A stretch of 64,000 nucleotides of DNA from Terriglobales bacterium (GTDB lineage Bacteria; Acidobacteriota; Terriglobia; Terriglobales; Acidobacteriaceae), in assembly GCA_025936825.1 (NCBI GenBank), contig JAICSO010000012.1:1-64000 (forward strand), read 5' to 3'. The notes under the pieces are model-generated. The model was given only the letters and a program-made list of their open reading frames with translations. It did no database searches and was not told the DNA's origin. Position 1 is the first letter of the stretch; each line of letters opens with the position of its first letter. The position numbers were made by a program, and so were the translations under genes. This document shows, in pieces, positions 1-64,000 of the stretch.

Positions 1-52
1 AGGACGCTGCGCTCTGAACGCGGAAATCGTGGTTCGAGTCCACGGGAGGGAG
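1..52 (+). tRNA. tRNA-Gln(CTG), 5' end outside the window
   Basis: The anticodon arm (7-23) has five stem pairs and a seven-base loop with CTG at 14-16. The T arm (28-44) has a standard TTC loop. The 3' acceptor strand implies a U1-A72 pair and G73 is the discriminator, both typical of glutamine tRNA. Only CC follows the discriminator, so CCA is not fully encoded. The gene is cut by the left edge, so the array extends further left. Confidence 0.85.
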
Positions 53-54
53 CC

Positions 55-128
55 GGAGCTATGGTCTATCGGCAGGATGGCTGATTGTCTCTCAGCAGGG
101 ACGGGTTCAACTCCCGTTAGCTCCGCCA
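55..128 (+). tRNA. tRNA-Asp(GTC)
   Basis: Acceptor strands 55-61 and 118-124 pair, G73 fits aspartate, and CCA is encoded (126-128). The anticodon stem is GCTGA/TCAGC around the loop TTGTCTC, giving anticodon GTC. Position 37, nearly always a purine, is T here. It starts two bases after the preceding tRNA. Confidence 0.88.
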
Positions 129-137
129 TAAGTTTGC

Positions 138-212
138 GGGAGATTCGTCCAGCGGCTAGGACACTGGTCTCCAAATCCAGTTACGAGGGTTCGAGTCCTT
201 CATCTCCCGCCA
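138..212 (+). tRNA. tRNA-Trp(CCA)
   Basis: Acceptor GGGAGAT pairs with ATCTCCC, G73 and encoded CCA follow. The anticodon loop is CTCCAAA, as in standard tryptophan tRNAs, giving anticodon CCA. The innermost pair of the anticodon stem is a T-T mismatch. The T arm (GAGGG/TCCTT-type stem, TTCGAGT loop) is slightly imperfect. Confidence 0.82.
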
Positions 213-215
213 AGA

Positions 216-290
216 GCGAGCATGGTATAGCGGCTGGTGCCTCAGCCTTCCAAGCTGATGACGCGAGTTCGACCCTCGCTGCTCGCTCCA
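216..290 (+). tRNA. tRNA-Gly(TCC)
   Basis: Acceptor GCGAGCA/TGCTCGC, U73 and encoded CCA. The anticodon stem TCAGC/GCTGA encloses CTTCCAA, giving TCC. The D-arm and anticodon arm closely resemble standard bacterial tRNA-Gly(UCC). This one shows no irregular residues. Confidence 0.93.
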
Positions 291-291
291 C

Positions 292-365
292 GCGGAGTTC
301 GTATAGGAGCAGTACCCCGGATCGCCAGTCCGGAAGCACGGGTGCAATTCCCGTACTCCGCTCCA
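292..365 (+). tRNA. tRNA-Gly(GCC) with C33 and G55
   Basis: Acceptor GCGGAGT/ACTCCGC, U73, encoded CCA. The anticodon stem CCGGA/TCCGG is perfect and the loop is TCGCCAG, so the anticodon is GCC but position 33 is C instead of the near-universal U. The T loop reads TGCAATT, so position 55 is G and the usual pseudouridine-55 cannot form. It lies one base after tRNA-Gly(TCC). Confidence 0.88.
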
Positions 366-374
366 AATGTTCGA

Positions 375-450
375 GGCGGTGTAGCCAAGACAGCAAGGCG
401 TCTGCCTGCAAAGCAGATCATCGGGAGTGCAATTCTCCCCACCGCCTCCA
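375..450 (+). tRNA. tRNA-Cys(GCA) with G55
   Basis: Acceptor GGCGGTG/CACCGCC, U73 and encoded CCA fit cysteine tRNA. Anticodon stem TCTGC/GCAGA with loop CTGCAAA gives GCA. The T loop is TGCAATT, the same altered loop as in the neighbouring tRNA-Gly(GCC). Confidence 0.9.
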
Positions 451-471
451 GAGTTGTTAAGGAAGTTTTGT

Positions 472-543
472 GCTGGTGTAGCTCAGTAGGAAGAGCGCGG
501 GCCTCGTAAGTCCGTGATCGGCGTTCGAATCGCCGCGCCAGCT
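472..543 (+). tRNA. tRNA-Thr(CGT)
   Basis: Acceptor GCTGGTG/CGCCAGC. The anticodon stem CGGGC/GTCCG encloses CTCGTAA, giving CGT. The T arm is canonical. Only CC follows the discriminator; the next tRNA begins at once. It shares its first six bases with the next two threonine tRNAs. Confidence 0.88.
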
Positions 544-545
544 CC

Positions 546-620
546 GCTGGTATAGCTCAACGGGAAGAGCAGGCGCACGGTAAGCGCGAGACCGCAGTTC
601 GAGGCTGCGTGCCAGCTCCA
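546..620 (+). tRNA. tRNA-Thr(GGT) with C33
   Basis: Acceptor GCTGGTA/TGCCAGC, discriminator T, encoded CCA. The anticodon stem has four good pairs and a G-G mismatch at 27-43. The loop is ACGGTAA, so the anticodon is GGT with C at position 33 instead of U. Confidence 0.82.
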
Positions 621-628
621 AAAGTTTT

Positions 629-702
629 GCTGGTCTAGCACAGTGGCAGTGCAGAGAGCTTGTACCTCTCCGACGAGTGTTCGATTCACTCGACCAGCTC
701 CA
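629..702 (+). tRNA. tRNA-Thr(TGT)
   Basis: Acceptor GCTGGTC/GACCAGC with encoded CCA. Stem GAGAG/CTCTC encloses CTTGTAC, giving TGT with a normal U33. With the two preceding genes it completes an isoacceptor set for all ACN threonine codons. Confidence 0.88.
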
Positions 703-713
703 GATTGTTTTAT

Positions 714-789
714 GGCGGGATTGGCCGAATGGTTTAGGCACTGGATTGTGGCTCCAGTCACGAGAGTTCGATTCTCTCATCTCGCCCCA
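714..789 (+). tRNA. tRNA-His(GTG)
   Basis: Stem CTGGA/TCCAG encloses TTGTGGC, giving GTG. The extra 5' G (714) can pair with discriminator C73, the hallmark pair of histidine tRNA. CCA is encoded (787-789). The T arm is canonical. Confidence 0.92.
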
Positions 790-792
790 AAT

Positions 793-866
793 GGGCGGTT
801 CGTATAAGGGGATTACCCACGGCCTGCACCCGTGAAATGCGAGTTCAAGTCTCGCACCGTCCACCA
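793..866 (+). tRNA. tRNA-Ala(TGC) with C33
   Basis: Acceptor GGGCGGT/ACCGTCC contains a G3-U70 wobble pair, the alanine identity element, with A73 and encoded CCA. The perfect anticodon stem CACGG/CCGTG encloses CCTGCAC: anticodon TGC, with C rather than U at position 33. The T loop is normal (TTCAAGT). Confidence 0.86.
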
Positions 867-871
867 GATTT

Positions 872-945
872 GGCTCGTGAACTCGACGGAAGAGTGCTGG
901 TCTGAAAAGCCGCTGGACACGGTTCAATTCCGTGACGAGCCACCA
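872..945 (+). tRNA. tRNA-Phe(GAA)
   Basis: Acceptor GGCTCGT/ACGAGCC, A73, encoded CCA. The anticodon loop is CTGAAAA, giving GAA with U33 present. The anticodon stem has a C-C mismatch at 27-43 and two G-U pairs. The T arm CACGG/CCGTG is perfect. Confidence 0.85.
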
Positions 946-949
946 AGAT

Positions 950-1028
950 CGGGGAGTGGCCTAGCTTGGTTCAAGGCGCGTGCCTTGGGAGCACGAGATC
1001 GGGAGTTCGAATCTCCCCTCCCCGACCA
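950..1028 (+). tRNA. tRNA-Pro(TGG)
   Basis: Acceptor CGGGGAG/CTCCCCG with the C1-G72 pair and A73 expected for proline, and encoded CCA. Stem CGTGC/GCACG encloses CTTGGGA, giving TGG. It is the last gene of the uninterrupted array; a second, damaged TGG proline tRNA lies 1.65 kb further on. Confidence 0.92.
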
Positions 1029-1086
1029 GCATTTAATCACGCACAAGGTTAGGAAACGGACTACACAAAAATGCTCGGAGACAAAA

Positions 1087-2604
1087 ATGCAAAATCAGGA
1101 CACTCGACTGCTATTTGATAGGTGTGTGAGGAATGCCCGATGTTTGCTCGATTCCGCAAAGGACCTTAGTCACGATGATAGCCGACTGCATATTGCTCAC
1201 CACCTGACAATCTTGGCGCTCGAAGAGATCGGAAAGGGAGTAATCGTCCTAATTCATGGTGAGGCACTTACCGACAAACTAGGGTGGCTGGATGATCATG
1301 TAAAGAAAATCTTTTGGGCGCTCTGGTCCTTTGCCTTGAGCAAGAAAAGCGTCAGCTCAAGCGAAATTGCGACTCTGAAACACGCTGCGCGAGGCATGCA
1401 TGAATTTCGACTGCGGGCATTATATGTGGACGTCGCTCGCGAAAAGAACGAAATCGTGGATCGGGCGCTATTGGACAGCCTACTGGCGATTACAGAAGCG
1501 CGCCTCTCGTCTGAGGAAATCGCGCATCCGGCCGAGCTGACCAGTGATGAAAAACTGATCCTCGACTGGTTCTTGGCCCACGGCGACGATCCGCGAGTGC
1601 AGTCGATAATGTATAGCAGCGAGAGTTTTGACTACTTAGATTCTGCACAGGGCAATGTACGCGCCTGGATCAAATGGATAAAGGACAAACACGAGTATTG
1701 GGAGCAATTCAATCTGGAACTGACGAAGAAAGAGATGTCGAGAGTTCCGCAGGAACAGGATACAAAAGTACCAAAGTGGAGAATTGTCGTTCGGCTGCAG
1801 GCGTTAGCACACACCATGAGGCAAAAGGTGTTGGTTGAATGGAATAAGCAAAAATGGCATATCACCCTTTCGGGAGGATCAGGGCAGAAAGAACTTCGGG
1901 TTCAAATTATCTTTCCAAAGCAGATTCCTTTGGAGCATCTCTGGGCCGTCGCATTCAGCGATGTCATGGCTTTCGTTGCGGCTCTGAATATTGGTTCTCG
2001 GGGAATGTTTTGGTGGTACACGCCAGAATTCACCACAGAGTTTTACGAAAGTCTTTACGACGTTGAAAATAACGCTCCCTTCAAAATGAATGCTAGTCCC
2101 TCGCCTGCTCCGGTGTGGGATAAGACCGAACCAATCAATAAACTTGACATCATCAACATCCAGGCTGTCTACATATACATTCAAAACTCGCAGAAACACG
2201 ATCCTGTGATTTTCCACCGTTATCTTAGGGGTCTGGCTCTATTGATGAAGAGCGACCTTTTCCACCCGTTTGCCGGCGACTGTATCCAGGAGTTCTATTT
2301 GGCGCTCCAAGCGTTCTTCAAACAACAGGGATTTTGGGATGGCAGAACAACATTCGAGGATGCGGTGATCTCCAAACTTAACGTACCGGACGACTTGAAC
2401 TTTCGGAGACTGGCGGGGTTAGCCGAGAGTGTTACTAGCAACCCGGCGGCATCGCAGGCCATAACTGGCAGCGATGCAGCAATGGCAAAGATGTACTTTG
2501 ATTCGATCATGATCGGGTGTGCGCGCGATTTCTTGAAAGAGACGTTTGGGAAACAGGTCGATAAGGGTGTGCACCAAGCCGAAACCAAGCCAGCAGGCGC
2601 TTGA
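1087..2604 (+). CDS. AbiV-like HEPN domain protein with long C-terminal extension
   Basis: A 505-residue protein starting at ATG 1087, with GGAG at 1077-1080; longer readings run back through tRNA genes and are rejected. The N-terminal ~110 residues resemble the AbiV abortive-infection family: a helical segment with RLHIAH at 33-38, which fits the HEPN RxxxxH pattern, then EEIGK at 46-50, and further on a segment with HEFRLRALYVD, typical of AbiV proteins. AbiV of Lactococcus is an abortive-infection factor, and many HEPN proteins are RNases. Residues from about 190 to the end match no family I recognise and make it much longer than ordinary AbiV. Base composition is visibly lower in GC than its neighbours. 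Its position between a tRNA array and an RNA repair operon suggests an RNA-directed toxin or defence role; this is inference. Confidence 0.68.
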   Translation: MQNQDTRLLFDRCVRNARCLLDSAKDLSHDDSRLHIAHHLTILALEEIGKGVIVLIHGEALTDKLGWLDDHVKKIFWALWSFALSKKSVSSSEIATLKHAARGMHEFRLRALYVDVAREKNEIVDRALLDSLLAITEARLSSEEIAHPAELTSDEKLILDWFLAHGDDPRVQSIMYSSESFDYLDSAQGNVRAWIKWIKDKHEYWEQFNLELTKKEMSRVPQEQDTKVPKWRIVVRLQALAHTMRQKVLVEWNKQKWHITLSGGSGQKELRVQIIFPKQIPLEHLWAVAFSDVMAFVAALNIGSRGMFWWYTPEFTTEFYESLYDVENNAPFKMNASPSPAPVWDKTEPINKLDIINIQAVYIYIQNSQKHDPVIFHRYLRGLALLMKSDLFHPFAGDCIQEFYLALQAFFKQQGFWDGRTTFEDAVISKLNVPDDLNFRRLAGLAESVTSNPAASQAITGSDAAMAKMYFDSIMIGCARDFLKETFGKQVDKGVHQAETKPAGA

Positions 2605-2682
2605 TGCGTGCGTCGGCCTGATTTTCGATTTCGTGAACTAAAGGGTAAGCCAGAGATGGCCGAAAAGCCCTCTCTTAAAGAT

Positions 2683-2757
2683 CCGGGCGTAGAGTAGCGC
2701 CCACCCACATGCCTTGGGAGCATGTTCAGGCAGGTTCAACTCCTGCCACCCGGACCA
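2683..2757 (+). tRNA. Degenerate tRNA-Pro(TGG)-like gene
   Basis: The anticodon arm (2708-2724, CATGC/GCATG around CTTGGGA) and T arm are intact, A73 and CCA are encoded, and C1-G72 fits proline. However acceptor pair 6-67 is C-A and the 18 bases between acceptor and anticodon stem do not form a normal D arm; they can instead pair with the acceptor strand. It is probably a decaying or non-canonical tRNA. It shares a 13-base anticodon-arm core with the intact tRNA-Pro on the other side of the AbiV-like gene. Confidence 0.6.
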
Positions 2758-2801
2758 TAGTTTCAACCTTGCTTTGCACGTGGAGATGAACTGCACATTC
2801 G

Positions 2802-2807
2802 TATAAT
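2802..2807 (+). promoter_or_regulatory. Consensus -10 box (TATAAT) immediately upstream of hen1
   Basis: A perfect TATAAT ends only six bases before the hen1 ATG at 2814, so a transcript from it would begin at or next to the start codon. A TTGCAC lies at 2774-2779 but the 22-base spacing is too long for a standard sigma-70 pair. No Shine-Dalgarno sequence is seen before the ATG. Together this suggests a leaderless transcript. Confidence 0.45.
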
Positions 2808-2813
2808 CCGACC

Positions 2814-4214
2814 ATGCTTCTGACGATCACAACGACGCACCAGCCCGCCACCGACTTGGGGTACTTGTTGCACAAGAATCCCTCGAAAGTGCATTCCTTT
2901 GAACTGTCGTTTGGGAAAGCTCATCTGTTTTATCCCGAAGCCACACCCGAGCGATGCACGGCGGCGCTGCTACTTGACGTAGATCCGGTCGGCCTGGTTC
3001 GCGGAAAGCGAGGACAGCACGACGGAGGAACGCTTGATCAGTATGTGAATGATCGTCCGTACGTTCTTTCTTCATTTCTGAGCGTTGCAATGGGACGCAC
3101 TCTGGGAACTGCGATGACGGGACGTAGCAAGGGAAGACAGGAATTGGCGGATCAGGCCATTCCGCTTGTCGCCAACTTGGCAGTCGTGAGCAGTCGTGGA
3201 GGTGAGGGGCTCATAAGAGAACTTTTCGAACCTTTGGGATACACGGTCACGACCGAGCACCATCCGCTCGATGAGAAATTCCCCGAGTGGGGTGACGGGC
3301 CGTATTACGCGGTAAAGCTCGAAGGCACAGTTCGCCTGAAAGACTTACTCAATCATCTGTATGTGCTCGTACCGGTTCTCGATGCCGAAAAGCATTATTG
3401 GATCGGCAAAGACGAAGTGGAGAAACTGTTGCGCAAAGGGCAGGGTTGGCTTGTCTCACATCCGCATAAGGAAGCAATCGTCAGGAGATATCTGCCGCGG
3501 CAGCGGCAACTGGCGCGGGAAGCACTTGCACGCTTAACAGAGGAAGACAATCCAGATCCCGACGCAGCTGAAGAAGCCCATGCAGAGGAAGAGATCAAAG
3601 TTGAAGAGCCGATCCGTCTGTGGCAACAACGAATGGGCGCGGTTGTTGCAGTGTTGCGATCTGTGGGAGCAAAGAGAGTCGCGGACTTGGGATGCGGCGA
3701 AGGCAAGCTTCTGCGAGCACTACTTGATGAGACGTCGTTGGCCGAAATTGTTGGCATGGACGTTTCTTATCGCAGCCTTGAAATCGCCAGCCAGCGGCTG
3801 AAACTTGACCGCATGCCGGCAAAACAGAAGGAACGCTTGAGGCTGATCCACGGTTCACTGATGTACCGCGACAAGCGTTTGGGAGGTTATGACGCGGCGA
3901 CCGTAGTCGAAGTCATTGAGCATCTTGACCCGCCCCGCCTGGCAGCCTTTGAACGAGTGCTATTTGAGTCGGCGCGTCCTAAGACGGTCGTCGTGACGAC
4001 CCCAAACGCCGAATACAACGTCAAGTTCGACACTCTGCCTGCGGGGCAATTCCGCCACAAAGACCATCGCTTCGAATGGACGCGGGAGCAATTCCAGGCT
4101 TGGTCTGGTCGGATGGCAGAACGTTTCGGATACACCGTTCGCTTTCTGCCGGTGGGCGAAGAAGATTCTCAAGTTGGCGCGCCGACTCAGATGGGAGTAT
4201 TCGATCGTGCGTGA
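2814..4214 (+). CDS. hen1: Hen1, RNA 3'-terminal ribose 2'-O-methyltransferase
   Basis: A 466-residue bacterial Hen1. The N-terminal half (about 1-240) is the bacterial Hen1-specific domain, recognisable from its opening and the segment around LDQYVNDRPYVLSS, known to work with the Pnkp ligase module. After an acidic linker comes a class I methyltransferase: SAM motif ADLGCGEGKLL, then the metal-binding set E366-V-I-E369-H370 and H415-K-D-H418, which match the Glu/Glu/His/His site of Hen1 enzymes. In the known pathway Hen1 methylates the 2'-OH at a cleaved RNA 3' end before Pnkp seals it, so the repaired junction resists re-cleavage by ribotoxins. It is the first gene of a four-gene operon and overlaps the next by eight bases. 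Confidence 0.93.
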   Translation: MLLTITTTHQPATDLGYLLHKNPSKVHSFELSFGKAHLFYPEATPERCTAALLLDVDPVGLVRGKRGQHDGGTLDQYVNDRPYVLSSFLSVAMGRTLGTAMTGRSKGRQELADQAIPLVANLAVVSSRGGEGLIRELFEPLGYTVTTEHHPLDEKFPEWGDGPYYAVKLEGTVRLKDLLNHLYVLVPVLDAEKHYWIGKDEVEKLLRKGQGWLVSHPHKEAIVRRYLPRQRQLAREALARLTEEDNPDPDAAEEAHAEEEIKVEEPIRLWQQRMGAVVAVLRSVGAKRVADLGCGEGKLLRALLDETSLAEIVGMDVSYRSLEIASQRLKLDRMPAKQKERLRLIHGSLMYRDKRLGGYDAATVVEVIEHLDPPRLAAFERVLFESARPKTVVVTTPNAEYNVKFDTLPAGQFRHKDHRFEWTREQFQAWSGRMAERFGYTVRFLPVGEEDSQVGAPTQMGVFDRA

Positions 4215-5136
4215 ACGCCACCCCAATCTCATTGTGCCGATCGGCACCCAGGTCGTGACTCGTGTTGAGGTCGTTCCCTCAGGTGGCGGGACGACCCTGC
4301 CGAAAGGGATTGTCGGCGAACTCATCAAAACTCCCGCCGACTCGACTCATGCCTATCGCGTGCGCTTTCCAGACGGCGCGGAGGGAAATCTGCGTCGGCA
4401 CGAATTCTCGTTACTCAAGCACGTCAAGACTGGACCATTGGGTGACCGGGACCGCGTGCTCAAAGAATTCGACCTCTTTGAATTTGTGATCTATCGCTGC
4501 ATCGTCGGATCACATGCGTACGGGTTGAGTCACGAAGAATCGGATGTTGATCGCCGGGGCGTTTATCTGCCTCCCTCCGATCTCCAATGGTGTCTCTATG
4601 GGGTTCCTGAACAACTGGAGAATCCTGAATCCCAAGAAGTCTACTGGGAATTGCAGAAATTTCTTGTTCTGGCGTTAAAAGCAAATCCAAATGTATTGGA
4701 ATGCCTTTACACGCCACTGGTGGAGACCAAAACGCAGCTGGCGAGTGAGCTACTGAACATGCGTGAGGCATTTCTCTCACGTCTCGTGTATCAGACGTAC
4801 AACGGATACGTCCTGTCGCAGTTCAAGAAATTGGAACAGGACTGGCGTGCACTGGGCGAAATCAAGTGGAAACACGCAATGCATCTGATTCGCCTGCTGC
4901 TTTCCGGTATCACCGTTCTGCGGGAAGGATTCGTACCGCTTTCGGTGAAAGAGCACCGAGACAAGCTGCTGGCCATCCGTCGTGGCGACATCGCCTGGGA
5001 CGAGGTCAATGCGTGGAGGCTGGAACTGCACAAGTGTTTCAACCATGCGTATGAGAGGACCAAGTTGCCCGAAATTCCGGATTATCAGCGCGTCAATGAT
5101 TTCTTGGTTGGAGCGAGAAGGAGCATGGTGCGATGA
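4207..5136 (+). CDS. RlaP-type nucleotidyltransferase 1 (Pol beta superfamily)
   Basis: The GTG at 4207 is chosen (309 residues) because GGGAG lies at 4193-4197 and it overlaps the hen1 stop by eight bases; a longer TTG reading from 4174 has no such support. Residues 1-80 look like a small beta-rich, SH3-like domain. From about 90 follows a nucleotidyltransferase core: GSHAYGLSHEESDVDRRG at 101-118, with D113 and D115 as the metal-binding DxD pair, then a helical C-terminal region. This matches the RlaP family, named from its association with RNA repair genes; the exact reaction (nucleotide addition to, or priming of, damaged RNA ends) is not settled. Confidence 0.85.
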   Translation: MRERHPNLIVPIGTQVVTRVEVVPSGGGTTLPKGIVGELIKTPADSTHAYRVRFPDGAEGNLRRHEFSLLKHVKTGPLGDRDRVLKEFDLFEFVIYRCIVGSHAYGLSHEESDVDRRGVYLPPSDLQWCLYGVPEQLENPESQEVYWELQKFLVLALKANPNVLECLYTPLVETKTQLASELLNMREAFLSRLVYQTYNGYVLSQFKKLEQDWRALGEIKWKHAMHLIRLLLSGITVLREGFVPLSVKEHRDKLLAIRRGDIAWDEVNAWRLELHKCFNHAYERTKLPEIPDYQRVNDFLVGARRSMVR

Positions 5137-5921
5137 CGTTTTCAGTCCCGATTCAGGTAAGCCAAGCCGTATCCAATCATCCGTATCCACTGATATTTGC
5201 AACTGTCAGTGGTGCGCACCTTTACGGCTTCGCGTCGCCAGATTCTGATTGGGATCTGCGTGGCGTCCATCTTTTGCCCGCGGCCGAGGTACTCGGGCTG
5301 TTTGATCCTCAGGAAACAATTGAGCAGGAACAAAAAGAGGGTGGAGTCGAGCTCGATCTGGTGACGCACGACGCCCGCAAATTCTTCGGTCTACTTCTAA
5401 AGCGCAACGGTTACGTGCTGGAGCAACTCTACTCGCCTCTGGTTGTCCACACTTCGCCGGAGCACAAGGAACTGAAGGAGATCGCGAAGGGCTGTATCAC
5501 TCGCTACCATTCTCATCATTATTTGGGGTTCGCGGCCACTCAGTGGGAGTTGTTTGAGAAAGAGCAACCTCGACGGATCAAACCTCTGCTGTACACCTAT
5601 CGTGTGCTGCTTACGGGTATCCATCTGGTGAACACCGGGGAAGTAGAAGCGAATCTCGTACGCCTCAATGAGGAATTTCGCTCGACCGGGATATCAGAGC
5701 TAATTGCTCGCAAGAGCTCTGGCAAAGAACAGTCAACCTTGGCGGATGCCGATGTTGACGCGCACCGTCGCGAGTATGAGCGCCTGCGATCTGAATTAGA
5801 GGTTGCGGCCGAGCAGTCTCATTTACCGGAAGCCCCGAGCGCGAGGGCGGCTCTGTCGGACCTTCTGGTTCGGCTTCGCCGCACCACCTACGACCACGGG
5901 GCTCGGAGGCAGCGCTCTTGA
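5133..5921 (+). CDS. RlaP-type nucleotidyltransferase 2 (Pol beta superfamily)
   Basis: A 262-residue protein whose ATG overlaps the stop of the preceding gene (ATGA), indicating translational coupling. The core motif is GAHLYGFASPDSDWDLRG at 27-44, with D39 and D41 as the catalytic DxD pair, followed by a conserved GYVLEQLYSPLVV segment and a helical C-terminus with RIKPLLYTYRVLLTG. It is a diverged paralogue of the upstream gene but lacks the N-terminal SH3-like domain. Two different RlaP copies in one operon suggest a heterodimer or separate substrates; this is inference. Confidence 0.85.
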   Translation: MTFSVPIQVSQAVSNHPYPLIFATVSGAHLYGFASPDSDWDLRGVHLLPAAEVLGLFDPQETIEQEQKEGGVELDLVTHDARKFFGLLLKRNGYVLEQLYSPLVVHTSPEHKELKEIAKGCITRYHSHHYLGFAATQWELFEKEQPRRIKPLLYTYRVLLTGIHLVNTGEVEANLVRLNEEFRSTGISELIARKSSGKEQSTLADADVDAHRREYERLRSELEVAAEQSHLPEAPSARAALSDLLVRLRRTTYDHGARRQRS

Positions 5922-8425
5922 AGATCACTATCCCCGAACTTTCTCTCGTCGTGCTGATCGGACCCTCCGGATGTGGGAAGTCGAGCTTCGCACGCGCTCA
6001 CTTCAAGCCTACAGAAGTCCTCTCTTCCGATTTCTGTCGCGGACTTGTGTCGGATGACGAGAATGCTCAGGCAGCAACAAACGATGCATTCGACGTGCTG
6101 CATTACATTGCGCGGAAGAGGCTCGCTAGTGGTCGACTTGCCGTAGTCGACGCGACCAACGTGCAGCCGGAATCACGCAAACCGCTGGTCGAGTTGGCCC
6201 GTGAGTTTCACGTTCTTCCTGTCGCAATCGTGCTGAATATCCCGGAAAAGATCTGTCACGAGCGCAACCAGAACCGTCCCGACCGGCAATTCGGCCCACA
6301 TGTTGTGCGAAACCAATCTCAGCAACTTCGCCGTTCAATTCGAGGATTAGAGCGGGAAGGGTTCCGTCATGTGTTCGTGCTCTCCTCGCCGCAGGAAGTG
6401 GCCGCTGTCGAGATTACGCGGCAGCCGCTCTGGAACAACCTGAAGCACGAGCATGGCCCCTTCGACATCATCGGGGATGTTCATGGATGTTATGAGGAAC
6501 TTACCACTCTGCTTGCCCAACTCGGCTATGGCATTCAAGACGAGCCCAATGGCCCCAAGGCAATCCCGCCTGATGGCAGGACGGCTGTCTTCGTTGGTGA
6601 TCTTGTAGACCGCGGGCCGAGGATTCCAGAAGTGTTGCGCCTCGTCATGAGAATGGTTGATGAAGGGACGGCATTTTGTGTACCAGGCAATCATGACATG
6701 AAGCTGATGCGGAAGATGAAAGGGCGCGACGTGCAGCTGACGCACGGACTTGCAGACTCAATCGCGCAACTCGACCGAGAGACTCCGGAGTTCAAGAAAC
6801 AGGTCGTCACGTTCCTGGACGATCTTGTAAGTCATTATGTGTTCGATGATGGAAAGCTAGTTGTCGCGCATGCCGGAATGAAAGAGGAAATGCAGGGACG
6901 CGGTTCCGGCAAAGTGCGCGACTTCGCGCTTTATGGCGAAACCACCGGCGAGACCGACGAATACGGACTTCCAGTTCGTTACAACTGGGCCGCAGAGTAC
7001 CGCGGCAAAGCTATGGTCGTTTACGGTCACACGCCTGTAGCAGAACCGGAATGGCTCAACCGAACAATCAACATCGACACAGGATGCGTCTTCGGCGGTA
7101 AATTGACTGCGCTGCGATATCCGGAGCGCGAACTGATTTCCGTTCCGGCGCTGAGGACGTATTACGAATCTGCAAAACCGTTCTTGGCGCCGACAGATGC
7201 CGCACCAGCTCTCAGTGCGCAGCAACAGCAAGACGACTTGCTCGACATAGAAGACGTTCTGGGCAAGCGGCTGATTCACACACGGCTTCATCGGAACATC
7301 ACCATTCGCGAAGAGAATGCCACGACAGCTCTTGAGGTCATGAGTCGTTTCGCGGCAAATCCGAAGTGGTTGATTTATCTTCCACCGACGATGTCCCCGT
7401 GTGCGACGAGCAAGCGCGCCGATCTGCTGGAGCATCCCGAAGAAGCTTTTGCTTACTACTTCCACGAAGGAGTGCATAAAGTCGTCTGCGAGCAAAAGCA
7501 CATGGGATCGAGGGCTGTAGTTGTGATCTGTCGCGATACAGACACGGCACGAAAGCGCTTCGGAATCCTGGAGCCAGAAATTGGTGTTTGTTATACGCGG
7601 ACGGGACGCCGATTCTTCAATGATCTTTCATTGGAGTGCCAATTACTGGAGCGCGTGCGTAGTGCCGTCGAACGAGCCGGGATCTGGGAGTCCCTCAAAA
7701 CAGACTGGGTTTGCCTCGATTGCGAACTCATGCCGTGGTCCGCTAAAGCGCAAGAGCTATTGCGACAGCAGTACGCGACAACGGGCGCGGCTGCACGAGC
7801 GGCATTACCAGCCGCGATTGCGGCATTGAGAAACGCGCAGCAAATTCCAGAAGCGGCTTCGCTTCTCGAAAGCTACATACAGCGAGGCGAAGCGGCTGAG
7901 CGATACGTTGATGCATACCGGCAATACTGCTGGACGGTAAACTCGCTCGCAGATCTTAAGCTTGCGCCTTTCCATTTTCTCGCCAGTGAGGGTGCAGTGC
8001 ACACCTCGAAAGACCACATCTGGCACATGGAAACGCTCGCCGGAATCTGCAAAGCCGACCCGGAACTATTGCTAGCAACGCCGTTTCAGGTGGTCGATCT
8101 GACTAACGCCGACGACCAAGCAAAAGGGATTCAGTGGTGGGAAGAACTCACCGCGCGTGGTGGCGAGGGCATGGTGGTGAAGCCTCTGGAATTCATCGCA
8201 AAAGGTGCGAAGGGTTTGGCACAACCAGCTGTAAAAGTCAGAGGGCGTGAGTATCTACGAATCATCTACGGGCCGGAATACACCCTTCCGCAGAACTTGA
8301 GCCGGCTTAAGAGCCGAGGCTTGGGTGCGAAACGATCGCTGGCTCTTTCGCGGAAACAAATCACGGAACAATTCTTGGCCAGTGATCTGCATACATCAAG
8401 AAACTGGCCGCTGATTTTCGGTTGA
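5918..8425 (+). CDS. pnkp: Pnkp, polynucleotide 5'-kinase / 3'-phosphatase / RNA ligase
   Basis: An 835-residue three-domain RNA repair enzyme starting at TTG 5918, which overlaps the upstream stop as TTGA. The kinase domain has the P-loop GPSGCGKS at 15-22 and a downstream DATN motif. The metallophosphatase domain has D187-V-H189, GDLVDRG at 227-233 and GNHD at 257-260. The C-terminal adenylyltransferase has motif I EQKHMGSR with K527 as the likely AMP-accepting lysine, plus later LDCELMPWS and GGEGMVVKP segments. Length and order match Clostridium thermocellum Pnkp, which heals 5'-OH and 2',3'-cyclic phosphate ends and, with Hen1, seals them. All signature residues I can check are present, so the enzyme should be active. 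Confidence 0.95.
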   Translation: MKITIPELSLVVLIGPSGCGKSSFARAHFKPTEVLSSDFCRGLVSDDENAQAATNDAFDVLHYIARKRLASGRLAVVDATNVQPESRKPLVELAREFHVLPVAIVLNIPEKICHERNQNRPDRQFGPHVVRNQSQQLRRSIRGLEREGFRHVFVLSSPQEVAAVEITRQPLWNNLKHEHGPFDIIGDVHGCYEELTTLLAQLGYGIQDEPNGPKAIPPDGRTAVFVGDLVDRGPRIPEVLRLVMRMVDEGTAFCVPGNHDMKLMRKMKGRDVQLTHGLADSIAQLDRETPEFKKQVVTFLDDLVSHYVFDDGKLVVAHAGMKEEMQGRGSGKVRDFALYGETTGETDEYGLPVRYNWAAEYRGKAMVVYGHTPVAEPEWLNRTINIDTGCVFGGKLTALRYPERELISVPALRTYYESAKPFLAPTDAAPALSAQQQQDDLLDIEDVLGKRLIHTRLHRNITIREENATTALEVMSRFAANPKWLIYLPPTMSPCATSKRADLLEHPEEAFAYYFHEGVHKVVCEQKHMGSRAVVVICRDTDTARKRFGILEPEIGVCYTRTGRRFFNDLSLECQLLERVRSAVERAGIWESLKTDWVCLDCELMPWSAKAQELLRQQYATTGAAARAALPAAIAALRNAQQIPEAASLLESYIQRGEAAERYVDAYRQYCWTVNSLADLKLAPFHFLASEGAVHTSKDHIWHMETLAGICKADPELLLATPFQVVDLTNADDQAKGIQWWEELTARGGEGMVVKPLEFIAKGAKGLAQPAVKVRGREYLRIIYGPEYTLPQNLSRLKSRGLGAKRSLALSRKQITEQFLASDLHTSRNWPLIFG

Positions 8426-8457
8426 CGATAGTCCCGAAATCAGCGGTCAATTCCATC

Positions 8458-9465
8458 TCACTCCGCCGGCGCGTACACCAAAACCGAGAACGTCCCCGGT
8501 TTTACGCTCGGCCAACGCTGGCCCTCCGCGGGCGGACCTAACTCTGCGGTGGGAAGAAACACTCTGTGCGACTTCGGATCCACCGCCATGGTTCGGGCGC
8601 CCAACTGCGTCGGCACGTTTCCGGCGACAACGTACTTCCCGTTCTCTTCCTTGACCACGGTGAGCGTGGCGTCACGCCCGTTGGACGCGAATGCGTAGCC
8701 CAATCCTGGATCGAACCCGCCGCCATCGGTGCCTGCTCCGGTGTCGAGTGTCGCGAGTATCTGCCCGCTGGTCGCGTCCACTACCACCATCTTTTTGTTG
8801 TCGCAGACGCTGAACAACCTGTGCTGTTTCTCGTCGATTCCCATGCCCGACGGCTCCTCGCATCCCGTCAACTTCCAGCGGTGGTCTTCGTTCCACGTTC
8901 TTGAGTCGATCGACGCAATCTCACTCAAGTCTTCCACATTGACGTAGACATGACCGGGCTCGGCCGTTGCCGCCTCCAACTTGCCGCCGAGCGGAATCGT
9001 CGCCACCACTTTCAGGGTGTCGGGATCGATCACCATCACTTCTTTGCTGCGGCCATTCATAACGATTACCTGCTTGGAGTATGGATCGTAGATGATGGCA
9101 TCCGGATTCTGGCCTGCCGTGATGTCCTGCTTCACTCCCAGCGTTTTCAGATCGAACACCGTTACCGTTCCCGCGCGGCCATTGGTGCTGAAGCCCAGGT
9201 TCTTGTCGGGCACGAGCGCAACCCCATGAGCGCCGGTCGCTGGTATGCTGCCTGTCTTCTTCCCGGTGTTGGCATCGACGACGGTAATCTCGCTGTTGTG
9301 TCCTACGAACACGCGATCTCCAATCGGATCGTAGGTGATGTAATCCCACCCACCTTCGCCGCCAATCTGAAACTTAGCGATTTGCTTGTATAAGGCTGGC
9401 GATTGCGCGAATCCTGCTGTCGTCACAATCAGCACCACGAATAAACTTGGCCAGAACCTGGTCAT
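8458..9465 (-). CDS. Secreted YVTN-type beta-propeller protein
   Basis: A 335-residue protein. The start at 9465 is preferred because GAGGAG lies about 10 bases upstream and it gives a clean signal peptide (hydrophobic stretch then AGFAQ). The mature part is a run of propeller repeats of about 40 residues, each with patterns like GDRVFVGH, TVFDLKTL and MVIDPDTL, as in YVTN-family surface propellers. Such proteins are often annotated as lactonase-like, but no catalytic site can be assigned. It is convergent with pnkp and lies 89 bases downstream of a histidine kinase gene on the same strand, so it may be read through from that operon. Confidence 0.75.
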   Translation of the reverse strand: MTRFWPSLFVVLIVTTAGFAQSPALYKQIAKFQIGGEGGWDYITYDPIGDRVFVGHNSEITVVDANTGKKTGSIPATGAHGVALVPDKNLGFSTNGRAGTVTVFDLKTLGVKQDITAGQNPDAIIYDPYSKQVIVMNGRSKEVMVIDPDTLKVVATIPLGGKLEAATAEPGHVYVNVEDLSEIASIDSRTWNEDHRWKLTGCEEPSGMGIDEKQHRLFSVCDNKKMVVVDATSGQILATLDTGAGTDGGGFDPGLGYAFASNGRDATLTVVKEENGKYVVAGNVPTQLGARTMAVDPKSHRVFLPTAELGPPAEGQRWPSVKPGTFSVLVYAPAE

Positions 9466-9554
9466 TTGCGGTTTTCTCCTCGGCATCGAAGATACTCTAG
9501 ATAGCATTTTCGCGTGCAGATTCAAGCCATCTCGCACGGTAGCATAAACACAGC

Positions 9555-11036
9555 TCACAAAAAGCATCGCACTTGCGGCTGAAACTTACCTGAAGAATTG
9601 AAGGAACTTCCGCGAGGACCGTACGCATTTGCTGGAGCAATTTCTGCTGTGCCCTGCGAGCGGGGAAGTCGTACTTCGAAAGTCGAGCCGTGGCCAACAA
9701 CGCTCTCGACACGGATCGTGCCGCCGCTCTTCTCGACGATCCATTTCGCAATTGATAGTCCCAGGCCGGTGCCGCCCATTTCGCGAGAGCGCACCTTGTC
9801 CGCCCGCCAGAATCGGTCGAAGATGAGCGGCAAATCTTCTGGCGCAATTCCGATCCCGGTGTCCGCCACGTCGATGATCACCTCGTCCCCATCAGCGCGC
9901 AGATAGATTGTGACCGTCCCATTCTCCGGCGTGTACTTGACTGCATTTTCAATCAGAATGAACAGCATCCGCTGCAGCAGGGTCGGATCGCTGGTCACGT
10001 ATAGCGTACTGCCGTCGAAGTTGCCGGTGATGCGGATGTTCTTGCTGCCAGCGAATTGCTTTAATCTTTCGGCAGTTTCGCGCACCGCCGCGTCCAGGCG
10101 AACTGAGCCGAGTTTTACAATTTCACCCGAATCAGCCCTTGCCAGCAGTAGTAAGTTGTCGATCAGTTGAGAAGTTCTTTGAGACTCGCGCAGGATGTTC
10201 TCCATCGCCTCGGTCAGTTCTTCCCGCGATCGCTCGCGGCGGAGGCTGTATTCCGCTGCCGTCTGAATCAATGTTGCCGGTCCGCGCAGTTCGTGCGAGG
10301 CGTCAGCGGTGAACTGCTTGATCCGCGTCACGGAAACTTCGATCCGGTCGAGCATCGAATTCAGAGTCTCGGAAAGGCTCCGGAGTTCATCCCGCGCCGC
10401 AGGTACAGTCAAGCGTTGCGACAACCGCGAGGAATCAATCGCGCGTGCCTCTTCCACGATCTGGTGCACCGGCGAGAGCGCCTTGCCGCTGAGCCAGTAC
10501 CCGCCGAGTCCCGCAATCACCACCAGCAAGGGAATTAGGATTAGTAGAGACGCCGCGAATTCCCGTAAAGACGCGTAATGAAATCGCAGCGGCTGGGCCA
10601 CTTCGATAATAATTGTCTGTCCTGCCAGCTTGCTCCTCTGCGCCGCCATTCGTGCTGGCCAACCCAGCGTCCCTGATTCCTCGTACACGATGGTTTGGTC
10701 CGAAGACGGCGGCGGGATCGGTTTGACACGGTGTTCGGCGAGAACCGGCGATTGGTAAACCATCCTGCCGTTCTCATCCAGAATCTGGAACAAGACATCT
10801 AATGTGTCCCACCGCGATATGACTTCAGGAAGTGCTTCGATACTCGCAATTGGCTGCGACTCGGAAAGCTCATCTTCCACGCTGGCAATTCGAAATCGCA
10901 AGTCAACATCAACTGCGCGATAGATGCTCGCGCGCATGACGAAATAACTTGCGACCGCCAAGCCGCCCAATAGAATTACCAGACTCAGCGCATACCAGGC
11001 TGTCAGGCGGATGCGAATGGAGAGGCGCGAGAGCAT
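9555..11036 (-). CDS. Sensor histidine kinase, heavy-metal-sensor-like architecture
   Basis: A 493-residue membrane kinase: transmembrane helix at about 12-34, a periplasmic sensing region, a second helix at about 160-185, HAMP linker, HisKA with H-box SHELRGP, then HATPase with LIENAVKYTPENG (N box), DTGIGIAPEDL (G1), FDRFW (F box) and GGTGLGLSIAKWIV (G2). The H-box has Gly where Thr is usual (SHELRTP). Its ATG overlaps the response regulator stop by one base (TAATG), so the pair is co-translated. Layout resembles CusS/QseC-type sensors; the signal cannot be deduced. Confidence 0.9.
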   Translation of the reverse strand: MLSRLSIRIRLTAWYALSLVILLGGLAVASYFVMRASIYRAVDVDLRFRIASVEDELSESQPIASIEALPEVISRWDTLDVLFQILDENGRMVYQSPVLAEHRVKPIPPPSSDQTIVYEESGTLGWPARMAAQRSKLAGQTIIIEVAQPLRFHYASLREFAASLLILIPLLVVIAGLGGYWLSGKALSPVHQIVEEARAIDSSRLSQRLTVPAARDELRSLSETLNSMLDRIEVSVTRIKQFTADASHELRGPATLIQTAAEYSLRRERSREELTEAMENILRESQRTSQLIDNLLLLARADSGEIVKLGSVRLDAAVRETAERLKQFAGSKNIRITGNFDGSTLYVTSDPTLLQRMLFILIENAVKYTPENGTVTIYLRADGDEVIIDVADTGIGIAPEDLPLIFDRFWRADKVRSREMGGTGLGLSIAKWIVEKSGGTIRVESVVGHGSTFEVRLPRSQGTAEIAPANAYGPRGSSFNSSGKFQPQVRCFL

Positions 11037-11704
11037 TAGTGGTCCCTCAAAGCGTAGCCCAGCCCACGTTCGGTGTGGATCAATCTCCTTTTCGCTGGGA
11101 TGTCGACCTTCTCTCGCAGGAATCGCATGAACACTTCAAGATTGTTGTCCGTAATCTCACGCTCGCCCCAAACCGTGGTGATCAGATGGTCGCGAGTCAC
11201 CACTCTGCCCGCGGCTCGCATCAGGCACTCCAGAATCGAGAACTCCGTACGCGTAAGCTTCAGGGTCTCGCCTCCTCGAAATACCTCGCGCTTAGTGATG
11301 TCCAGAGACAGGTCCGCATAGCGGAGCATGGTTGTGCGGCGATCGCCCGCAGTTCGCGTGCGAGCGCGAATCCTTGCCAGCAGAACATCAAACGAAAAAG
11401 GTTTGGTGAGATAGTCATCGGCTCCGGCGTCCAAGCCCCGCACGATATCTTCGGGCGCGTCGCGTGCAGTCAGCAGCAGGATTGGTGTGCGGATGTTTTG
11501 CAACCGCAGCCGCTTCGTGACCTCCACGCCATCCAAAAAGGGCAGCATCACATCGAGCACGATGATGTCGAAAGCGGCGACTTCGGCGGCCTTCAGCCCC
11601 GCCGAGCCGTCAAAACACGTTTGAACAGCGTATCCTTCCTCTTCCAGTCCTTTGCGGACGTATCCCACCAACTCCCGATCATCTTCCACCAGCAGAATGC
11701 GCAT
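11036..11704 (-). CDS. OmpR/PhoB-family response regulator
   Basis: A 222-residue regulator. The receiver domain has the acidic pair D8/D9, phospho-acceptor D51 in VLDVMLP, and the conserved lysine in LTKPFSFD. The C-terminal winged helix carries LTRTEFSILECLMRAAGRVVTR and ends with VHTERGLGYALRD-like text (HTERGLGYAL), typical of the family. It precedes and overlaps the histidine kinase gene. The divergent intergenic region upstream contains a 20-base palindrome (11772-11791) that may be its operator. Confidence 0.93.
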   Translation of the reverse strand: MRILLVEDDRELVGYVRKGLEEEGYAVQTCFDGSAGLKAAEVAAFDIIVLDVMLPFLDGVEVTKRLRLQNIRTPILLLTARDAPEDIVRGLDAGADDYLTKPFSFDVLLARIRARTRTAGDRRTTMLRYADLSLDITKREVFRGGETLKLTRTEFSILECLMRAAGRVVTRDHLITTVWGEREITDNNLEVFMRFLREKVDIPAKRRLIHTERGLGYALRDH

Positions 11705-11771
11705 GCAATCCCCGAACCGCGATGTCTAGCTAACCTTGCCCGTTGTTGCTGTTTGCGGATGCATCCCAATT

Positions 11772-11791
11772 TTTGACGTTACGACGTCAAA
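11772..11791. promoter_or_regulatory. Palindrome between the regulator and the MBL-fold gene, candidate operator
   Basis: Arms TTTGACGT and ACGTCAAA are perfect inverted repeats separated by four bases. The site is 68 bases upstream of the response regulator start and 118 bases upstream of the divergent metallo-beta-lactamase-fold gene, so it could control either or both. OmpR-family proteins more often bind direct repeats, which leaves the binder open. Confidence 0.4.
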
Positions 11792-11909
11792 CTGAAAGCA
11801 AGCTTAAACTCCCCGAAAGCGTTGTGCCACTCGCGATTGGTGACCTGACTACAGTTCCGTATTAATCTTGCCAATGCATTCGTGGGTCAGTTCTGCGGGA
11901 AGGGAAGCT

Positions 11910-13385
11910 ATGCGTTCTGCAATGTTGTGGGTGATCGTTCTCCTCGTGCTCTCGTCTTGTTCAGCGTATGCGCAGTTAGGTCCGCCGGAACCGCAGGGCT
12001 CGGGCCCGAAGTTGAATCCGCCAACCGTCTTCCCGCTGCCGGGCAGTTATCCGACAACGGAATCGGTCACGCTGCTTGATGACGACCCGCAGGCGACAAT
12101 TCATTACACCTTCGACGGCAGCACTCCCACCTCAAAAAGTCCCGTTTACGATCCGCTGCAGGTCCTGTTCATTGCCGGCATCTACGACGGAAATCACGGT
12201 TTGAAAGCCGGCTATACCATTTGCGCGGTTGCCATGCGGGAAGGACGGACTAACAGCGACGTTTCGACTTTCCAGTTTGTAGTCGACCGCCGCGACCGCA
12301 TTGCCTACGTTTCGGAAGAAGTTCTGCCCGGCGTGCGGATGATTCGCGATTCGGATAACGACAAGATGTTCCTCGTCAAAGGCGCGAACAAATACGCGCT
12401 CATCGACAGTGGGATGGGCCGTGGCGCGCTGAAAGATTACATCTCCCAATTCACCGGTGGGATGCCGATCGAAGTCATTTTCACCCATAATCACGGCGAC
12501 CATATCGGCCAATCCGACCAGTTCATCCGCGATAGCGTCGAGCACATCGGAGAGGCTGACAAGCCCGGGCTGGAGCAGTTTCTCAAGAACCACAGCATCC
12601 CGGACGATGTCATCGCGAAGAACGTAGCTGCAGTTCACAATGGCGACCATATCGATCTTGGAGATCGCGCGCTGACCATTTACACCGCTCCCGGCCACAC
12701 TCCCGGTTCGCTGGTGGTGTTTGACGAGCAGACCGGGAACCTCTTCACCGGAGACTCTTTCGGCAGCAATTCGCCCACTATTCCAGACGCATTGTGGCTG
12801 CAGTGGAGCCAGACGCCGCTCGATGAATATTTGTCCGTGGTGAAAAGTTGCCGTGCGAATTTTCGTGGCAAGGTCACGCACCTCATGACGGGTCACAACG
12901 ATCACCCGCTGGATGGCAAGAAGTACCTCGACAACCTTCAAAGCGCGCTGCAGGAATTGATGGACAAGGGCGACGCCGCCCTGGTCCCCTCGTATCGCCC
13001 GGCGGGATTGAAGCAGGTGGTCGTTGGCGACCGCCTCCACGATCCCGACTGGGTGGCGATCAACGTAAACCAGAAAACTTATCTGCCAGCTTCCGTAGAC
13101 AAGATCGACGGCCTCACGCGGCTTGCAATCGATGGCGCGCAGTTGGCTCCTGCGTTCTCGCCGCGCGTTCACGAATACACAGCAACCGTTCCGCGCAAGA
13201 TTTCGCGTCTCGAAATCACCGCCGAACCGACCTCAACCCGTTCCAAGGCTCTGACCATCGACGGGCAAAACGCCGCGCCGGGCAGACCAATGACCGTCGT
13301 CCTGAAAGGGAAGACGTTGGTCGTTCATGTCGAGTCGCCAGATGGCACAGAAGGTTCCGACTACAAGGTGAGCATTGTGCGCTAA
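11910..13385 (+). CDS. Secreted metallo-beta-lactamase-fold hydrolase with two accessory beta-domains
   Basis: A 491-residue protein. The ATG at 11910 is chosen for the purine-rich GAAGGGAAG just upstream and a signal peptide (hydrophobic to about 20, ending LSSCSAYAQ; the Cys could make it a lipoprotein). Residues about 30-130 resemble the chitobiase/hexosaminidase C-terminal type domain (ATIHYTFDGSTPT). The central MBL domain has H193-N-H195-G-D197-H198 and later APGHTPGSLVVF and FTGDSF segments for two-metal binding. The last ~80 residues look like a cadherin-like beta sandwich (FSPRVHEYTATVP). Substrate unknown; the accessory domains suggest an envelope or glycan setting. Confidence 0.78.
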   Translation: MRSAMLWVIVLLVLSSCSAYAQLGPPEPQGSGPKLNPPTVFPLPGSYPTTESVTLLDDDPQATIHYTFDGSTPTSKSPVYDPLQVLFIAGIYDGNHGLKAGYTICAVAMREGRTNSDVSTFQFVVDRRDRIAYVSEEVLPGVRMIRDSDNDKMFLVKGANKYALIDSGMGRGALKDYISQFTGGMPIEVIFTHNHGDHIGQSDQFIRDSVEHIGEADKPGLEQFLKNHSIPDDVIAKNVAAVHNGDHIDLGDRALTIYTAPGHTPGSLVVFDEQTGNLFTGDSFGSNSPTIPDALWLQWSQTPLDEYLSVVKSCRANFRGKVTHLMTGHNDHPLDGKKYLDNLQSALQELMDKGDAALVPSYRPAGLKQVVVGDRLHDPDWVAINVNQKTYLPASVDKIDGLTRLAIDGAQLAPAFSPRVHEYTATVPRKISRLEITAEPTSTRSKALTIDGQNAAPGRPMTVVLKGKTLVVHVESPDGTEGSDYKVSIVR

Positions 13386-13439
13386 CGATTCGCGCCAACT
13401 TCCCGTTTTCGCATGCAGGCCCAGCCCTATAATCCAGAC

Positions 13440-16400
13440 ATGTCTCTTCGCGTTTTCATTTTCCTATTTTTTATCGGCAGTAGCGTCGCAGCCGTCGGCT
13501 CATCATCATCGTCATCCTGGACTGGGACGCTTCGCAACCAGCAGGGAAGTGTCGTCAGCGGAGCTGTCCTGGTCGTGGATTCTAAGAGCCTGAACCAGCA
13601 ATACTCCGCCACAACATCGGGTGACGGGCGGTTTTCATTCCCAGCTCTTTCTTCCGGTGAATACGATCTGAAGATTACCTCCGGCGTAAACACCTATGTT
13701 GCGGATCAACCTGTCCATGTCAATGGGACGGCTAATCTTTCGCTAAACCTTCGGCTTGCAGATCAAGGCGGAGTGCTTCGCGTCGCGATCGATACTCCCG
13801 GCGATCCTCAGGCGCAAACTGCAAGCTCCTCCGGAGGCGAGCACCTTTCCGGCAGCGAAGTTTCCAGTTTGCCGCTCAATTCGCGTGACTTCAGCAAGCT
13901 CTTGCTGCTTGCCGCGGGAACTATGACCGACGCCAACGGCGCTGCCAATTTCACACAGCAGTTTGCCGTCAACGGTCAGCGCGGCTCCGCAACCGTTTTC
14001 TCTCTGGACAGCGCGGATACCACCGATCCCGAGATGGGCGGCGCCACCTTTTCCAACTTCAACGTTGACGCCATCCACGAAGTGCAAGGAAATGCGGGCG
14101 TGATGTCGGCTGACATCGGGCACGGCGCAGCCAGCTACACCAATGTGGTTTCCAACTCCGGCACCAACAAGATCCATGGCACCCTCTTCGAATTTGTGCG
14201 CAACGCTGCCTTTGACGCCCGCAATTATTTTGATCCCCCCAAATCAGTCAGTGGTCGCCGCATTCCGCCCTTTGTGCGAAATGAATTCGGGTTCACCATC
14301 GGTGGGCCGGTGGTGCTTCCGAGCTATAACGGCCGGGACCGTACCTTTTTCTTCGGCGAATATCAGGGATTCCGCCAGGTCCTCGGCACTACGCAGGTTG
14401 TTCGCGTGCCCACCGTAGCCGAGCGACAGGGAATTGATACCACTACTTACCCCGGCGACACGCTTACCGTGCCGGTGAATGCTGCGGTCGCTCCAATCTT
14501 GAATGCCTATCCGCTTCCCAATACGCCGAATGGAAGCTTCGGCCCGCGTACGTATGCGACGTCTTCTAAGGTCGTAACCACCACCGATCAGTTTTCCGTT
14601 CGCGTGGATCATCGCCTTTCCGACAAGGCGAACCTGCTCACCCGCTTTAGTCTCAATCAGGTCACAGGGCCGACAAACAATCCGGATCAAACCGCAATCA
14701 ATCCAGGCTTCGCCGTACAATTCTTCGATCATCAGCGCAATGCTGTCGTGAAGTACTCGCGCAGCATCAGCCCTCACTTCACATCGGATACATCGATTGG
14801 TTACATCCGCAGCACGCCGTTCTTTCCTGCGAGTGACCACACCAACCCCGGCATTACCTTTGGCGACGGTCTTTACGAAGCCTTCAACGCTCCCGCGGGA
14901 TCGATCTTCGGTTCGTACGGCAACCTCTATCAACTGAAGCACGATATGCTTGCGATTCGCGGCGCCCACAGTTTCAAGTGGGGCGTAGAGATTCGTGTGA
15001 ACCGCGATTCTACGATTTTCGGGATCGGTACGAACGGAAGCTACACGTTTGGAGGCGGTGCCGCTTATTCGCCTGTATTCATTCCTTCGGCGAGCGGAAC
15101 CCACAACATCAATCCCGGCGACAAGTTGCCTGACTCTCTTACCGCTTTGCTCACGGCGACTCCTTACTCCTACACCATATTTGCGGTGGCGCCGATCACT
15201 CCCATTGGCAACCGTTTCAATGAAGCCGGCGTTCGCCGCGAGGCCTATAACTTTTATTACATGGATGCGTGGAAAGCTACGCCGCATCTCACGCTGACCT
15301 ACGGTTTGCGATACGAGGTAAACAGCCGCATCCACGAAGCCACTAAGCGCACTTCGACCACGGTCTTTACCGATGCGAGCGGCAAACCCGCTCCTTACTG
15401 GGACCACACTGCGCATCAGAGTTTCCTCGTTGATCCGCAGCCGCCGTATAACCAGGACTGGTCCGGCTTCGGTCCTCGGTTGGCGCTCGATTATTCAGTC
15501 TCGTCTGAAACGGTCGTGCACGTAGGAGGCGCAATTACAACCCTGCTGCCCAATTTGTGGCAGGACAACTTCCTTACTGCCGGAGTTCCTTTCGTCTATC
15601 CTGCATTTGTCAGCGCGACGCCCACCATTTCCGTTCCGTTCAGCAACGCAATCGTTCCCCTGCAAGTTCCAACCGCCTACGCCACGAATGGACAACCTGT
15701 GTTTCCTGGAGGAACGTCGCAGAGCGTTCGGCCCAACACTGTGCTCGATCTGGACCGACTCCAGGCGGACATAACCGCTGAAGTACCCGGGCACCAGGTG
15801 CAACTGGTTCCAGTCAGCGGGCTGGCGCGCAACTTCCGCAATGGGTATGTCGGTTCGTACACACTCGGCGTCGACCACGACTTTCGCGACGTAAAATTGA
15901 GTGCAGCCTACGTTGCCACGACCGGGATTCACTTGCCCAGCATCTTCTCGCCGAATGGATACGGTGGAGCGGATCCCGCCTTTGCTCCTTACACACGGTT
16001 CGATTCGGCGGGCAATCCGACCGGAGGCTATGGCGCGGAGACGATCATTACCAGTGGCTCCCATTCCAGCTATCACTCGCTGCAAACCAGCCTCACCAAG
16101 AACTCGCCGCGCCTCGGACTTGGTCTCCAAGCCAGCTACACATTTTCCAAGGCGCTCGACGACACCAGCGCTGTGCTTGTCGGCGCCGGTTCGTCGGCAA
16201 CGGTTTTGCAGACCGGTCCCCAAAATCCCTGGAACCCAAGCGCGGAGAAGGGGCCTTCCACCTTTGACGTCGCGCATGTGTTTACCGCCAGCGTGATTCA
16301 ACTTCTGCCGCTCGATCACGTCAGCTTCTTGCGGCCATTGGGGAAGACTCTGACTTCAGGATGGCAATTTCTGAATGTGACCACGCTGATGACCGGCTCG

Positions 16401-16859
16401 CCGTTCAGTGTCTATTCTGGAATTCAGCAGACAGGAGCCGGGTCAGGAGGAGCAGATCGTCCGGACCTCGTCTCCATGCCGCACTTTTCCACTAGCCGTT
16501 CCGTGCGTCAGGACTATTTCGGTCGCGGCACCAACAATGAGTCATTCTTTTTCATTCCCATCAATCTGCCCGGCGGCACTGGTCCCAACCAAGGCCGCTT
16601 CGGAACTCTGGGCCGCAATACCTTCCGCGGCCCTGGCTTTCATAATTTCGACGTTGCATTGATCAAAGACACGCCCTTCGGCCACCGTGGCAATGCCGAG
16701 CTCGGCACGCTCGAGTTCCGCGCCGAGTTCTTCAATGTCTTCAACATCGTGAATTTCGGCTTGCCCAATAACATCGTCACCGGCAGCGGCTTCGGCATGA
16801 TCAGCAAAACCGCCGGCAGCTCCCGGCAAATCCAGTTCTCGCTGAAGGTGCTGTATTAG
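13440..16859 (+). CDS. Oar-like TonB-dependent receptor
   Basis: A 1139-residue outer-membrane protein. ATG 13440 gives a signal peptide of about 20 residues; an in-frame upstream ATG at 13413 would add nine polar residues. After the signal comes a carboxypeptidase-regulatory-like domain (about 25-110: WTGTLRNQQG, GDGRFSFPALSSGEYDL), then a plug region containing FAVNGQRGSATVFSLDSADT, and a long beta-barrel with repeated Y/F-rich strands such as SFKWGVEIRVNRDS and LTYGLRYEVN, ending in an aromatic/hydrophobic strand (IQFSLKVLY). Very large receptors of this type are abundant in Acidobacteriota. No TonB/ExbBD or dedicated partner lies nearby. Confidence 0.88.
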   Translation: MSLRVFIFLFFIGSSVAAVGSSSSSSWTGTLRNQQGSVVSGAVLVVDSKSLNQQYSATTSGDGRFSFPALSSGEYDLKITSGVNTYVADQPVHVNGTANLSLNLRLADQGGVLRVAIDTPGDPQAQTASSSGGEHLSGSEVSSLPLNSRDFSKLLLLAAGTMTDANGAANFTQQFAVNGQRGSATVFSLDSADTTDPEMGGATFSNFNVDAIHEVQGNAGVMSADIGHGAASYTNVVSNSGTNKIHGTLFEFVRNAAFDARNYFDPPKSVSGRRIPPFVRNEFGFTIGGPVVLPSYNGRDRTFFFGEYQGFRQVLGTTQVVRVPTVAERQGIDTTTYPGDTLTVPVNAAVAPILNAYPLPNTPNGSFGPRTYATSSKVVTTTDQFSVRVDHRLSDKANLLTRFSLNQVTGPTNNPDQTAINPGFAVQFFDHQRNAVVKYSRSISPHFTSDTSIGYIRSTPFFPASDHTNPGITFGDGLYEAFNAPAGSIFGSYGNLYQLKHDMLAIRGAHSFKWGVEIRVNRDSTIFGIGTNGSYTFGGGAAYSPVFIPSASGTHNINPGDKLPDSLTALLTATPYSYTIFAVAPITPIGNRFNEAGVRREAYNFYYMDAWKATPHLTLTYGLRYEVNSRIHEATKRTSTTVFTDASGKPAPYWDHTAHQSFLVDPQPPYNQDWSGFGPRLALDYSVSSETVVHVGGAITTLLPNLWQDNFLTAGVPFVYPAFVSATPTISVPFSNAIVPLQVPTAYATNGQPVFPGGTSQSVRPNTVLDLDRLQADITAEVPGHQVQLVPVSGLARNFRNGYVGSYTLGVDHDFRDVKLSAAYVATTGIHLPSIFSPNGYGGADPAFAPYTRFDSAGNPTGGYGAETIITSGSHSSYHSLQTSLTKNSPRLGLGLQASYTFSKALDDTSAVLVGAGSSATVLQTGPQNPWNPSAEKGPSTFDVAHVFTASVIQLLPLDHVSFLRPLGKTLTSGWQFLNVTTLMTGSPFSVYSGIQQTGAGSGGADRPDLVSMPHFSTSRSVRQDYFGRGTNNESFFFIPINLPGGTGPNQGRFGTLGRNTFRGPGFHNFDVALIKDTPFGHRGNAELGTLEFRAEFFNVFNIVNFGLPNNIVTGSGFGMISKTAGSSRQIQFSLKVLY

Positions 16860-16916
16860 CGCCCTTGTTGTCTCATGCCACTGAGGAGATCTGTTTCATT
16901 CGATCAAGTGCCCCTT

Positions 16917-16957
16917 GGAAAAAAGAAAGCCTGAGACGACGTGAAGTCATCTCAGGC
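16917..16957 (-). terminator. Rho-independent terminator downstream of the GH3 gene
   Basis: On the minus strand a hairpin with outer arms GCCTGAGA/TCTCAGGC (16929-16957) is followed by a T-rich tract (16917-16928). It lies 32 bases past the GH3 stop. The convergent TonB receptor gene ends at 16859 on the other side. Confidence 0.8.
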
Positions 16958-16989
16958 AGGAATCGCCAATTACTGAAACTCTCGTTTGG

Positions 16990-19653
16990 TTATTCCGGCA
17001 ACGTCTTCGTCCCTTTCACCTGGAAAGTCCCTGCAACCGTCGGCGCTCCGGTATTCGGCTGTCCTCCACCAATCGAAACCGAATACTTTCCCTCCGCGAC
17101 GATCGGCTCACCCGCTTCGCTCACCATACTCAGGTCGCGGTCTTTCAAATCGAACCGCACCTTTTGCGACTCGCCCGGCTTCAGATGCACGCGTTTAAAA
17201 CTGCGCAATGCCCGCAGCGGTGCACCCGCCACATTGGGGAACGATAAGTACAGTTCCGCCACCTCGTCGCCTTCAACTTTGCCCGTGTTCGTGACCGTCA
17301 CTTCCGCCGTCAGCGGATCGCCCGCCCGAATGGCGCTCTTACCAAGCTTCAGTCCTTTGTACGCGAAGGTGGTATAGCTCAGCCCATAGCCAAACGGATA
17401 CAGCGGCTTGCCTTCGAAGTAGCGATAGGTGCGGCCCTTCATCGCGTAATCTTCAAACGGCGGCAGCTGATCTACGCCGGTATAGAACGTGACTGGCAGC
17501 CGTCCCGCCGGATTGTTCTTCCCGGAAAGCGTCTGTGCGATTGCGGTCCCGCCTTCCTCGCCCGTGTACCATCCGTCGAGAATCGCATTCACATGTTCGT
17601 TGGCCCAGTTCACCGCCAGCGCGCTGCCTCCGGAGAGCACCAGTACAACCGGTTTTCCGGTTGCGGTCACGGCTTCCAGCAACGCCTCCTCCGGTTTTGG
17701 AAGATCGAGGCTGGTGCGGTCGCCGCCCTTGAAGCCTTCTTCGTTGACCGGCATCTCCTCGCCTTCGAGTTCGCTGGTGATACCCATGACCGCAACAACC
17801 ACGTCGGCGTTCTTCGCTGCCTCGATCGCTTCAGGAGATGGAGTGGGATCGTACTTCGACCAGATCAACTGAGCGCTCGTCGGTCCTTCCCCAAATTGAG
17901 CGTAGTCAACTTTCAGCGCTACTTTTTTCCCTTGCTCGAGATGGATGCGTCCCATCTTCGCCTGTGGACCATCCTGCTCGCCGGCCCATCCTTGCGCGAT
18001 TTGCTTGCCGTCCACGAAGACCCGAACGAACCCGGCCTCGAACCGCAAGCCGATGCTATATTCTCCGCTCTCCGTCGGCGTGAGCAGCCCATTCCATTCC
18101 ACCAGCAACGGATGTTTGCCGGCAGCTTCGGCGGGAATCTCTGTCGCTTTCAAATCAACTGTCTTCACCTGTTGACTCGCGAGCGGCGTGAACTTGCGTT
18201 CAAACAGACTTCCGGTGGAAAAGTGGGCAGTGACCCCCGGCTGTCCTTCCAGTGTGCTCAGGGCAGACGCAGGTACCGGATCTCCATCCGTGCGCAGGAA
18301 CTGCGTCCCCGGCACAAATGTGATCTGCGCGTCCGGAAATTCCTTCTTCAGACCTTCCATGACCGAGACCGTGTGCGAGGGCGTCCCGTTGTAATTGCCC
18401 AACAGATACCTGGTCTGGTCCGCCAGCGGCCCAACCACCGCGATCTTATTGACGCCCTTCTTCAGCGGCAGCGTTCCGTCATTCTTCAGCAGCACGATCC
18501 CTTCGTTCGCCAGCTTAAGAGCCATGGCGCGATGCTCTTCGCTCTGCAATTCTTTCTCGTCGATCTTGGTGTACGGAACCATCTCCGGCGGATCGAACAT
18601 GCCCAGCTTCATCCGCGCGGTGTAAAGCCGAACCAGCGCTTTGTCGATGTCGCCCTCTTTCAGGATTCCTTGCTTGTATGCGTCGTAGTAGGGCTTGTAA
18701 TCGTGATCGTCAGTGACTTTCTGAGTGAAATCGATGCACTCGTTGTCCATGCCGCGTTGCAGCGACAGCGCAGATGCCTCCGGCTGCGTCTTGGTGAACT
18801 TGTGTCCTTCAAACACGTCGATAACTGCGCCGCAATCGGAAACGACGTAGCCATTGAATTTCCATTTGCCGCGCAGCTGATCTTGCAGCAGGAACTCGTT
18901 CACGCACGCCGGCTGTCCATTGATGCTGTTGTAGGCGCACATCACCGATCCGGCTTTCGCTTCGGTCACGGTCGCGCGGAAAGCGGGCAGGTAGGTGTCC
19001 AGTTCATCGTGCTTGCTGACCTTCACGTCAACGGTATGCCGCGTCGGCTCGGGCCCGCTATGCACGGCGAAATGTTTTGGCGTCGAAATCACGCGGTAGT
19101 ATTTCGGATCATCCCCCTGCATGCCGGAAACATATGCCACTCCCATCCGCGACGTCAGAAACGGATCTTCGCCAAACGTCTCCTGCCCCCGACCCCAGCG
19201 TGGATCGCGAAAGATGTTAATGTTCGGCGCCCAAAAATCCAGGCCTTCGAAAATCTTGCTGTAGCCCCCGTTCTTTTGGACCGCTTGCGCATGCTTGATT
19301 CGGGCCTCGGTTCCGATCTGGATGGCCATCTTGTGAATGTTGTCGGTGTCGAACGTCGCTGCCAGCGCCGTAGGGTTTGGATACTCCGTCACGCCGGCAA
19401 CCGCGACGCCGTGCGATGCTTCACTCCACCAGTCATACGCAGGCACGTTCAGCCGCTGAACTGCACGCGACTGGTTGACCAATTGGGTGACCTTCTCCTC
19501 GACGGTCATGCGGTGCACGAGGTCCGCCGCTCGCTGTTCCGCAGGCAACGCTGGATTCAGGTACGCCGGCTTTTCCGAATCCTGGGCCCACAGCCCGCCC
19601 ACGCAACTGATCGCAATAATAACTAGGAATACTTGAGAGATAGCTTTCCGCAT
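16990..19653 (-). CDS. Secreted GH3 beta-glucosidase/beta-xylosidase with PA14 insert
   Basis: An 887-residue glycoside hydrolase family 3 enzyme. A signal peptide (ending GGLWAQ) is followed by the N-terminal barrel with DRMTVEEK-type start (HRMTVEEKVTQL), WSEASHG, RDPRWGRGQETFGEDP, and TPKHFAVHSGPE. The nucleophile is D273 in VVSDCGAV. The C-terminal sandwich domain is interrupted by a PA14-like module (about 475-610, GLLTPTESGEYSIGLRF), and a fibronectin III-like domain closes the protein. The arrangement matches periplasmic or secreted beta-glucosidase/xylosidase enzymes acting on plant oligosaccharides; exact specificity is not readable. It is divergent from the GH78 gene. Confidence 0.92.
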   Translation of the reverse strand: MRKAISQVFLVIIAISCVGGLWAQDSEKPAYLNPALPAEQRAADLVHRMTVEEKVTQLVNQSRAVQRLNVPAYDWWSEASHGVAVAGVTEYPNPTALAATFDTDNIHKMAIQIGTEARIKHAQAVQKNGGYSKIFEGLDFWAPNINIFRDPRWGRGQETFGEDPFLTSRMGVAYVSGMQGDDPKYYRVISTPKHFAVHSGPEPTRHTVDVKVSKHDELDTYLPAFRATVTEAKAGSVMCAYNSINGQPACVNEFLLQDQLRGKWKFNGYVVSDCGAVIDVFEGHKFTKTQPEASALSLQRGMDNECIDFTQKVTDDHDYKPYYDAYKQGILKEGDIDKALVRLYTARMKLGMFDPPEMVPYTKIDEKELQSEEHRAMALKLANEGIVLLKNDGTLPLKKGVNKIAVVGPLADQTRYLLGNYNGTPSHTVSVMEGLKKEFPDAQITFVPGTQFLRTDGDPVPASALSTLEGQPGVTAHFSTGSLFERKFTPLASQQVKTVDLKATEIPAEAAGKHPLLVEWNGLLTPTESGEYSIGLRFEAGFVRVFVDGKQIAQGWAGEQDGPQAKMGRIHLEQGKKVALKVDYAQFGEGPTSAQLIWSKYDPTPSPEAIEAAKNADVVVAVMGITSELEGEEMPVNEEGFKGGDRTSLDLPKPEEALLEAVTATGKPVVLVLSGGSALAVNWANEHVNAILDGWYTGEEGGTAIAQTLSGKNNPAGRLPVTFYTGVDQLPPFEDYAMKGRTYRYFEGKPLYPFGYGLSYTTFAYKGLKLGKSAIRAGDPLTAEVTVTNTGKVEGDEVAELYLSFPNVAGAPLRALRSFKRVHLKPGESQKVRFDLKDRDLSMVSEAGEPIVAEGKYSVSIGGGQPNTGAPTVAGTFQVKGTKTLPE

Positions 19654-19803
19654 GTAGCTCCCCCGATGATGAGTGTGTGCAGCAAACCGATTATCTTAAC
19701 GCGAACGACGCACCACCGTTTCGCAATAAAAAAATTCCAAACTCCGGGATGCCGCCAACACTGCAGTACGGCTTATCATGTGACGCGGCGTTGGAGGTTG
19801 CTC

Positions 19804-22800
19804 ATGAAAGCAGGAATTCGGATTCCTTTGCTGTTGACGTGTTTGGTTGCATCCATCGCCAGTCCGTACCTGGCCGAGAGTCAATCGAAGCCCTCGCATC
19901 TGACCTGCGAATCTCTAACCACACCTCTGGGGATGGATGAGCCCAACCCTGCCCTTTCATGGCGGCTCGAAGATGCCCGTCACGGTGCCGCTCAGACCGC
20001 CTACGAGATTCAAGTTGCCACCTCGCCCGCACTGCTCAATTCCGCCAAGCCCGATGTATGGAACAGCGGCGAGATCAAGTCAAATCAGTCCGTAGACGTC
20101 CGTTATTCCGGCCCCGCTCTTGCCGCATACACACGCTACTACTGGCGCGTCAAAACCTGGGATCGCGATGGCAAGCCTTATCCGCCCAGCGACGTAACCT
20201 GGTGGGAGACGGGCGTCCTCCAGCAGGAAAATTGGCAGGCCAAGTGGATCAGTTACGAGGACGATGAGCACCGCAGCGTTCGCGAAGCCAATGCCGAATG
20301 GATTACCTCTTCAACGCCCCCACCCGCAGAAAAGGAAACGCATCTTTTCTTCCGCTTCAAATTCGAATTACCTGCCGACGCCCGCGTGGCTAAGCTGCAC
20401 ATCACCGGCAAAGATACGGTTGCGGCGTGGATGAACGGCAAACAAGAGTCCCAGCTTCAACCCTGGCCAAAGTGGAACAACCTTCCCTGGCGCACCTATT
20501 CCGTCTATGACATCACTAGCGAAGTTCACAGCGGCAACAACACTCTTGCCGCTGAGGTTTTGAATTACGACAATGGCCGCCCATCACCCACGCTCTTCAG
20601 TGCCACGATCTTCGTTCAGATCGCCGACGATAAAGTAATTACTTTCAAAACCGGTCCGGAGGGCTGGAAGTGCTCCACGACTGCTGCCGACGCCTGGACC
20701 GCACCTGAATTCGATGACAGCTCATGGCCTGCAGCCATAGCCTCTCCCGAAAAAACTGGCCTGCGCAGCGAGGTAGCTGGCAACCCGTGGGCGCCGGGCC
20801 CGGTCGTCAGCCTGCGTAAGAGCTTCGACGTTTCGAAGCCGATTACTTCAGCGCGCTTGTACGCCACGGCGCTCGGCGCCTACAAGTTCCATATCAACGG
20901 CAAAGTAGTTGGCGAGCAGATTCTCGCTCCCGGATGGATGGACTTCCGCCACCACGTTCCTTATCAGGCGTATGACGTGACAACGCTTATGCAATCTGGC
21001 ACGAATGCGATAGCCGCTTTGGTTGCGCCCGGGTGGTACTCGACGCCGCTCACCTGGGTTGCGCAATCGAATAATTACGGCACCGCTCCGCCATCCCTGC
21101 GCGCGCAGTTGCGGATCGAGCACAGCGATGGTTCCGTCGACTGGATCAATACCGACGAAACCTGGAAGGCCGACAACTCCGCTACGACTTCCGCCGAGAT
21201 CTACAATGGCGAAACCTACGACGCTCGCCTCGTTCAGGCCGGATGGGACAGCCCCCATTTCAGCGACAGCGCATGGCACGATGTCCAGTTGTCCACTATT
21301 CCCGACATGACGATAGAGTGGCAATCCTTCCCGCCAATTCGCATCGAGAAAGAACTCATCGCCAAGAGCATGACGACTCCGAAGCCGGGCACGTATGTTT
21401 TCGATTTCGGCCAGAACCTCGCAGGTGTGGCGCATCTCCGCGTGCAAGGAACGGCTGGAACCACGGTTCAGCTTCGTTTCGCCGAACTCGGCAACAACGA
21501 CGGCACCATCTACACCGAGAACCTGCGCAACGCGCAAGCGACGGACCGAATCACCCTCTCCGGTCGAGGCATCGAAGAATTTCAGCCTAACTTTACCTTC
21601 CATGGTTTTCGCTACGTCGAAGTAACCGGCCTGCCCACGAAGCCGGCACTGAATGACTTAAAAGTGAAAGTCTTTAACACGGATGCTCCATTTACCGCGC
21701 AATTGCACACGGGCAGCCCCATGCTCAATCAACTCTGGAGCAACATTCTCTGGGGCCAGCGCTCAAACTTTGTTGGAGTTCCCACCGATTGTCCGCAGCG
21801 CGACGAGCGCCTCGGCTGGACTGGCGACGCGCAGGTCTTCTGGCGCGCAGCTGTCTTCAACATGGGGATCGAAGCGTTTTCGCGCAAATTCGCCGGTGAC
21901 CTTCGCATCACTCAAACGAGCACGCCCATGTATGCCCAATACGCGCCAGGCGTCTTCTCCGAGAATGACGGTTTCGCTGCCGGATGGGCCGATGCGGGCG
22001 TCATTATTCCCTGGACGGCGTGGATCCAATTCGGCGACAAGCGCATTCTCGATCAGAATTGGGACGCCATGCAGAAGTATCTCGGGGCGATCGAAGCTGC
22101 GAATCCCGATTACCTATGGCGGAACAACTTCGGCACACCGTATGGAGACTGGCTCTCCATCGAAGGCACCACGGCAGAAGATATTCTCGCGACTGCTTAC
22201 TGGGCCTACGACTCTTCTTTGATGGCCCAGATGGCTCATGCTTTGGGACGCAGCGCAGACGAGCAGCACTACCGCGACAATTTCGAGAAAATCAAAGCCG
22301 CATTCATCAAGGCGTACGTTCACGACGACGGCACCGTCACGCCGAACGTATCTTCAGTTCCTTCCATCCCCGCTCCCGGCGACGCCGCTGGCAAAATGCT
22401 GCATGAAAGCCAGACTGGCTACGTTCTCGCGATTCACATGAATCTTCTTCCTGAAGAACTGCGCGCCAAAGCTGCCGACCACCTCGTCCGTCTTCTGGAA
22501 GCAAACCATTGGCGTCTCGGCACCGGGTTCCTGGGCACGCCCTATCTGCTCGCGGCCCTCACCGAAACCGCTCACAGCGATGTTGCCTATCGCATCTTGC
22601 TGGGCACCGCCTATCCATCATGGGGATATCTGGTCGAGCACGGGGCGACCACCATGTGGGAACGCTGGAACGGCGACGAGAAGAAGAGCGATCCCAGCAT
22701 GAATTCCTATAACCACTACGCCTATGGTGCCGTCGCAGATTGGATCTACCGCTATGCTGCGGGGATTGACACCACCTCGTCTGCTCCCGGCTTCAATACG

Positions 22801-23091
22801 ATCTACCTGCATCCGAATTTCAGCGCGGCACTGGGCCAGATCGATCTCTCCTACGATTCGCCCTACGGTCGCATTCACTCCGCGTGGAAGGTTGATGGCA
22901 AAACCGCTGTTTGGAATTTGACTATTCCGCCGAATGCCACCGCCGAATTGCCGCTCAAGGCAGGAGAAACTGAGCGTTATTTAGTGAATGGCAAGCCCCT
23001 CGCGCAGAGTAAAGATGTGAGCACGTCCGGCAACCCTAGTGTCTATCGGCTTGCCGCTGGCACGTACACCCTCACTGTGCATTTAGATTGA
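19804..23091 (+). CDS. Secreted GH78 alpha-L-rhamnosidase
   Basis: A 1095-residue protein. ATG 19804 has GGAGG seven bases upstream and gives a signal peptide (IPLLLTCLVASIASPYLAES). Domains in order: a fibronectin-like module with YYWRVKTWD, N-terminal beta domains, the bacterial rhamnosidase N domain, a concanavalin-like domain, the (alpha/alpha)6 catalytic domain and a C-terminal beta domain. The catalytic region has the hallmark TDCPQRDERLGWTGDAQVF, followed by SWGYLVEHGATTMWERW. These enzymes release terminal rhamnose from pectin, saponins or flavonoids. Divergent placement beside a GH3 gene fits a shared plant-glycan role. Confidence 0.93.
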   Translation: MKAGIRIPLLLTCLVASIASPYLAESQSKPSHLTCESLTTPLGMDEPNPALSWRLEDARHGAAQTAYEIQVATSPALLNSAKPDVWNSGEIKSNQSVDVRYSGPALAAYTRYYWRVKTWDRDGKPYPPSDVTWWETGVLQQENWQAKWISYEDDEHRSVREANAEWITSSTPPPAEKETHLFFRFKFELPADARVAKLHITGKDTVAAWMNGKQESQLQPWPKWNNLPWRTYSVYDITSEVHSGNNTLAAEVLNYDNGRPSPTLFSATIFVQIADDKVITFKTGPEGWKCSTTAADAWTAPEFDDSSWPAAIASPEKTGLRSEVAGNPWAPGPVVSLRKSFDVSKPITSARLYATALGAYKFHINGKVVGEQILAPGWMDFRHHVPYQAYDVTTLMQSGTNAIAALVAPGWYSTPLTWVAQSNNYGTAPPSLRAQLRIEHSDGSVDWINTDETWKADNSATTSAEIYNGETYDARLVQAGWDSPHFSDSAWHDVQLSTIPDMTIEWQSFPPIRIEKELIAKSMTTPKPGTYVFDFGQNLAGVAHLRVQGTAGTTVQLRFAELGNNDGTIYTENLRNAQATDRITLSGRGIEEFQPNFTFHGFRYVEVTGLPTKPALNDLKVKVFNTDAPFTAQLHTGSPMLNQLWSNILWGQRSNFVGVPTDCPQRDERLGWTGDAQVFWRAAVFNMGIEAFSRKFAGDLRITQTSTPMYAQYAPGVFSENDGFAAGWADAGVIIPWTAWIQFGDKRILDQNWDAMQKYLGAIEAANPDYLWRNNFGTPYGDWLSIEGTTAEDILATAYWAYDSSLMAQMAHALGRSADEQHYRDNFEKIKAAFIKAYVHDDGTVTPNVSSVPSIPAPGDAAGKMLHESQTGYVLAIHMNLLPEELRAKAADHLVRLLEANHWRLGTGFLGTPYLLAALTETAHSDVAYRILLGTAYPSWGYLVEHGATTMWERWNGDEKKSDPSMNSYNHYAYGAVADWIYRYAAGIDTTSSAPGFNTIYLHPNFSAALGQIDLSYDSPYGRIHSAWKVDGKTAVWNLTIPPNATAELPLKAGETERYLVNGKPLAQSKDVSTSGNPSVYRLAAGTYTLTVHLD

Positions 23092-23181
23092 GCTTGGTGA
23101 TAGTGTTCTAAGAATTTCGCGGGACTGCCAACTCGGGCGTTGATCTTACGAGTAGCAAGCCTCGGCGAATCGGAAGCCAAC

Positions 23182-24531
23182 CTACTCGTAGCGTAGCGCT
23201 TCGGCCGGCAAAATCTTCGCCGCCGACCACGAAGGATAGATCGTCGCTATCAGTGACGTCCCGATAGCGATCACCGCGACCCAAATGCCATCGAGCACCC
23301 GCGGCGCAAAGGGAACATAGTCGATTGAGTAGACCTCCGCGGAAAGCGAGAACAGGTGATAGTGTCCCCCGACCCACGAGAGAACGTATCCGATGACCAG
23401 GCCGAGCACCGTGCCGACAACTCCAATCAGCGCACCCTGGGCGATAAAAATTTTGCGCACTTGCGATTTTCGCGTGCCCATTGACATCAGCACCGCAATG
23501 TCGCGGTTCTTCTCCATGACCATCATGGTGAGCGAGATCAGGATGTTCAGCGCGGCGACAAAAACGATAAGACCGACGGTGATGAAAGTCACCAGTCGCT
23601 CCAGTCGCAGCGCGTGAAATAAAGGCTTGTTCTGCTCCATCCAGTTCGTCGTCTGGAACCCCGCGCCAGCTGCGTTCTCGAGTTCTTGCCCGATTTCGGC
23701 AGCTTTGTAAATGTCGTCGATTTTGAATTCGATGATCTGGATTACGTCGCCCAGAGCGAACAAACGCTGCGCGTCCGATAGCCGTATAAAGGACCATGAC
23801 GAGTCGTAGTCGTAGAATCCTGAATGGAAAATTCCAGCGACCCGAAACCGGCTGTACTTCGGCGCCATGCCATACGGAGTCAGTTCCCCCTGTGGGCTCG
23901 TTACCAGCACCACTGAGCCAACCTTTGCTCCCAGTTCATCGGCCATATCTTTGCCAAGCAGGATCGGAGGCATCGCGGCCCGCCGCTGCTCCACTTCTCC
24001 AAGCAAATCGGGATTTTCTTGTGTAGGTCGGACATTCCCTTCGGCTTCGCTCAGGGCATGCTTGTCCGACAAGGCTGGTACGGCTGCACTTGGCCGTCCT
24101 GCAGGTTCGTCTAAGGCATCCGCCGACCCCTGCTTCACGCTGTTCAGCAGATCGCTGACCTTGCGCTCGTCTTGCGGAATAATTCCTTTAAGCACAGCGC
24201 CACGCGCCCGTCCACCAAGCGAAATCAGGACCTGCTCGTAGATAATCGGCGCCGCTGCTACCACGTGCGGCTGCTTTTCCAGCCTGTCCATCAGCGGACG
24301 CCAGTCCTGGATGCCGTCGTTCATCGTCCGCATCAGGTTGATGTGGGAGGTCGATCCCAACAGACGTTCTTGCAGGTCCTGGCGAAACCCGTTGTTGATT
24401 GCGAGCGCAATCACGAGCGAAGCGACGCCGGCGGTGACGCCGGCAATGGAGATGACCGTGATCACTCCAATTACCGCCTGCTTCCGCTTGGCCCGCAGAT
24501 ATCGCGACGCTATGAAAAATTCGAACTTCAT
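23182..24531 (-). CDS. LolC/LolE-type lipoprotein-release ABC permease with an internal repeat insertion
   Basis: ATG 24531 gives 449 residues and the family start MKFEFFIASRYLRAKRKQA; longer readings add non-homologous sequence. One transmembrane helix near 20-45 and three in the C-terminal third flank a periplasmic MacB-like domain, the FtsX/LolE layout. LolCDE moves mature lipoproteins from the inner membrane to LolA. It is longer than the usual ~410 residues because a segment around DEPAGRPSAAVPALSDKHAL is inserted in the periplasmic part, encoded by a palindromic repeat (24027-24070). No lolD ATPase gene is adjacent. It is divergent from the PadR gene with 99 bases between starts. Confidence 0.88.
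   Translation of the reverse strand: MKFEFFIASRYLRAKRKQAVIGVITVISIAGVTAGVASLVIALAINNGFRQDLQERLLGSTSHINLMRTMNDGIQDWRPLMDRLEKQPHVVAAAPIIYEQVLISLGGRARGAVLKGIIPQDERKVSDLLNSVKQGSADALDEPAGRPSAAVPALSDKHALSEAEGNVRPTQENPDLLGEVEQRRAAMPPILLGKDMADELGAKVGSVVLVTSPQGELTPYGMAPKYSRFRVAGIFHSGFYDYDSSWSFIRLSDAQRLFALGDVIQIIEFKIDDIYKAAEIGQELENAAGAGFQTTNWMEQNKPLFHALRLERLVTFITVGLIVFVAALNILISLTMMVMEKNRDIAVLMSMGTRKSQVRKIFIAQGALIGVVGTVLGLVIGYVLSWVGGHYHLFSLSAEVYSIDYVPFAPRVLDGIWVAVIAIGTSLIATIYPSWSAAKILPAEALRYE
24027..24070. repeat. Palindromic repeat inserted in frame in the LolC/E gene
   Basis: Arms GTCGGACA (24027-24034) and TGTCCGAC (24063-24070) enclose a 28-base centre that includes TTCGGCTTCGCTCAGGGC. On the coding strand the centre reads as HALSEAEG, a peptide I associate with widespread short interspersed repeats. 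The same two arms, with a four-base centre, occur in the intergenic region at 36247-36266. Confidence 0.65.
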
Positions 24532-24630
24532 TCGCAGTGCCAGTTTACAACGACATGTATTCTCGCCTTCTACCGTCCATGTGACAAAGCAGTTGACGTT
24601 GACTCGTATTAGTATCACAATGTAGATCAT

Positions 24631-24954
24631 ATGGTTGGCGAGTTCGAATATTTGATCCTTACGGCTGCCGTCCAAGTCGGGGAAGAGGCTTATGGTGCGG
24701 CCATTCGGGCGAAGATCGAGGAAGCCACAGGGGCGGCGTGTTCCATTGGAGCGCTGTACACCACTCTGGATCGTTTGGAAGAGAAGGGCCTGATCAAGAC
24801 CCACATGGGGAATCCCACGCCGGAACGCGGAGGGCGAGCCAAGCGCATGGTCCGAATTACGGCAGCGGGCGCGCGCGCGGCCGAGGACTTCTATTCGGCG
24901 GTCATGAAGGTGACGAAAGGCGTTTCGTGGCAAACAATCCGAAGTCGCGGTTAA
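24631..24954 (+). CDS. PadR-family transcriptional regulator
   Basis: A 107-residue winged-helix regulator. FEYLILTAAVQVGEEAYGAAIRAKIEE and GALYTTLDRLEEKGLIKT are the characteristic PadR HTH and wing sequences. It is short, lacking a long C-terminal dimerisation helix. The downstream membrane-protein gene starts inside its 3' end (28-base overlap), so the two are coupled. This regulator/membrane-protein pairing recurs in Acidobacteriota. Confidence 0.9.
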   Translation: MVGEFEYLILTAAVQVGEEAYGAAIRAKIEEATGAACSIGALYTTLDRLEEKGLIKTHMGNPTPERGGRAKRMVRITAAGARAAEDFYSAVMKVTKGVSWQTIRSRG

Positions 24955-25838
24955 CGAAATTTGGAGCCTGGATTACCGAACTTGCCGCTCAAGCCCTAGA
25001 TCACGAGGAGCGCGAAGCGGTATTAGGCGATCTGGAGGAAGCCGGCGGGAGTGAGTTCCAGAACTTCCGCGCCGTCGCGGGTTTGGTGTGGCTCCGGCAA
25101 GCGATAGAGTGGCGACAGTGGCGCCCATGGATCGCATGCCTTCTTTTGATTTTGCCGCTTGGATTGTTCTTGTCGGCAGTGTCCAGATTTACCTCGCAGC
25201 AAACCTCGGTTTACCTTTGGCTCTATGTGAACAACCCTGCCTGGGACTTGCTTCACAATCGGGGATTCTGGTTTGAGCTTGGCAACAGCGCGCTCCTGGT
25301 ATTTGCGGTTTTTATGAAGCTTGCCTGCTGGGCGTGGGCTGCTGGGTTTGTTATTGGATGCGTCACCAGGAAGATCTGGAGGTCGGGCTATTTCTCGGTT
25401 GTGATGGTGCTGTTTGCCGGGATGGTGTGTGCTTCCATTTATCTTTCGCCGTACCTGGAATGGGTCCTGAGCGGAAGGTTCCCGCAGGACTTACCTGCGC
25501 ATGATGATCCCGTATCGCAAATTGTTTTCTATCGCTCGTTGTTGCCGATTATCGTTCAGGTGTTCATCGTGGCAGTTCCGGCAATCGCGGCCATGCCTCG
25601 TGGTCAAGAAAGATTGCCCTCGATTTTTCGGTACAGCGTGATCGTGTTATCGAGCCTTGCTGTGGGAGACATGTTGCTGCACAACTCGATTCTCTGGATC
25701 AAGTTGTGCGGTGGGCCGTCGGGCCAGTTTGCTCGGGTTGGCCCGTATGTGGGTGCATTGAGCGTGATTGCATATTGGCCGTTTGTCTATTTACTAATCA
25801 GAAGCCTAAAGCAGCATCCACGGCGAGTTGCAGGCTAG
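24927..25838 (+). CDS. Multi-pass membrane protein coupled to PadR, function unknown
   Basis: The GTG at 24927 (303 residues) is preferred: AAAGG lies seven bases upstream and upstream codons overlap PadR in another frame with no membrane-protein character. A short soluble N-terminus contains EEREAVLGDLEEAGG, a motif seen in acidobacterial permease-prefix proteins, followed by about six hydrophobic helices (from WIACLLLILPLGLFL onward). No catalytic motif is visible. It may be the sensor or target of the PadR regulator, but this is inferred only from overlap. Confidence 0.7.
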   Translation: MANNPKSRLTKFGAWITELAAQALDHEEREAVLGDLEEAGGSEFQNFRAVAGLVWLRQAIEWRQWRPWIACLLLILPLGLFLSAVSRFTSQQTSVYLWLYVNNPAWDLLHNRGFWFELGNSALLVFAVFMKLACWAWAAGFVIGCVTRKIWRSGYFSVVMVLFAGMVCASIYLSPYLEWVLSGRFPQDLPAHDDPVSQIVFYRSLLPIIVQVFIVAVPAIAAMPRGQERLPSIFRYSVIVLSSLAVGDMLLHNSILWIKLCGGPSGQFARVGPYVGALSVIAYWPFVYLLIRSLKQHPRRVAG

Positions 25839-25872
25839 ACACAGAAAGCAAGGATTCATCAAGGAGGGCTTC

Positions 25873-26415
25873 ATGCGACTCGGCGTTTCAAGTGTGCTTT
25901 TGCGCAGTTCCGGGGCAGCGGTTTTAGTCTTGGCATCCGCAGTGTTGCTCGCACAGGAATTGGGTTCACGCGCCACGCTGGTACCGTCTGCCGAGCGCAA
26001 GCCTGCGCCGGATTTTGCTTTAAAAGACAGCACCGGCAAATATTTCTCGCTGAAAGATTATCGAGGCAAAATTCTGCTGCTCGATTTCTGGGCGACATGG
26101 TGTCATGGCTGCAAGCAAGAGATGCCGTGGTTCGTTGATCTCGATCGGAAATACCGTGCTTCCCGCCTTGAGGTTGTTGGCGTGTCGATGGACGATGACG
26201 GTTGGAAGGCGGTAACGCCGTTTATCAAGAGTGCTGGAGTGCCGTATCAAATTGTTCTGGGCGACGAGAAGACGGCAAAGGGTTATCACATTGAAGGCAT
26301 GCCCGATACCTTTCTCATTGATGGCGAAGGGCGAATCGCAGCTATCTACAAGGGGATGGTCGATCGAGAAGACATCGAAAAGAACGTTCAATCACTGTTG
26401 CGAAGTATGCAGTAG
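25873..26415 (+). CDS. TlpA/ResA-like thiol-disulfide oxidoreductase
   Basis: A 180-residue exported thioredoxin-fold protein. ATG 25873 is preceded by a strong AAGGAGG. The N-terminal hydrophobic segment ends near AQELGS. The redox motif WATWCHGCKQEMPW has C77 and C80 with the unusual dipeptide HG between the cysteines (most relatives have PP, GP or PS). The later GMPDTFLIDGEG contains the family cis-Pro loop. It probably reduces or oxidises periplasmic cysteines, or serves a peroxiredoxin-like role. Confidence 0.85.
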   Translation: MRLGVSSVLLRSSGAAVLVLASAVLLAQELGSRATLVPSAERKPAPDFALKDSTGKYFSLKDYRGKILLLDFWATWCHGCKQEMPWFVDLDRKYRASRLEVVGVSMDDDGWKAVTPFIKSAGVPYQIVLGDEKTAKGYHIEGMPDTFLIDGEGRIAAIYKGMVDREDIEKNVQSLLRSMQ

Positions 26416-26423
26416 CAACAATA

Positions 26424-26448
26424 AACGGGGGCTTATTGCGCCCCCGTT
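26424..26448. terminator. Hairpin between convergent tlpA-like and degP genes
   Basis: Nine-base perfect arms AACGGGGGC and GCCCCCGTT around a seven-base loop, placed between two convergent stop codons (26415 and 26474). A T-rich tract follows only on the minus strand and is broken, so it may terminate both directions weakly. Confidence 0.7.
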
Positions 26449-26473
26449 CCTAGTTCGTGCTACCGGTGCGACT

Positions 26474-28048
26474 TTATCCTTGCGTCGGGTGCAGCACGCG
26501 ATACGTGTTGCCGCCGTTGGACCACACCAGCACCAGCGCGTCCTGGCCTTTCGGAACGCTGCTGAGAGCCTGTTGGACGTCCTGGGCCGAGTGTACCGGC
26601 TTGCGGTTCACTTCGAGGATCACGTCTCCACGTTGGAGTCCCGCATTTTCAGCAGAGCTTCCGGGCTCAACGTTGGCGACAACTGCGCCATGCACATCGG
26701 CCGGCGCCTGCAGTTCCTGACGCAGGTCGGGCGTTAGATCCTGGAGCCCGAGCCCCCAGCGCGGTTTTTGCTGGCCGTTGTCGCTGGTCGTCGTCTTGTC
26801 GCGGCTGCCCATGGCTTCGAGCGTGATCGGAACCGTCAGATTCTTGCCGTCGCGAATTACGTCAAGCTTTATGGCCGTGCCCGGCTGACGCTGCCCCACT
26901 TCAACCTGGAGTTCGCCGGCATCGTTCATCGACTTGCCGTCCAGGCCAGTGATCACGTCGCCAGTCTTCATGCCCGCTTTTGCTGCCGGTGAATCCGGCT
27001 CAACCTGAGTCACCAGTGCACCCGCGCTCTTCGACAGGTCGAAGAACTTCGAGTTTTCCGGCGTAACGTCGGTGATGCCAATGCCCATATATCCGTGCAC
27101 AACTTTGCCGTGCGCGATCAGGGCGTCGATCGTCGGCTTGACGATCTGCGTGGGAATCGCGAATCCCATGCCCGAGAACGAACCGTTGTCGGAGACGAGG
27201 AATGTGTTGATTCCGACAACTTCTCCGCGAGCATCGACCAGTGGTCCACCCGAATTACCAGGGTTGATCGCCGCGTCAGTTTGAATGAACTGCCCAGGCT
27301 TGCGACGGTTGGTTGGATCCGGGTTCGGGCGATTCAGTGCGCTGACAATCCCGCGGGTGACCGTGAAGCGAAATCCATAAGGATTGCCGAACGCCAGCAC
27401 GCTCTGTCCGGGATGCAGCTTCGTGGAATCACCAAGCGGAACGCTGGGGAAATCGGAGCCGTTGATCTTTACTACTGCAAGGTCGGTCAGCGGATCGGTG
27501 CCCACCAGCTTTGCGGAGTACGTGCGCTTGTCGCTCATGGTGACTTGAATGTCGACTGCGCCTTCTACCACGTGATTGTTGGTGACGATGTAGCCGTCGG
27601 GAGAAATAATCACGCCGCTGCCGAGGCCGTGCTCGATCTGCGGTCGGCCGGGCTGTCCAAAGAAACGGAACGGGCCAGAGCCAGGGCCGAAACCAAACGG
27701 GCCAAACTGCTGCGTCGGATTCTGATCGGGAGCTTGACCATCATCGTCGTTGTCATCGCGCTGCTGAAGTTGACCCATCTGCGGCTTGTGCTTCGATGTC
27801 ACCGTAATGTTCACCACTGCGGGCGTGACGTGAGCTGCAAGGTGTTCCATCGCTTGATCGAGCGCAAGCAGGGCACTGACGCTGCTGTCATCGAGCGGCG
27901 CAGCGGCAGGGGCCGGCGTAGGCGACGCAGCCCGGACGGGACGAGCGAACTCGTATACGCCAAGCGAAATCGCCATGGCGCTCGCCAGTGCCATCGTCAG
28001 CAAGCGCTTGGAAAATTTTTGTTTCATCATTTCTTTCAAATTACTCAT
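26474..28048 (-). CDS. degP: DegP/HtrA-type periplasmic serine protease
   Basis: A 524-residue Do-type protease. ATG 28048 has AAGGAG upstream. An N-terminal membrane/signal segment is followed by the trypsin-like domain with catalytic His in VTNNHVVEG, Asp in LTDLAVVKI and Ser in NPGNSGGPL, then two PDZ domains (GYMGIGITDVTPENS onward and WGLGLQDLTPDLR onward). It degrades misfolded envelope proteins. It lies downstream of blaR1 on the same strand but has its own palindromic operator identical in arms to that of blaI, so it is probably a member of the BlaI regulon. Confidence 0.94.
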   Translation of the reverse strand: MSNLKEMMKQKFSKRLLTMALASAMAISLGVYEFARPVRAASPTPAPAAAPLDDSSVSALLALDQAMEHLAAHVTPAVVNITVTSKHKPQMGQLQQRDDNDDDGQAPDQNPTQQFGPFGFGPGSGPFRFFGQPGRPQIEHGLGSGVIISPDGYIVTNNHVVEGAVDIQVTMSDKRTYSAKLVGTDPLTDLAVVKINGSDFPSVPLGDSTKLHPGQSVLAFGNPYGFRFTVTRGIVSALNRPNPDPTNRRKPGQFIQTDAAINPGNSGGPLVDARGEVVGINTFLVSDNGSFSGMGFAIPTQIVKPTIDALIAHGKVVHGYMGIGITDVTPENSKFFDLSKSAGALVTQVEPDSPAAKAGMKTGDVITGLDGKSMNDAGELQVEVGQRQPGTAIKLDVIRDGKNLTVPITLEAMGSRDKTTTSDNGQQKPRWGLGLQDLTPDLRQELQAPADVHGAVVANVEPGSSAENAGLQRGDVILEVNRKPVHSAQDVQQALSSVPKGQDALVLVWSNGGNTYRVLHPTQG

Positions 28049-28062
28049 GGGTTCTCCTTGTA

Positions 28063-28080
28063 CAACTAAAGAATTAGTTG
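28063..28080 (-). promoter_or_regulatory. Operator-like palindrome upstream of degP
   Basis: Perfect inverted repeat CAACTAA-AGAA-TTAGTTG, 15 bases before the degP start. The core AACTAA-N4-TTAGTT also occurs upstream of blaI. On the minus strand TTGCAG lies about 18 bases before a weak -10, so the palindrome would sit between the promoter hexamers, a repressor position. Confidence 0.65.
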
Positions 28081-28100
28081 ATCTCTGCAAAAAATTTTTG

Positions 28101-29462
28101 CTACGTCTGGTGCGGCGGTACTGGGCTTGATGCCCGCAATGGAGCGGGCTTCATCACCCGAATGCGCCAGATGGAAGTCATAAACGTCACGTTGCCGAAC
28201 GCGTCATATTGCTCGGTTTGCGTGACCAGGTAAACAAAACTGGGAACTCCGGTGTCGCTCATCGCCGCATTCACTACCATTGGGACTCTCTCGTTGATGC
28301 TGCGCGCTTCCTCAACCTGCGGTGCTGGCGCCCGATTTGCTCTGTGTTGCACCTTCTCGACCGGCTGTTTTCCAGCTACCGGCACGCGTGCCTTCAACGG
28401 AGTTACTGCACTCGCTCTGGGCGCGTGCAGCGAGGCATTTACTGCCTTCGCGATCGGGCCGTTCGCATTCGCTACGTAATCGAACCGTTTCGCGGATGCC
28501 GTCCTGACACTCACTGGATCTTGAAACCCCACCAGTTGCGGGGTACGCTGAACCGCAACGAAGCTTACTGCGCCGAAAACTGCTGCGGCCGCAACTGCGG
28601 GTTTCAGCAGAGGCTTGTTCGTTCTCTCGTGCCCGTCAAGAATTTTCGAGATTCTCTGAGCCGTATGCTTCAGATGACTCACTGCTGCCTGTACCAGAGC
28701 GAGTGATCGGTGCGCACGTGTCTTCTCAGCCAAGGAGACCAGGCACGCAGCGTACTGTCGAGCGCTCCGTGACCGGGCCAGCACCATGTCGTCACACGAC
28801 ATTTCACGCTCGATCGACAGTCGGCTATCAATCCACCAGACCGCCGGATGGAAAAACAGCACTGCGCGAAGAACCTTCTGCAAAAGGTTCGTCCAGTCAT
28901 CCCAGCGCTGCAGATGGGCAGCCTCATGCAGAACAATCGTGTGCAACTCCTCACGAGAGAGTTCCCGCACCGCCCACGCTGGTAGCACGACGACAGGTCG
29001 GAAGAATCCTAATGCGGCTGGAACTCGCACCTCCTCCGAAACGCAGATAGAAAATTTTCGCGAACCTTGGACCGATTCATCAGAAAACGAATCCAGACCA
29101 TCCACCGGAGCAGAGCTATTCTTCAGCAGCCGCACCCGCCAAAGCCCGCGAGCTACCCGTGCGAGCCCGAGTGCAGCAAAAAATACCCAAGCGCTAAAAA
29201 TGTAAATGGCCCACTCGGGACGAAGCGAGATATGGGCGGAGCCGATGTGCGTTGCTGCGCTGTGACCGATCGGTCTCGAGAAGAAAAACAGGGAAGCGAT
29301 CGCAATTAGGCCGGCGAACCAGATCACGAAGCGCATGGCGGACCTTTGGCGCCTCGCCAGAGTGCAGCCCGCTCCCGCCAGGGCCGCAACGGCAATCCCG
29401 ACAACGAAGCAATTTGCGATTTGAATGCTGGTAAGCTGGGCCAGACTCTGCAAGGGACTCAT
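28101..29462 (-). CDS. blaR1: BlaR1/MecR1-type M56 membrane metallopeptidase
   Basis: A 453-residue membrane protein with several N-terminal helices and the M56 zinc-peptidase motif LHEAAHL, followed by EREMSCDDMVLA, typical of BlaR1 antirepressors. The C-terminal periplasmic part after the last helix (near PAVAAAAVFGAVSFVAV) is only about 140 residues and has no penicillin-binding sensor motifs (no SxxK/KTG set), so it does not sense beta-lactams in the classical way. It overlaps blaI by four bases (ATGA). Expected role: cleave or inactivate BlaI on an envelope signal, releasing blaI-blaR1 and degP. Confidence 0.88.
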   Translation of the reverse strand: MSPLQSLAQLTSIQIANCFVVGIAVAALAGAGCTLARRQRSAMRFVIWFAGLIAIASLFFFSRPIGHSAATHIGSAHISLRPEWAIYIFSAWVFFAALGLARVARGLWRVRLLKNSSAPVDGLDSFSDESVQGSRKFSICVSEEVRVPAALGFFRPVVVLPAWAVRELSREELHTIVLHEAAHLQRWDDWTNLLQKVLRAVLFFHPAVWWIDSRLSIEREMSCDDMVLARSRSARQYAACLVSLAEKTRAHRSLALVQAAVSHLKHTAQRISKILDGHERTNKPLLKPAVAAAAVFGAVSFVAVQRTPQLVGFQDPVSVRTASAKRFDYVANANGPIAKAVNASLHAPRASAVTPLKARVPVAGKQPVEKVQHRANRAPAPQVEEARSINERVPMVVNAAMSDTGVPSFVYLVTQTEQYDAFGNVTFMTSIWRIRVMKPAPLRASSPVPPHQT

Positions 29463-29842
29463 TTCGACTCGCTCCTTTGCAGAATCTTCTTCAGTTGTTC
29501 GAGTTCCTCGCTGTCCAGGCCGCGGTCCTCCAGAATATTGAGGACCAGTTCCTCGTGCGAATCGCGGAAAAAGCGGCTCATCAGGTGTCGAATTTCCGAG
29601 CGAGTAGCATCTTTGCGTTCCAAAAGCGCCTTATAAACGTGGGCTCGTCCATCCTTGACGTGCTCGACGTAGCCCTTGCGCTCCAGAATTCGAATCGTGG
29701 TCAGAACCGAGTTGTACGCCAAGGCGGGCTTCCCCGGAAGCGCGTCAAGTACCTGCTGGACTGTCCCAGGCCCTTGAGTCCAAAGGATTTCCATGATCCT
29801 AAGCTCGGCTTCGGTCAGGGTTGTTGATGGCTTTGGCGGCAC
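29459..29842 (-). CDS. blaI: BlaI/MecI-family repressor
   Basis: A 127-residue winged-helix repressor from GTG 29842. It contains LTEAELRIMEILWTQGPGTVQQV, AYNSVLTTIRILERKGYVEH and a C-terminal dimerisation segment, all standard for the family. It is the first gene of blaI-blaR1. A 16-base palindrome lies 45 bases upstream of its start, overlapping the likely promoter. Confidence 0.93.
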   Translation of the reverse strand: MPPKPSTTLTEAELRIMEILWTQGPGTVQQVLDALPGKPALAYNSVLTTIRILERKGYVEHVKDGRAHVYKALLERKDATRSEIRHLMSRFFRDSHEELVLNILEDRGLDSEELEQLKKILQRSESK

Positions 29843-29887
29843 CGCGTTTGCTCCCTAACTTTATAGACGTGCAACCTTGCAAAAGGT

Positions 29888-29903
29888 AACTAATTATTTA
29901 GTT
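29888..29903 (-). promoter_or_regulatory. BlaI operator-like palindrome upstream of blaI
   Basis: AACTAA-TTAT-TTAGTT, a perfect six-base inverted repeat with a four-base spacer, matching the arms found upstream of degP. On the minus strand a TATAAA-like -10 lies downstream toward blaI, so a bound dimer would cover the -35 area. This predicts autorepression. Confidence 0.65.
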
Positions 29904-29952
29904 GCGAGCGGGATAGCGGATGGTTGCCATACCCAATTGCTTTGAACTTGGG

Positions 29953-30225
29953 CTAACGCGAACGCTTCCGTTTGCGGTCGACTTCGGGCCAATACTGGAA
30001 CTCGGGAACGAAGAGCTCGCTTTCCAGTTCCGACACTCTCTGCGTGAGTCGCGCTTGAACGTCGGCCACGGCGCGGTTGTAGATGAGCGGTCCGACTTCT
30101 TCCACGAAGAAGGTGAGCAGCAGCCCAGCCGGCAAGTCGCCGATTGGTTCCGACATGTTCTCTTCAAAGTAGCGCTTGATGGAAGCGATGGCGTCCTTGC
30201 GTGCTTCGGGCGAGATTTGTATCAC
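29953..30225 (-). CDS. DUF2164-family protein
   Basis: A 90-residue protein from GTG 30225 with AGGAG-like sequence upstream. It contains SIKRYFEENMSEPIGDLPAG and EEVGPLIYNRAVADVQ, the conserved parts of DUF2164, a small mostly helical family of unknown function. The end is strongly basic (KRKRSR). Convergent with no neighbour; it sits alone between blaI and an aldo/keto reductase. Confidence 0.85.
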   Translation of the reverse strand: MIQISPEARKDAIASIKRYFEENMSEPIGDLPAGLLLTFFVEEVGPLIYNRAVADVQARLTQRVSELESELFVPEFQYWPEVDRKRKRSR

Positions 30226-30269
30226 TGGTCCTTGCTCCTGATCGGCAGCTTACCATTCCAAGCATCAGC

Positions 30270-30355
30270 ACACAGCAATCAGCATTCAGCCAGTCCGGAT
30301 AGGTGCAGCCGGCAAAATTGGGACTCGCTGAGTGCTGACGGCTGAATGTTGTAGT
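30270..30355. repeat. Imperfect inverted repeat upstream of the aldo/keto reductase
   Basis: AGCATTCAGCC near 30280-30291 and GGCTGAATGTTG near 30341-30352 are nearly perfect inverted copies about 50 bases apart. Sequences of this kind occur as scattered low-copy repeats; no gene is associated. Confidence 0.4.
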
Positions 30356-30427
30356 GTCTGTCCCCAGAGCCGACGTTATGAACCTGTGTTATCCTCGTGC
30401 GCATCGCGGCTCGGGCAAGGAGGTCGT

Positions 30428-31414
30428 ATGGATCGTCGAGACTTCTTGAAAAGGGCCGCTGCCACGAGTGTCTTTACGTCCCTCTATCCGCAGATCTCCC
30501 ACGCAGCCGACACTCCGATTCCGCGCCGCACCCTGGGCCGCACAGGCGAAAAAGTTTCGATGATCGGTATCGGCGGATTCCACCTCGGAAAGATGTCGGA
30601 CGAGCAAGAAAGTATTCGTCTCGTTCGCACCGCGCTCGATCAAGGCGTCAACTTCCTTGACAACTGCTGGGATTACAACGGCGGCGTCAGCGAAGAGCGC
30701 ATGGGCAAAGCGCTACGCGACGGCTATCGAGCCAAAGCTTTCCTCATGACGAAAATTGATGGGCACACAAAAACCGCGGCCACAAAACAACTTGAAGAGT
30801 CCCTGCGGCGCCTGCAGACCGACCACGTCGATCTGCTCCAATTCCACGAGATTATTCGTGACAGCGACCCCGATCAGATCTTTGCGCCTGGAGCAGGTAT
30901 GGAGGCGGTCCTTGAAGCCAAAAAGCAGGGAAAGGTTCGCCACATCGGCTTCACCGGGCACAAGAGTCCTGAGATCCATGCCAAGATGCTCGAGGTTGCG
31001 TTTAAACACAACTTCACTTTCGATACGGTGCAAATGCCGCTGAATGTGATGGACGCCCATTACGACAGCTTCGAGAAGAAGGTCCTGCCCATCCTGGTGA
31101 AGCACAATATCGGCGTGCTCGGCATGAAACCCATGGGCGACCAAATCATTTTGAAGAGCAACACAGTCACTGCAATCGAATGCCTGCATTATTCGATGAA
31201 TCTGCCCACCAGCGTCGTGATCACAGGCTGCGATTCCATGGCGATTCTGCAACAAGCGCTCGATGCCGCCCGCAGTTTTAAACCAATGGGCAAAGAGCAG
31301 GTCGCTGCGTTATTGCAGAAGACCGCGAGCGCCGCTGCTAAGGGCGAGTTTGAACTCTACAAGACGTCCCACAATTTCGACGGCACTTTCCACAATCCGC
31401 AGTGGCTCGGGTGA
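30428..31414 (+). CDS. TAT-exported aldo/keto reductase
   Basis: A 328-residue protein from ATG 30428 with AAGGAGG in front. The N-terminus RRDFLKRAAATSVF is a twin-arginine signal, so it is probably periplasmic with its nicotinamide cofactor loaded before export. The AKR barrel shows the family start TLGRTGEKVSMIGIGG, FLDNCWDYNGG (Asp/Tyr), LMTKIDG (Lys) and LLQFHEI (His). Substrate unknown. Exported AKRs with TAT signals are common in Acidobacteriota and Planctomycetes. Confidence 0.88.
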   Translation: MDRRDFLKRAAATSVFTSLYPQISHAADTPIPRRTLGRTGEKVSMIGIGGFHLGKMSDEQESIRLVRTALDQGVNFLDNCWDYNGGVSEERMGKALRDGYRAKAFLMTKIDGHTKTAATKQLEESLRRLQTDHVDLLQFHEIIRDSDPDQIFAPGAGMEAVLEAKKQGKVRHIGFTGHKSPEIHAKMLEVAFKHNFTFDTVQMPLNVMDAHYDSFEKKVLPILVKHNIGVLGMKPMGDQIILKSNTVTAIECLHYSMNLPTSVVITGCDSMAILQQALDAARSFKPMGKEQVAALLQKTASAAAKGEFELYKTSHNFDGTFHNPQWLG

Positions 31415-31562
31415 AATCACCCATCTGTTTGTCTACGAGTTCGACAGACGCGAAAAGCGTAATCCTTCGGCCCCTGTTGCTTCTTTTATTTGACTCCGCG
31501 TTACCCGTGTCCTACTATGTCGCCACGAGTCCTGCACCGCGCCGCAATTGCCTTCCTATTCC

Positions 31563-34244
31563 ATGATCGGAACAACGATTTCACATTACCGCGTTCTCGA
31601 GAAGTTGGGCGGGGGCGGCATGGGTGTGGTTTACAAGGCCGAAGACACCAAACTGGGCCGGGCCGTCGCGCTCAAATTTCTTCCTGATGACCTCGCGCGC
31701 GATCGCCAGGCACTCGATCGCTTGCAACGGGAAGCCCGAGCCGCATCCGCGTTGAATCATCCGAACATCTGCACAATTTATGACGTCGATGAAGTGGATG
31801 GCCGGGCTTTCATCGCCATGGAGTTTCTCGAAGGAGTCACGCTGAAGCACCGCATCGACGTGCGGCCGCTACGTACGGAAGAACTGCTTGAGCTTTCCAT
31901 TCAGATTGCCGACGGGCTTGATGCGGCGCATTGCAAAGGCGTGATCCATCGCGACATCAAGCCGGCGAACATTTTTGTTACTTCGCGCGGCCAGGCGAAG
32001 ATTCTCGATTTCGGCCTCGCCAAGCGTGCCGCGGAGCCCATCAGGATCGGCGAAACCGTCGCCGCTGCTGCCACGGTTGCAACCGCCAACGAACTCTTAA
32101 CCACTCCCGGCACAGCGCTCGGTACCGTCGCCTATATGTCGCCGGAGCAAGCGCGCGGAGAGGATCTCGATCCACGCACCGATATCTTTTCGTTTGGCGT
32201 GGTGATGTATGAAATGTCCACTTCGCGGCAGGCGTTTCCGGGTGGAACGTCGGCAGTCGTTTTTGACGCCATTCTGCATAAAGCGCCAGTCTCGCCCGTT
32301 CGTTTGAATCCTGAGCTTCCGCTTGAGTTCGAGCGTATTGTCAATCGGGCGTTAGAGAAGGATCGTGATCTGCGCTACCAATCCGCTGCTGATTTGCGTA
32401 GCGATCTGAAGCGGATAAAGCGCGACACCGAGTCTGGCCGGCTCGCTGCCACTTCAGCGTCAGGGATTGCTACTGCGGTCGCCAGCGCTGAGTCAGCATC
32501 ACGCATCGTCGCTACAGCTCAGGCAGCTCCGGCAAAATCTCGAAGCAAGACTTATGCCTTAATTGCAATCGCCGCAGTCGTGCTCGTCGGGGCCGCGTTG
32601 GCAGCGTACGTCCTGCACTCTCCGTCCAGCGGTCCGGCCACCGTCAAGCAAATCAGTCATTGGAACAAGCCAATGATCCGCGCCATTCTTTCTCCGGATG
32701 GCCGCACCGTTGCGTTCACCTCGCCAGTGAACGACGTTGACCAGGTCTTCGTAATGCTTGCCTCCGGTGGCGAACCTCTGCAGCTGACCAGCGATCCGTT
32801 AAACAAAGTCGTCGACAGCTTTTCACCGGATGGTACCCAGATCTATTACGACCTCAGTTCGATTGAAGCGGGGATCCATGCAGTGCCCACGTTGGGCGGA
32901 TCGAACACGATTGTTGCCGCGGGCTACGGCTTGGTGACATCTCCCGACGGTGCCACCTACTACTACCTCAAAGGTCGTTGGCAGAATACCGTCGTGAGTC
33001 GCCCGAAGATGGGAGTGGCAGAAGAGGTTGTATTCCGCGGTCCTGCCGGCTGGCTGCCTATCGAGATCCTTCCATACCCTGATGGTCGCACCCTGCTCGT
33101 CACTGTCGGCAGCGATCTCATCGCCGGGTCTCCTGTCCTGCAGCTTCATCGGGTCGACTTGGCCACCAAGACTTCGCAGAAAATTGGCGAGATCTCGGGT
33201 AGTCCCACAGGTATGGTCTGGGACAAACCCGGTGAGACTCTTGCCTGCAGCCGCACCATCAATGGTGTGACCAACATCTGGGAGTATCAGCTTTCGAATG
33301 GCGTTCTCACTCAGAGAACATCGGGCGCGGGCCCAGACTTCGCACCTATGCCCGATCAGCAGCAGCACGGATTGTATTTTGTGAACGGTCGGCATTCTGG
33401 TAGCTTGACCGCCTATCATCCGAAGACAAAACAGTCGGTCGACCTCATCAACGAAATGGCAACGCAACCCGCTATATCGCGCGACGGGCGCCACGTTGCC
33501 TACATCACGATGACCGGCAATGCGCAACAGGGCGAGCTCTGGGTTTCCGACGTCGACGGCGAGCACCGAGTGAGGCTCGCATCCGGCACGGAACTTGTGA
33601 CCCTGGCGTTTTCCAGCGACAGCTCGGAGTTTCTCTTCTCGCTCACCGAGGGCGGAGATCCCAAGGTTTACATGGTTAAGACGGACGGAACCGGATTACG
33701 CCAGGTGCCGTGGGAAGGCTCAATGGCCGGCTACAGTGCCGCTTCGCCGGATCCGAGTGTCATGTATCTGGGAGGGAATGAGAAGGACGTCACCAAAGTG
33801 GTGACGTGGGTGCTCCGCGACCATGGGGCAAAAGTGGAGAGACTCAATGAAAACTGTGGCGCCATCTGGGACACTTCGCCCGATGGCAATTATCTTCTCG
33901 GATCGCTCAATGGAGGGGCAGAGACTCTAGGTATCAGCGAGTACTCTCTTGCGGACCACACTTGCACGCCGATACTGCCGCAACTCAACAGCCTGGTTGT
34001 TCATTTCTCCTCCGACGGCAAGTCGATTCTTTATCTTTCCGCATCGCCGGGTGAAACCGTCATCTATCGCCAGCCGTGGAGCAACGGGAAAACTGTTGGA
34101 ACTGCACAGCCGGCTGTCAAACTTCCTTTCACATTCCGCCACAATTTTGCCGGCAATGCGTATGATTTCGCTAAGGATCTTTCTACGGTGATTTACGCTC
34201 GCCCCAGCGGCCAGGCCGATTTGTACTATTTGAGCCAGAGGTAG
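31563..34244 (+). CDS. Membrane Ser/Thr protein kinase with PD40 beta-propeller sensor
   Basis: An 893-residue protein. ATG 31563 fits the family start ([19 protein letters not shown]); a TTG at 31548 is possible and no clear ribosome site is seen for either. The kinase domain has the glycine loop [14 protein letters not shown], catalytic lysine in [25 protein letters not shown] and MSPEQARGE, so it should be active. A transmembrane helix lies near 345-365 ([16 protein letters not shown]). The outer half contains repeated WD40-like segments such as [21 protein letters not shown] and [10 protein letters not shown]. This architecture is a large acidobacterial family; ligand unknown. Confidence 0.93.
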
Positions 34245-34261
34245 AACCGTTGTTGGTTACT

Positions 34262-34858
34262 GGTTATTGGTTGTTGGGAACAACTGCACCCTCCCGAATG
34301 TTGCCGACCGCTTCTGAGAGATAGTTGATGAGACCACTCAGGCTCTTGCCAACACCAGCCGCGCGGTCTAAAAGCTTGTTTGTATCTGCGTCGGACAGAT
34401 AGCCGAGATTTTGCGCGATCATAATCTGTGTCTGCAATTCCAGCAGTGATCCTCGTGCATTGAATAGGAACTGTCGAAAGTCCCGTTTCGACCCACGGCC
34501 TTTTCCCTCTGCGATGTTGCTTGGAATTGACACCGCCGCGCGTCTCAATTGCTGGGTGAGCGAATAAATCTCTTCGTGTAGGAATGTTGCCGTGCTGCGG
34601 TATACGTTGACCGCTAACTCCATTGCGCTTCGCCACACCCTCAAATCGTTGAACGCAGAACTTGGCATGGTTGTTCCTCCGACGCCACTCTATCCGAGCG
34701 GTCGTGCGGGCGCACAAGAAAATCGCTTCTCTTCCCAGTTTGGGAATCATGTGTTTCTTGTGGAATGGAGGAAGACGAGAATAGTGAAAGATTGTTGCTA
34801 AATCGTCGTTTGGGTGGGACTAGGTTCTCAAATAACCAACAACCAACAACCAATAACC
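34262..34858. repeat. Unit bounded by inverted repeats carrying a four-helix-bundle gene
   Basis: The 16-base sequence GGTTATTGGTTGTTGG at 34262-34277 recurs inverted at 34843-34858. Both arms extend into similar low-complexity TTGGTT-type text. They enclose the four-helix-bundle gene and about 175 bases of non-coding sequence. No transposase or obvious target duplication is visible. Confidence 0.6.
34264..34668 (-). CDS. Four-helix-bundle protein (23S rRNA intervening-sequence type)
   Basis: A 134-residue protein from ATG 34668 with GAGGAA upstream. FNDLRVWRSAMELAVNVYRST, LRRAAVSIPSNIAEGKGRGS and FLFNARGSLLELQTQI match the family first found in 23S rRNA intervening sequences, a pentameric helical bundle of unknown role. 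Its 3' end runs into the left inverted repeat of a possible mobile unit. Confidence 0.9.
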   Translation of the reverse strand: MPSSAFNDLRVWRSAMELAVNVYRSTATFLHEEIYSLTQQLRRAAVSIPSNIAEGKGRGSKRDFRQFLFNARGSLLELQTQIMIAQNLGYLSDADTNKLLDRAAGVGKSLSGLINYLSEAVGNIREGAVVPNNQ

Positions 34859-34865
34859 GGTTTTC

Positions 34866-35780
34866 CTAGCTTCCCGCCGCAAATCCGCCGACGTGCGCGT
34901 AGGTCACACGCAGATACTTATGCGGATTCACAGGGACGTCGTTGATGCGGACTTCGTAGTGGAGGTGAGGCCCGGTCGAGCGTCCGCTGTCGCCAACGTA
35001 GCCGATCGTGTCGCCGCGGTGGACGTGCTGTCCGGGATAGACCGCGAAGCTTTTCATGTGGCCGTATCGGGTGGTAACTCCGTGACCGTGGTCGAGAATG
35101 ACTGCGCGTCCGTATCCGCCCATGAAGTCGGCGAATTCAACAATCGCGTCTGCCGGCGCGATGATCGGCTGGCCATAGATTGCGCCGATGTCCACGCCTG
35201 AGTGGAATGCGCCTTCACCGTTGAACGGATCGATGCGCTCGCCAAATGATCCCGTTACAGGACCTTCAACCGGCCAAAGATTCGGCGCCGAGTTGGCGCG
35301 AATCCAGTCCGCGGTGGTCACGTTCTTGGTCAAGCCCATGGAGATTCCCGCGCTGGTTGCGCCCGTCAAAGCAGCAGTCTTGAGCGTGTAAAGGCGGTCC
35401 AAAGAAGAGCTCAGTTGTGTGGGTTCAACTTTGTCGGAGGAGGCAGCTTTCATCAGTTCCGGCTCCGGCTTTAGACCATACAAGGAGGAAACTTCGCTCG
35501 CCAGTGATCCCAACGATGCCACCTGGATGTCGCGCTCTTTCGAAATTTGTTCCAGATGATCGTAGCGGGTTTTCAGGTCCTCGCGCTCGGCCCGCAGCTG
35601 GTTGTAGCTGGAAACCTTCATCAGCATGCGAACGTAGCTGCTGCCTAGGCCCATCAAGCCCAAAACGCCGATCAGGGCGCCCACAGCGACGACGTAGAGA
35701 TAGTGGTGCGGAATGGGGATTTTGCGCAGCTGCCCGTCTTCGCCGCGGGCCACAAAAAGGATGTAGAAGCGCTTAGACAA
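34866..35780 (-). CDS. Membrane-anchored M23 (LytM-like) peptidoglycan peptidase
   Basis: A 304-residue protein from TTG 35780 with GAGGAA upstream. A transmembrane helix near 29-47 is followed by a coiled coil (about 55-85) and a C-terminal M23 domain with FHSGVDIGA, GRAVILDHGHG, TTRYGHM and STGPHLHYEV, carrying the zinc ligands. It probably cleaves peptidoglycan cross-links, or acts as an amidase activator; since the H-x3-D and HLH sites are intact an active enzyme is expected. Confidence 0.92.
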   Translation of the reverse strand: MSKRFYILFVARGEDGQLRKIPIPHHYLYVVAVGALIGVLGLMGLGSSYVRMLMKVSSYNQLRAEREDLKTRYDHLEQISKERDIQVASLGSLASEVSSLYGLKPEPELMKAASSDKVEPTQLSSSLDRLYTLKTAALTGATSAGISMGLTKNVTTADWIRANSAPNLWPVEGPVTGSFGERIDPFNGEGAFHSGVDIGAIYGQPIIAPADAIVEFADFMGGYGRAVILDHGHGVTTRYGHMKSFAVYPGQHVHRGDTIGYVGDSGRSTGPHLHYEVRINDVPVNPHKYLRVTYAHVGGFAAGS

Positions 35781-36499
35781 TATCCATTCCTCTGTTGTTT
35801 ATTTCCAGGAAATCCCGGGTCAAACCCCGAGCGCTCGTCGCAAGAGCACCTGGCATTTGATCCTGGTTCCCCAGCTACCTACCGCAAAACCCGGCTGGTA
35901 GCCAACTTCAGCGTTTCCCTTGTGGGACAAGGCCGAAACGCTTATTGCCTCAACTGGAACCAGAAAGCCTTAAATCTCCATCAGCCGTAATCCAAAGCGG
36001 ATTCGGCACTTAGCTCATCAGACGTGTCGTGAGATCGATAGAGAACGGTAACAAAGCTGGTTCCCCGTGTCAACGTGAGAAGGACTTAATTTTCGTTACC
36101 AAGGATGCGTAATCGCTGTGGCACCTCCGGTCAGATTACGTTACCTGGCCTCCTGGACCAGGCTTGAAAAACAGGGACGAAAGGCGTATTCGGGTGATTT
36201 CTAGATGAACAAGGGATCGCCTCGGTTGCCAGTCGGCGTGTTGTGGGTCGGACATTCCTGTCCGACAATATGTCCGCATCCGCTACTTCGTTACAGACCC
36301 CAGGGTCGTGAACACATCGAGCCCGCTGGACCGAGAGCACCGCAATTATTTGCGAGTGGCATTTTATGACGCTTCTGTGGAGAAAGTGTCTGTAGCATTC
36401 TGATTTTGCTCATCAGTAAGACAGCAGTGAGCTGGAGCTGGCCTGTTTAGTGCAGAAAGATCGCACTGGGCAGGCCGGACTCATTGAGAGGGTCCCGTT
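35781..36499. other. Intergenic region of 719 bases
   Basis: No convincing gene is seen on either strand. It contains the 36247-36266 palindrome described separately and otherwise unremarkable sequence; promoter elements for the small gene at 36500 could lie at its right end. Confidence 0.6.
36247..36266. repeat. Intergenic palindrome related to the LolC/E insertion
   Basis: GTCGGACA-TTCC-TGTCCGAC, eight perfect pairs with a four-base loop. The arms equal those of the repeat inside the LolC/E gene at 24027-24070. It looks like a REP-type dispersed element. Confidence 0.65.
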
Positions 36500-36760
36500 A
36501 TGGACAACGCTGTCGGTTCCGCCGCACGCAGCGCACCCGTCGATTGGCGCGACCTTTACCTCCAAGCCCTTTTTGAAACGGACCGCAGCCACATGTATTC
36601 GCGCATCGCGGAGGCTGAACGCGTCCTCTTTCGCCGGGAGCATGAACTCTTCACTGACTTAAAGGGCAAAGCAGAACGTGAAGCGGTCGCCAATGCGCTG
36701 AGTGCTCTTCGTGCGCTGCGTAGCTGCTTAGGCTTTGAAAGTACTGTGGCCGCTGCTTGA
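36500..36760 (+). CDS. Hypothetical small helical protein
   Basis: An 86-residue ORF from ATG 36500 with GAGAGGG about 10 bases upstream. The text (YLQALFETDRSHMYSRIAEA onward) predicts two or three amphipathic helices rich in Arg, Glu and Ala, with no signal peptide. I recognise no family. A hairpin with a T-run follows at 36798, which supports it as a transcribed unit. Confidence 0.6.
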   Translation: MDNAVGSAARSAPVDWRDLYLQALFETDRSHMYSRIAEAERVLFRREHELFTDLKGKAEREAVANALSALRALRSCLGFESTVAAA

Positions 36761-36797
36761 ACCTCCTACTTCCTCCCCAACATGTTTCAACCCCGGC

Positions 36798-36825
36798 GGT
36801 CGTGAAAACGGCCGATGTTCTTTTT
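36798..36825 (+). terminator. Likely Rho-independent terminator after the small gene at 36500
   Basis: GGTCGT-GAAA-ACGGCC (one G-U pair) at 36798-36813 with a GAAA tetraloop, then a T-rich run at 36818-36825. The rest of 36761-37073 shows nothing further. Confidence 0.5.
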
Positions 36826-37073
36826 GCACAAATCCGGCTTTGAGCAGAATTTGAAATCATGACGCTTTTTGGCGCTTCCGTGTCTCACGGCATGGTTGAT
36901 GATGTGAGCACCACGTACTAGGCGCTGTCTCAAAAGCCGACACCCTGATCGTCGCCTCGGGACAGCACCTGATTCAGGTGCCCTCCCCCGAATTCACCAA
37001 CACTCGTCTGTGCTGCTTCCCGGTTGCACCCCTTCTCACAACCGTTTCCGCATCCAAGCTCCAACGGTGAACC

Positions 37074-38078
37074 ATGGCGCACAGAGACATTGTTGTCATC
37101 GGCGGATCGGCGGGTAGCCTGCAAGTGCTGCAAACAGTTCTGTCGGCACTGCCTTGGGATTTTCCAGCTGCGGTTTTTATTGTTCTGCACACAACTGAGG
37201 ACAGCCCCGGCCTGCTTCCCGAGATACTGAACCGGCACAGCAAGCTTCCAGTGATGTACGCCGTCCACAATGCTGAAATTCTGCCGTCCCGGGTATTCAT
37301 TGCTCCTGCTGGACAGCGTCATATGCTGCTCGACCGCGGCAAAGTCCGTTTGGACCCTGGACCGCGCGAGAACCGCAGCCGGCCGGCCATTGACGCTCTC
37401 TTTCGCTCCGCCTCCTATGCATATGGCAGCGAGGTGATCGGGGTAGTGCTCAGCGGGAATTTAGATGACGGCACTGCTGGCCTCATGGCGATCAAGAGCC
37501 GCGGTGGAACCGCAATTGTGCAAGATCCCGAGGAGGCCATTGCACCGTCTATGCCCGCGAGTGCAATCGAGGCTTCCGATGTTGATTTTGTACTTCGGGC
37601 TGAGGAAATCGGCCCCAAACTCGCGGAACTAGCTCCCACTGATGGAGCCGAAAAGATTCGCAACATTTCCAACGGAGACAGAACTATGCCTTCAACCGGA
37701 CAAACTTATTCCTGCCCGGAATGTGGAGGTGTTCTCGAGGAGGCACAGGAAGCTGGTATGTTGCGTTTCCGATGCAGAGTAGGACACCTCTACTCCCCAG
37801 AAAGCCTGCTGGCCGACCAGACAATGGCGGTCGAGAAGGCGCTCTGGGCTGCCATCCGCAGCATGGAAGAACAAGCGGAATTCTCGGAGCGGTTAGCCAA
37901 CAATTCTCGACAAAAAAAACGCCCTCGCCTGGCACGGCGATTCACCGACAAGGCTGATGCCAGCCGGGAGAACGCCAATGTGCTTCGAGATCTTCTGCAA
38001 AGGACCTCTGACGAGACCTTCGAGATTCCGTTACAGGACGGCGCTGCAGAGTACGAAGAACGGACCGGTACGGATTGA
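37074..38078 (+). CDS. CheB-type methylesterase with C-terminal zinc-ribbon-like domain
   Basis: A 334-residue protein. Residues 1-190 form a CheB catalytic domain with the serine in GGSAGSLQVLQ, His in VLHTTEDSPG and Asp in VLSGNLDDGTAG; the receiver domain of classical CheB is absent. The C-terminal part has CPECGG and FRCRVGHLY, a two-pair cysteine/histidine site typical of zinc ribbons, then a helical end. It heads an orphan cluster with another CheB and a CheR-PAS protein, without CheA, CheW or receptors nearby. Likely role is regulated glutamyl methylation/demethylation of an unknown partner. Confidence 0.88.
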   Translation: MAHRDIVVIGGSAGSLQVLQTVLSALPWDFPAAVFIVLHTTEDSPGLLPEILNRHSKLPVMYAVHNAEILPSRVFIAPAGQRHMLLDRGKVRLDPGPRENRSRPAIDALFRSASYAYGSEVIGVVLSGNLDDGTAGLMAIKSRGGTAIVQDPEEAIAPSMPASAIEASDVDFVLRAEEIGPKLAELAPTDGAEKIRNISNGDRTMPSTGQTYSCPECGGVLEEAQEAGMLRFRCRVGHLYSPESLLADQTMAVEKALWAAIRSMEEQAEFSERLANNSRQKKRPRLARRFTDKADASRENANVLRDLLQRTSDETFEIPLQDGAAEYEERTGTD

Positions 38079-38086
38079 GGTGGTCA

Positions 38087-38320
38087 GTGACCAAGTTGGG
38101 TAAAGAGCGGCGGCTCGTTGCCGATCGCGTGAAAAAATTCGAGAAGACCGCGCACGAGATTCTCAGTGGGATGGCCGACAAGCTCCACAAGAAGATGTAG
38201 CAGTTACATCTGGAGACGATTGCCACTCGTGATCGTGCCCGCGCTGCCCGGGAAAAGGCTGAATCCAGAAGCACGGAAGCGCAAAAACTGAGCGCGAGAC
38301 GAGACCGGAAAGTGAGCTAA
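38087..38320 (+). pseudogene. Small basic ORF interrupted by an in-frame TAG
   Basis: From GTG 38087, with GAGGTGG just upstream, 37 codons read VTKLGKERRLVADRVKKF and on to a TAG at 38198-38200. The same frame then stays open for 39 more codons with similar charged, helical character (LETIATRDRARAAREKAES) to TAA at 38318. The continuity suggests one 77-residue gene broken by a nonsense change, or two tiny genes. It starts nine bases after the CheB stop, so it would be in that operon. Confidence 0.45.
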
Positions 38321-38394
38321 CGAACCAGGGGTATGCGCCTGGTTCTTCACAGAAGCTTGATTCATCAAATCTGGCGCGCTAAATCTCGCTTGCC

Positions 38395-38583
38395 GTGGTA
38401 GTGCACAAGTCCAAACCGCCGAAATCGTCCCCGACCTTCGAGAAGATGAATCAGGAGCGCCTGAAAAAATGCGCGGAGACGGCCGAATCAGCTCGCATTG
38501 CGATAGAAACGAGTAAGAGACTTACGGAAGCCTCTCGCGAACTCGTGGATAACATCCACGAACACCGCAAGAAAGCTGGATAG
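38395..38583 (+). CDS. Hypothetical small helical protein
   Basis: A 62-residue ORF; GTG 38395, GTG 38401 or ATG 38446 are possible starts and none has a strong ribosome site. The text from FEKMNQERLKKC to the end is a single amphipathic helix rich in Lys, Glu, Ala and Ser. It lies between two CheB genes on the same strand. No family recognised. Confidence 0.4.
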   Translation: MVVHKSKPPKSSPTFEKMNQERLKKCAETAESARIAIETSKRLTEASRELVDNIHEHRKKAG

Positions 38584-38659
38584 CGGCGCGGCCCTATTGC
38601 GAACCATTTGTCTTCCAACCCCGCGACAACCGTACTAGAATTGCTGCGCATAGGGCAGA

Positions 38660-39250
38660 GTGCCTTCTCCTTCCAGAAAGCGTCGTTCTTCGCGTACCAA
38701 GTGCGAATTGATCGCTATTGGCGCGTCAGCCGGTGGCCTGCCCGCTCTCCTGAGGATCGTGAGCAACCTTGAGCCCGGTGGCCCAGCCATTCTCATCGTG
38801 CAGCACCTGGATCCGCGGCACAAAAGTCAGATTCCTCAATTGTTGGCACGCCGAACCGCTGTTCACGTCAAAGAGGCGGAAGACGGCGAACCGATTTCCC
38901 GTGGAACGATCTATGTGGGCCCGGCTGACGAACACTTGCTGGTAAGCGGCGGACGTATTCAGCTTGCGCATTCCCGGTTGATCCGATTTTCGCGGCCTTC
39001 CATCGACGTGATGTTTGCTTCCGTCGCCGCCACTTACGGTGATCGTGCGGCCGGTGTTATCCTGAGCGGCTCAAACCGGGATGGCGCCGATGGTATTGCC
39101 GCCATCAAACGGGCTGGGGGCACGACCTTTGCTCAGAGCCCGGAAACCGCCGAGTACCGCGTGATGCCTCAGGCCGCAATCGACACCGGCTGCGTTGACC
39201 GCGTCGTTGCTCTCGATAAAATGGGGAAGGCTCTGTCACGGCTCTCGTAA
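38660..39250 (+). CDS. CheB-type methylesterase domain protein
   Basis: A 196-residue stand-alone CheB catalytic domain from GTG 38660. It has AIGASAGGLPALL (Ser), VQHLDPRHKSQ (His) and VILSGSNRDGADG (Asp). No receiver domain. The start of the CheR-PAS gene is 15 bases downstream, so the two are co-transcribed; in many bacteria these functions are fused as CheB-CheR-PAS proteins, which this pair appears to represent in split form. Confidence 0.9.
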   Translation: MPSPSRKRRSSRTKCELIAIGASAGGLPALLRIVSNLEPGGPAILIVQHLDPRHKSQIPQLLARRTAVHVKEAEDGEPISRGTIYVGPADEHLLVSGGRIQLAHSRLIRFSRPSIDVMFASVAATYGDRAAGVILSGSNRDGADGIAAIKRAGGTTFAQSPETAEYRVMPQAAIDTGCVDRVVALDKMGKALSRLS

Positions 39251-39265
39251 GGACACAACGGAAAC

Positions 39266-41146
39266 ATGGCCAAGGATCTGACTTTAAAAGACCTCTTGCA
39301 GGAGTTGGCGGAACAGCGCAACTTCGATTTCCGCGGATACAAAAAAACCACCTTGGAGCGCCGATTCCGCCGCCGTATGTTTCAGCTGAACGTGGCGGAC
39401 TACGAGCGGTACGGCGAGTACATCCGCAAGCATCCTGACGAAGTCAATCATCTGCTCAACACCATCCTGATCAATGTGACGGAGTTTTTTCGCGATCCTC
39501 CCGCCTGGGAAATCTTACGTCACGAGATCTTGCCGAATCTGCTGAAGAGCATCAAGCCGGGTCATTCCTTCCGCGCATGGAGCGCCGGATGTGCCAGCGG
39601 CGAGGAAGCTTATTCGGTTGCAATCTTGTTGGCTGAGCACTTCGGACCGCGGATTCAGGAATATGACATTAAAATTTATGCGACTGATATCGACGAGGAC
39701 GCGCTCAACTCCGCCCGCAGAGGCGAGTATTCTCTGGACGCCGCGCGGCACGTTCGCGCCGAATGGCGTGAGAAATACTTTCATGGAAAAGGCTTGCTGC
39801 GTGTGAACCGCGAGATTCGCCGTCTCGTGATTTTTGGACGCAGCAACCTTGGCCAGGATGCTCCCATTTCCCACGTGAACTTACTGGTGTGCCGCAACGT
39901 ACTTATTTACTTCGATTCGCCTCTGCAAAAGCAGATTCTCAGCCGGTTTCACTACGCTCTCGAACCCGGTGGCATTCTTTTCCTCGGTAAGTCCGAATCG
40001 CAACTCACCAATTCGCCGCAATTCCAACGTATGAACGGACGTTGGCGTATATTCCAAAGAGTCACGTCTTCTCCACATAATGACGAACGGCCGGCCTGGC
40101 GCGACGAAGCGGTAAATATGCGTGAAGGCCATGGGCCGCGTAACAATCTTGAATTGGAAAGCGTGCGCCAGCAGCACCGCTATCTGATGGAGACGCTGCG
40201 TATCGGCGTCTTGTCCCTTTCTTTGGACGACACCATTGCCCAGCACAACACTGCGGTATTAACGTTGTGCGGTTTGGCCCCTGCCAATCTCATCGGCAAA
40301 CGGCTGTCCGACACTGACTTTGTGATTCGAATTCCGGAGCTCGGGGCACAGCTGCAGGCGACGCGCATCAACAATGAGTCATCGCGGTTCCCCACCCGGC
40401 TTAAGACCGGCGGCGAAGAGAAACTTATCGAGGTCACCATTCGCCCCCTACTCGACGACCGGGCACAACGATGCGGAACACTCATCTATCTTGACGATCA
40501 AAGCGTGCAGGAAAAGCTGCAGACCACGGTAGAAGAGCTGGAATCGACCAGCGAGGAACTGCAGTCGGCCAACGAGGAACTCGAAACCACCAACGAGGAA
40601 CTGCAGTCTACTAACGAAGAGCTTGAGACTACGAACGAGGAATTGCAGTCTACTAACGAAGAGTTGGAAACCACCAACGAGGAACTGCAATCGCTGAACG
40701 AAGAGCTCGAGACCACAAACCAGGAACTCGAAGAACGCACCAAGGAACTCGATCAGGTGAACAGCGTCTATGCCCAAACCTTGGAGAAGATCCGACTGCC
40801 AGTAATGCTGGTGAACCAGGAGCGGCACATCGAATTCTGGAACCAGATGGCCCTGCGGTTGTTCGGGTTCAAGAGCAAGCCGCCCGTGGATCTGACGATC
40901 GACCAGTTGCCTTTATCCGAGAGCATGCGAAGCATGTTGATTCGTCGCCACCGGGCAGTCCTCGTAAAGGAGCAGCCCATGGTGGCGCGAGGGCAGGATA
41001 TGGGGCCCCGCTATGGCTCCCAGGCCGACGTTCATTTCAGCCTGATTCCGAGGGAAGACCGGACACACAACGTCTTAATTATGTTCGAACCGCAGGCCAG
41101 TGGCGGCGTTGCCCCCGCGAAAGCTGCTAAGAAGAAGAAACGCTGA
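39266..41146 (+). CDS. CheR methyltransferase fused to coiled coil and PAS domains
   Basis: A 626-residue protein. CheR N-terminal and catalytic domains come first (ILINVTEFFRDPPAWE, AWSAGCASGEEAYSVAI, LLVCRNVLIYFDS). A PAS-like domain follows (about 305-410), then a long regular coiled coil of repeated NEELQSTNEELETT-type heptads (about 420-495), then a second PAS-like domain and a lysine-rich tail. This is the standard C-terminal half of CheB-CheR-PAS sensor proteins. The internal repeats are protein heptads, not a DNA element. Confidence 0.93.
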   Translation: MAKDLTLKDLLQELAEQRNFDFRGYKKTTLERRFRRRMFQLNVADYERYGEYIRKHPDEVNHLLNTILINVTEFFRDPPAWEILRHEILPNLLKSIKPGHSFRAWSAGCASGEEAYSVAILLAEHFGPRIQEYDIKIYATDIDEDALNSARRGEYSLDAARHVRAEWREKYFHGKGLLRVNREIRRLVIFGRSNLGQDAPISHVNLLVCRNVLIYFDSPLQKQILSRFHYALEPGGILFLGKSESQLTNSPQFQRMNGRWRIFQRVTSSPHNDERPAWRDEAVNMREGHGPRNNLELESVRQQHRYLMETLRIGVLSLSLDDTIAQHNTAVLTLCGLAPANLIGKRLSDTDFVIRIPELGAQLQATRINNESSRFPTRLKTGGEEKLIEVTIRPLLDDRAQRCGTLIYLDDQSVQEKLQTTVEELESTSEELQSANEELETTNEELQSTNEELETTNEELQSTNEELETTNEELQSLNEELETTNQELEERTKELDQVNSVYAQTLEKIRLPVMLVNQERHIEFWNQMALRLFGFKSKPPVDLTIDQLPLSESMRSMLIRRHRAVLVKEQPMVARGQDMGPRYGSQADVHFSLIPREDRTHNVLIMFEPQASGGVAPAKAAKKKKR

Positions 41147-41219
41147 TCCAGCAATTTGCATCTATTTTTTTGTTGGATTACCGCTCAGGGGCTAAACTTC
41201 TCGAAGGAGCAAATCGGAA

Positions 41220-41594
41220 ATGATCCTCAGCGGCTGGAAGGAAATCGCACAATATCTTCACTGCGGCGTGCGCACCGTCCAGCGTTGGGAGGGAGAAGGC
41301 CTGCCAGTTCATCGCCCATCCCCTCACAAGCGCAGCCACGTCATTGCTTATTCTGAAGAGTTGGACCGGTGGATCAGGACAGGAAGTGCACCTGGAACGG
41401 AATATCCGAAACTAAGTACCTCGCTCATGATGGCGCAGAAACTTCGCCTTGAGAACAAGACCAGAATGGTTGAACTTCGCGCCAGGCTGTTCCGCTTACG
41501 CCAGGGATTGCGGGACTTGCGAGCACATCGAACGCGCAATCTGATCGTAGCTCAGACGGCTGAGCATCCGGCGACGGAACAGCGGCTCAACTAA
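41220..41594 (+). CDS. MerR/excisionase-type HTH protein
   Basis: A 124-residue protein from ATG 41220 with AAGGAG upstream. The first 60 residues (LSGWKEIAQYLHCGVRTVQR, then HVIAYSEELDRWI) form a winged HTH of the type found at the front of many acidobacterial regulators. The remainder is a basic helical segment. A paralogue is encoded convergently just downstream, ending 24 bases away. Confidence 0.8.
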   Translation: MILSGWKEIAQYLHCGVRTVQRWEGEGLPVHRPSPHKRSHVIAYSEELDRWIRTGSAPGTEYPKLSTSLMMAQKLRLENKTRMVELRARLFRLRQGLRDLRAHRTRNLIVAQTAEHPATEQRLN

Positions 41595-41618
41595 CGGGCG
41601 AAACCTGCTCACAAAGGT

Positions 41619-42020
41619 TTATTTTACCCGCGCCCTCATGCGAAGGATTCGCGCCCGCATATCTTCTGCCTGGCGGCGCTGGCGTACACTGGTTTCTGCA
41701 ATTTGGCGAGCCAAGTCCCTGGCGGTCGACAGCAGGCGTTGTGCATTCTCGATGGGCGTTCCTGGCCTTGTGACAAGAACCGGGCGCGGCTTCGGAGGCA
41801 CCACGTGATTGGTTTGACTCGGGGAGTCGCCATATTCCTGACGCGCGATGTCTGAGGTGTTCAGCCAAAATCTCAGTTCCGCGACGTTCGCATAAACCGG
41901 GCTCCGTTTACCATGGCCGATGCGGTGCACGGGCAGGTGCAAGTCGCGCTCCCATCGCTGGACGGTGCGTACCCCACGATCAAGATAGTTTGCTATTTCT
42001 TTCCACGAATTCAGGATGGT
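41619..42020 (-). CDS. Paralogous HTH protein lacking a recognisable start codon
   Basis: The minus-strand frame from about 42017 reads ILNSWKEIANYLDRGVRTVQ, then LPVHRIGHGKRSPVYANVAE, closely matching the HTH of the convergent neighbour. At the place of that neighbour's ATG this gene has ACC, and back to the upstream TAA (42078-42080) the frame contains no ATG, GTG or TTG; the first is a TTG at 41942, inside the HTH. Either a rare start (CTG or ATC) is used or the gene has lost its start. The C-terminal half is a basic helical segment ending MRARILRMRARVK. Confidence 0.6.
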   Translation of the reverse strand, partial: TILNSWKEIANYLDRGVRTVQRWERDLHLPVHRIGHGKRSPVYANVAELRFWLNTSDIARQEYGDSPSQTNHVVPPKPRPVLVTRPGTPIENAQRLLSTARDLARQIAETSVRQRRQAEDMRARILRMRARVK

Positions 42021-42165
42021 TGGGGCGGTACTTTGATCTTGGCGCGTAACGGCGCACCTCAGTAAGACGCGAGTGGGTTAGATTCGTTTCCTGAGCCCCA
42101 AGGAAGTATAGACCACAAATTACTTGCCTTAGGGGACGATTTTTCTGGATTCGGGATTTCGGGAA

Positions 42166-42390
42166 ATGCCTCTCTCAAAACCCATTGAGGAACTTTGCCA
42201 GGCGGTCAGCCAGGAAGCTGATGGTGAAAAGCTTCTTTCTCTAGTAGATGAGCTCAATAAAGAGCTGGAACACGCGTCGGAGGCTCGACCCCAGGGCGGC
42301 CTTCCGCAACCCTCTCCATCAGATAAGGATAACGCCCCACAACCCTCCCACTCGCAAGAAAGCAGGGGAGGGAAGCCCAACGCGGCATAA
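42166..42390 (+). CDS. Small hypothetical protein
   Basis: A 74-residue ORF from ATG 42166. The start IEELCQAVSQEADGEKLLSL and VDELNKELEHA predicts two short helices of a kind I have seen repeatedly in small acidobacterial proteins, followed by a disordered Pro/Ser/Gln tail. Function unknown. A longer antisense ORF over the same bases has no protein-like features and was rejected. Confidence 0.55.
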   Translation: MPLSKPIEELCQAVSQEADGEKLLSLVDELNKELEHASEARPQGGLPQPSPSDKDNAPQPSHSQESRGGKPNAA

Positions 42391-42813
42391 ACGCCAGAAC
42401 ACGATTCTCCTGTTGCTAGCGCAACCCCACGGTCGGCAATCCCTTCCAAGAGTCGGTGAGCGGGGATGTATGGCGAGACATTAGCTCGCTGCTTCTGCCA
42501 ATTGCCTGCCCCGTTCACCCGTAATTTTCTCCCCTTGTTTTCCGAACAAAGTAGGTAAAGACTTATCCCGGCTTGCCGGTTATCAGATTGTGTTGGAGAT
42601 GCGCTCGGCCGGAAGACCAACCAGCCCCTCAGGGGCGTAACGAGTCCCGAAGGGACGGCACAAACCACAGCTTACACATCCAACGTCCCGTGCTGGTCCA
42701 CGCCCACGGAGGAGCGTCAGGTATTTTACGCCGTCCCCGTTCTCGTGTAGGGCTTGAGAAATCTTGAATCCGCGTTGATCCGCGTGAATCCGCGGAGATG
42801 AAGTTCTTGTCCG
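42391..42813. other. Intergenic region of 423 bases
   Basis: No gene supported. It contains the tandem hairpins at 42624-42656 and repeated CGCGGATTCA-like text close to 42770 (ATCCGCGTTGATCCGCGTGA). Convergent genes flank it, so termination signals are expected but no T-run hairpin is clear. Confidence 0.5.
42624..42656. repeat. Tandem small hairpins, REP-like
   Basis: GCCCC-TCA-GGGGC (42624-42636) is followed seven bases later by GTCCC-GAA-GGGAC (42644-42656). Paired short palindromes of this kind are typical of dispersed extragenic repeats. Confidence 0.6.
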
Positions 42814-43866
42814 CTACTTCCTAGCCCGCGCCGCTGCCGCGAGTTCGCCGAGCAACTCTTCGGTCGTCTCCCAATCAATGCAGGCATCCGTGATGCTCTG
42901 GCCGTAGGTCAATGCTTTCCCTTTAGACAACTTCTGTGCTCCTTCGACAAGATTACTCTCCAACATCACTCCAAAAATCTCTTTACTGCCGTTGGCGACC
43001 TGTTTGGCTACATCGCCGCAGACATCCGGCTGGCGTTTGTGATCTTTGTTGCTGTTCGCATGGCTGCAGTCGATCATCACGCGCCGCGGCAGACCGGCTT
43101 TGTCCAGAATCAAACAAGCTTGTTGGATCGAAGCCGCGTCATAGTTCGTGGTCTTGCGCCCGCCGCGCAAGATTACATGGCAATGCGGATTACCGGTCGT
43201 GAAGAAAATCGCCGACTGTCCATTCTTCGTGTGCCCCAGGAAAGTGTGCGCATGTCCGGCTGCCTGCACCGCTTCCACCGCAATCTGCACGTTGCCAGAG
43301 GTTCCATTCTTAAACCCGACCGGACAGGACAGGCCCGAAACCAGTTCCCGGTGTACCTGGCTCTCCGTCGTGCGCGCCCCGATCGCACCCCAACTGACCA
43401 ACCCGACCATGTACTGCGGGATGATCATGTCGAGGAATTCGGTGCCTGCCGGCACACCAAGTTCCGCAAGATCCAACAGCAGGCGCCGTGCAATTCGCAA
43501 CCCATCGTTGATCTGAAACGAGCCGTCCAGATGCGGGTCGTTGATCAGCCCCTTCCATCCGACCGTAGTCCGCGGCTTCTCGAAGTACACCCGCATGATC
43601 ACGCACAGATCGCGGGAATATTTCTCGCTCGCTTGCTTCAAAAGCTTGGCGTACTCGATCGCGGCCTGAGTGTCATGGATCGAGCAGGGCCCGGCAATGA
43701 CCACCAGACGGTGGTCTTTGCCTTCGAGAATGCGGGTGACCTCAGCCCGTGCCCGATAAACGGTTTCGGCTGCCGTTTCAGTAGTAGGCAGCTCTTCCTC
43801 CAGAAAAACAGGAGGCAGAACAACCTTGGTTCGTTGAATTCTTAGATCTTCAGTGCGGTGCGACAT
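42814..43866 (-). CDS. aroG: 3-deoxy-7-phosphoheptulonate (DAHP) synthase, class I
   Basis: A 350-residue enzyme from ATG 43866; an ATG at 43887 would add seven residues and neither has a clear ribosome site. It contains LVVIAGPCSIHD, RVYFEKPRTTVGWKGLINDP, GAIGARTTESQVHRE, SGLSCPVGFKNGT and MIDCSHANSNKDH, the signature segments of AroF/G/H enzymes. It condenses PEP and erythrose-4-phosphate, the first step of aromatic amino acid synthesis. The gene stands alone; feedback specificity (Phe, Tyr or Trp) cannot be told by eye. Confidence 0.95.
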   Translation of the reverse strand: MSHRTEDLRIQRTKVVLPPVFLEEELPTTETAAETVYRARAEVTRILEGKDHRLVVIAGPCSIHDTQAAIEYAKLLKQASEKYSRDLCVIMRVYFEKPRTTVGWKGLINDPHLDGSFQINDGLRIARRLLLDLAELGVPAGTEFLDMIIPQYMVGLVSWGAIGARTTESQVHRELVSGLSCPVGFKNGTSGNVQIAVEAVQAAGHAHTFLGHTKNGQSAIFFTTGNPHCHVILRGGRKTTNYDAASIQQACLILDKAGLPRRVMIDCSHANSNKDHKRQPDVCGDVAKQVANGSKEIFGVMLESNLVEGAQKLSKGKALTYGQSITDACIDWETTEELLGELAAAARARK

Positions 43867-43971
43867 GATTGAGTGGATGACATACATCTTACCGTGCCGC
43901 AGGGGAAAACCTACGAACCACGCCGGAGCGCAGAGATGTTATGCCAGTGGGTTTATGAAAGCGGGAAGTGC

Positions 43972-44400
43972 CTAGTGTACGGTCGCGGAAGCCTGCTTCT
44001 TTAACTGCTCAATATCCGGCACAGTCCACTCGTTTGGGTGAGAAGTGCGCTTGATGTTGAGGAGCTCCGGCAAGCCAACACTCAGTGAAGGCAGAATTGT
44101 TTGGATTGCCCAAACGCATCGTAGTACCTGCTCATCCACGATCTGCTCCCGCGCACTCGGGTCGAGATGCCGCCGGTTCATGACGACATTCAGGCTGTTG
44201 TTCAGGTGATGCGACATCGCGCGAATCACGCGTTTTTCCGCCTCCTCGCGAATCTCGTTAACCTGCCAGAACAAGGCGCCGACAACGCCGATTAATACGA
44301 CCATGAGATAGCGCATCCATTCGATGTCCAGGCTTGCGGCCAGGCCAGCGATGATTCCAGTGGCAAGCGCCATGATGATAATTCTGCGATGGGGAGGCAT
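43972..44400 (-). CDS. Small membrane protein with a histidine-kinase-like dimerisation helix
   Basis: A 142-residue protein with two hydrophobic helices (about 7-24 and 31-46) followed by a cytoplasmic helix containing VIRAMSHHLNNSLNVVMN, which resembles the H-box helix of histidine kinases of the ASHHLNN type. No ATPase domain follows, here or in the adjoining sequence. It may be a phosphotransfer or dimerisation partner, or a truncated kinase. The last 40 residues have no recognised fold. Confidence 0.6.
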   Translation of the reverse strand: MPPHRRIIIMALATGIIAGLAASLDIEWMRYLMVVLIGVVGALFWQVNEIREEAEKRVIRAMSHHLNNSLNVVMNRRHLDPSAREQIVDEQVLRCVWAIQTILPSLSVGLPELLNIKRTSHPNEWTVPDIEQLKKQASATVH

Positions 44401-44510
44401 GATGCTGGAATGCTAGGACTGGAAAGCAGAGTCAGTCAAGAGTAATAGGGGCATCTTGGCAGGATAGGCAACAATAATTTTGTAGCAATAACGTTGAGGC
44501 TAGTTATCGA

Positions 44511-44550
44511 ACAAATCAAAAGGCCCTGCTATAGAGCAGGGCCTGATTTG
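44511..44550 (-). terminator. Rho-independent terminator after rpsA
   Basis: Perfect ten-base arms AGGCCCTGCT and AGCAGGGCCT with a four-base loop (44521-44544), followed on the minus strand by TTTTGATTTG. Between it and the rpsA stop is a 13-base direct repeat (GCCTAACGCCTGA twice, near 44558-44583). Confidence 0.85.
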
Positions 44551-44585
44551 CCGAAAGCCTAACGCCTGAAGCCTAACGCCTGTTC

Positions 44586-46397
44586 TTACGCGTTCTCTCT
44601 CTTCCAGTTCAACATCTCGCCGATGGTCGAACCGGTGCTCGAAGCCGGATGCTTGTATGCCTCAACTTCATGGCGCGAAGCTTCTTCGCCCGCAGCGCGG
44701 ATGCTGAGTCCTACCTTCTTCTCTTCTGGGCTCATCTTGATGATTTTGAAATCGTGCTCAGTGCCCGGCTCAAGATGGACTGGCTGGCCGTTTCCATCGA
44801 CTGCTTCGGAGTTGTGGCACAAGCCCTCGACTCCTTCCGCAATCTCGACGAATGAGCCGAACGCCGCCACACGCAGAACCTTGCCGTGAACGATGTCGCC
44901 GATCCGGTGCTGCTGGAAGAACGACTCCCAAATGTCCGGCTGAAGCTGTTTCACGCCCAGCGAAAGGCGCCGCTTCTCGGAATCGATCGCCAGAACCACG
45001 GCTTTCACGCGATCGCCCTTCTTCAACACTTCCGAAGGATGCTTCACGCGCTTGGTCCAGCTCAGGTTGCTGACGTGCACCAGGCCATCGATACCCTCTT
45101 CGATCTCGATGAATGCGCCGAAATCCGTCAGGTTGCGCACACGGCCTTCGACGCTCGCGCCGACAGGGTACTTCTCGATCAGCGAATCCCACGGGTTCGC
45201 CGCGAGCTGCCGCATACCCAGGGAGATGCGCCGCTCCGTCGGATTCACACTGAGCACCACGCACTCGACCTCGTCATGGACGTTGACCAGTTTCGATGGG
45301 TGCTTCATGCGCTTCGACCAGGTCATTTCGCTCACGTGGACCAGGCCTTCGATGCCTTGTTCCAGCTCAACGAAAGCTCCGTAGTCGGTCACGCTGATCA
45401 CGCGTCCCTTGACGTGCGCGCCCACCGGATACCGGTGCTCGGCATCGAGCCACGGATCGGGCGTGAGTTGCTTAAAGCCCAGCGATACGCGCTGTTTTTC
45501 TGGATCGAACTTCAGAACCTTTACTTGAATCTGATCGCCAACGTTCACCAGGTCGCGCGGGTGCGTCAGGCGTCCCCACGACATGTCGGTGATGTGCAAC
45601 AGCCCATCGATGCCGCCGAGATCCACGAAAGCTCCGTAGTCGGTCAGGTTCTTCACCACGCCGGTGAGCACTGAGCCTTCCTGCAGGTGCTCCATGAGCT
45701 TGGACTTCTTTTCGTTCTGTTCGGCTTCGAGAAGCTGCTTGCGCGAAACCACGATGTTGCCGCGTTTCTTGTTCAGCTTCACGATCGCGACGTCAAAACT
45801 CTGTCCCTTGTAGGCGTCAAGGTTGCGCACCGGCCGCAGATCCAGCTGTGATCCGGGCATGAACGCACGCGCACCCATGATGTCGACAGTCACGCCGCCC
45901 TTGGTCCGCTCCACCACCGTCGCCTTGATCGAGTGGTTCTCGCTGTACGCCTTCTCGATGTCATCCCACGCGCGCAGACGTTGGGCTTTCTGGAACGAGA
46001 GATTGATGTATCCCTCTTCCGTCATGCCCTTCTCGCGCATCACGTCGATCGCGTCGCCTGCCTGGAACTTCGGCTTGCCTTCGTGATCGAGGACTTCGGC
46101 GATCGGCAGCGCGCCTTCCGACTTCGCGCCAATATCGACGAATACGTAAGATCCGGACACCTTCAACACGGTGCCATGAATTACGTGGTCTTCGCCGGCG
46201 GCTTCTTCCGCCTCGGTCGTGAAGCTCTCGAGCGCCGAAGCAAAGTCCTCAACGGGCTTCTGCTCGTCTGCCTGAATCTCGGGGGCTTGGGTCTCGGCGG
46301 CGGGTGCGGCCTGCTCGGTTGGCGTTTCGGTTGTGGTCGGCTGTTCAGTTAAGGTTGCGGTGGAAGAATCGTGGGTATTGTCGTCGAACAAGGTCAT
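44586..46397 (-). CDS. rpsA: 30S ribosomal protein S1
   Basis: A 603-residue protein with an acidic, Gln/Thr/Glu-rich N-terminal leader of about 65 residues and six S1 RNA-binding domains. The repeats are visible as YGAFVDLGGIDGLLHITDMSW, YGAFVELEQGIEGLVHVSEM and FGAFIEIEEGIDGLVHVSNL and their surroundings. S1 binds mRNA leaders and brings them to the ribosome. Length is slightly more than the 557 of E. coli because of the leader. It is followed by a strong terminator. Confidence 0.95.
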   Translation of the reverse strand: MTLFDDNTHDSSTATLTEQPTTTETPTEQAAPAAETQAPEIQADEQKPVEDFASALESFTTEAEEAAGEDHVIHGTVLKVSGSYVFVDIGAKSEGALPIAEVLDHEGKPKFQAGDAIDVMREKGMTEEGYINLSFQKAQRLRAWDDIEKAYSENHSIKATVVERTKGGVTVDIMGARAFMPGSQLDLRPVRNLDAYKGQSFDVAIVKLNKKRGNIVVSRKQLLEAEQNEKKSKLMEHLQEGSVLTGVVKNLTDYGAFVDLGGIDGLLHITDMSWGRLTHPRDLVNVGDQIQVKVLKFDPEKQRVSLGFKQLTPDPWLDAEHRYPVGAHVKGRVISVTDYGAFVELEQGIEGLVHVSEMTWSKRMKHPSKLVNVHDEVECVVLSVNPTERRISLGMRQLAANPWDSLIEKYPVGASVEGRVRNLTDFGAFIEIEEGIDGLVHVSNLSWTKRVKHPSEVLKKGDRVKAVVLAIDSEKRRLSLGVKQLQPDIWESFFQQHRIGDIVHGKVLRVAAFGSFVEIAEGVEGLCHNSEAVDGNGQPVHLEPGTEHDFKIIKMSPEEKKVGLSIRAAGEEASRHEVEAYKHPASSTGSTIGEMLNWKRENA

Positions 46398-46648
46398 GGC
46401 CTCTCAGCGGTATCAGAGGACGCGGGCTGGTTTAGCGAACTGCTGGTGTGACCCTAAAGTTAGTTAGTGTTGAGCCTACCCTGGCGGATAGACTTTCCAG
46501 CGGCCGAAAGAGCGAACCCGAATCCAAGGGAACATTTCGACTATAGCAATCGCTCGGAAAGGGTGTCAAACCCGGAAAATCCCTTTTGGCCACCGGTTCA
46601 AACAGAGTTTCAACAGTTCTTCATTCATCGAAAAAAATAATTGACGGT

Positions 46649-47422
46649 TTAGCCGTTTTTTCTGCCCATTTCCCAGGCTTTAGCGTATTTCCAAGAGACA
46701 TATCCGGCGTGATACATGTGCAGCAGGAGGCCTTCGCGGCCGTCAAGAAATCCCAAGCGGAGAAAATAGTTGTAGATGAAAGTCGCTAACGGCCGCAGCA
46801 CGATGGCATTGATGCTGAACGGCTGAGGCTTTGCTCCCGGAACGCGATTCCACACGCTCGAATACCGGTTCATGTGCTCCAGATAGAGAATGAGCGTCGG
46901 ATACGTGTGGTGAATCATCGCACCCTTGAGCCGTGGAGTACGTTCACCGCTGACCATCTCGAAACGGTCGTGCGGATCGCGGCCTGTCGAATACGCCGTT
47001 CCGCGCCGGAAAAGGCGCAGCTTAGGATCGGGATAGAAGCCCCCATGTTTCATCCAGCGGCCAAGGAAGAGATTCTTCCGCGGAATTGAATAGCCATCGA
47101 AGTAGCCGCCAAGCGGCATCGAGCCAGCGAGCACCTCACGTATTTCTTGCGCCAGTTCCGAACTGACTTCTTCGTCAGCGTCAAGAGAGAGAATCCAATC
47201 CTTCGTGCACAGCTCCAGGGCGTAATTCTTTTGCCCGGTATAGCCTCGCCACGGTTCGTGGATCACGCGCGCCCCGTATTCGCGGGCAATGTCGCAGGTG
47301 CGGTCCGTCGAGCCGGAATCAACCACGACGATTTCGTCCGCCCAACGCACGCTCTCGAGCACACGGCCAAGATTCGATTCCTCATTGAGCGCAACAATGG
47401 CTATGGAAAGTGTATCCGGCAT
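46649..47422 (-). CDS. Glycosyltransferase family 2 (WaaE/KdtX-like)
   Basis: A 257-residue GT-A fold enzyme. It has SIAIVALNEESNLGRVLESV, EIVVVDSGSTDRT, the nucleotide-sugar metal site LSLDADEEVS, and a later FYPDPKLRLFRRG. These match the LPS core glucosyltransferases of the WaaE/KdtX group. The acceptor is unknown. Upstream of its start are the tandem hairpins at 47438-47474. Confidence 0.88.
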   Translation of the reverse strand: MPDTLSIAIVALNEESNLGRVLESVRWADEIVVVDSGSTDRTCDIAREYGARVIHEPWRGYTGQKNYALELCTKDWILSLDADEEVSSELAQEIREVLAGSMPLGGYFDGYSIPRKNLFLGRWMKHGGFYPDPKLRLFRRGTAYSTGRDPHDRFEMVSGERTPRLKGAMIHHTYPTLILYLEHMNRYSSVWNRVPGAKPQPFSINAIVLRPLATFIYNYFLRLGFLDGREGLLLHMYHAGYVSWKYAKAWEMGRKNG

Positions 47423-47437
47423 CGCGAAGGATGTAGA

Positions 47438-47474
47438 GACAGCCGCCCTCGGCTGTCGAATCGAGCGTAGCTCG
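47438..47474. repeat. Tandem hairpins, REP-like
   Basis: GACAGCCG-CCCT-CGGCTGTC (47438-47457) is followed by CGAGC-GTA-GCTCG (47462-47474). The first has the same plan as the 36247 palindrome: eight-base arms around a four-base loop. It lies 16 bases upstream of the GT2 start and would be in its leader. Confidence 0.6.
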
Positions 47475-47554
47475 ACAGTCGGTATTCTCGCACAACGGCT
47501 CCGTGGGGTAAGCCGGACGGTTCAGGCGAGGACTCAGCTACTCAGGGAAAAAAA

Positions 47555-47763
47555 ACAAAACCTCACCACAGAGGTTCACAAAGGAAAACCACGGAGGTGA
47601 ATCCAACAGCGCAGAAACACAGGGACCGAAACAGAGGGAACCGAAACACAGGTACCGAAACACAGGTTCAAGCAGAAAATAACTCTTTGGCCTGAGGTGT
47701 ATTCTTGCGTACGTGTATTCCTCTGTGGCGTTCCTCTGTGAACCTCTGTGTCCTCTGTGGTGG
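47555..47763. repeat. Low-complexity inverted repeat region
   Basis: CCACAGAGGTTCACAAAGG on the left is matched in inverse by CCTCTGTGAACCTCTGTG and CCTCTGTGGTGG on the right, around 47720-47763. Between them are three near-identical direct copies of CGAAACACAG-type text (47625-47668). No gene is supported between 47423 and 47840. Confidence 0.6.
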
Positions 47764-47788
47764 ATTTCCTTCGCGCAAAGCGCGTGAG

Positions 47789-47822
47789 ACAAAAAGACAA
47801 GCCCTGCCTTTCGCCAGGGCTT
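47789..47822 (-). terminator. Rho-independent terminator after the TolC-like gene
   Basis: AAGCCCTG and CAGGGCTT form an eight-base perfect stem (47799-47822) followed on the minus strand by TCTTTTTGTC. It lies 19 bases past the TolC-like stop codon. Confidence 0.8.
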
Positions 47823-47840
47823 GGCCTGTGTGTAGGTTTA

Positions 47841-49907
47841 TTACTGTGCGGGCGGCTGCTGCGGCATCACCGACTGTACATCGGTCCGCGGCGCCACATA
47901 CGGAATCTTAGGCGTGTGGGTCACCTGACCTTTTTCGGCATCGCCCATATCAATTCCTGCATGTTCCAGAAGCAGTCCAGTGGCGCGATCGAGCTCAATC
48001 TGCGCTTTCTCGTACGCCGCCATCGCCGAGACCAGGTTCGATTCGGCGGTCGCGAGCGCCGACTGGTTCTGCAGAACCAAGGTCGATGTCGAGGCACCGA
48101 GAGCGTACTTTTTCTGCTCGGCATCGAGCGACTGCTTCGCCAATTCGACCGCGGCTTGCGATGATTTCACGGCAGCGTTGTTCTGCGTCACTGAGAACTG
48201 CGCGTTATGAACTTCGATCCGCACCTGGTTCTCGAGTTGCTGGAGACGCATTTGCGCCTGCCGGTATTCCAGTTCCGACCGGATCTGCACGGATTGTGCT
48301 TGCCGATTGCGGATCGGAATGTTCAGCGTTACTCCCATGCCCTTATCTGGCGCAGTGGAGTTTACTAACTGATTCAACGTGCCGCCGTACGAGACTGGTG
48401 GGATTGGCGAGAAGCCGGTGCAGAACGGAGAGCTGCCACCGCCCGGCTGTAAGCATGTGTAGTTCGGGTTTTGCGAGCCACCGACGCCCGATCCGCCGTA
48501 ATACGCGAACAAATCCAGGCTAGGCAGAAGCGCGTTTTTCAATGCCTTGATGCTGATGTCGCGGTTCTTCAAATCCATCCGCGTTTCGACTAGCTCCGCC
48601 CGGTGCTGCAGTGCTTCATTAATCAGATCCTGCGCCGGAGTGGCAGGTTCCTGCTGCGGCAGGGCCATAGTGGTCGTCGGAATCACTTCGGCGTTCACCA
48701 GCGTTTGATCCTGCAAAGTACGGCTCAAAGCATTCTTCATGAGCAGTTGTTGCAGGTCCAGGTTCGTCTGGGCTTGGATCAAGCTCTGCTGGTCTGCCGC
48801 CACAGTGTTCTGCGAGCGTACCACTTCGATGGGCGCCAGGCTGCCGATCTGGACTTGCTTCTGCGTATCCGAAAGCGTCTTCTGAGCGAACGCTAGAGAT
48901 TCCTGCGCCACGCGCACGTTTTCATACGCATACACAAGGTTCCAATAGAGGTTTTCGATCTGGTCTACCGTTGTAATGACTTGCAGACGAAACGCTACGT
49001 CAGTAATTTCGCGGTTGTTCTTTGTGATTCGAATCAGACGATTGTTAGGCGTGAATCCAAAGCCCTGCAAGAGATGCTGGGTGAGGCGGAACTGAAAACT
49101 GGAACTAAGCGCCGGACTGACAGTCTGAAAGAAGCTGTTCGATGTTGAACGGCTGTTGTTGAAGCCCACGAGCATGTTCGTGCCCGACTGAAAGCCCTGC
49201 TGATAGCTGAAATTGCCAGTAGTGGTGTTGGAGGCGCTGCCCTGGAATGGGCTCGTAGTTACGAATCGTGCATGATCCCACTGCAGGGTTCCGGTCACGA
49301 TCGGATCAAAGCTGGTGATGAATGGTCCTAAGCCTTCTGTGCTGGTGATGCCGAGCGATCCCGCGCCAGCGCCGCCGGCTCCCGCGCTGGTTCCTCCTGG
49401 GCCTGAACCTACCGATCCACTCAATCCTCCCACGCCACCGCCCGGAGTGTTTTGCACGACTCCGAAATTAACTCCGAAGAATTGGTTCGCGCCCGATTTC
49501 GCGCGCATGATTTCTGTGTCCGCGATGCCTGCGTTGTAGCGCTGAATTGCGATATCGAGATTGTTTTCCAATGCAAGCGCCACCGCATCATCCATCGACA
49601 AATAGATCTTGCCGTCACGCATCAACTGATCGAGGCTCGGCGAGTTGGTTAAGTCTGGCGGTGCGATCTCCGTCCCGGTGTAGGGAGCGATGGGGTTGGG
49701 GAAGTACCCCTTTGGTTTCGCGTAATTGAACATTTCATTGCGCGGATGAGACGGTGCCGCCGGCAAACTGGACTGCGAAGACGTCGTCGCGGCCTGGGGC
49801 TGCGCCGTGGTTTGCGCGTCCTGCGCGATTAGCGACACAGGGAAAACACCAATCAACCCTATTGCCAGAGACTTGCGAAACAGACACTGCAAGAAAGATA
49901 AAGGCAT
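47841..49907 (-). CDS. TolC-family outer membrane efflux protein
   Basis: A 688-residue protein with a signal peptide (ending SLIAQ). Two OEP repeats contain long helices, e.g. SLAFAQKTLSDTQKQVQIGS and VELAKQSLDAEQKKYALGAS, with the family pattern of a coiled coil ending in short beta strands. It is longer than typical TolC (about 490) because of Gln/Pro-rich N- and C-terminal extensions and a Gly/Ser-rich stretch near residue 170 (GGVGGLSGSVGSGPGGTS). No adjacent membrane-fusion or pump gene is present, so the partner is elsewhere. Confidence 0.9.
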   Translation of the reverse strand: MPLSFLQCLFRKSLAIGLIGVFPVSLIAQDAQTTAQPQAATTSSQSSLPAAPSHPRNEMFNYAKPKGYFPNPIAPYTGTEIAPPDLTNSPSLDQLMRDGKIYLSMDDAVALALENNLDIAIQRYNAGIADTEIMRAKSGANQFFGVNFGVVQNTPGGGVGGLSGSVGSGPGGTSAGAGGAGAGSLGITSTEGLGPFITSFDPIVTGTLQWDHARFVTTSPFQGSASNTTTGNFSYQQGFQSGTNMLVGFNNSRSTSNSFFQTVSPALSSSFQFRLTQHLLQGFGFTPNNRLIRITKNNREITDVAFRLQVITTVDQIENLYWNLVYAYENVRVAQESLAFAQKTLSDTQKQVQIGSLAPIEVVRSQNTVAADQQSLIQAQTNLDLQQLLMKNALSRTLQDQTLVNAEVIPTTTMALPQQEPATPAQDLINEALQHRAELVETRMDLKNRDISIKALKNALLPSLDLFAYYGGSGVGGSQNPNYTCLQPGGGSSPFCTGFSPIPPVSYGGTLNQLVNSTAPDKGMGVTLNIPIRNRQAQSVQIRSELEYRQAQMRLQQLENQVRIEVHNAQFSVTQNNAAVKSSQAAVELAKQSLDAEQKKYALGASTSTLVLQNQSALATAESNLVSAMAAYEKAQIELDRATGLLLEHAGIDMGDAEKGQVTHTPKIPYVAPRTDVQSVMPQQPPAQ

Positions 49908-50179
49908 TCCATCCTCTCCATCTATGACATGCTGAAATCTGGGACAACCCTGGGACTTACCCGCTCAGTGCGGCCAAACGACGCCCCAACAAATCCTTGT
50001 TACGCAAAAAGAGATTGCCGGGTTCCACGGTGGTGCGAAAAACTGCACGAGCACCCAGCACGCAAAGGCCATTCACGGGAACGCAACAGTATATCTGAGC
50101 AAACGTTGCTCTCGCGTAAATGACTGTAAACAATGTAATGTTGGATGCACCGGCTTTCTGCAGGATTCCTTTTTCTCGC

Positions 50180-50929
50180 ATGCGGAACCTGAAAATCACC
50201 CTTGCCTACGACGGCACTGACTTTTGCGGCTGGCAAGTCCAGCCCGACGCGCCTAGTATCCAGGGCGCGGTGGCTTCTGCTATTGGACGTGTTGCCGGCG
50301 AAAAAGTCCTGCCCCAAGGTTCCGGACGCACCGACGCTGGAGTGCACGCGCTGGCGCAGGTCGCGACTTTTCCCCTCGAGTCGGTCATCCCAGCGGCGAA
50401 TTTAGTGATTGCGCTGAATGATCTCTTGCCCTCTGCGGTGCGAGTGCTGGAGTGCGTAGAGGCTCCGGCAGATTTCCATGCCCGCAAGTCAGCAGTCGCG
50501 AAGACTTATCGATATCGGATGTACCGCGGCGACATCTGCCCGCCGTTTCTGGCGCGCTATGTGTGGCACTATCCGTATCCTTTGGATTTCGCCGCGATGT
50601 CCGAGGCAAGTCGATTAATCGAAGGCGAGCATGACTTCACGTCCTTTGCCGCCGTCGACCCGGAGCGGGGAAAAGACGAGCCCGTCCCGAGCGTGCGCAC
50701 CGTGTTTTCTTCGCGATGGGTTCAGCAGGATCAGGAATTCCTCTACGAGATCCGCGGCAACGGCTTCTTGCACCACATGGTACGCAACCTCGTCGGGACG
50801 TTTTTGCTGGTGGGGAAGAGCACGCTCAAGCCGGAGGACGTGACGCGAATCTTGGCTGCTCACGACCGTTCCGCTGCGGGCGCAACCGCCCCCGCCAGCG
50901 GACTCTGCTTGGTAAATGTCGAATACTGA
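50180..50929 (+). CDS. truA: tRNA pseudouridine synthase A
   Basis: A 249-residue protein from ATG 50180, which gives the family start MRNLKITLAYDGTDFCGWQ; upstream in-frame ATG readings are not homologous. The catalytic Asp is D52 in GSGRTDAGVHA. KTYRYRMYRG and GNGFLHHMVRNLVGT are also standard. TruA modifies U38-40 in the anticodon arm. It is not near the tRNA array. Confidence 0.96.
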   Translation: MRNLKITLAYDGTDFCGWQVQPDAPSIQGAVASAIGRVAGEKVLPQGSGRTDAGVHALAQVATFPLESVIPAANLVIALNDLLPSAVRVLECVEAPADFHARKSAVAKTYRYRMYRGDICPPFLARYVWHYPYPLDFAAMSEASRLIEGEHDFTSFAAVDPERGKDEPVPSVRTVFSSRWVQQDQEFLYEIRGNGFLHHMVRNLVGTFLLVGKSTLKPEDVTRILAAHDRSAAGATAPASGLCLVNVEY

Positions 50930-50954
50930 CCGTGGTTCCTTCGTGGTGAATGAG

Positions 50955-52202
50955 CTACCGCACCTGCCCCGTTCCAATAATCTGATACTTCGAGGACGTC
51001 AGCTCCCTTAGCGCGAATGGTCCCCGGCAGTGCAGTTTTTGCGTGCTGATGCCCATCTCTGCGCCGAACCCAAATTCTCCGCCATCGGTGAACCGCGTGG
51101 AGGCATTCCAATACACCGCCGCGGAATCCACCAACTGCAGGAACTTCTTCGCGTTCTCCTCGTTGGCGGTGACGATGGTTTCGGAATGCTTGGTTGAGTA
51201 GCGGTTGATGTGCTCAATCGCCTCATCCACGCCGCCGACAATGTGAATCCCCATGCAAAGTCGCAGGTACTCCTCGCCCCAGTCCTGTTCGTTGGCAGGA
51301 ACAATCCCGGAAGCAAGCTTCCGCGATTCTTCATCTCCACGAAGCTCTACACCTGCATCGGCCAATTGCTTCGCAATCTCGGGCACAAACTTCTGTGCGA
51401 CGGCGCGATGCACAATCAATTTTTCCGCCGCGTTGCACACTGAGGGCCGCTGGGTCTTCGCATTGATCGTGATTCGGGCCGCCATATCGAGGTCCGCAGA
51501 CTCATCCACAAACACATGGCAATTTCCTGCACCCGTCTCGATTGCCGGCACTAGTGCGTTCTCGACCACGTGCGAAATCAGCGCCGGCCCGCCGCGCGGC
51601 ACGATGACGTCCACCAGTCCGCGCGCGGTAATCAGTTCCTGTACGGTTTCGCGCGTGCTCGAATCCAGCAATTCAATCGCACCCGCAGGCACACCGGGCA
51701 CGTTCGCCAGGATCGCGACCAGAACCGCATTGCTCTTTGCAGCCTCTTTGCCACCGCGCAACACAACCGCATTGCCGGTCTTAAACGCCAGCACTGCTGC
51801 ATCCACGGTCACGTTCGGCCGTGATTCATAAACAATCCCCACCACTCCCAACGGCACGCGTACCTTGCGGATCTTCAAACCATTCGGACGAGTCCAATCC
51901 TCGATCACCTCGCCGATTGGGTCTGGTAGTCCCGCCACCTCTCGCACCGCTTTCGCGACATCTTTGATTCGCGCGGGCGTCAGCAGCAATCGATCGCGCA
52001 TCGCGCCCTGCAAATTAGAGCGCTCAATGTCTTCGGTGTTGGCAGCCAGGATTTTAGCCGCGCTGCCTTCAATGGCATCGGCCATCTTCAGGAGCAGGGA
52101 ATTCTTCTCGCCGGTCGAAAGCTGCGCCAGGCGAGCCGAAGCCGCGCGTGCCCGTTCCAACTTCTCGCGAGTGGTTGAACCAAGTGCAACCGTTGTAGCC
52201 AT
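50955..52202 (-). CDS. proA: Gamma-glutamyl phosphate reductase
   Basis: A 415-residue aldehyde-dehydrogenase-fold enzyme. PLGVVGIVYESRPNVTVDAA, GNAVVLRGGKEA, VPRGGPALI and the catalytic Cys in QRPSVCNAAEKL identify ProA. It reduces gamma-glutamyl phosphate to the semialdehyde in proline synthesis. Its start is two bases after the proB stop, so proBA is a tight operon. Minus strand, convergent with truA. Confidence 0.96.
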   Translation of the reverse strand: MATTVALGSTTREKLERARAASARLAQLSTGEKNSLLLKMADAIEGSAAKILAANTEDIERSNLQGAMRDRLLLTPARIKDVAKAVREVAGLPDPIGEVIEDWTRPNGLKIRKVRVPLGVVGIVYESRPNVTVDAAVLAFKTGNAVVLRGGKEAAKSNAVLVAILANVPGVPAGAIELLDSSTRETVQELITARGLVDVIVPRGGPALISHVVENALVPAIETGAGNCHVFVDESADLDMAARITINAKTQRPSVCNAAEKLIVHRAVAQKFVPEIAKQLADAGVELRGDEESRKLASGIVPANEQDWGEEYLRLCMGIHIVGGVDEAIEHINRYSTKHSETIVTANEENAKKFLQLVDSAAVYWNASTRFTDGGEFGFGAEMGISTQKLHCRGPFALRELTSSKYQIIGTGQVR

Positions 52203-52204
52203 AA

Positions 52205-52957
52205 CTAATCCCGTTTCCCAGCAGGAGGAAAATAAGTCCCGATCTTACATGCCAGGGCGTGTTCGATCACATGCGGATCGCGTCCATTCACGATCGCGAC
52301 ATTCACTCCCGCTTCGCTGGCGCTCTTTGCCGCGCGCAATTTTGACCGCATTCCACCGCGTCCCAGCTTGCTATGCCCGTTGCACAAGGCTTCCATCTCT
52401 GGCGTCAGCTTCTTGATCGTGCGCACCAGGCGCTGCTTCTTGCCGTCCGTCTCGTAGAAGCCATCAACATCCGTCAGCAGGAGCAGCCAGTCGGCTTCGA
52501 CAGCGGCGGCTAGCAACGCACTTAACTCGTCATTATCACCGAACGCCCCCACCAGTTCGCGCACGGAGACGCTGTCGTTTTCATTCACGATCGGTACAAC
52601 CCCGAGCTTGATCAACTGCCACAGCGTGTTCTGCAGGTTCTTGTACCGGACCGTGGTCGTGAAGTCATCACTCGAAAGCAACAGTTGCGCGACCGGTTTC
52701 TTGCCAAAGAAAAGCTGCTCGTAAGTGTGCATCAGCGCGCTCTGCCCGACCGCGGCGCAAGCCTGCATCAGGGGCACGCTGTTCGGCTTTTCCTTGAGCC
52801 CGAGGTTCGCCATACCGGACGCGATGGCCCCCGAACTGACAATAAGAATCTCGTCGCGCTTAAGATCCAACTGGTCAATCAGAGCCCGCAATTGGCGCGT
52901 ATCGATGTTCCCACCCGGCGCGATCAGGCTGGTCCCCACTTTGATAACGAGGCGCAT
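52205..52957 (-). CDS. proB: Glutamate 5-kinase
   Basis: ATG 52957 gives 250 residues beginning MRLVIKVGTSLIAPGG; upstream extension is not homologous. The amino-acid-kinase fold shows ILIVSSGAIASGMANL, VPIVNENDSVSVREL, FGDNDELSALLAA and GRGGMRSKLRAAKSA. The C-terminal PUA domain of longer ProB proteins is absent. It catalyses the first step of proline synthesis and is co-transcribed with proA. Confidence 0.95.
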   Translation of the reverse strand: MRLVIKVGTSLIAPGGNIDTRQLRALIDQLDLKRDEILIVSSGAIASGMANLGLKEKPNSVPLMQACAAVGQSALMHTYEQLFFGKKPVAQLLLSSDDFTTTVRYKNLQNTLWQLIKLGVVPIVNENDSVSVRELVGAFGDNDELSALLAAAVEADWLLLLTDVDGFYETDGKKQRLVRTIKKLTPEMEALCNGHSKLGRGGMRSKLRAAKSASEAGVNVAIVNGRDPHVIEHALACKIGTYFPPAGKRD

Positions 52958-53026
52958 GGATGTACTTACTGTAACAAGTTCGACGCGGCTGGTACACCGT
53001 GCGACTCTGCGTGATGTAATAGACAC

Positions 53027-53812
53027 ATGCTGAACTCCGCGCCCACCGAGCGTTTCTCTTCGCGGGTCGAAAATTATGTTCGGTTTCGGCCGTCCTATCC
53101 CAGGGAGGTTATCGACCTTTTGCGGGAGGAATGCGGTTTCACGCCGAACTCCGTTGTGGCCGATATCGCTTCCGGCACAGGGTTGTTTACACGTTTGCTG
53201 CTCGAAAACGGCAATCGTGTTTTTGGCGTAGAGCCCAATAACGACATGCGCAAAGCCGGAGAGCACTACCTTGCCGGTTTCACGAATTTCGTGAGCATAG
53301 CTGGCACCGCGGAATCCACGACGCTGCCGAACGAAAGCGTCGAACTTATCACCTGCGCCCAAGCCGCTCACTGGCTGAAGCGAGAGGAATCCCTACAGGA
53401 ATTTCAACGGATTCTGAAGCCAAATCATTTTGTCGTGATTCTCTTCAATGATCGCAAGGTAAAGGGAAACGCGTTTTCCGATGACTATGAGGAACTCGTG
53501 GTGAAGTACGGCACTGACTACAGCGAAGTGCAGCGCTTGGGGCGCATATTCGAAGGGCTCGAATTCTTCACCCCTTATTCATGTGAGAAACGCACGCTGC
53601 CGAACTATCAGGATTTCGATTACGAGTCACTCGAAGGCAGGCTGCTTTCATCCTCGTATGCGCCGCAACCTGGCGATCCGTCTTTTGATCCGATGATTGT
53701 GGGCTTGAAGCGAGTCTTCGAAAAGCACCAGCGCAGTGGGCGCGTTCGTATGGAGTACGACACCAACATCTATTTCGGCAAGCCGCAGCTCCCCGCCGAA
53801 ACGGCCCGATAA
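53027..53812 (+). CDS. Class I SAM-dependent methyltransferase
   Basis: A 261-residue protein. The SAM-binding motif is VVADIASGTGLFTRLLLENG with acidic VFGVEPNNDM after beta 2; ERFSSRVENYVRFRPSYP at the start and ITCAQAAHWL are common in a family of small-molecule methyltransferases including UbiE-like and trans-aconitate types. Substrate unknown. Divergent from proBA with 69 bases between starts. Confidence 0.88.
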   Translation: MLNSAPTERFSSRVENYVRFRPSYPREVIDLLREECGFTPNSVVADIASGTGLFTRLLLENGNRVFGVEPNNDMRKAGEHYLAGFTNFVSIAGTAESTTLPNESVELITCAQAAHWLKREESLQEFQRILKPNHFVVILFNDRKVKGNAFSDDYEELVVKYGTDYSEVQRLGRIFEGLEFFTPYSCEKRTLPNYQDFDYESLEGRLLSSSYAPQPGDPSFDPMIVGLKRVFEKHQRSGRVRMEYDTNIYFGKPQLPAETAR

Positions 53813-53941
53813 GTAGAATCGGGAAGGGCGCGAGTTCATTCGTGCCGCCAACACGATAACGAAGCACGTTCGCGCTTTAGCGCCTGAGGTGCGGTTTGCC
53901 TTCGCCCCAGAGCGTTTCCCGCGTGCCAGGAGAAATTTTGC

Positions 53942-55390
53942 ATGGCTACAAACGCACCAGCAAAGACCTCGTTTCACATGACGCCAGAAGAATTCCGCAA
54001 TCGTGGCCATGCGGTCGTGGACTGGATCGCCGACTACTACCAGAAGATTGAAGCATTCCCCGTGCTGTCGAAGGTTGAACCTGGAGACATTCGGTCACAG
54101 TTGCCCCAGGAAGCGCCAGCTCACCCCGAGCCCTTCGAGCAAATTCTCGCAGACGTCGAGAAACTCATCGTCCCTGGCATCACCCACTGGCAATCGCCAA
54201 ACTTCTTCGCCTTTTTCCCCTGCAACGCTTCTGGTCCTGCGATTCTCGGAGACCTGCTCTCCTCCGGCTTTGGCGTCCAAGGAATGCTCTGGGCCACCAG
54301 TCCGGCCTGCACGGAGCTGGAGACACACGTTCTCGATTGGCTGGTTAACGCACTCGGATTGCCGGAGAAATTTCGCTCTTCAAACACCGGGGGCGGAGTC
54401 ATCCAGGACACCGCCTCGAGCTCTGCCCTGTGTGCCGTACTTGCGGCTCGCGAACGCGCGACGAAATTCATCTCCAATCGTACTGGCGCGAAACAGAAGC
54501 TCGTCGCCTACACATCGAACCAGGCGCATTCGTCGATCGAAAAGGCAGTTAAGATTGCAGGCGTCGGCAGCGAAAACCTGCGGCTTGTTGCGGTCGATGA
54601 AACCCTCGCCATGCGTCCAGAGGCGCTCGTCGCCGCCATTCAGCAGGACAAGGCAGCCGGATCTACTCCGTTTTTCGTCTGCGGAACCGTAGGCACCACT
54701 TCGTCAAACGGGATGGATCCGCTCGACAAGATTGGCGCGATCTGCCGACAGCAAAACCTCTGGTTCCATGTCGACGCAGCCATGTCCGGCACCGCCGCAC
54801 TCTGCCCCGAGTTCCGCCACTTTCAGAACGGACTCGAGCACGCCGACAGCTACTGCTTCAACCCTCACAAGTGGATGTTCACCAACTTCGACTGCGATTG
54901 CTTCTATGTGGCCGATCGAAAAGGTCTGGTCGACACACTCAGTGTTTTGCCCGAATATCTGCGCAACAAAGCAACTGAATCTGGCGCTGTGATCGATTAT
55001 CGCGACTGGCATGTGCCGCTGGGCCGCCGTTTTCGCGCGCTCAAACTCTGGTTTGTACTGCGCTATTACGGGATCGAAGGCCTGCAGTTCCACGTTCGCG
55101 AGCACGTGCGACTCGCGCAGGAGTTCGCCGCCTGGGTGCGAGAGGACAAGCGCTTCGAGCTCGTCGTCCCGCCTCCGCTCAACCTGGTGTGCTTCCGTCT
55201 CAACGGCAGCGACGAACTCAATCAGAAGCTGATGGACGCTCTTAACCGCAGCGGCGATCTTTATCTGACCCATACAAAGCTGAACGGCCGCGTGGTCCTA
55301 CGTATGTCCATCGCGCAAACCAACACAGAGCAACGCCACGTAGAAAAAGCCTGGAGGCGCATCCGGGAAGAGGCCTCCAGGCTCGCGTAA
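53942..55390 (+). CDS. Group II PLP-dependent aromatic-amino-acid-type decarboxylase
   Basis: A 482-residue enzyme of the DDC/TDC/GAD group. It starts with HMTPEEFRNRGHAVVDWIADYY and has ITHWQSPNFFAFFP, TSSNGMDPLDKIG, WFHVDAAMSGTAAL, and the PLP lysine K310 in NPHKWMFTNFDCD. It is closest in style to aromatic-L-amino-acid/tryptophan decarboxylases, but specificity (Tyr, Trp, DOPA, Glu) cannot be fixed by eye. No amino-acid antiporter is adjacent. Confidence 0.9.
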   Translation: MATNAPAKTSFHMTPEEFRNRGHAVVDWIADYYQKIEAFPVLSKVEPGDIRSQLPQEAPAHPEPFEQILADVEKLIVPGITHWQSPNFFAFFPCNASGPAILGDLLSSGFGVQGMLWATSPACTELETHVLDWLVNALGLPEKFRSSNTGGGVIQDTASSSALCAVLAARERATKFISNRTGAKQKLVAYTSNQAHSSIEKAVKIAGVGSENLRLVAVDETLAMRPEALVAAIQQDKAAGSTPFFVCGTVGTTSSNGMDPLDKIGAICRQQNLWFHVDAAMSGTAALCPEFRHFQNGLEHADSYCFNPHKWMFTNFDCDCFYVADRKGLVDTLSVLPEYLRNKATESGAVIDYRDWHVPLGRRFRALKLWFVLRYYGIEGLQFHVREHVRLAQEFAAWVREDKRFELVVPPPLNLVCFRLNGSDELNQKLMDALNRSGDLYLTHTKLNGRVVLRMSIAQTNTEQRHVEKAWRRIREEASRLA

Positions 55391-55400
55391 ACAATTCCTG

Positions 55401-57101
55401 TTATTGTGCTCCGGCGATCTGGTTTCCGATCGACTCGCCGCTCACTACCAACTCAACCCGCCTATTCTGTTGCCGGCCCGCCGCGCTATCATTCGAAGCA
55501 ATTGGGTTCGCCTGGCCGAATCCGTGAATCGAAATTGAACCGCCCGGAACGCCCTGTTGCGCCAAATAACTCTGCACAGAAGCGGCTCGCTCCTGCGACA
55601 GTTTCTGATTGAACATAGGGTCACCCGTGCTGTCCGTATAGCCATCGACTTCTACCTTGATATCAGGATGAGCAATCAGAATCCCTGATACCTTGGCCAG
55701 CCGCTCGCGCGCGGTTGACTTGAGGTTTGCGCTGCCAGTGTCAAACAGTACGTCAGGCATGCTGACGATTAAGCCCCGCGCAGTATCTCGAGTCTGAAGA
55801 ATCTGGTTCAGTTGATCTCGAAGTTGCTGGCGCATTTGTTGCTGCTGAGTTTCAGCGGCTTGTGCCCGCTGCTGAGCCTCTTGTGCCTGTCGTCGAGCTT
55901 CGTCCACCTGCTGACCGCTTTGTTGGGCTTGCTGTTCCGCCGCAGCGCGGCGTTGAGCTTCAGTCTGGGCTTGCTGTTGCGCCTGCTCGGCCTGCTGACG
56001 CTGCAATTCAGCCTGCTGCTGTGCTTCCTGTGCCTGTTGCTGTGCTTGAGCAGCTTGTTGCTGCGCCTGCTCGTTCTGCAGCTCTAACTGAGCTCTGCGC
56101 TGAGCTTCTTCTTGTGCTTGCTGCTGGACCTGCTGCGCGTGTTGCTGTTCCGCTTGGGCGCGTTGTTCCGCTGCTTGGCGCGCCGCCTCAGCCTGTTGTG
56201 CCTGCTGCTGTGCGCTCTGCGCTTGATTCTCAGCCTGCTCAGCGCGCTCGTGCGCTTCCTGGCGATCGCGCTCCAGCTTTGCCTGGTGCTCCCCGCGCAC
56301 ACCCAGCATACGGGCCTCTTCCGCCGATTGAACGGCGCTTCGGGCGGAAGTCTCTACTGTCTTATCGCTGTGGTGCGAGTTGAAATCGTCTTCGGCCTGC
56401 TGTAAGAGTTGCTGCGCACGTTTCAGAGCGTCCGACGCATATTCGTCCGCATGGCTGCTCTCCGCAATTCGTACCGCATTACGTGCTTCCAGCAGATCCA
56501 GAGGTGCGTTCTTATGGTCACGGTAGATGTCTGCCGGGGCCGGCGACGCCTGCGAGAAATAGGTAGACCGCGGGAACACCTGGTAATGCACGTTGATTGG
56601 CTCCGGGGACCCTTTCGTCGTCGCGTTTAGCGTGTTCTCCGCGACCACCAATTCGCTCGGCTGGGTCACTGCAAAATCCGGCTCTGCCGTAATCACGAGC
56701 GCAAACGCTTGAAGGTTGGTGGTTGTGTGTAGCGAGGATTTACCGTCCTTTTCTACCAGCTCGCCAATGTTCTTTGCCGTACCTTCCGGACTGATCGCCC
56801 ACAATACATAAGTAAGGTAAGAAGCATCGAGGGCATTCGCCGACTTCAGGTTTTCCACATTCACGTGAATGTCCGTCAGCCCACGCTTATTGATGATCTT
56901 TGCTTTACCGGTAACGTTGGGGGACAAATCAGTTCCCGTGATGTTCACATCCGTGTGATCTCCCCTGCGGTAATCGATCGCTTGCGTATTTCGAGCAATG
57001 GTTTCTACCCCGGAGGAGGCAGTGGATTGATCTTGCGCTTGGGTTGCAGCGGGCAACGAGAGCAGGCCCGCTAAGGCCAGAGTGCATACCAGAACTCGCA
57101 T
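55401..57101 (-). CDS. OmpA-family protein with long Gln/Ala coiled coil
   Basis: A 566-residue envelope protein. A signal peptide (ending ATQAQ) is followed by a beta-rich N-terminal domain of about 180 residues, then a coiled coil (about 205-425) made of Q/A/E-rich heptads such as QQQAQQAEAARQAAEQRAQ, and a C-terminal OmpA peptidoglycan-binding domain with LFDTGSANLKSTARERL, VDGYTDSTGD, LSQERAASVQSYL and RRVELVV. It probably links the outer membrane or periplasm to peptidoglycan. The repetitive DNA in 55850-56330 reflects the coiled coil, not a mobile element. Confidence 0.92.
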   Translation of the reverse strand: MRVLVCTLALAGLLSLPAATQAQDQSTASSGVETIARNTQAIDYRRGDHTDVNITGTDLSPNVTGKAKIINKRGLTDIHVNVENLKSANALDASYLTYVLWAISPEGTAKNIGELVEKDGKSSLHTTTNLQAFALVITAEPDFAVTQPSELVVAENTLNATTKGSPEPINVHYQVFPRSTYFSQASPAPADIYRDHKNAPLDLLEARNAVRIAESSHADEYASDALKRAQQLLQQAEDDFNSHHSDKTVETSARSAVQSAEEARMLGVRGEHQAKLERDRQEAHERAEQAENQAQSAQQQAQQAEAARQAAEQRAQAEQQHAQQVQQQAQEEAQRRAQLELQNEQAQQQAAQAQQQAQEAQQQAELQRQQAEQAQQQAQTEAQRRAAAEQQAQQSGQQVDEARRQAQEAQQRAQAAETQQQQMRQQLRDQLNQILQTRDTARGLIVSMPDVLFDTGSANLKSTARERLAKVSGILIAHPDIKVEVDGYTDSTGDPMFNQKLSQERAASVQSYLAQQGVPGGSISIHGFGQANPIASNDSAAGRQQNRRVELVVSGESIGNQIAGAQ

Positions 57102-57270
57102 AGCAAACCCCCAAAACTTCCAATAAATTTCGATTTAGGTTAAATTGGAGCGCTACCTACAATCGATACGTGTCTTACCGTAAACCGATACTCAAATGAC
57201 CCCACCCTTGGTGTTCCGGCGTGAGCTGGCGTGTGCGAACGAACTCACCATCCGGTACAGGAGTATTTCC

Positions 57271-59952
57271 GTGAAAAAACTTTTCGTCATCATTCTGTTT
57301 GTAGCGTTTCTCCCTCCCGCTGTTGCCCAACAAAGTGCGTCACAGCCACAGTCGAGTGCTGATCTCGCGAATGCAAAGTTCCGCAATCCTGCTCTGCCCA
57401 TCGATGAACGTGTGAACGATCTGATCTCGCGCATGACTCTGGAAGAGAAGGTGTCGCAGATGCGAGATCATGCCGTCGGCATTCCGCGGCTCGGAGTTCC
57501 TCCGTACGAATGGTGGAACGAAGGCCTGCACGGTGTTGCCTTCTCTGGATACGCCACCAACTTTCCCCAGGTGATCGGGATGGCGGCAACCTGGGACAGC
57601 GACCTCGTGCACCGCATGGCCGAGGTGATCTCGACCGAAGCTCGCGCCAAGTACAACCAAGCCATGCGCGACGACCAGCATGAGCGCTTCTTTGGCCTGA
57701 CCTTCTGGGCCCCTAACATCAATATCTTCCGCGATCCCCGCTGGGGACGCGGCCAGGAAACCTATGGTGAAGATCCCTTCCTGACTGGACGCATGGCTGT
57801 GGCGTTCGTCAGCGGAATGCAGGGCACCGATCCCAAGTACTTCCGAGTGGTTTCGACCCCGAAGCACTACGCCGTGCACAGCGGCCCCGAGTCGTTGCGC
57901 CACCAGTTCAACGTCGACGTCTCGCCGCACGACCTCGAAGACACCTACCTTCCCGCATTTCGCGCCGCAGTGACCGAAGCGCATGCGCAATCAGTGATGT
58001 GCGCCTACAACGCCATTGATGGCGTGCCTGCCTGCGCCAGCACCATGCTGCTTCGTGATCACCTGCGCAGCGCCTGGCACTTCGATGGTTATGTCGTGAG
58101 TGACTGCGCCGCGGTTGCCGACGTGAGTTCGGGACATCACTATGCTCCCGACTTCGCCCATGGTGCCGCAGTTGCCGTGAAAGCGGGTACGGACATTGAG
58201 TGTGGCTATGGCCAGGGCAATGCGTTTCCGGCCCTGGTTCAGGCCGTGCACGACAAGCTGATCACGGAGGCTGAATTGGACAATGCGCTGCGGCGACTGT
58301 TCCGCGCCCGCTTCAAACTCGGCATGTTCGATCCGCCCTCCAGCTTCGCCTATGGTCAGATTCCATACAGCGAGGTAAATTCACCCGAGCACCGTCAGCT
58401 GTCCTTGCAGGCGGCCCGTGAGTCCATCGTGCTGCTGAAGAATGATGGCACTCTGCCGCTTAAATCGGGTATCGCGAAGATTGCGGTCATTGGTCCGACC
58501 GCAGAACTCGTTCAATCGCTGCAAGGCAACTACAACGGGCCGCCGCCGTCGCCGGTTTATCCCTTGAACGGAATTGAGAAGCAGTTCTCATCGGCGCAGG
58601 TTTCGTACGCGCAGGGATCAACGCTAGTAGCGGGTGCAGCGGTGCCCATCGAGCACACGGCCTTGCATCCGGCGAGCGGATCGGGATTCGGTTTGACCGG
58701 CGAGTACTTCAACTCCAAGGACCTCAGCGGCAGCCCAGTTCTCAGCCGCACCGACCGCAACATCAATTTCAATTGGGACAAAGTTGTTCCGGTCGAGGGC
58801 CTGCAGCGCAACGACTACTCAGTCCGCTGGAGTGGTACATTCGTTCCGCCTGCGCCTGGCGAATACAAGCTCGGTGTCCGCGTGAATTACTGCTACGCCT
58901 GCGAGAACGCGGAAGGCTTCAAGTTGTTCTTGGATGACAAACTGCTCGTACAGAGCGACGACAAAAAACAGCCCGAGCGCGGTCAAGTAGTCGACGCCAC
59001 GGTTAATTTCAGTGACACGCAGCCGCATCCGATTCGCCTTGAGTATTTCCACGGTACAGGCACTGCGGGCATTGATCTTTCGTGGCAGGCTCCGGCCGAT
59101 GTGCTGCGTGACGAGGCCGTTCGCATCGCGAAGGATGCTGACGTGATCGTTGCCACGGTCGGCCTCTCTCCGTCCCTTGAAGGCGAAGAGATGCCGGTGA
59201 AACTCGAGGGCTTCAGCGGCGGCGATCGCACCAGTATCGATCTGCCCGCCGCGCAGGAAGATTTGCTCAAGGCGCTGGGCGCGAGCGGTAAGCCGCTCAT
59301 CGTGGTTCTGCAGAACGGAAGCGCGCTGGCCGTCAACTGGGCGCAGAAACACGCGAACGCGGTTCTTGAAGCTTGGTATCCCGGTGCGGAAGGTGGCACC
59401 GCGATAGCTGAAACGATTGCCGGCGACAACAATCCCGCGGGCCGACTGCCTCTGACCTTCTATTCATCGCTGAGTCAGGTGCCTGAGTTCACCGACTACT
59501 CGATGAAGAACCGCACCTACAAATATTTCTCCGGCAAACCGCTCTACGGTTTCGGCTTCGGTCTGAGCTACACGAAATTTGCCTACAGCGGACTGAAGCT
59601 CCCGGCTAGCGTGAAAGCGGGCGATCCTGCCTCAGTTGAAGTGGACGTGAAGAACGCTGGCGCTGTGGCGGGCGACGAGGTGGTCGAGCTTTACCTCACG
59701 CAACCGAAGCAGTTCGAGACTCCGATCCGTGAACTCGCCGCATTCAGCCGCATTCACCTGAATCCGGGCGAGTCGAAGCATGTCAGCCTGACAATTACTC
59801 CGCGTTCGTTAGGTCAGGTCGACGCAAACGGAAATCGCGTAATCGTTGCGGGCGAATACACCGTCTCTGTTGGGAGCACGCAGCCTGGTGAGACTGACGC
59901 AGTTCAGACCGGCAAGTTTGTAGTTAAGGGGCAAACAACACTTCCCAAATAG
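57271..59952 (+). CDS. Secreted GH3 beta-glucosidase/xylosidase with PA14 insert
   Basis: GTG 57271 has AGGAG eight bases upstream and gives a signal peptide (KKLFVIILFVAFLPPAVAQ) and 893 residues. Key parts: ISRMTLEEKVSQMRDHAVGI, RDPRWGRGQETYGEDP, STPKHYAVHSGPE and nucleophile D278 in VVSDCAAVAD. A PA14-like module (about 485-610) interrupts the second sandwich domain; a fibronectin III-like domain ends the protein. It is a paralogue of the 16990-19653 enzyme. The next gene is a second, non-secreted GH3 in the same direction. Confidence 0.92.
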   Translation: MKKLFVIILFVAFLPPAVAQQSASQPQSSADLANAKFRNPALPIDERVNDLISRMTLEEKVSQMRDHAVGIPRLGVPPYEWWNEGLHGVAFSGYATNFPQVIGMAATWDSDLVHRMAEVISTEARAKYNQAMRDDQHERFFGLTFWAPNINIFRDPRWGRGQETYGEDPFLTGRMAVAFVSGMQGTDPKYFRVVSTPKHYAVHSGPESLRHQFNVDVSPHDLEDTYLPAFRAAVTEAHAQSVMCAYNAIDGVPACASTMLLRDHLRSAWHFDGYVVSDCAAVADVSSGHHYAPDFAHGAAVAVKAGTDIECGYGQGNAFPALVQAVHDKLITEAELDNALRRLFRARFKLGMFDPPSSFAYGQIPYSEVNSPEHRQLSLQAARESIVLLKNDGTLPLKSGIAKIAVIGPTAELVQSLQGNYNGPPPSPVYPLNGIEKQFSSAQVSYAQGSTLVAGAAVPIEHTALHPASGSGFGLTGEYFNSKDLSGSPVLSRTDRNINFNWDKVVPVEGLQRNDYSVRWSGTFVPPAPGEYKLGVRVNYCYACENAEGFKLFLDDKLLVQSDDKKQPERGQVVDATVNFSDTQPHPIRLEYFHGTGTAGIDLSWQAPADVLRDEAVRIAKDADVIVATVGLSPSLEGEEMPVKLEGFSGGDRTSIDLPAAQEDLLKALGASGKPLIVVLQNGSALAVNWAQKHANAVLEAWYPGAEGGTAIAETIAGDNNPAGRLPLTFYSSLSQVPEFTDYSMKNRTYKYFSGKPLYGFGFGLSYTKFAYSGLKLPASVKAGDPASVEVDVKNAGAVAGDEVVELYLTQPKQFETPIRELAAFSRIHLNPGESKHVSLTITPRSLGQVDANGNRVIVAGEYTVSVGSTQPGETDAVQTGKFVVKGQTTLPK

Positions 59953-59973
59953 GGGCCGGAAGTGTTGCTCCAA

Positions 59974-59989
59974 CGTGACCGATGTCACG
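59974..59989 (+). promoter_or_regulatory. CRP/FNR-type binding site candidate
   Basis: CGTGAC-CGAT-GTCACG is a perfect palindrome containing GTGA-N6-TCAC, the consensus half-site pair of CRP-family regulators. Its centre is about 42 bases upstream of the start predicted from the extended -10 at 60009-60017, the class II activator position. Confidence 0.6.
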
Positions 59990-60008
59990 ATGGATTCGTG
60001 TATCGCTG

Positions 60009-60017
60009 TGATATAGT
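60009..60017 (+). promoter_or_regulatory. Extended -10 promoter of the GH3-GPH operon
   Basis: TGATATAGT fits the extended -10 form TG-N-TATAAT with one mismatch. A poor -35 is expected because a CRP-type site covers that position. The predicted start is near 60024, giving a leader of about 95 bases. Confidence 0.55.
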
Positions 60018-60037
60018 TCGCGTCTCTAACAAAATCA

Positions 60038-60061
60038 ACCCAGATCCGGATAAGTCTGGGT
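60038..60061 (+). promoter_or_regulatory. Inverted repeat in the leader of the GH3-GPH operon
   Basis: ACCCAGA and TCTGGGT, perfect seven-base arms around a ten-base centre that contains TCCGGA. Just downstream of the predicted transcription start, it could be a repressor operator or an RNA hairpin. No T-run follows, so it is not a standard terminator. Confidence 0.45.
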
Positions 60062-60117
60062 CGAAGATCGTGCGCTCGGCTCTACCCACACCCGTTTTCC
60101 ATACGAAGGAGATGTAA

Positions 60118-62454
60118 GTGGCTTATAGCAGGTCTGCAGCGAGCAAGAAACCAGCCAAAGAAAAGTCATCCAGTCTCCTGCCGTATCGCGATCCCAATTT
60201 GCCGGCGGAGAAGCGCGTTCGCGATCTCCTGTCGCGTATGACGCTCGAGGAAAAGGCGGTCCAGATGGTCTGCCTGTGGCGCGAACGCCCAAACACAATG
60301 TTGAACGACGACGGCGAATTCGACGCTGCCAAGGCCAAGGCTGCATACAAGAAGAAAAATGGTCTCGGTCAGGTCGCTCGCCCAAGTGACGCGGGCAAAG
60401 GCAAGAACGCGCGCCAGATGGCAGAACTCACCAATACCATCCAGAAGTTTTTCCTGGAAAATTCTCGCCTCGGAATCCCCGTCATGTTTCACGAGGAATG
60501 CTTGCATGGACATTGGGCCATCGATGGCACCAGCTTTCCTCAACCGATCGCATTGGCCGGCACTTTTAACCCGGTCCTGGTGGAACGCCTGTTCGCGATG
60601 ACCGCCGAAGAAGCCCGCGTCCGTGGAGCTCACCATGTGCTCACGCCTGTGATCGACGTCGTACGCGATCCCCGCTGGGGCCGCTGCGAAGAAACCTACG
60701 GCGAAGATCCTTATCTTGTCTCGCAGATGGGGATAGCCGCCGTCCGTGGGTTTCAGGGCGATGCCAACTTTCACGATCGCAAACACGTAATTGCCACCCT
60801 CAAGCACTTCACCGGGCACGGCCAGCCCGAGTCAGGCATGAACTGTGCTCCCGCCAATGTGTCCGAACGCGTGCTGCGCGAGGTCTTCTTTTATCCCTTT
60901 AAAGAGGTCTTGAAAAAGGCGGGTGCCATCAGCGTGATGGCCTCTTACAACGAAATCGACGGCGTCCCGTCCCACGCCAACAAATGGCTGTTGCGTGATG
61001 TGTTGCGCAAAGAATGGGGATTCAAAGGCTTCATCATTTCCGATTACTGGGCGCTGTGGGAGTTGAGCTACAAGCCCGACACGCACGGGCACTTTGTCGC
61101 TGCCGATAAGAAGGAGTCGGCTCGTCTCGCGGTAGAGGCCGGAGTGAATCTTGAAGCCCCGGATCCGGACATCTATTTGAATCTGGTAGAGCTCGTAAAG
61201 AAACGCGTGCTCAAAGAATCGCAACTCGATGAACTGGTCGCTCCGCTGCTCTATTGGAAGTTTAAGTTTGGCCTCTTCGAAGATCCGTACGTGGATCCGG
61301 ACGAGGCAGACCGCATCGTGAGTTCTACCGCGAACCGCGAGATTGCGCTCGAAGGCGCTCGCGAAGCCATTACGTTGCTGAAGAACGACAACAATATTGC
61401 GCCGTTGAATCTCGAGAAGGTCAAGACGATTGCTGTCATCGGTCCCAACGCGAATCGCAGCATGCTCGGCGGATACAGCGGCGTTCCGCGTTACAACGTC
61501 AGCGTGCTCGATGGAATTAGGGAGCGCGTCGGTAACCGCGTCAAGGTGCTTTACAGCGAAGGCTGCAAGATCACCATCGGCGGCTCCTGGGGCGAAGACG
61601 CAGTCGTGCCCAGTGATCCCGAAGAGGACCGTCGGCAGATCGCGGAAGCCGTCGAAGTCGCCAAGCAGGCCGATGTTGTCGTGCTCGCCATCGGTGGCAA
61701 CGAGCAGACTTCGCGCGAAGCCTGGGCGCGTACCCACATGGGCGACCGCACCAGCCTCGACCTGATTGGCCGTCAGGAAGAACTGGTCCAGGCCATGGTC
61801 GCGACGGGCAAGCCGGTCATCGTTTTCCTCTTCAACGGGCGTCCGCTCTCGATCAACTACGTCGCGCAAAATGTCCCCGTCATTTTCGAGTGCTGGTATC
61901 TCGGACAGGAAACTGGTCGCGCGGTTGCCGAGGCCCTGTTCGGTGACATCAATCCTGGCGGGAAACTGCCTATTTCCGTGCCGCGTTCGGTCGGACATCT
62001 GCCGGCGTTCTATAACTACAAACCATCGGCGCGTCGAGGATATTTGTTTGACGACGTCTCACCGCTCTTCGCTTTCGGCTATGGCCTGAGCTACACGACC
62101 TTCTCGATCAAAAATGTCCGGCTGGAAAAATCAAAGATCAAGCGCAACGGATCGACGCGTGTATTCGCCGACATCACCAACACCGGCAAGCGCGAAGGTT
62201 GTGAAGTCGTGCAGATGTACATCCGCGACGTCGTCAGTTCTGTCACTCGGGCGGTGAAGGAATTGAAAGGTTTCGACAAGGTAACGCTGCGTCCGGGTGA
62301 GACGAAGAAGGTTGCGTTCGACATAACCCCCGATTCGCTCGCGTTCTATGACATCAACATGAAGTACGTGGTCGAGCCCGGCGAGTTCACGATCATGGTC
62401 GGTAACTCTTCGCGCGACGAAGATCTGCAGAAGGTCACGCTGACGGTGAGCTGA
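60118..62454 (+). CDS. GH3 beta-glucosidase, apparently cytoplasmic
   Basis: A 778-residue enzyme from GTG 60118 with AAGGAG seven bases upstream. The N-terminus is Lys/Ser-rich (AYSRSAASKKPAKEKSSS) with no signal peptide. Core motifs: LLSRMTLEEKAVQMVCLW, RDPRWGRCEETYGEDPY, TLKHFTGHGQPESGMN and nucleophile D309 in FIISDYWALWE. No PA14 insert; the C-terminal sandwich and fibronectin III-like domains are present. Followed 29 bases later by a sugar transporter, so it probably hydrolyses imported disaccharides or oligosaccharides. Confidence 0.92.
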   Translation: MAYSRSAASKKPAKEKSSSLLPYRDPNLPAEKRVRDLLSRMTLEEKAVQMVCLWRERPNTMLNDDGEFDAAKAKAAYKKKNGLGQVARPSDAGKGKNARQMAELTNTIQKFFLENSRLGIPVMFHEECLHGHWAIDGTSFPQPIALAGTFNPVLVERLFAMTAEEARVRGAHHVLTPVIDVVRDPRWGRCEETYGEDPYLVSQMGIAAVRGFQGDANFHDRKHVIATLKHFTGHGQPESGMNCAPANVSERVLREVFFYPFKEVLKKAGAISVMASYNEIDGVPSHANKWLLRDVLRKEWGFKGFIISDYWALWELSYKPDTHGHFVAADKKESARLAVEAGVNLEAPDPDIYLNLVELVKKRVLKESQLDELVAPLLYWKFKFGLFEDPYVDPDEADRIVSSTANREIALEGAREAITLLKNDNNIAPLNLEKVKTIAVIGPNANRSMLGGYSGVPRYNVSVLDGIRERVGNRVKVLYSEGCKITIGGSWGEDAVVPSDPEEDRRQIAEAVEVAKQADVVVLAIGGNEQTSREAWARTHMGDRTSLDLIGRQEELVQAMVATGKPVIVFLFNGRPLSINYVAQNVPVIFECWYLGQETGRAVAEALFGDINPGGKLPISVPRSVGHLPAFYNYKPSARRGYLFDDVSPLFAFGYGLSYTTFSIKNVRLEKSKIKRNGSTRVFADITNTGKREGCEVVQMYIRDVVSSVTRAVKELKGFDKVTLRPGETKKVAFDITPDSLAFYDINMKYVVEPGEFTIMVGNSSRDEDLQKVTLTVS

Positions 62455-62483
62455 ACTCAACATCAACGAATAAACGAGGCGCC

Positions 62484-63989
62484 ATGCCTGAAACCCAACA
62501 ATACGTCCCGGTAAAAGAAAAAGTCGGCTACGCGATGGGCGACATCGCCACCAACTTCTTCTTTCAGTCCATGATCCTGTATCAGACCCGCTTCTACACC
62601 GACACTGCGGGACTTTCCGCCGGCGCGGTCAGTTACATGCTTTTCATTCTGCGGATCGTTGACGCCTTTGTTGACCCGTTCGTTGGCGGCTTGTCCGATC
62701 GTACCCAATCTCGCTGGGGGAAATTCCGCCCCTGGATTCTCGGGACTGCCTTGCCATTCGGGCTGATCTTCTGGCTCACCTACGTTACACCCGATTTCGG
62801 CCCCAGCTCAAAGCTAGTCTACGCGTACATCACCTACTCATTATTGATGATGATGTATTCCGCGAATAACACTCCGTATTCCGCGTTGATGGCGGTAATG
62901 ACGCCCGACTCCAGCGAACGTAGCAGCATTGCCAGCTACCGTTTTGTGGGGGCGTTGATCGGCCAGTTCATCATCCAGGGCCTGCCGCTTCCGCTGGTGG
63001 CGAAGATAGGTCAGGGCAATTCGGCCAAGGGGTGGGCGGTTACTATGTCCATCTTCGCGGCCCTGATTGTGATTCTGAACCTGATCACATTCCTCAGCAC
63101 CAAGGAGAGATTGCAGCCGCCTCCAGGAGACAAACACTCCGTATGGGCCGATGTTAAGGACGTATTTAGTTGCGGCCCCTGGGTCGCCATGTTCGTCCTG
63201 ACTCTACTGGTTTTTACCATGCTGGTGGTTCGCGGGAGTTCGACCAATTATTTGTTTGCTTACTACCTCGATCATGGACAAATTCGAGAATTTCTCAGCA
63301 AGTTTGGGCTAGCTGAGGGAGCCAGCATTTCGGGGATTTGGGCTTCTACACTGAACGCCTTCGGGCTGCTGATCAAGCCCGACGGTTCCAATGCCGCTGA
63401 CGTTGCGTTCAGTTTGTTCTTCGTCGTCGGCAGCATCGTTCAAATCGTCGGCATCATCTTCTCTAAGCCACTCGCCGACCGTTTCGGCAAGAAGCCGGTT
63501 TTCATCGCCGGCGTCGCGGTCACAACAATTGCAACCGTGTGGGTATTCTGGGCCACTCCGTCGTCGATTGAGATGCTCTTCGCATTAAGCATTCTCTGGG
63601 CCGTTGGGTGGGGACCAACAGTTCCACTGCTCTGGGTAATGATCGCCGATGTGGCTGACTATTCCGAGTGGAAGAACTATCGACGCGCGACGGGATTTAT
63701 GTTCGCTGGAATCCTTTTTGCTCTGAAGGCGGGGCTCGGAATTGGCGGCGGACTCAGCGGGCAAGTGCTCAAGTGGTATGGATACGTTCCCAATGTTGCC
63801 CAAAGTGAGCGCTCTCTGCTCGGCATCCGTTTGGGCTCGAGCATTTTTCCGGCAATTCTTTTGGGTCTGGTCATCGTCTGTCTCTTCGCTTATCCGATCA
63901 GCAAATCGTTGAACGCCAAGATTCAGGATGACCTCACCGAGCGCAGAAAGAAATACGCAACCATGAACGCGCAAGCCACTTCTTCATAA
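62484..63989 (+). CDS. GPH-family (MFS) glycoside/sugar cation symporter
   Basis: A 501-residue inner-membrane transporter with about 12 helices. The start VKEKVGYAMGDIATNFFFQ, then RIVDAFVDPFVGGLSDRTQS with RWGKFRPWIL, are characteristic of the glycoside-pentoside-hexuronide family (MelB, XylP, UidB types). ADRFGKKPVFIAG and MIADVADYSEWKNYRRATG are the central and late loops. It lies in one operon with the cytoplasmic GH3, so it likely imports its substrate. The window ends 11 bases after its stop. Confidence 0.93.
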   Translation: MPETQQYVPVKEKVGYAMGDIATNFFFQSMILYQTRFYTDTAGLSAGAVSYMLFILRIVDAFVDPFVGGLSDRTQSRWGKFRPWILGTALPFGLIFWLTYVTPDFGPSSKLVYAYITYSLLMMMYSANNTPYSALMAVMTPDSSERSSIASYRFVGALIGQFIIQGLPLPLVAKIGQGNSAKGWAVTMSIFAALIVILNLITFLSTKERLQPPPGDKHSVWADVKDVFSCGPWVAMFVLTLLVFTMLVVRGSSTNYLFAYYLDHGQIREFLSKFGLAEGASISGIWASTLNAFGLLIKPDGSNAADVAFSLFFVVGSIVQIVGIIFSKPLADRFGKKPVFIAGVAVTTIATVWVFWATPSSIEMLFALSILWAVGWGPTVPLLWVMIADVADYSEWKNYRRATGFMFAGILFALKAGLGIGGGLSGQVLKWYGYVPNVAQSERSLLGIRLGSSIFPAILLGLVIVCLFAYPISKSLNAKIQDDLTERRKKYATMNAQATSS

Positions 63990-64000
63990 TCGGGGGTGAT

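Follow-up and report, generated by a model that had tools for sequence, protein, structure and literature searches.

A proposed switch of the BlaI/BlaR1 type with the protease DegP as predicted output

The blaI-blaR1-degP locus

Three genes lie in the order blaI, blaR1, degP on the minus strand of the window, the term used here for the whole 64,000-nucleotide stretch of DNA that was analysed. The first, blaI (29842-29459), has a GTG start and encodes a BlaI/MecI-type repressor of 127 aa; the Penicillinase_R winged-helix domain extends across the whole protein (E 3.8e-33; 114.7 bits against 22.6), which aligns by sequence to MecI and BlaI chains (MecI chain 1okr, E 1.1e-11). The next gene, blaR1 (29462-28101), shares its first 4 bases with the end of blaI, and its product is an M56 membrane metallopeptidase of 453 aa (Peptidase_M56, E 8.2e-34). 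The third gene, degP (28048-26474), encodes a Do/HtrA-family serine protease of 524 aa, in which Pfam finds a trypsin-like domain followed by two PDZ stretches and which scores 462.9 bits with the Do-family model TIGR02037, above the cut-off of 416.2. Its start is most likely the ATG at 28048, with AAGGAG ahead of it. A mechanical list of open reading frames begins degP at an in-frame TTG at 28090, so that operator 2 (below) would be read as codons for STNSLVV; this longer DegP was discarded, given the Shine-Dalgarno sequence ahead of ATG 28048 and an operator-to-ATG spacing that varies in group A of the related loci, defined below. A TlpA/AhpC-TSA-type thioredoxin-like gene (25873-26415) is convergent with degP, and a DUF2164 gene (29953-30225) lies immediately upstream of blaI on the same strand.

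The palindrome AACTAA-N4-TTAGTT, which the first-pass annotation had placed upstream of blaI and again between blaR1 and degP, is present in exact form at both positions. Putative operator 1 (AACTAATTATTTAGTT, 29888-29903) ends 45 bp from the start of blaI, and putative operator 2 (AACTAAAGAATTAGTT, 28064-28079) ends 15 bp from that of degP; the span of 28063-28080 first given for the latter adds one complementary C/G pair. By eye, a possible -35 box of blaI (TTACCT, 29884-29889, minus strand) overlaps the right half of operator 1, with a possible -10 box (TATAAA, 29860-29865, minus strand) 18 bp downstream of it, and positions 14-18 past the start of operator 1 are conserved in group A. An A/T tract (28089-28099; minus strand, AAAAATTTTTT) lies between the blaR1 stop and operator 2. 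It is conserved in group A (56 loci), always equally far upstream of operator 2, and is a possible promoter element of degP.

The first-pass annotation had also suggested a genome search for the 16-base motif. Rather than scattering at random, the exact motif occurs in 6,540,933 bases at these two sites only; the reversed control motif has no exact occurrence in the same bases. When up to 2 mismatches are allowed, the motif is found at 53 places in the window genome against 184 for the reversed control, and since there is no excess, only the near-exact motif is informative. The genome holds four Penicillinase_R genes and further DegP-like genes, and the exact site is found only at this blaI and this degP. 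A BlaR1 search of the genome contigs returned one locus. The named relative, a Candidatus Sulfotelmatobacter MAG, is one that we take to be an acidobacterium.

Conservation of the two putative operators

BlaR1 was searched in 100 related genomes and BlaI in 200 family genomes, and the BlaI matches form a clear set that reaches down to E 2.5e-32, with no further match before E 2.1e-25. There are 105 loci with such a blaI, 65 in group A (BlaI identity of at least 56%) and 40 in group B (45-56%), and three further loci in which blaI is missing from the fetched piece (G059, G005, G058). Three more distant loci (G034, G060, G074), five paralog control loci and one locus in which both sites are exact (L020) were set aside before operators were counted, and three second copies without degP (G232b, G211b, G128b), with 3 mismatches each, were retained in the blaI-site counts. 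On this basis the operator at blaI departs from the motif at no more than one position in 94 of 103 scorable loci (exact in 82), and that at degP in 89 of 98 (exact in 53), although 9 loci in each set have two or more mismatches and such counts overstate the number of events, because related genomes are not independent. The reversed motif reached at best 3 mismatches in the same intervals at blaI and 2 at degP.

Across the 200 family genomes the exact motif was found 177 times and the reversed control 43 times; 137 of the 177 fall within fetched blaI-blaR1-degP loci. The 40 that lie elsewhere come to roughly the control number, so nothing in the exact sites points to regulon members other than the two promoters, though weaker sites may exist elsewhere. 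At least two of the 40 are the blaI sites of loci split across contigs (G005:C323, G059:C40), and 23, counted from the letters, carry an extended core, AACTAAC-N2-GTTAGTT. Twenty sites were fetched, of which eight lie at a TetR-HlyD-ABC cluster (L081-L087, L089), one beside a TetR gene (L093), five at blaI-blaR1-degP loci (L095-L097, L099, L100) and six at neither (L088, L090-L092, L094, L098). TetR was identified by Pfam in seven of the eight cluster loci, the TetR gene of L084 not being among the ORFs, and HlyD and ABC were scanned in L082 only. The core at the TetR gene of L093 is a variant of the extended one. Eight of the ten fetched loci with the extended core are at this cluster, and from the sequence the core is probably the operator of the adjoining TetR, easily mistaken for a BlaI site. 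One might then suppose that the sites at blaI and degP likewise serve another regulator, for instance a TetR with a similar operator, and that the link with BlaI is coincidental. This seems very improbable: the blaI and degP sites are mostly without the C...G core and track blaI orthologs over about 100 loci, and blaI paralogs carry other palindromes in place of AACTAA-N4-TTAGTT. Outside sites without the core are few (G011:C36, G164, G025 and G212, for example) and do not exceed the control rate of 43 in 200 genomes. One fetched site (L092, G100:C86) sits on a contig that by eye looks like contamination: it has 32% GC and polyprotein frames resembling those of retroelements, whereas the rest of the genome is GC-rich.

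Other blaI genes of relatives carry TACGAA-N4-TTCGT(A/T) (L215, L218, L223, L048, L049), TCCTAA-N4-TTAGGA (L221, L225, L234, L235, L237, L248) or TACTAA-N4-TTAGTA (L239-L241). These related palindromes suggest several BlaI specificities, and repressor and operator may have diverged together. A blaI-blaR1-degP locus from another family (G060), which came from the BlaR1 search in 100 genomes, carries two palindromes of the TACGAA type ahead of blaI, placed around TTGACA and TATTAT as judged by eye, and no AACTAA-type palindrome was found by eye at its degP. For DegP relatives outside the family (39 genomes), 29 loci were fetched, and among those of them that could be read G072 alone has an M56 gene ahead of degP. 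Within the family, the group B locus G229 (L188) has kept blaI-blaR1 and a one-mismatch operator and has lost the adjacent degP. The closest DegP relative in that genome (38%; L301) lies elsewhere and is without such a site.

The position of the second operator differs between the groups. In group A it lies upstream of the degP start at a variable distance, behind the conserved A/T tract. In group B it lies inside the gene: when starts were chosen without use of the motif, 29 of 32 degP genes have the operator as codons 4-9, starting 11 bases past the A of the start codon, two more carry it in frame but further in (17 and 20 bases), and one has a site with 3 mismatches. Codon 5 is ACT in 30 of the 32, codon 6 is AAT in 28 and codon 8 is the Leu codon TTA in 28, against a background in the rest of the same genes of 11% of Thr for ACT, 33% of Asn for AAT and 1.3% of Leu for TTA. 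These background shares, like the BlaR1 tail codon data given below, are independent of the motif. Rare codons are thus fixed at the group B operator, which argues for selection on the DNA.

BlaR1 without a recognisable penicillin sensor and with a conserved tail end

The active-site motif of the M56 peptidase is intact. HExxH with a Glu at +41 is present in 103 of the 103 proteins that have the motif (G007, a contig-end fragment, has none), and this is the same spacing as that of His201 and Glu242 in Staphylococcus aureus BlaR1, a protein described as N-out/C-out with its zinc held by His201, His205 and Glu242 (PMC9834060, in part). Hydropathy places helices of the window BlaR1 near residues 18-36, 43-61, 85-103 and 286-304, with a weaker peak at 147-165 and a basic loop at 37-42. 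The BlaR1 chain 8exs aligns with it over residues 135-231 only (E 0.013), and an AlphaFold model of BlaR1 made with two sequences had a mean pLDDT of 38.5 and was unusable.

The view of the first-pass annotation that this BlaR1 lacks a penicillin-binding sensor holds up within the scope of the domain searches. Peptidase_M56 is the only Pfam domain found in the window BlaR1 at E 0.01; a Pfam scan of 11 BlaR1 proteins for a penicillin-binding domain gave only M56 and weak metallopeptidase matches; and the blaR1_generic model reaches 83.6 bits, over residues 129-289 only, against a cut-off of 400. BlaI/BlaR1 systems classically respond to beta-lactams (PMC9834060 and PMC7593790, each in part), and the switch could still respond by way of a different ligand to an antibiotic or to damage of the cell wall, with DegP as part of the response. 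This is improbable, however, in view of the lack of a penicillin-binding domain in the 11 BlaR1 proteins scanned, of an operon with neither a beta-lactamase nor a PBP gene, and of exact sites that in the window genome mark blaI and degP only. The retained M56 motif together with the missing sensor suggests instead that the cytoplasmic half of the mechanism has probably been retained in this module, with another input.

Past the last hydrophobic helix, BlaR1 continues into a tail of variable sequence with many Ala, Pro, Ser, Val and Thr residues (residues 305-453 in the window, codons at 28104-28550, minus strand, ending ...PHQT). When orthologs are counted from the C-terminus, conservation is highest at the extreme end. 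For these statistics, proteins that were truncated, too long (above 700 aa in group B) or nearly identical to others were excluded, which reduced group A from 62 to 58 and group B from 35 to 32. The last residue in group A is Ile in 39, Thr in 12 (the window's protein, ...HQT, among them), Leu in 5 and Val in 2, further inward come Ser in 29 and Lys in 27, and a second peak of conservation is a Trp at -22. In group B the last residue is Leu in 27 and Ile in 5, preceded by Gln in 25, with Leu at -5 in 26, Trp at -6 in 30 and Gly at -7 in 27. The codons of the tail end vary at wobble positions, and this therefore indicates selection at the level of the protein.

The tail end goes with degP linkage. 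Before de-replication, the last residue of degP-linked BlaR1 is Ile, Thr, Leu or Val in 62 of 62 group A proteins and Leu or Ile in 35 of 35 group B proteins (97 of 97 in the family), and the degP-linked proteins of G060 and G072 end NSI and LIT. Two of 42 complete BlaR1-like proteins (L049 and L223) are degP-linked, leaving 40 unlinked ones, of which 6 end in Leu or Ile; for linked proteins (n = 92, from 58 + 32 + 2) against unlinked ones the Fisher test, 92/0 vs 6/34, gives p ~1e-25, for sequences that are related. Two upstream ORFs ending VVTT (L279, L297) resemble truncated BlaR1 tails, have no M56 part and were excluded. Of three second copies without degP from the same BlaI clade, one ends in Ile. 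Eight of the unlinked proteins (L212, L213, L217, L226, L228, L230, L233, L238) have a conserved end of another kind, V-I-D-H/S-x-E-x-P-x-x-N-like (...P-x-N or D), which, we presume, recalls the TIGR03435 family.

Two readings of the conserved end deserve comparison. It may form a strand within the BlaR1 structure, or bind a partner other than DegP, in either case with DegP uninvolved; the conserved Trp at -22 and the alternating hydrophobic residues of group A are indeed beta-strand-like. However, the conservation is found at a free C-terminus and accompanies degP linkage, and we rate this reading as less likely than not. The other is a stronger form of the proposed switch, in which the C-terminal peptide of BlaR1 would be a ligand of the DegP PDZ domains and the switch would sense DegP occupancy. 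We hold it tentatively, likewise as less likely than not, on the grounds that misplaced envelope proteins are recognised by HtrA PDZ domains through their hydrophobic C-termini (PMC11642142 and PMC8545111, each in part), and that the gene next to the pair encodes a DegP with two PDZ domains. In its favour are the excess of Ile, Leu, Val and Thr ends among degP-linked proteins, the peak of information at the very end with synonymous variation in its codons, and the ends of the two linked proteins from G060 and G072. Against it, the DegS and AlgW ligands that have been described end in Phe (YxF, WVF) and not in Ile, Leu or Thr, and the group A proteins with a terminal Thr include that of the window. 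Nor is a conserved end special in itself, as the eight unlinked proteins with another conserved C-terminus illustrate; BlaR1 of G229 still ends GWILIRL although its neighbouring degP has been lost, and common ancestry may account for part of the pattern.

If BlaR1 is such a ligand, free DegP would hold it off or trim its tail, and misfolded envelope proteins would draw DegP away, leaving BlaR1 active and BlaI cut. The level of degP would then rise until free DegP returned, making DegP output, brake and sensor at once.

A proposed switch and its relation to known systems

We consider it very likely that the locus is a switch of the BlaI/BlaR1 type, built of repressor and protease and dedicated to DegP. 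The pair is predicted to regulate itself, and its single additional operator, the one at degP, would make DegP the output; the control of its own operon and of degP by BlaI through one operator in two copies, as put forward in the first-pass annotation, gains support from the conservation of both sites over about 100 orthologous loci. A BlaI dimer would bind AACTAA-N4-TTAGTT at the two promoters and keep both blaI-blaR1 and degP off. BlaR1, as an inner-membrane M56 zinc metalloprotease, would on activation of its extracytoplasmic part cut BlaI in the cytoplasm, so that degP would be induced and the repressor reset as well. The extracytoplasmic part has no penicillin-binding domain and amounts to a tail that is variable apart from a conserved peptide at its C-terminus. 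For this reason the switch most likely responds to the state of folding in the envelope, which may be read by way of the PDZ domains of DegP itself; the inducing condition would then be envelope stress.

Staphylococcal BlaI is cut between Asn101 and Phe102 (PMC9834060, in part). In favour of the switch, the window BlaI has LVLN-I at the place where MecI has LVLN-F; the Asn is retained in most of group A. Several observations weigh against the switch. Most of group B has Ser or Ala in place of this Asn. The motif shows no excess over the control at 2 mismatches, the operators of some related loci have diverged as counted above, and G229 is without an adjacent degP.

Staphylococci use a switch of the BlaI/BlaR1 type to sense penicillin, and the lineage that carries the present one presumably consists of soil bacteria. 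BlaI/BlaR1-like pairs are present several times per genome here, and to our knowledge the signal and target of M56 proteins without a beta-lactam sensor are usually not known; this locus gives one such pair a very small conserved predicted regulon, a probable output and a candidate sensing peptide. The short conserved tail of BlaR1, of a kind that DegP-type proteases can grip, hints at a self-limiting stress sensor. If the scheme is right, BlaR1 would act as a gauge of envelope proteostasis, and a repressor-protease module would have been reused for envelope protein quality control, making a stress response out of an antibiotic-resistance switch with no sigma factor such as sigmaE and no two-component kinase. 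A search of the open-licence PMC literature by title or abstract found no report of BlaI/BlaR1 control of DegP; in the parts consulted, PMC7593790 covers BlaI, BlaR1 and DegP, but separately.

The closest parallels are blaI-blaR1-blaZ and mecI-mecR1-mecA of staphylococci and blaI-blaR1-blaP of Bacillus licheniformis. As in these systems, a Penicillinase_R repressor and an M56 protease are encoded in tandem, a palindromic operator stands at both the repressor operon and the target gene, and HExxH...E has the same spacing. Unlike them, the present locus has no beta-lactam sensor, its predicted target is DegP instead of a beta-lactamase or PBP2a, its putative operator is AACTAA-N4-TTAGTT, and BlaR1 ends in a C-terminal tail without an assigned fold. 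In logic, with no homology claimed, the switch also resembles sigmaE/DegS-RseA and AlgW-MucA, where a membrane protease relays an envelope signal to a degP-type output. PDZ recognition of a C-terminus is established for those pathways (PMC11642142 and PMC8545111, each in part), whereas it is a proposal here, and the present switch differs in having no sigma or anti-sigma factor and a cytoplasmic repressor as the presumed substrate. A further likeness, again with no homology claimed, is to Cpx with CpxP and DegP, in which an envelope sensor is subject to feedback that involves DegP (PMC7593790, in part); in the locus described here, proteolysis of a repressor would stand in place of the two-component kinase.
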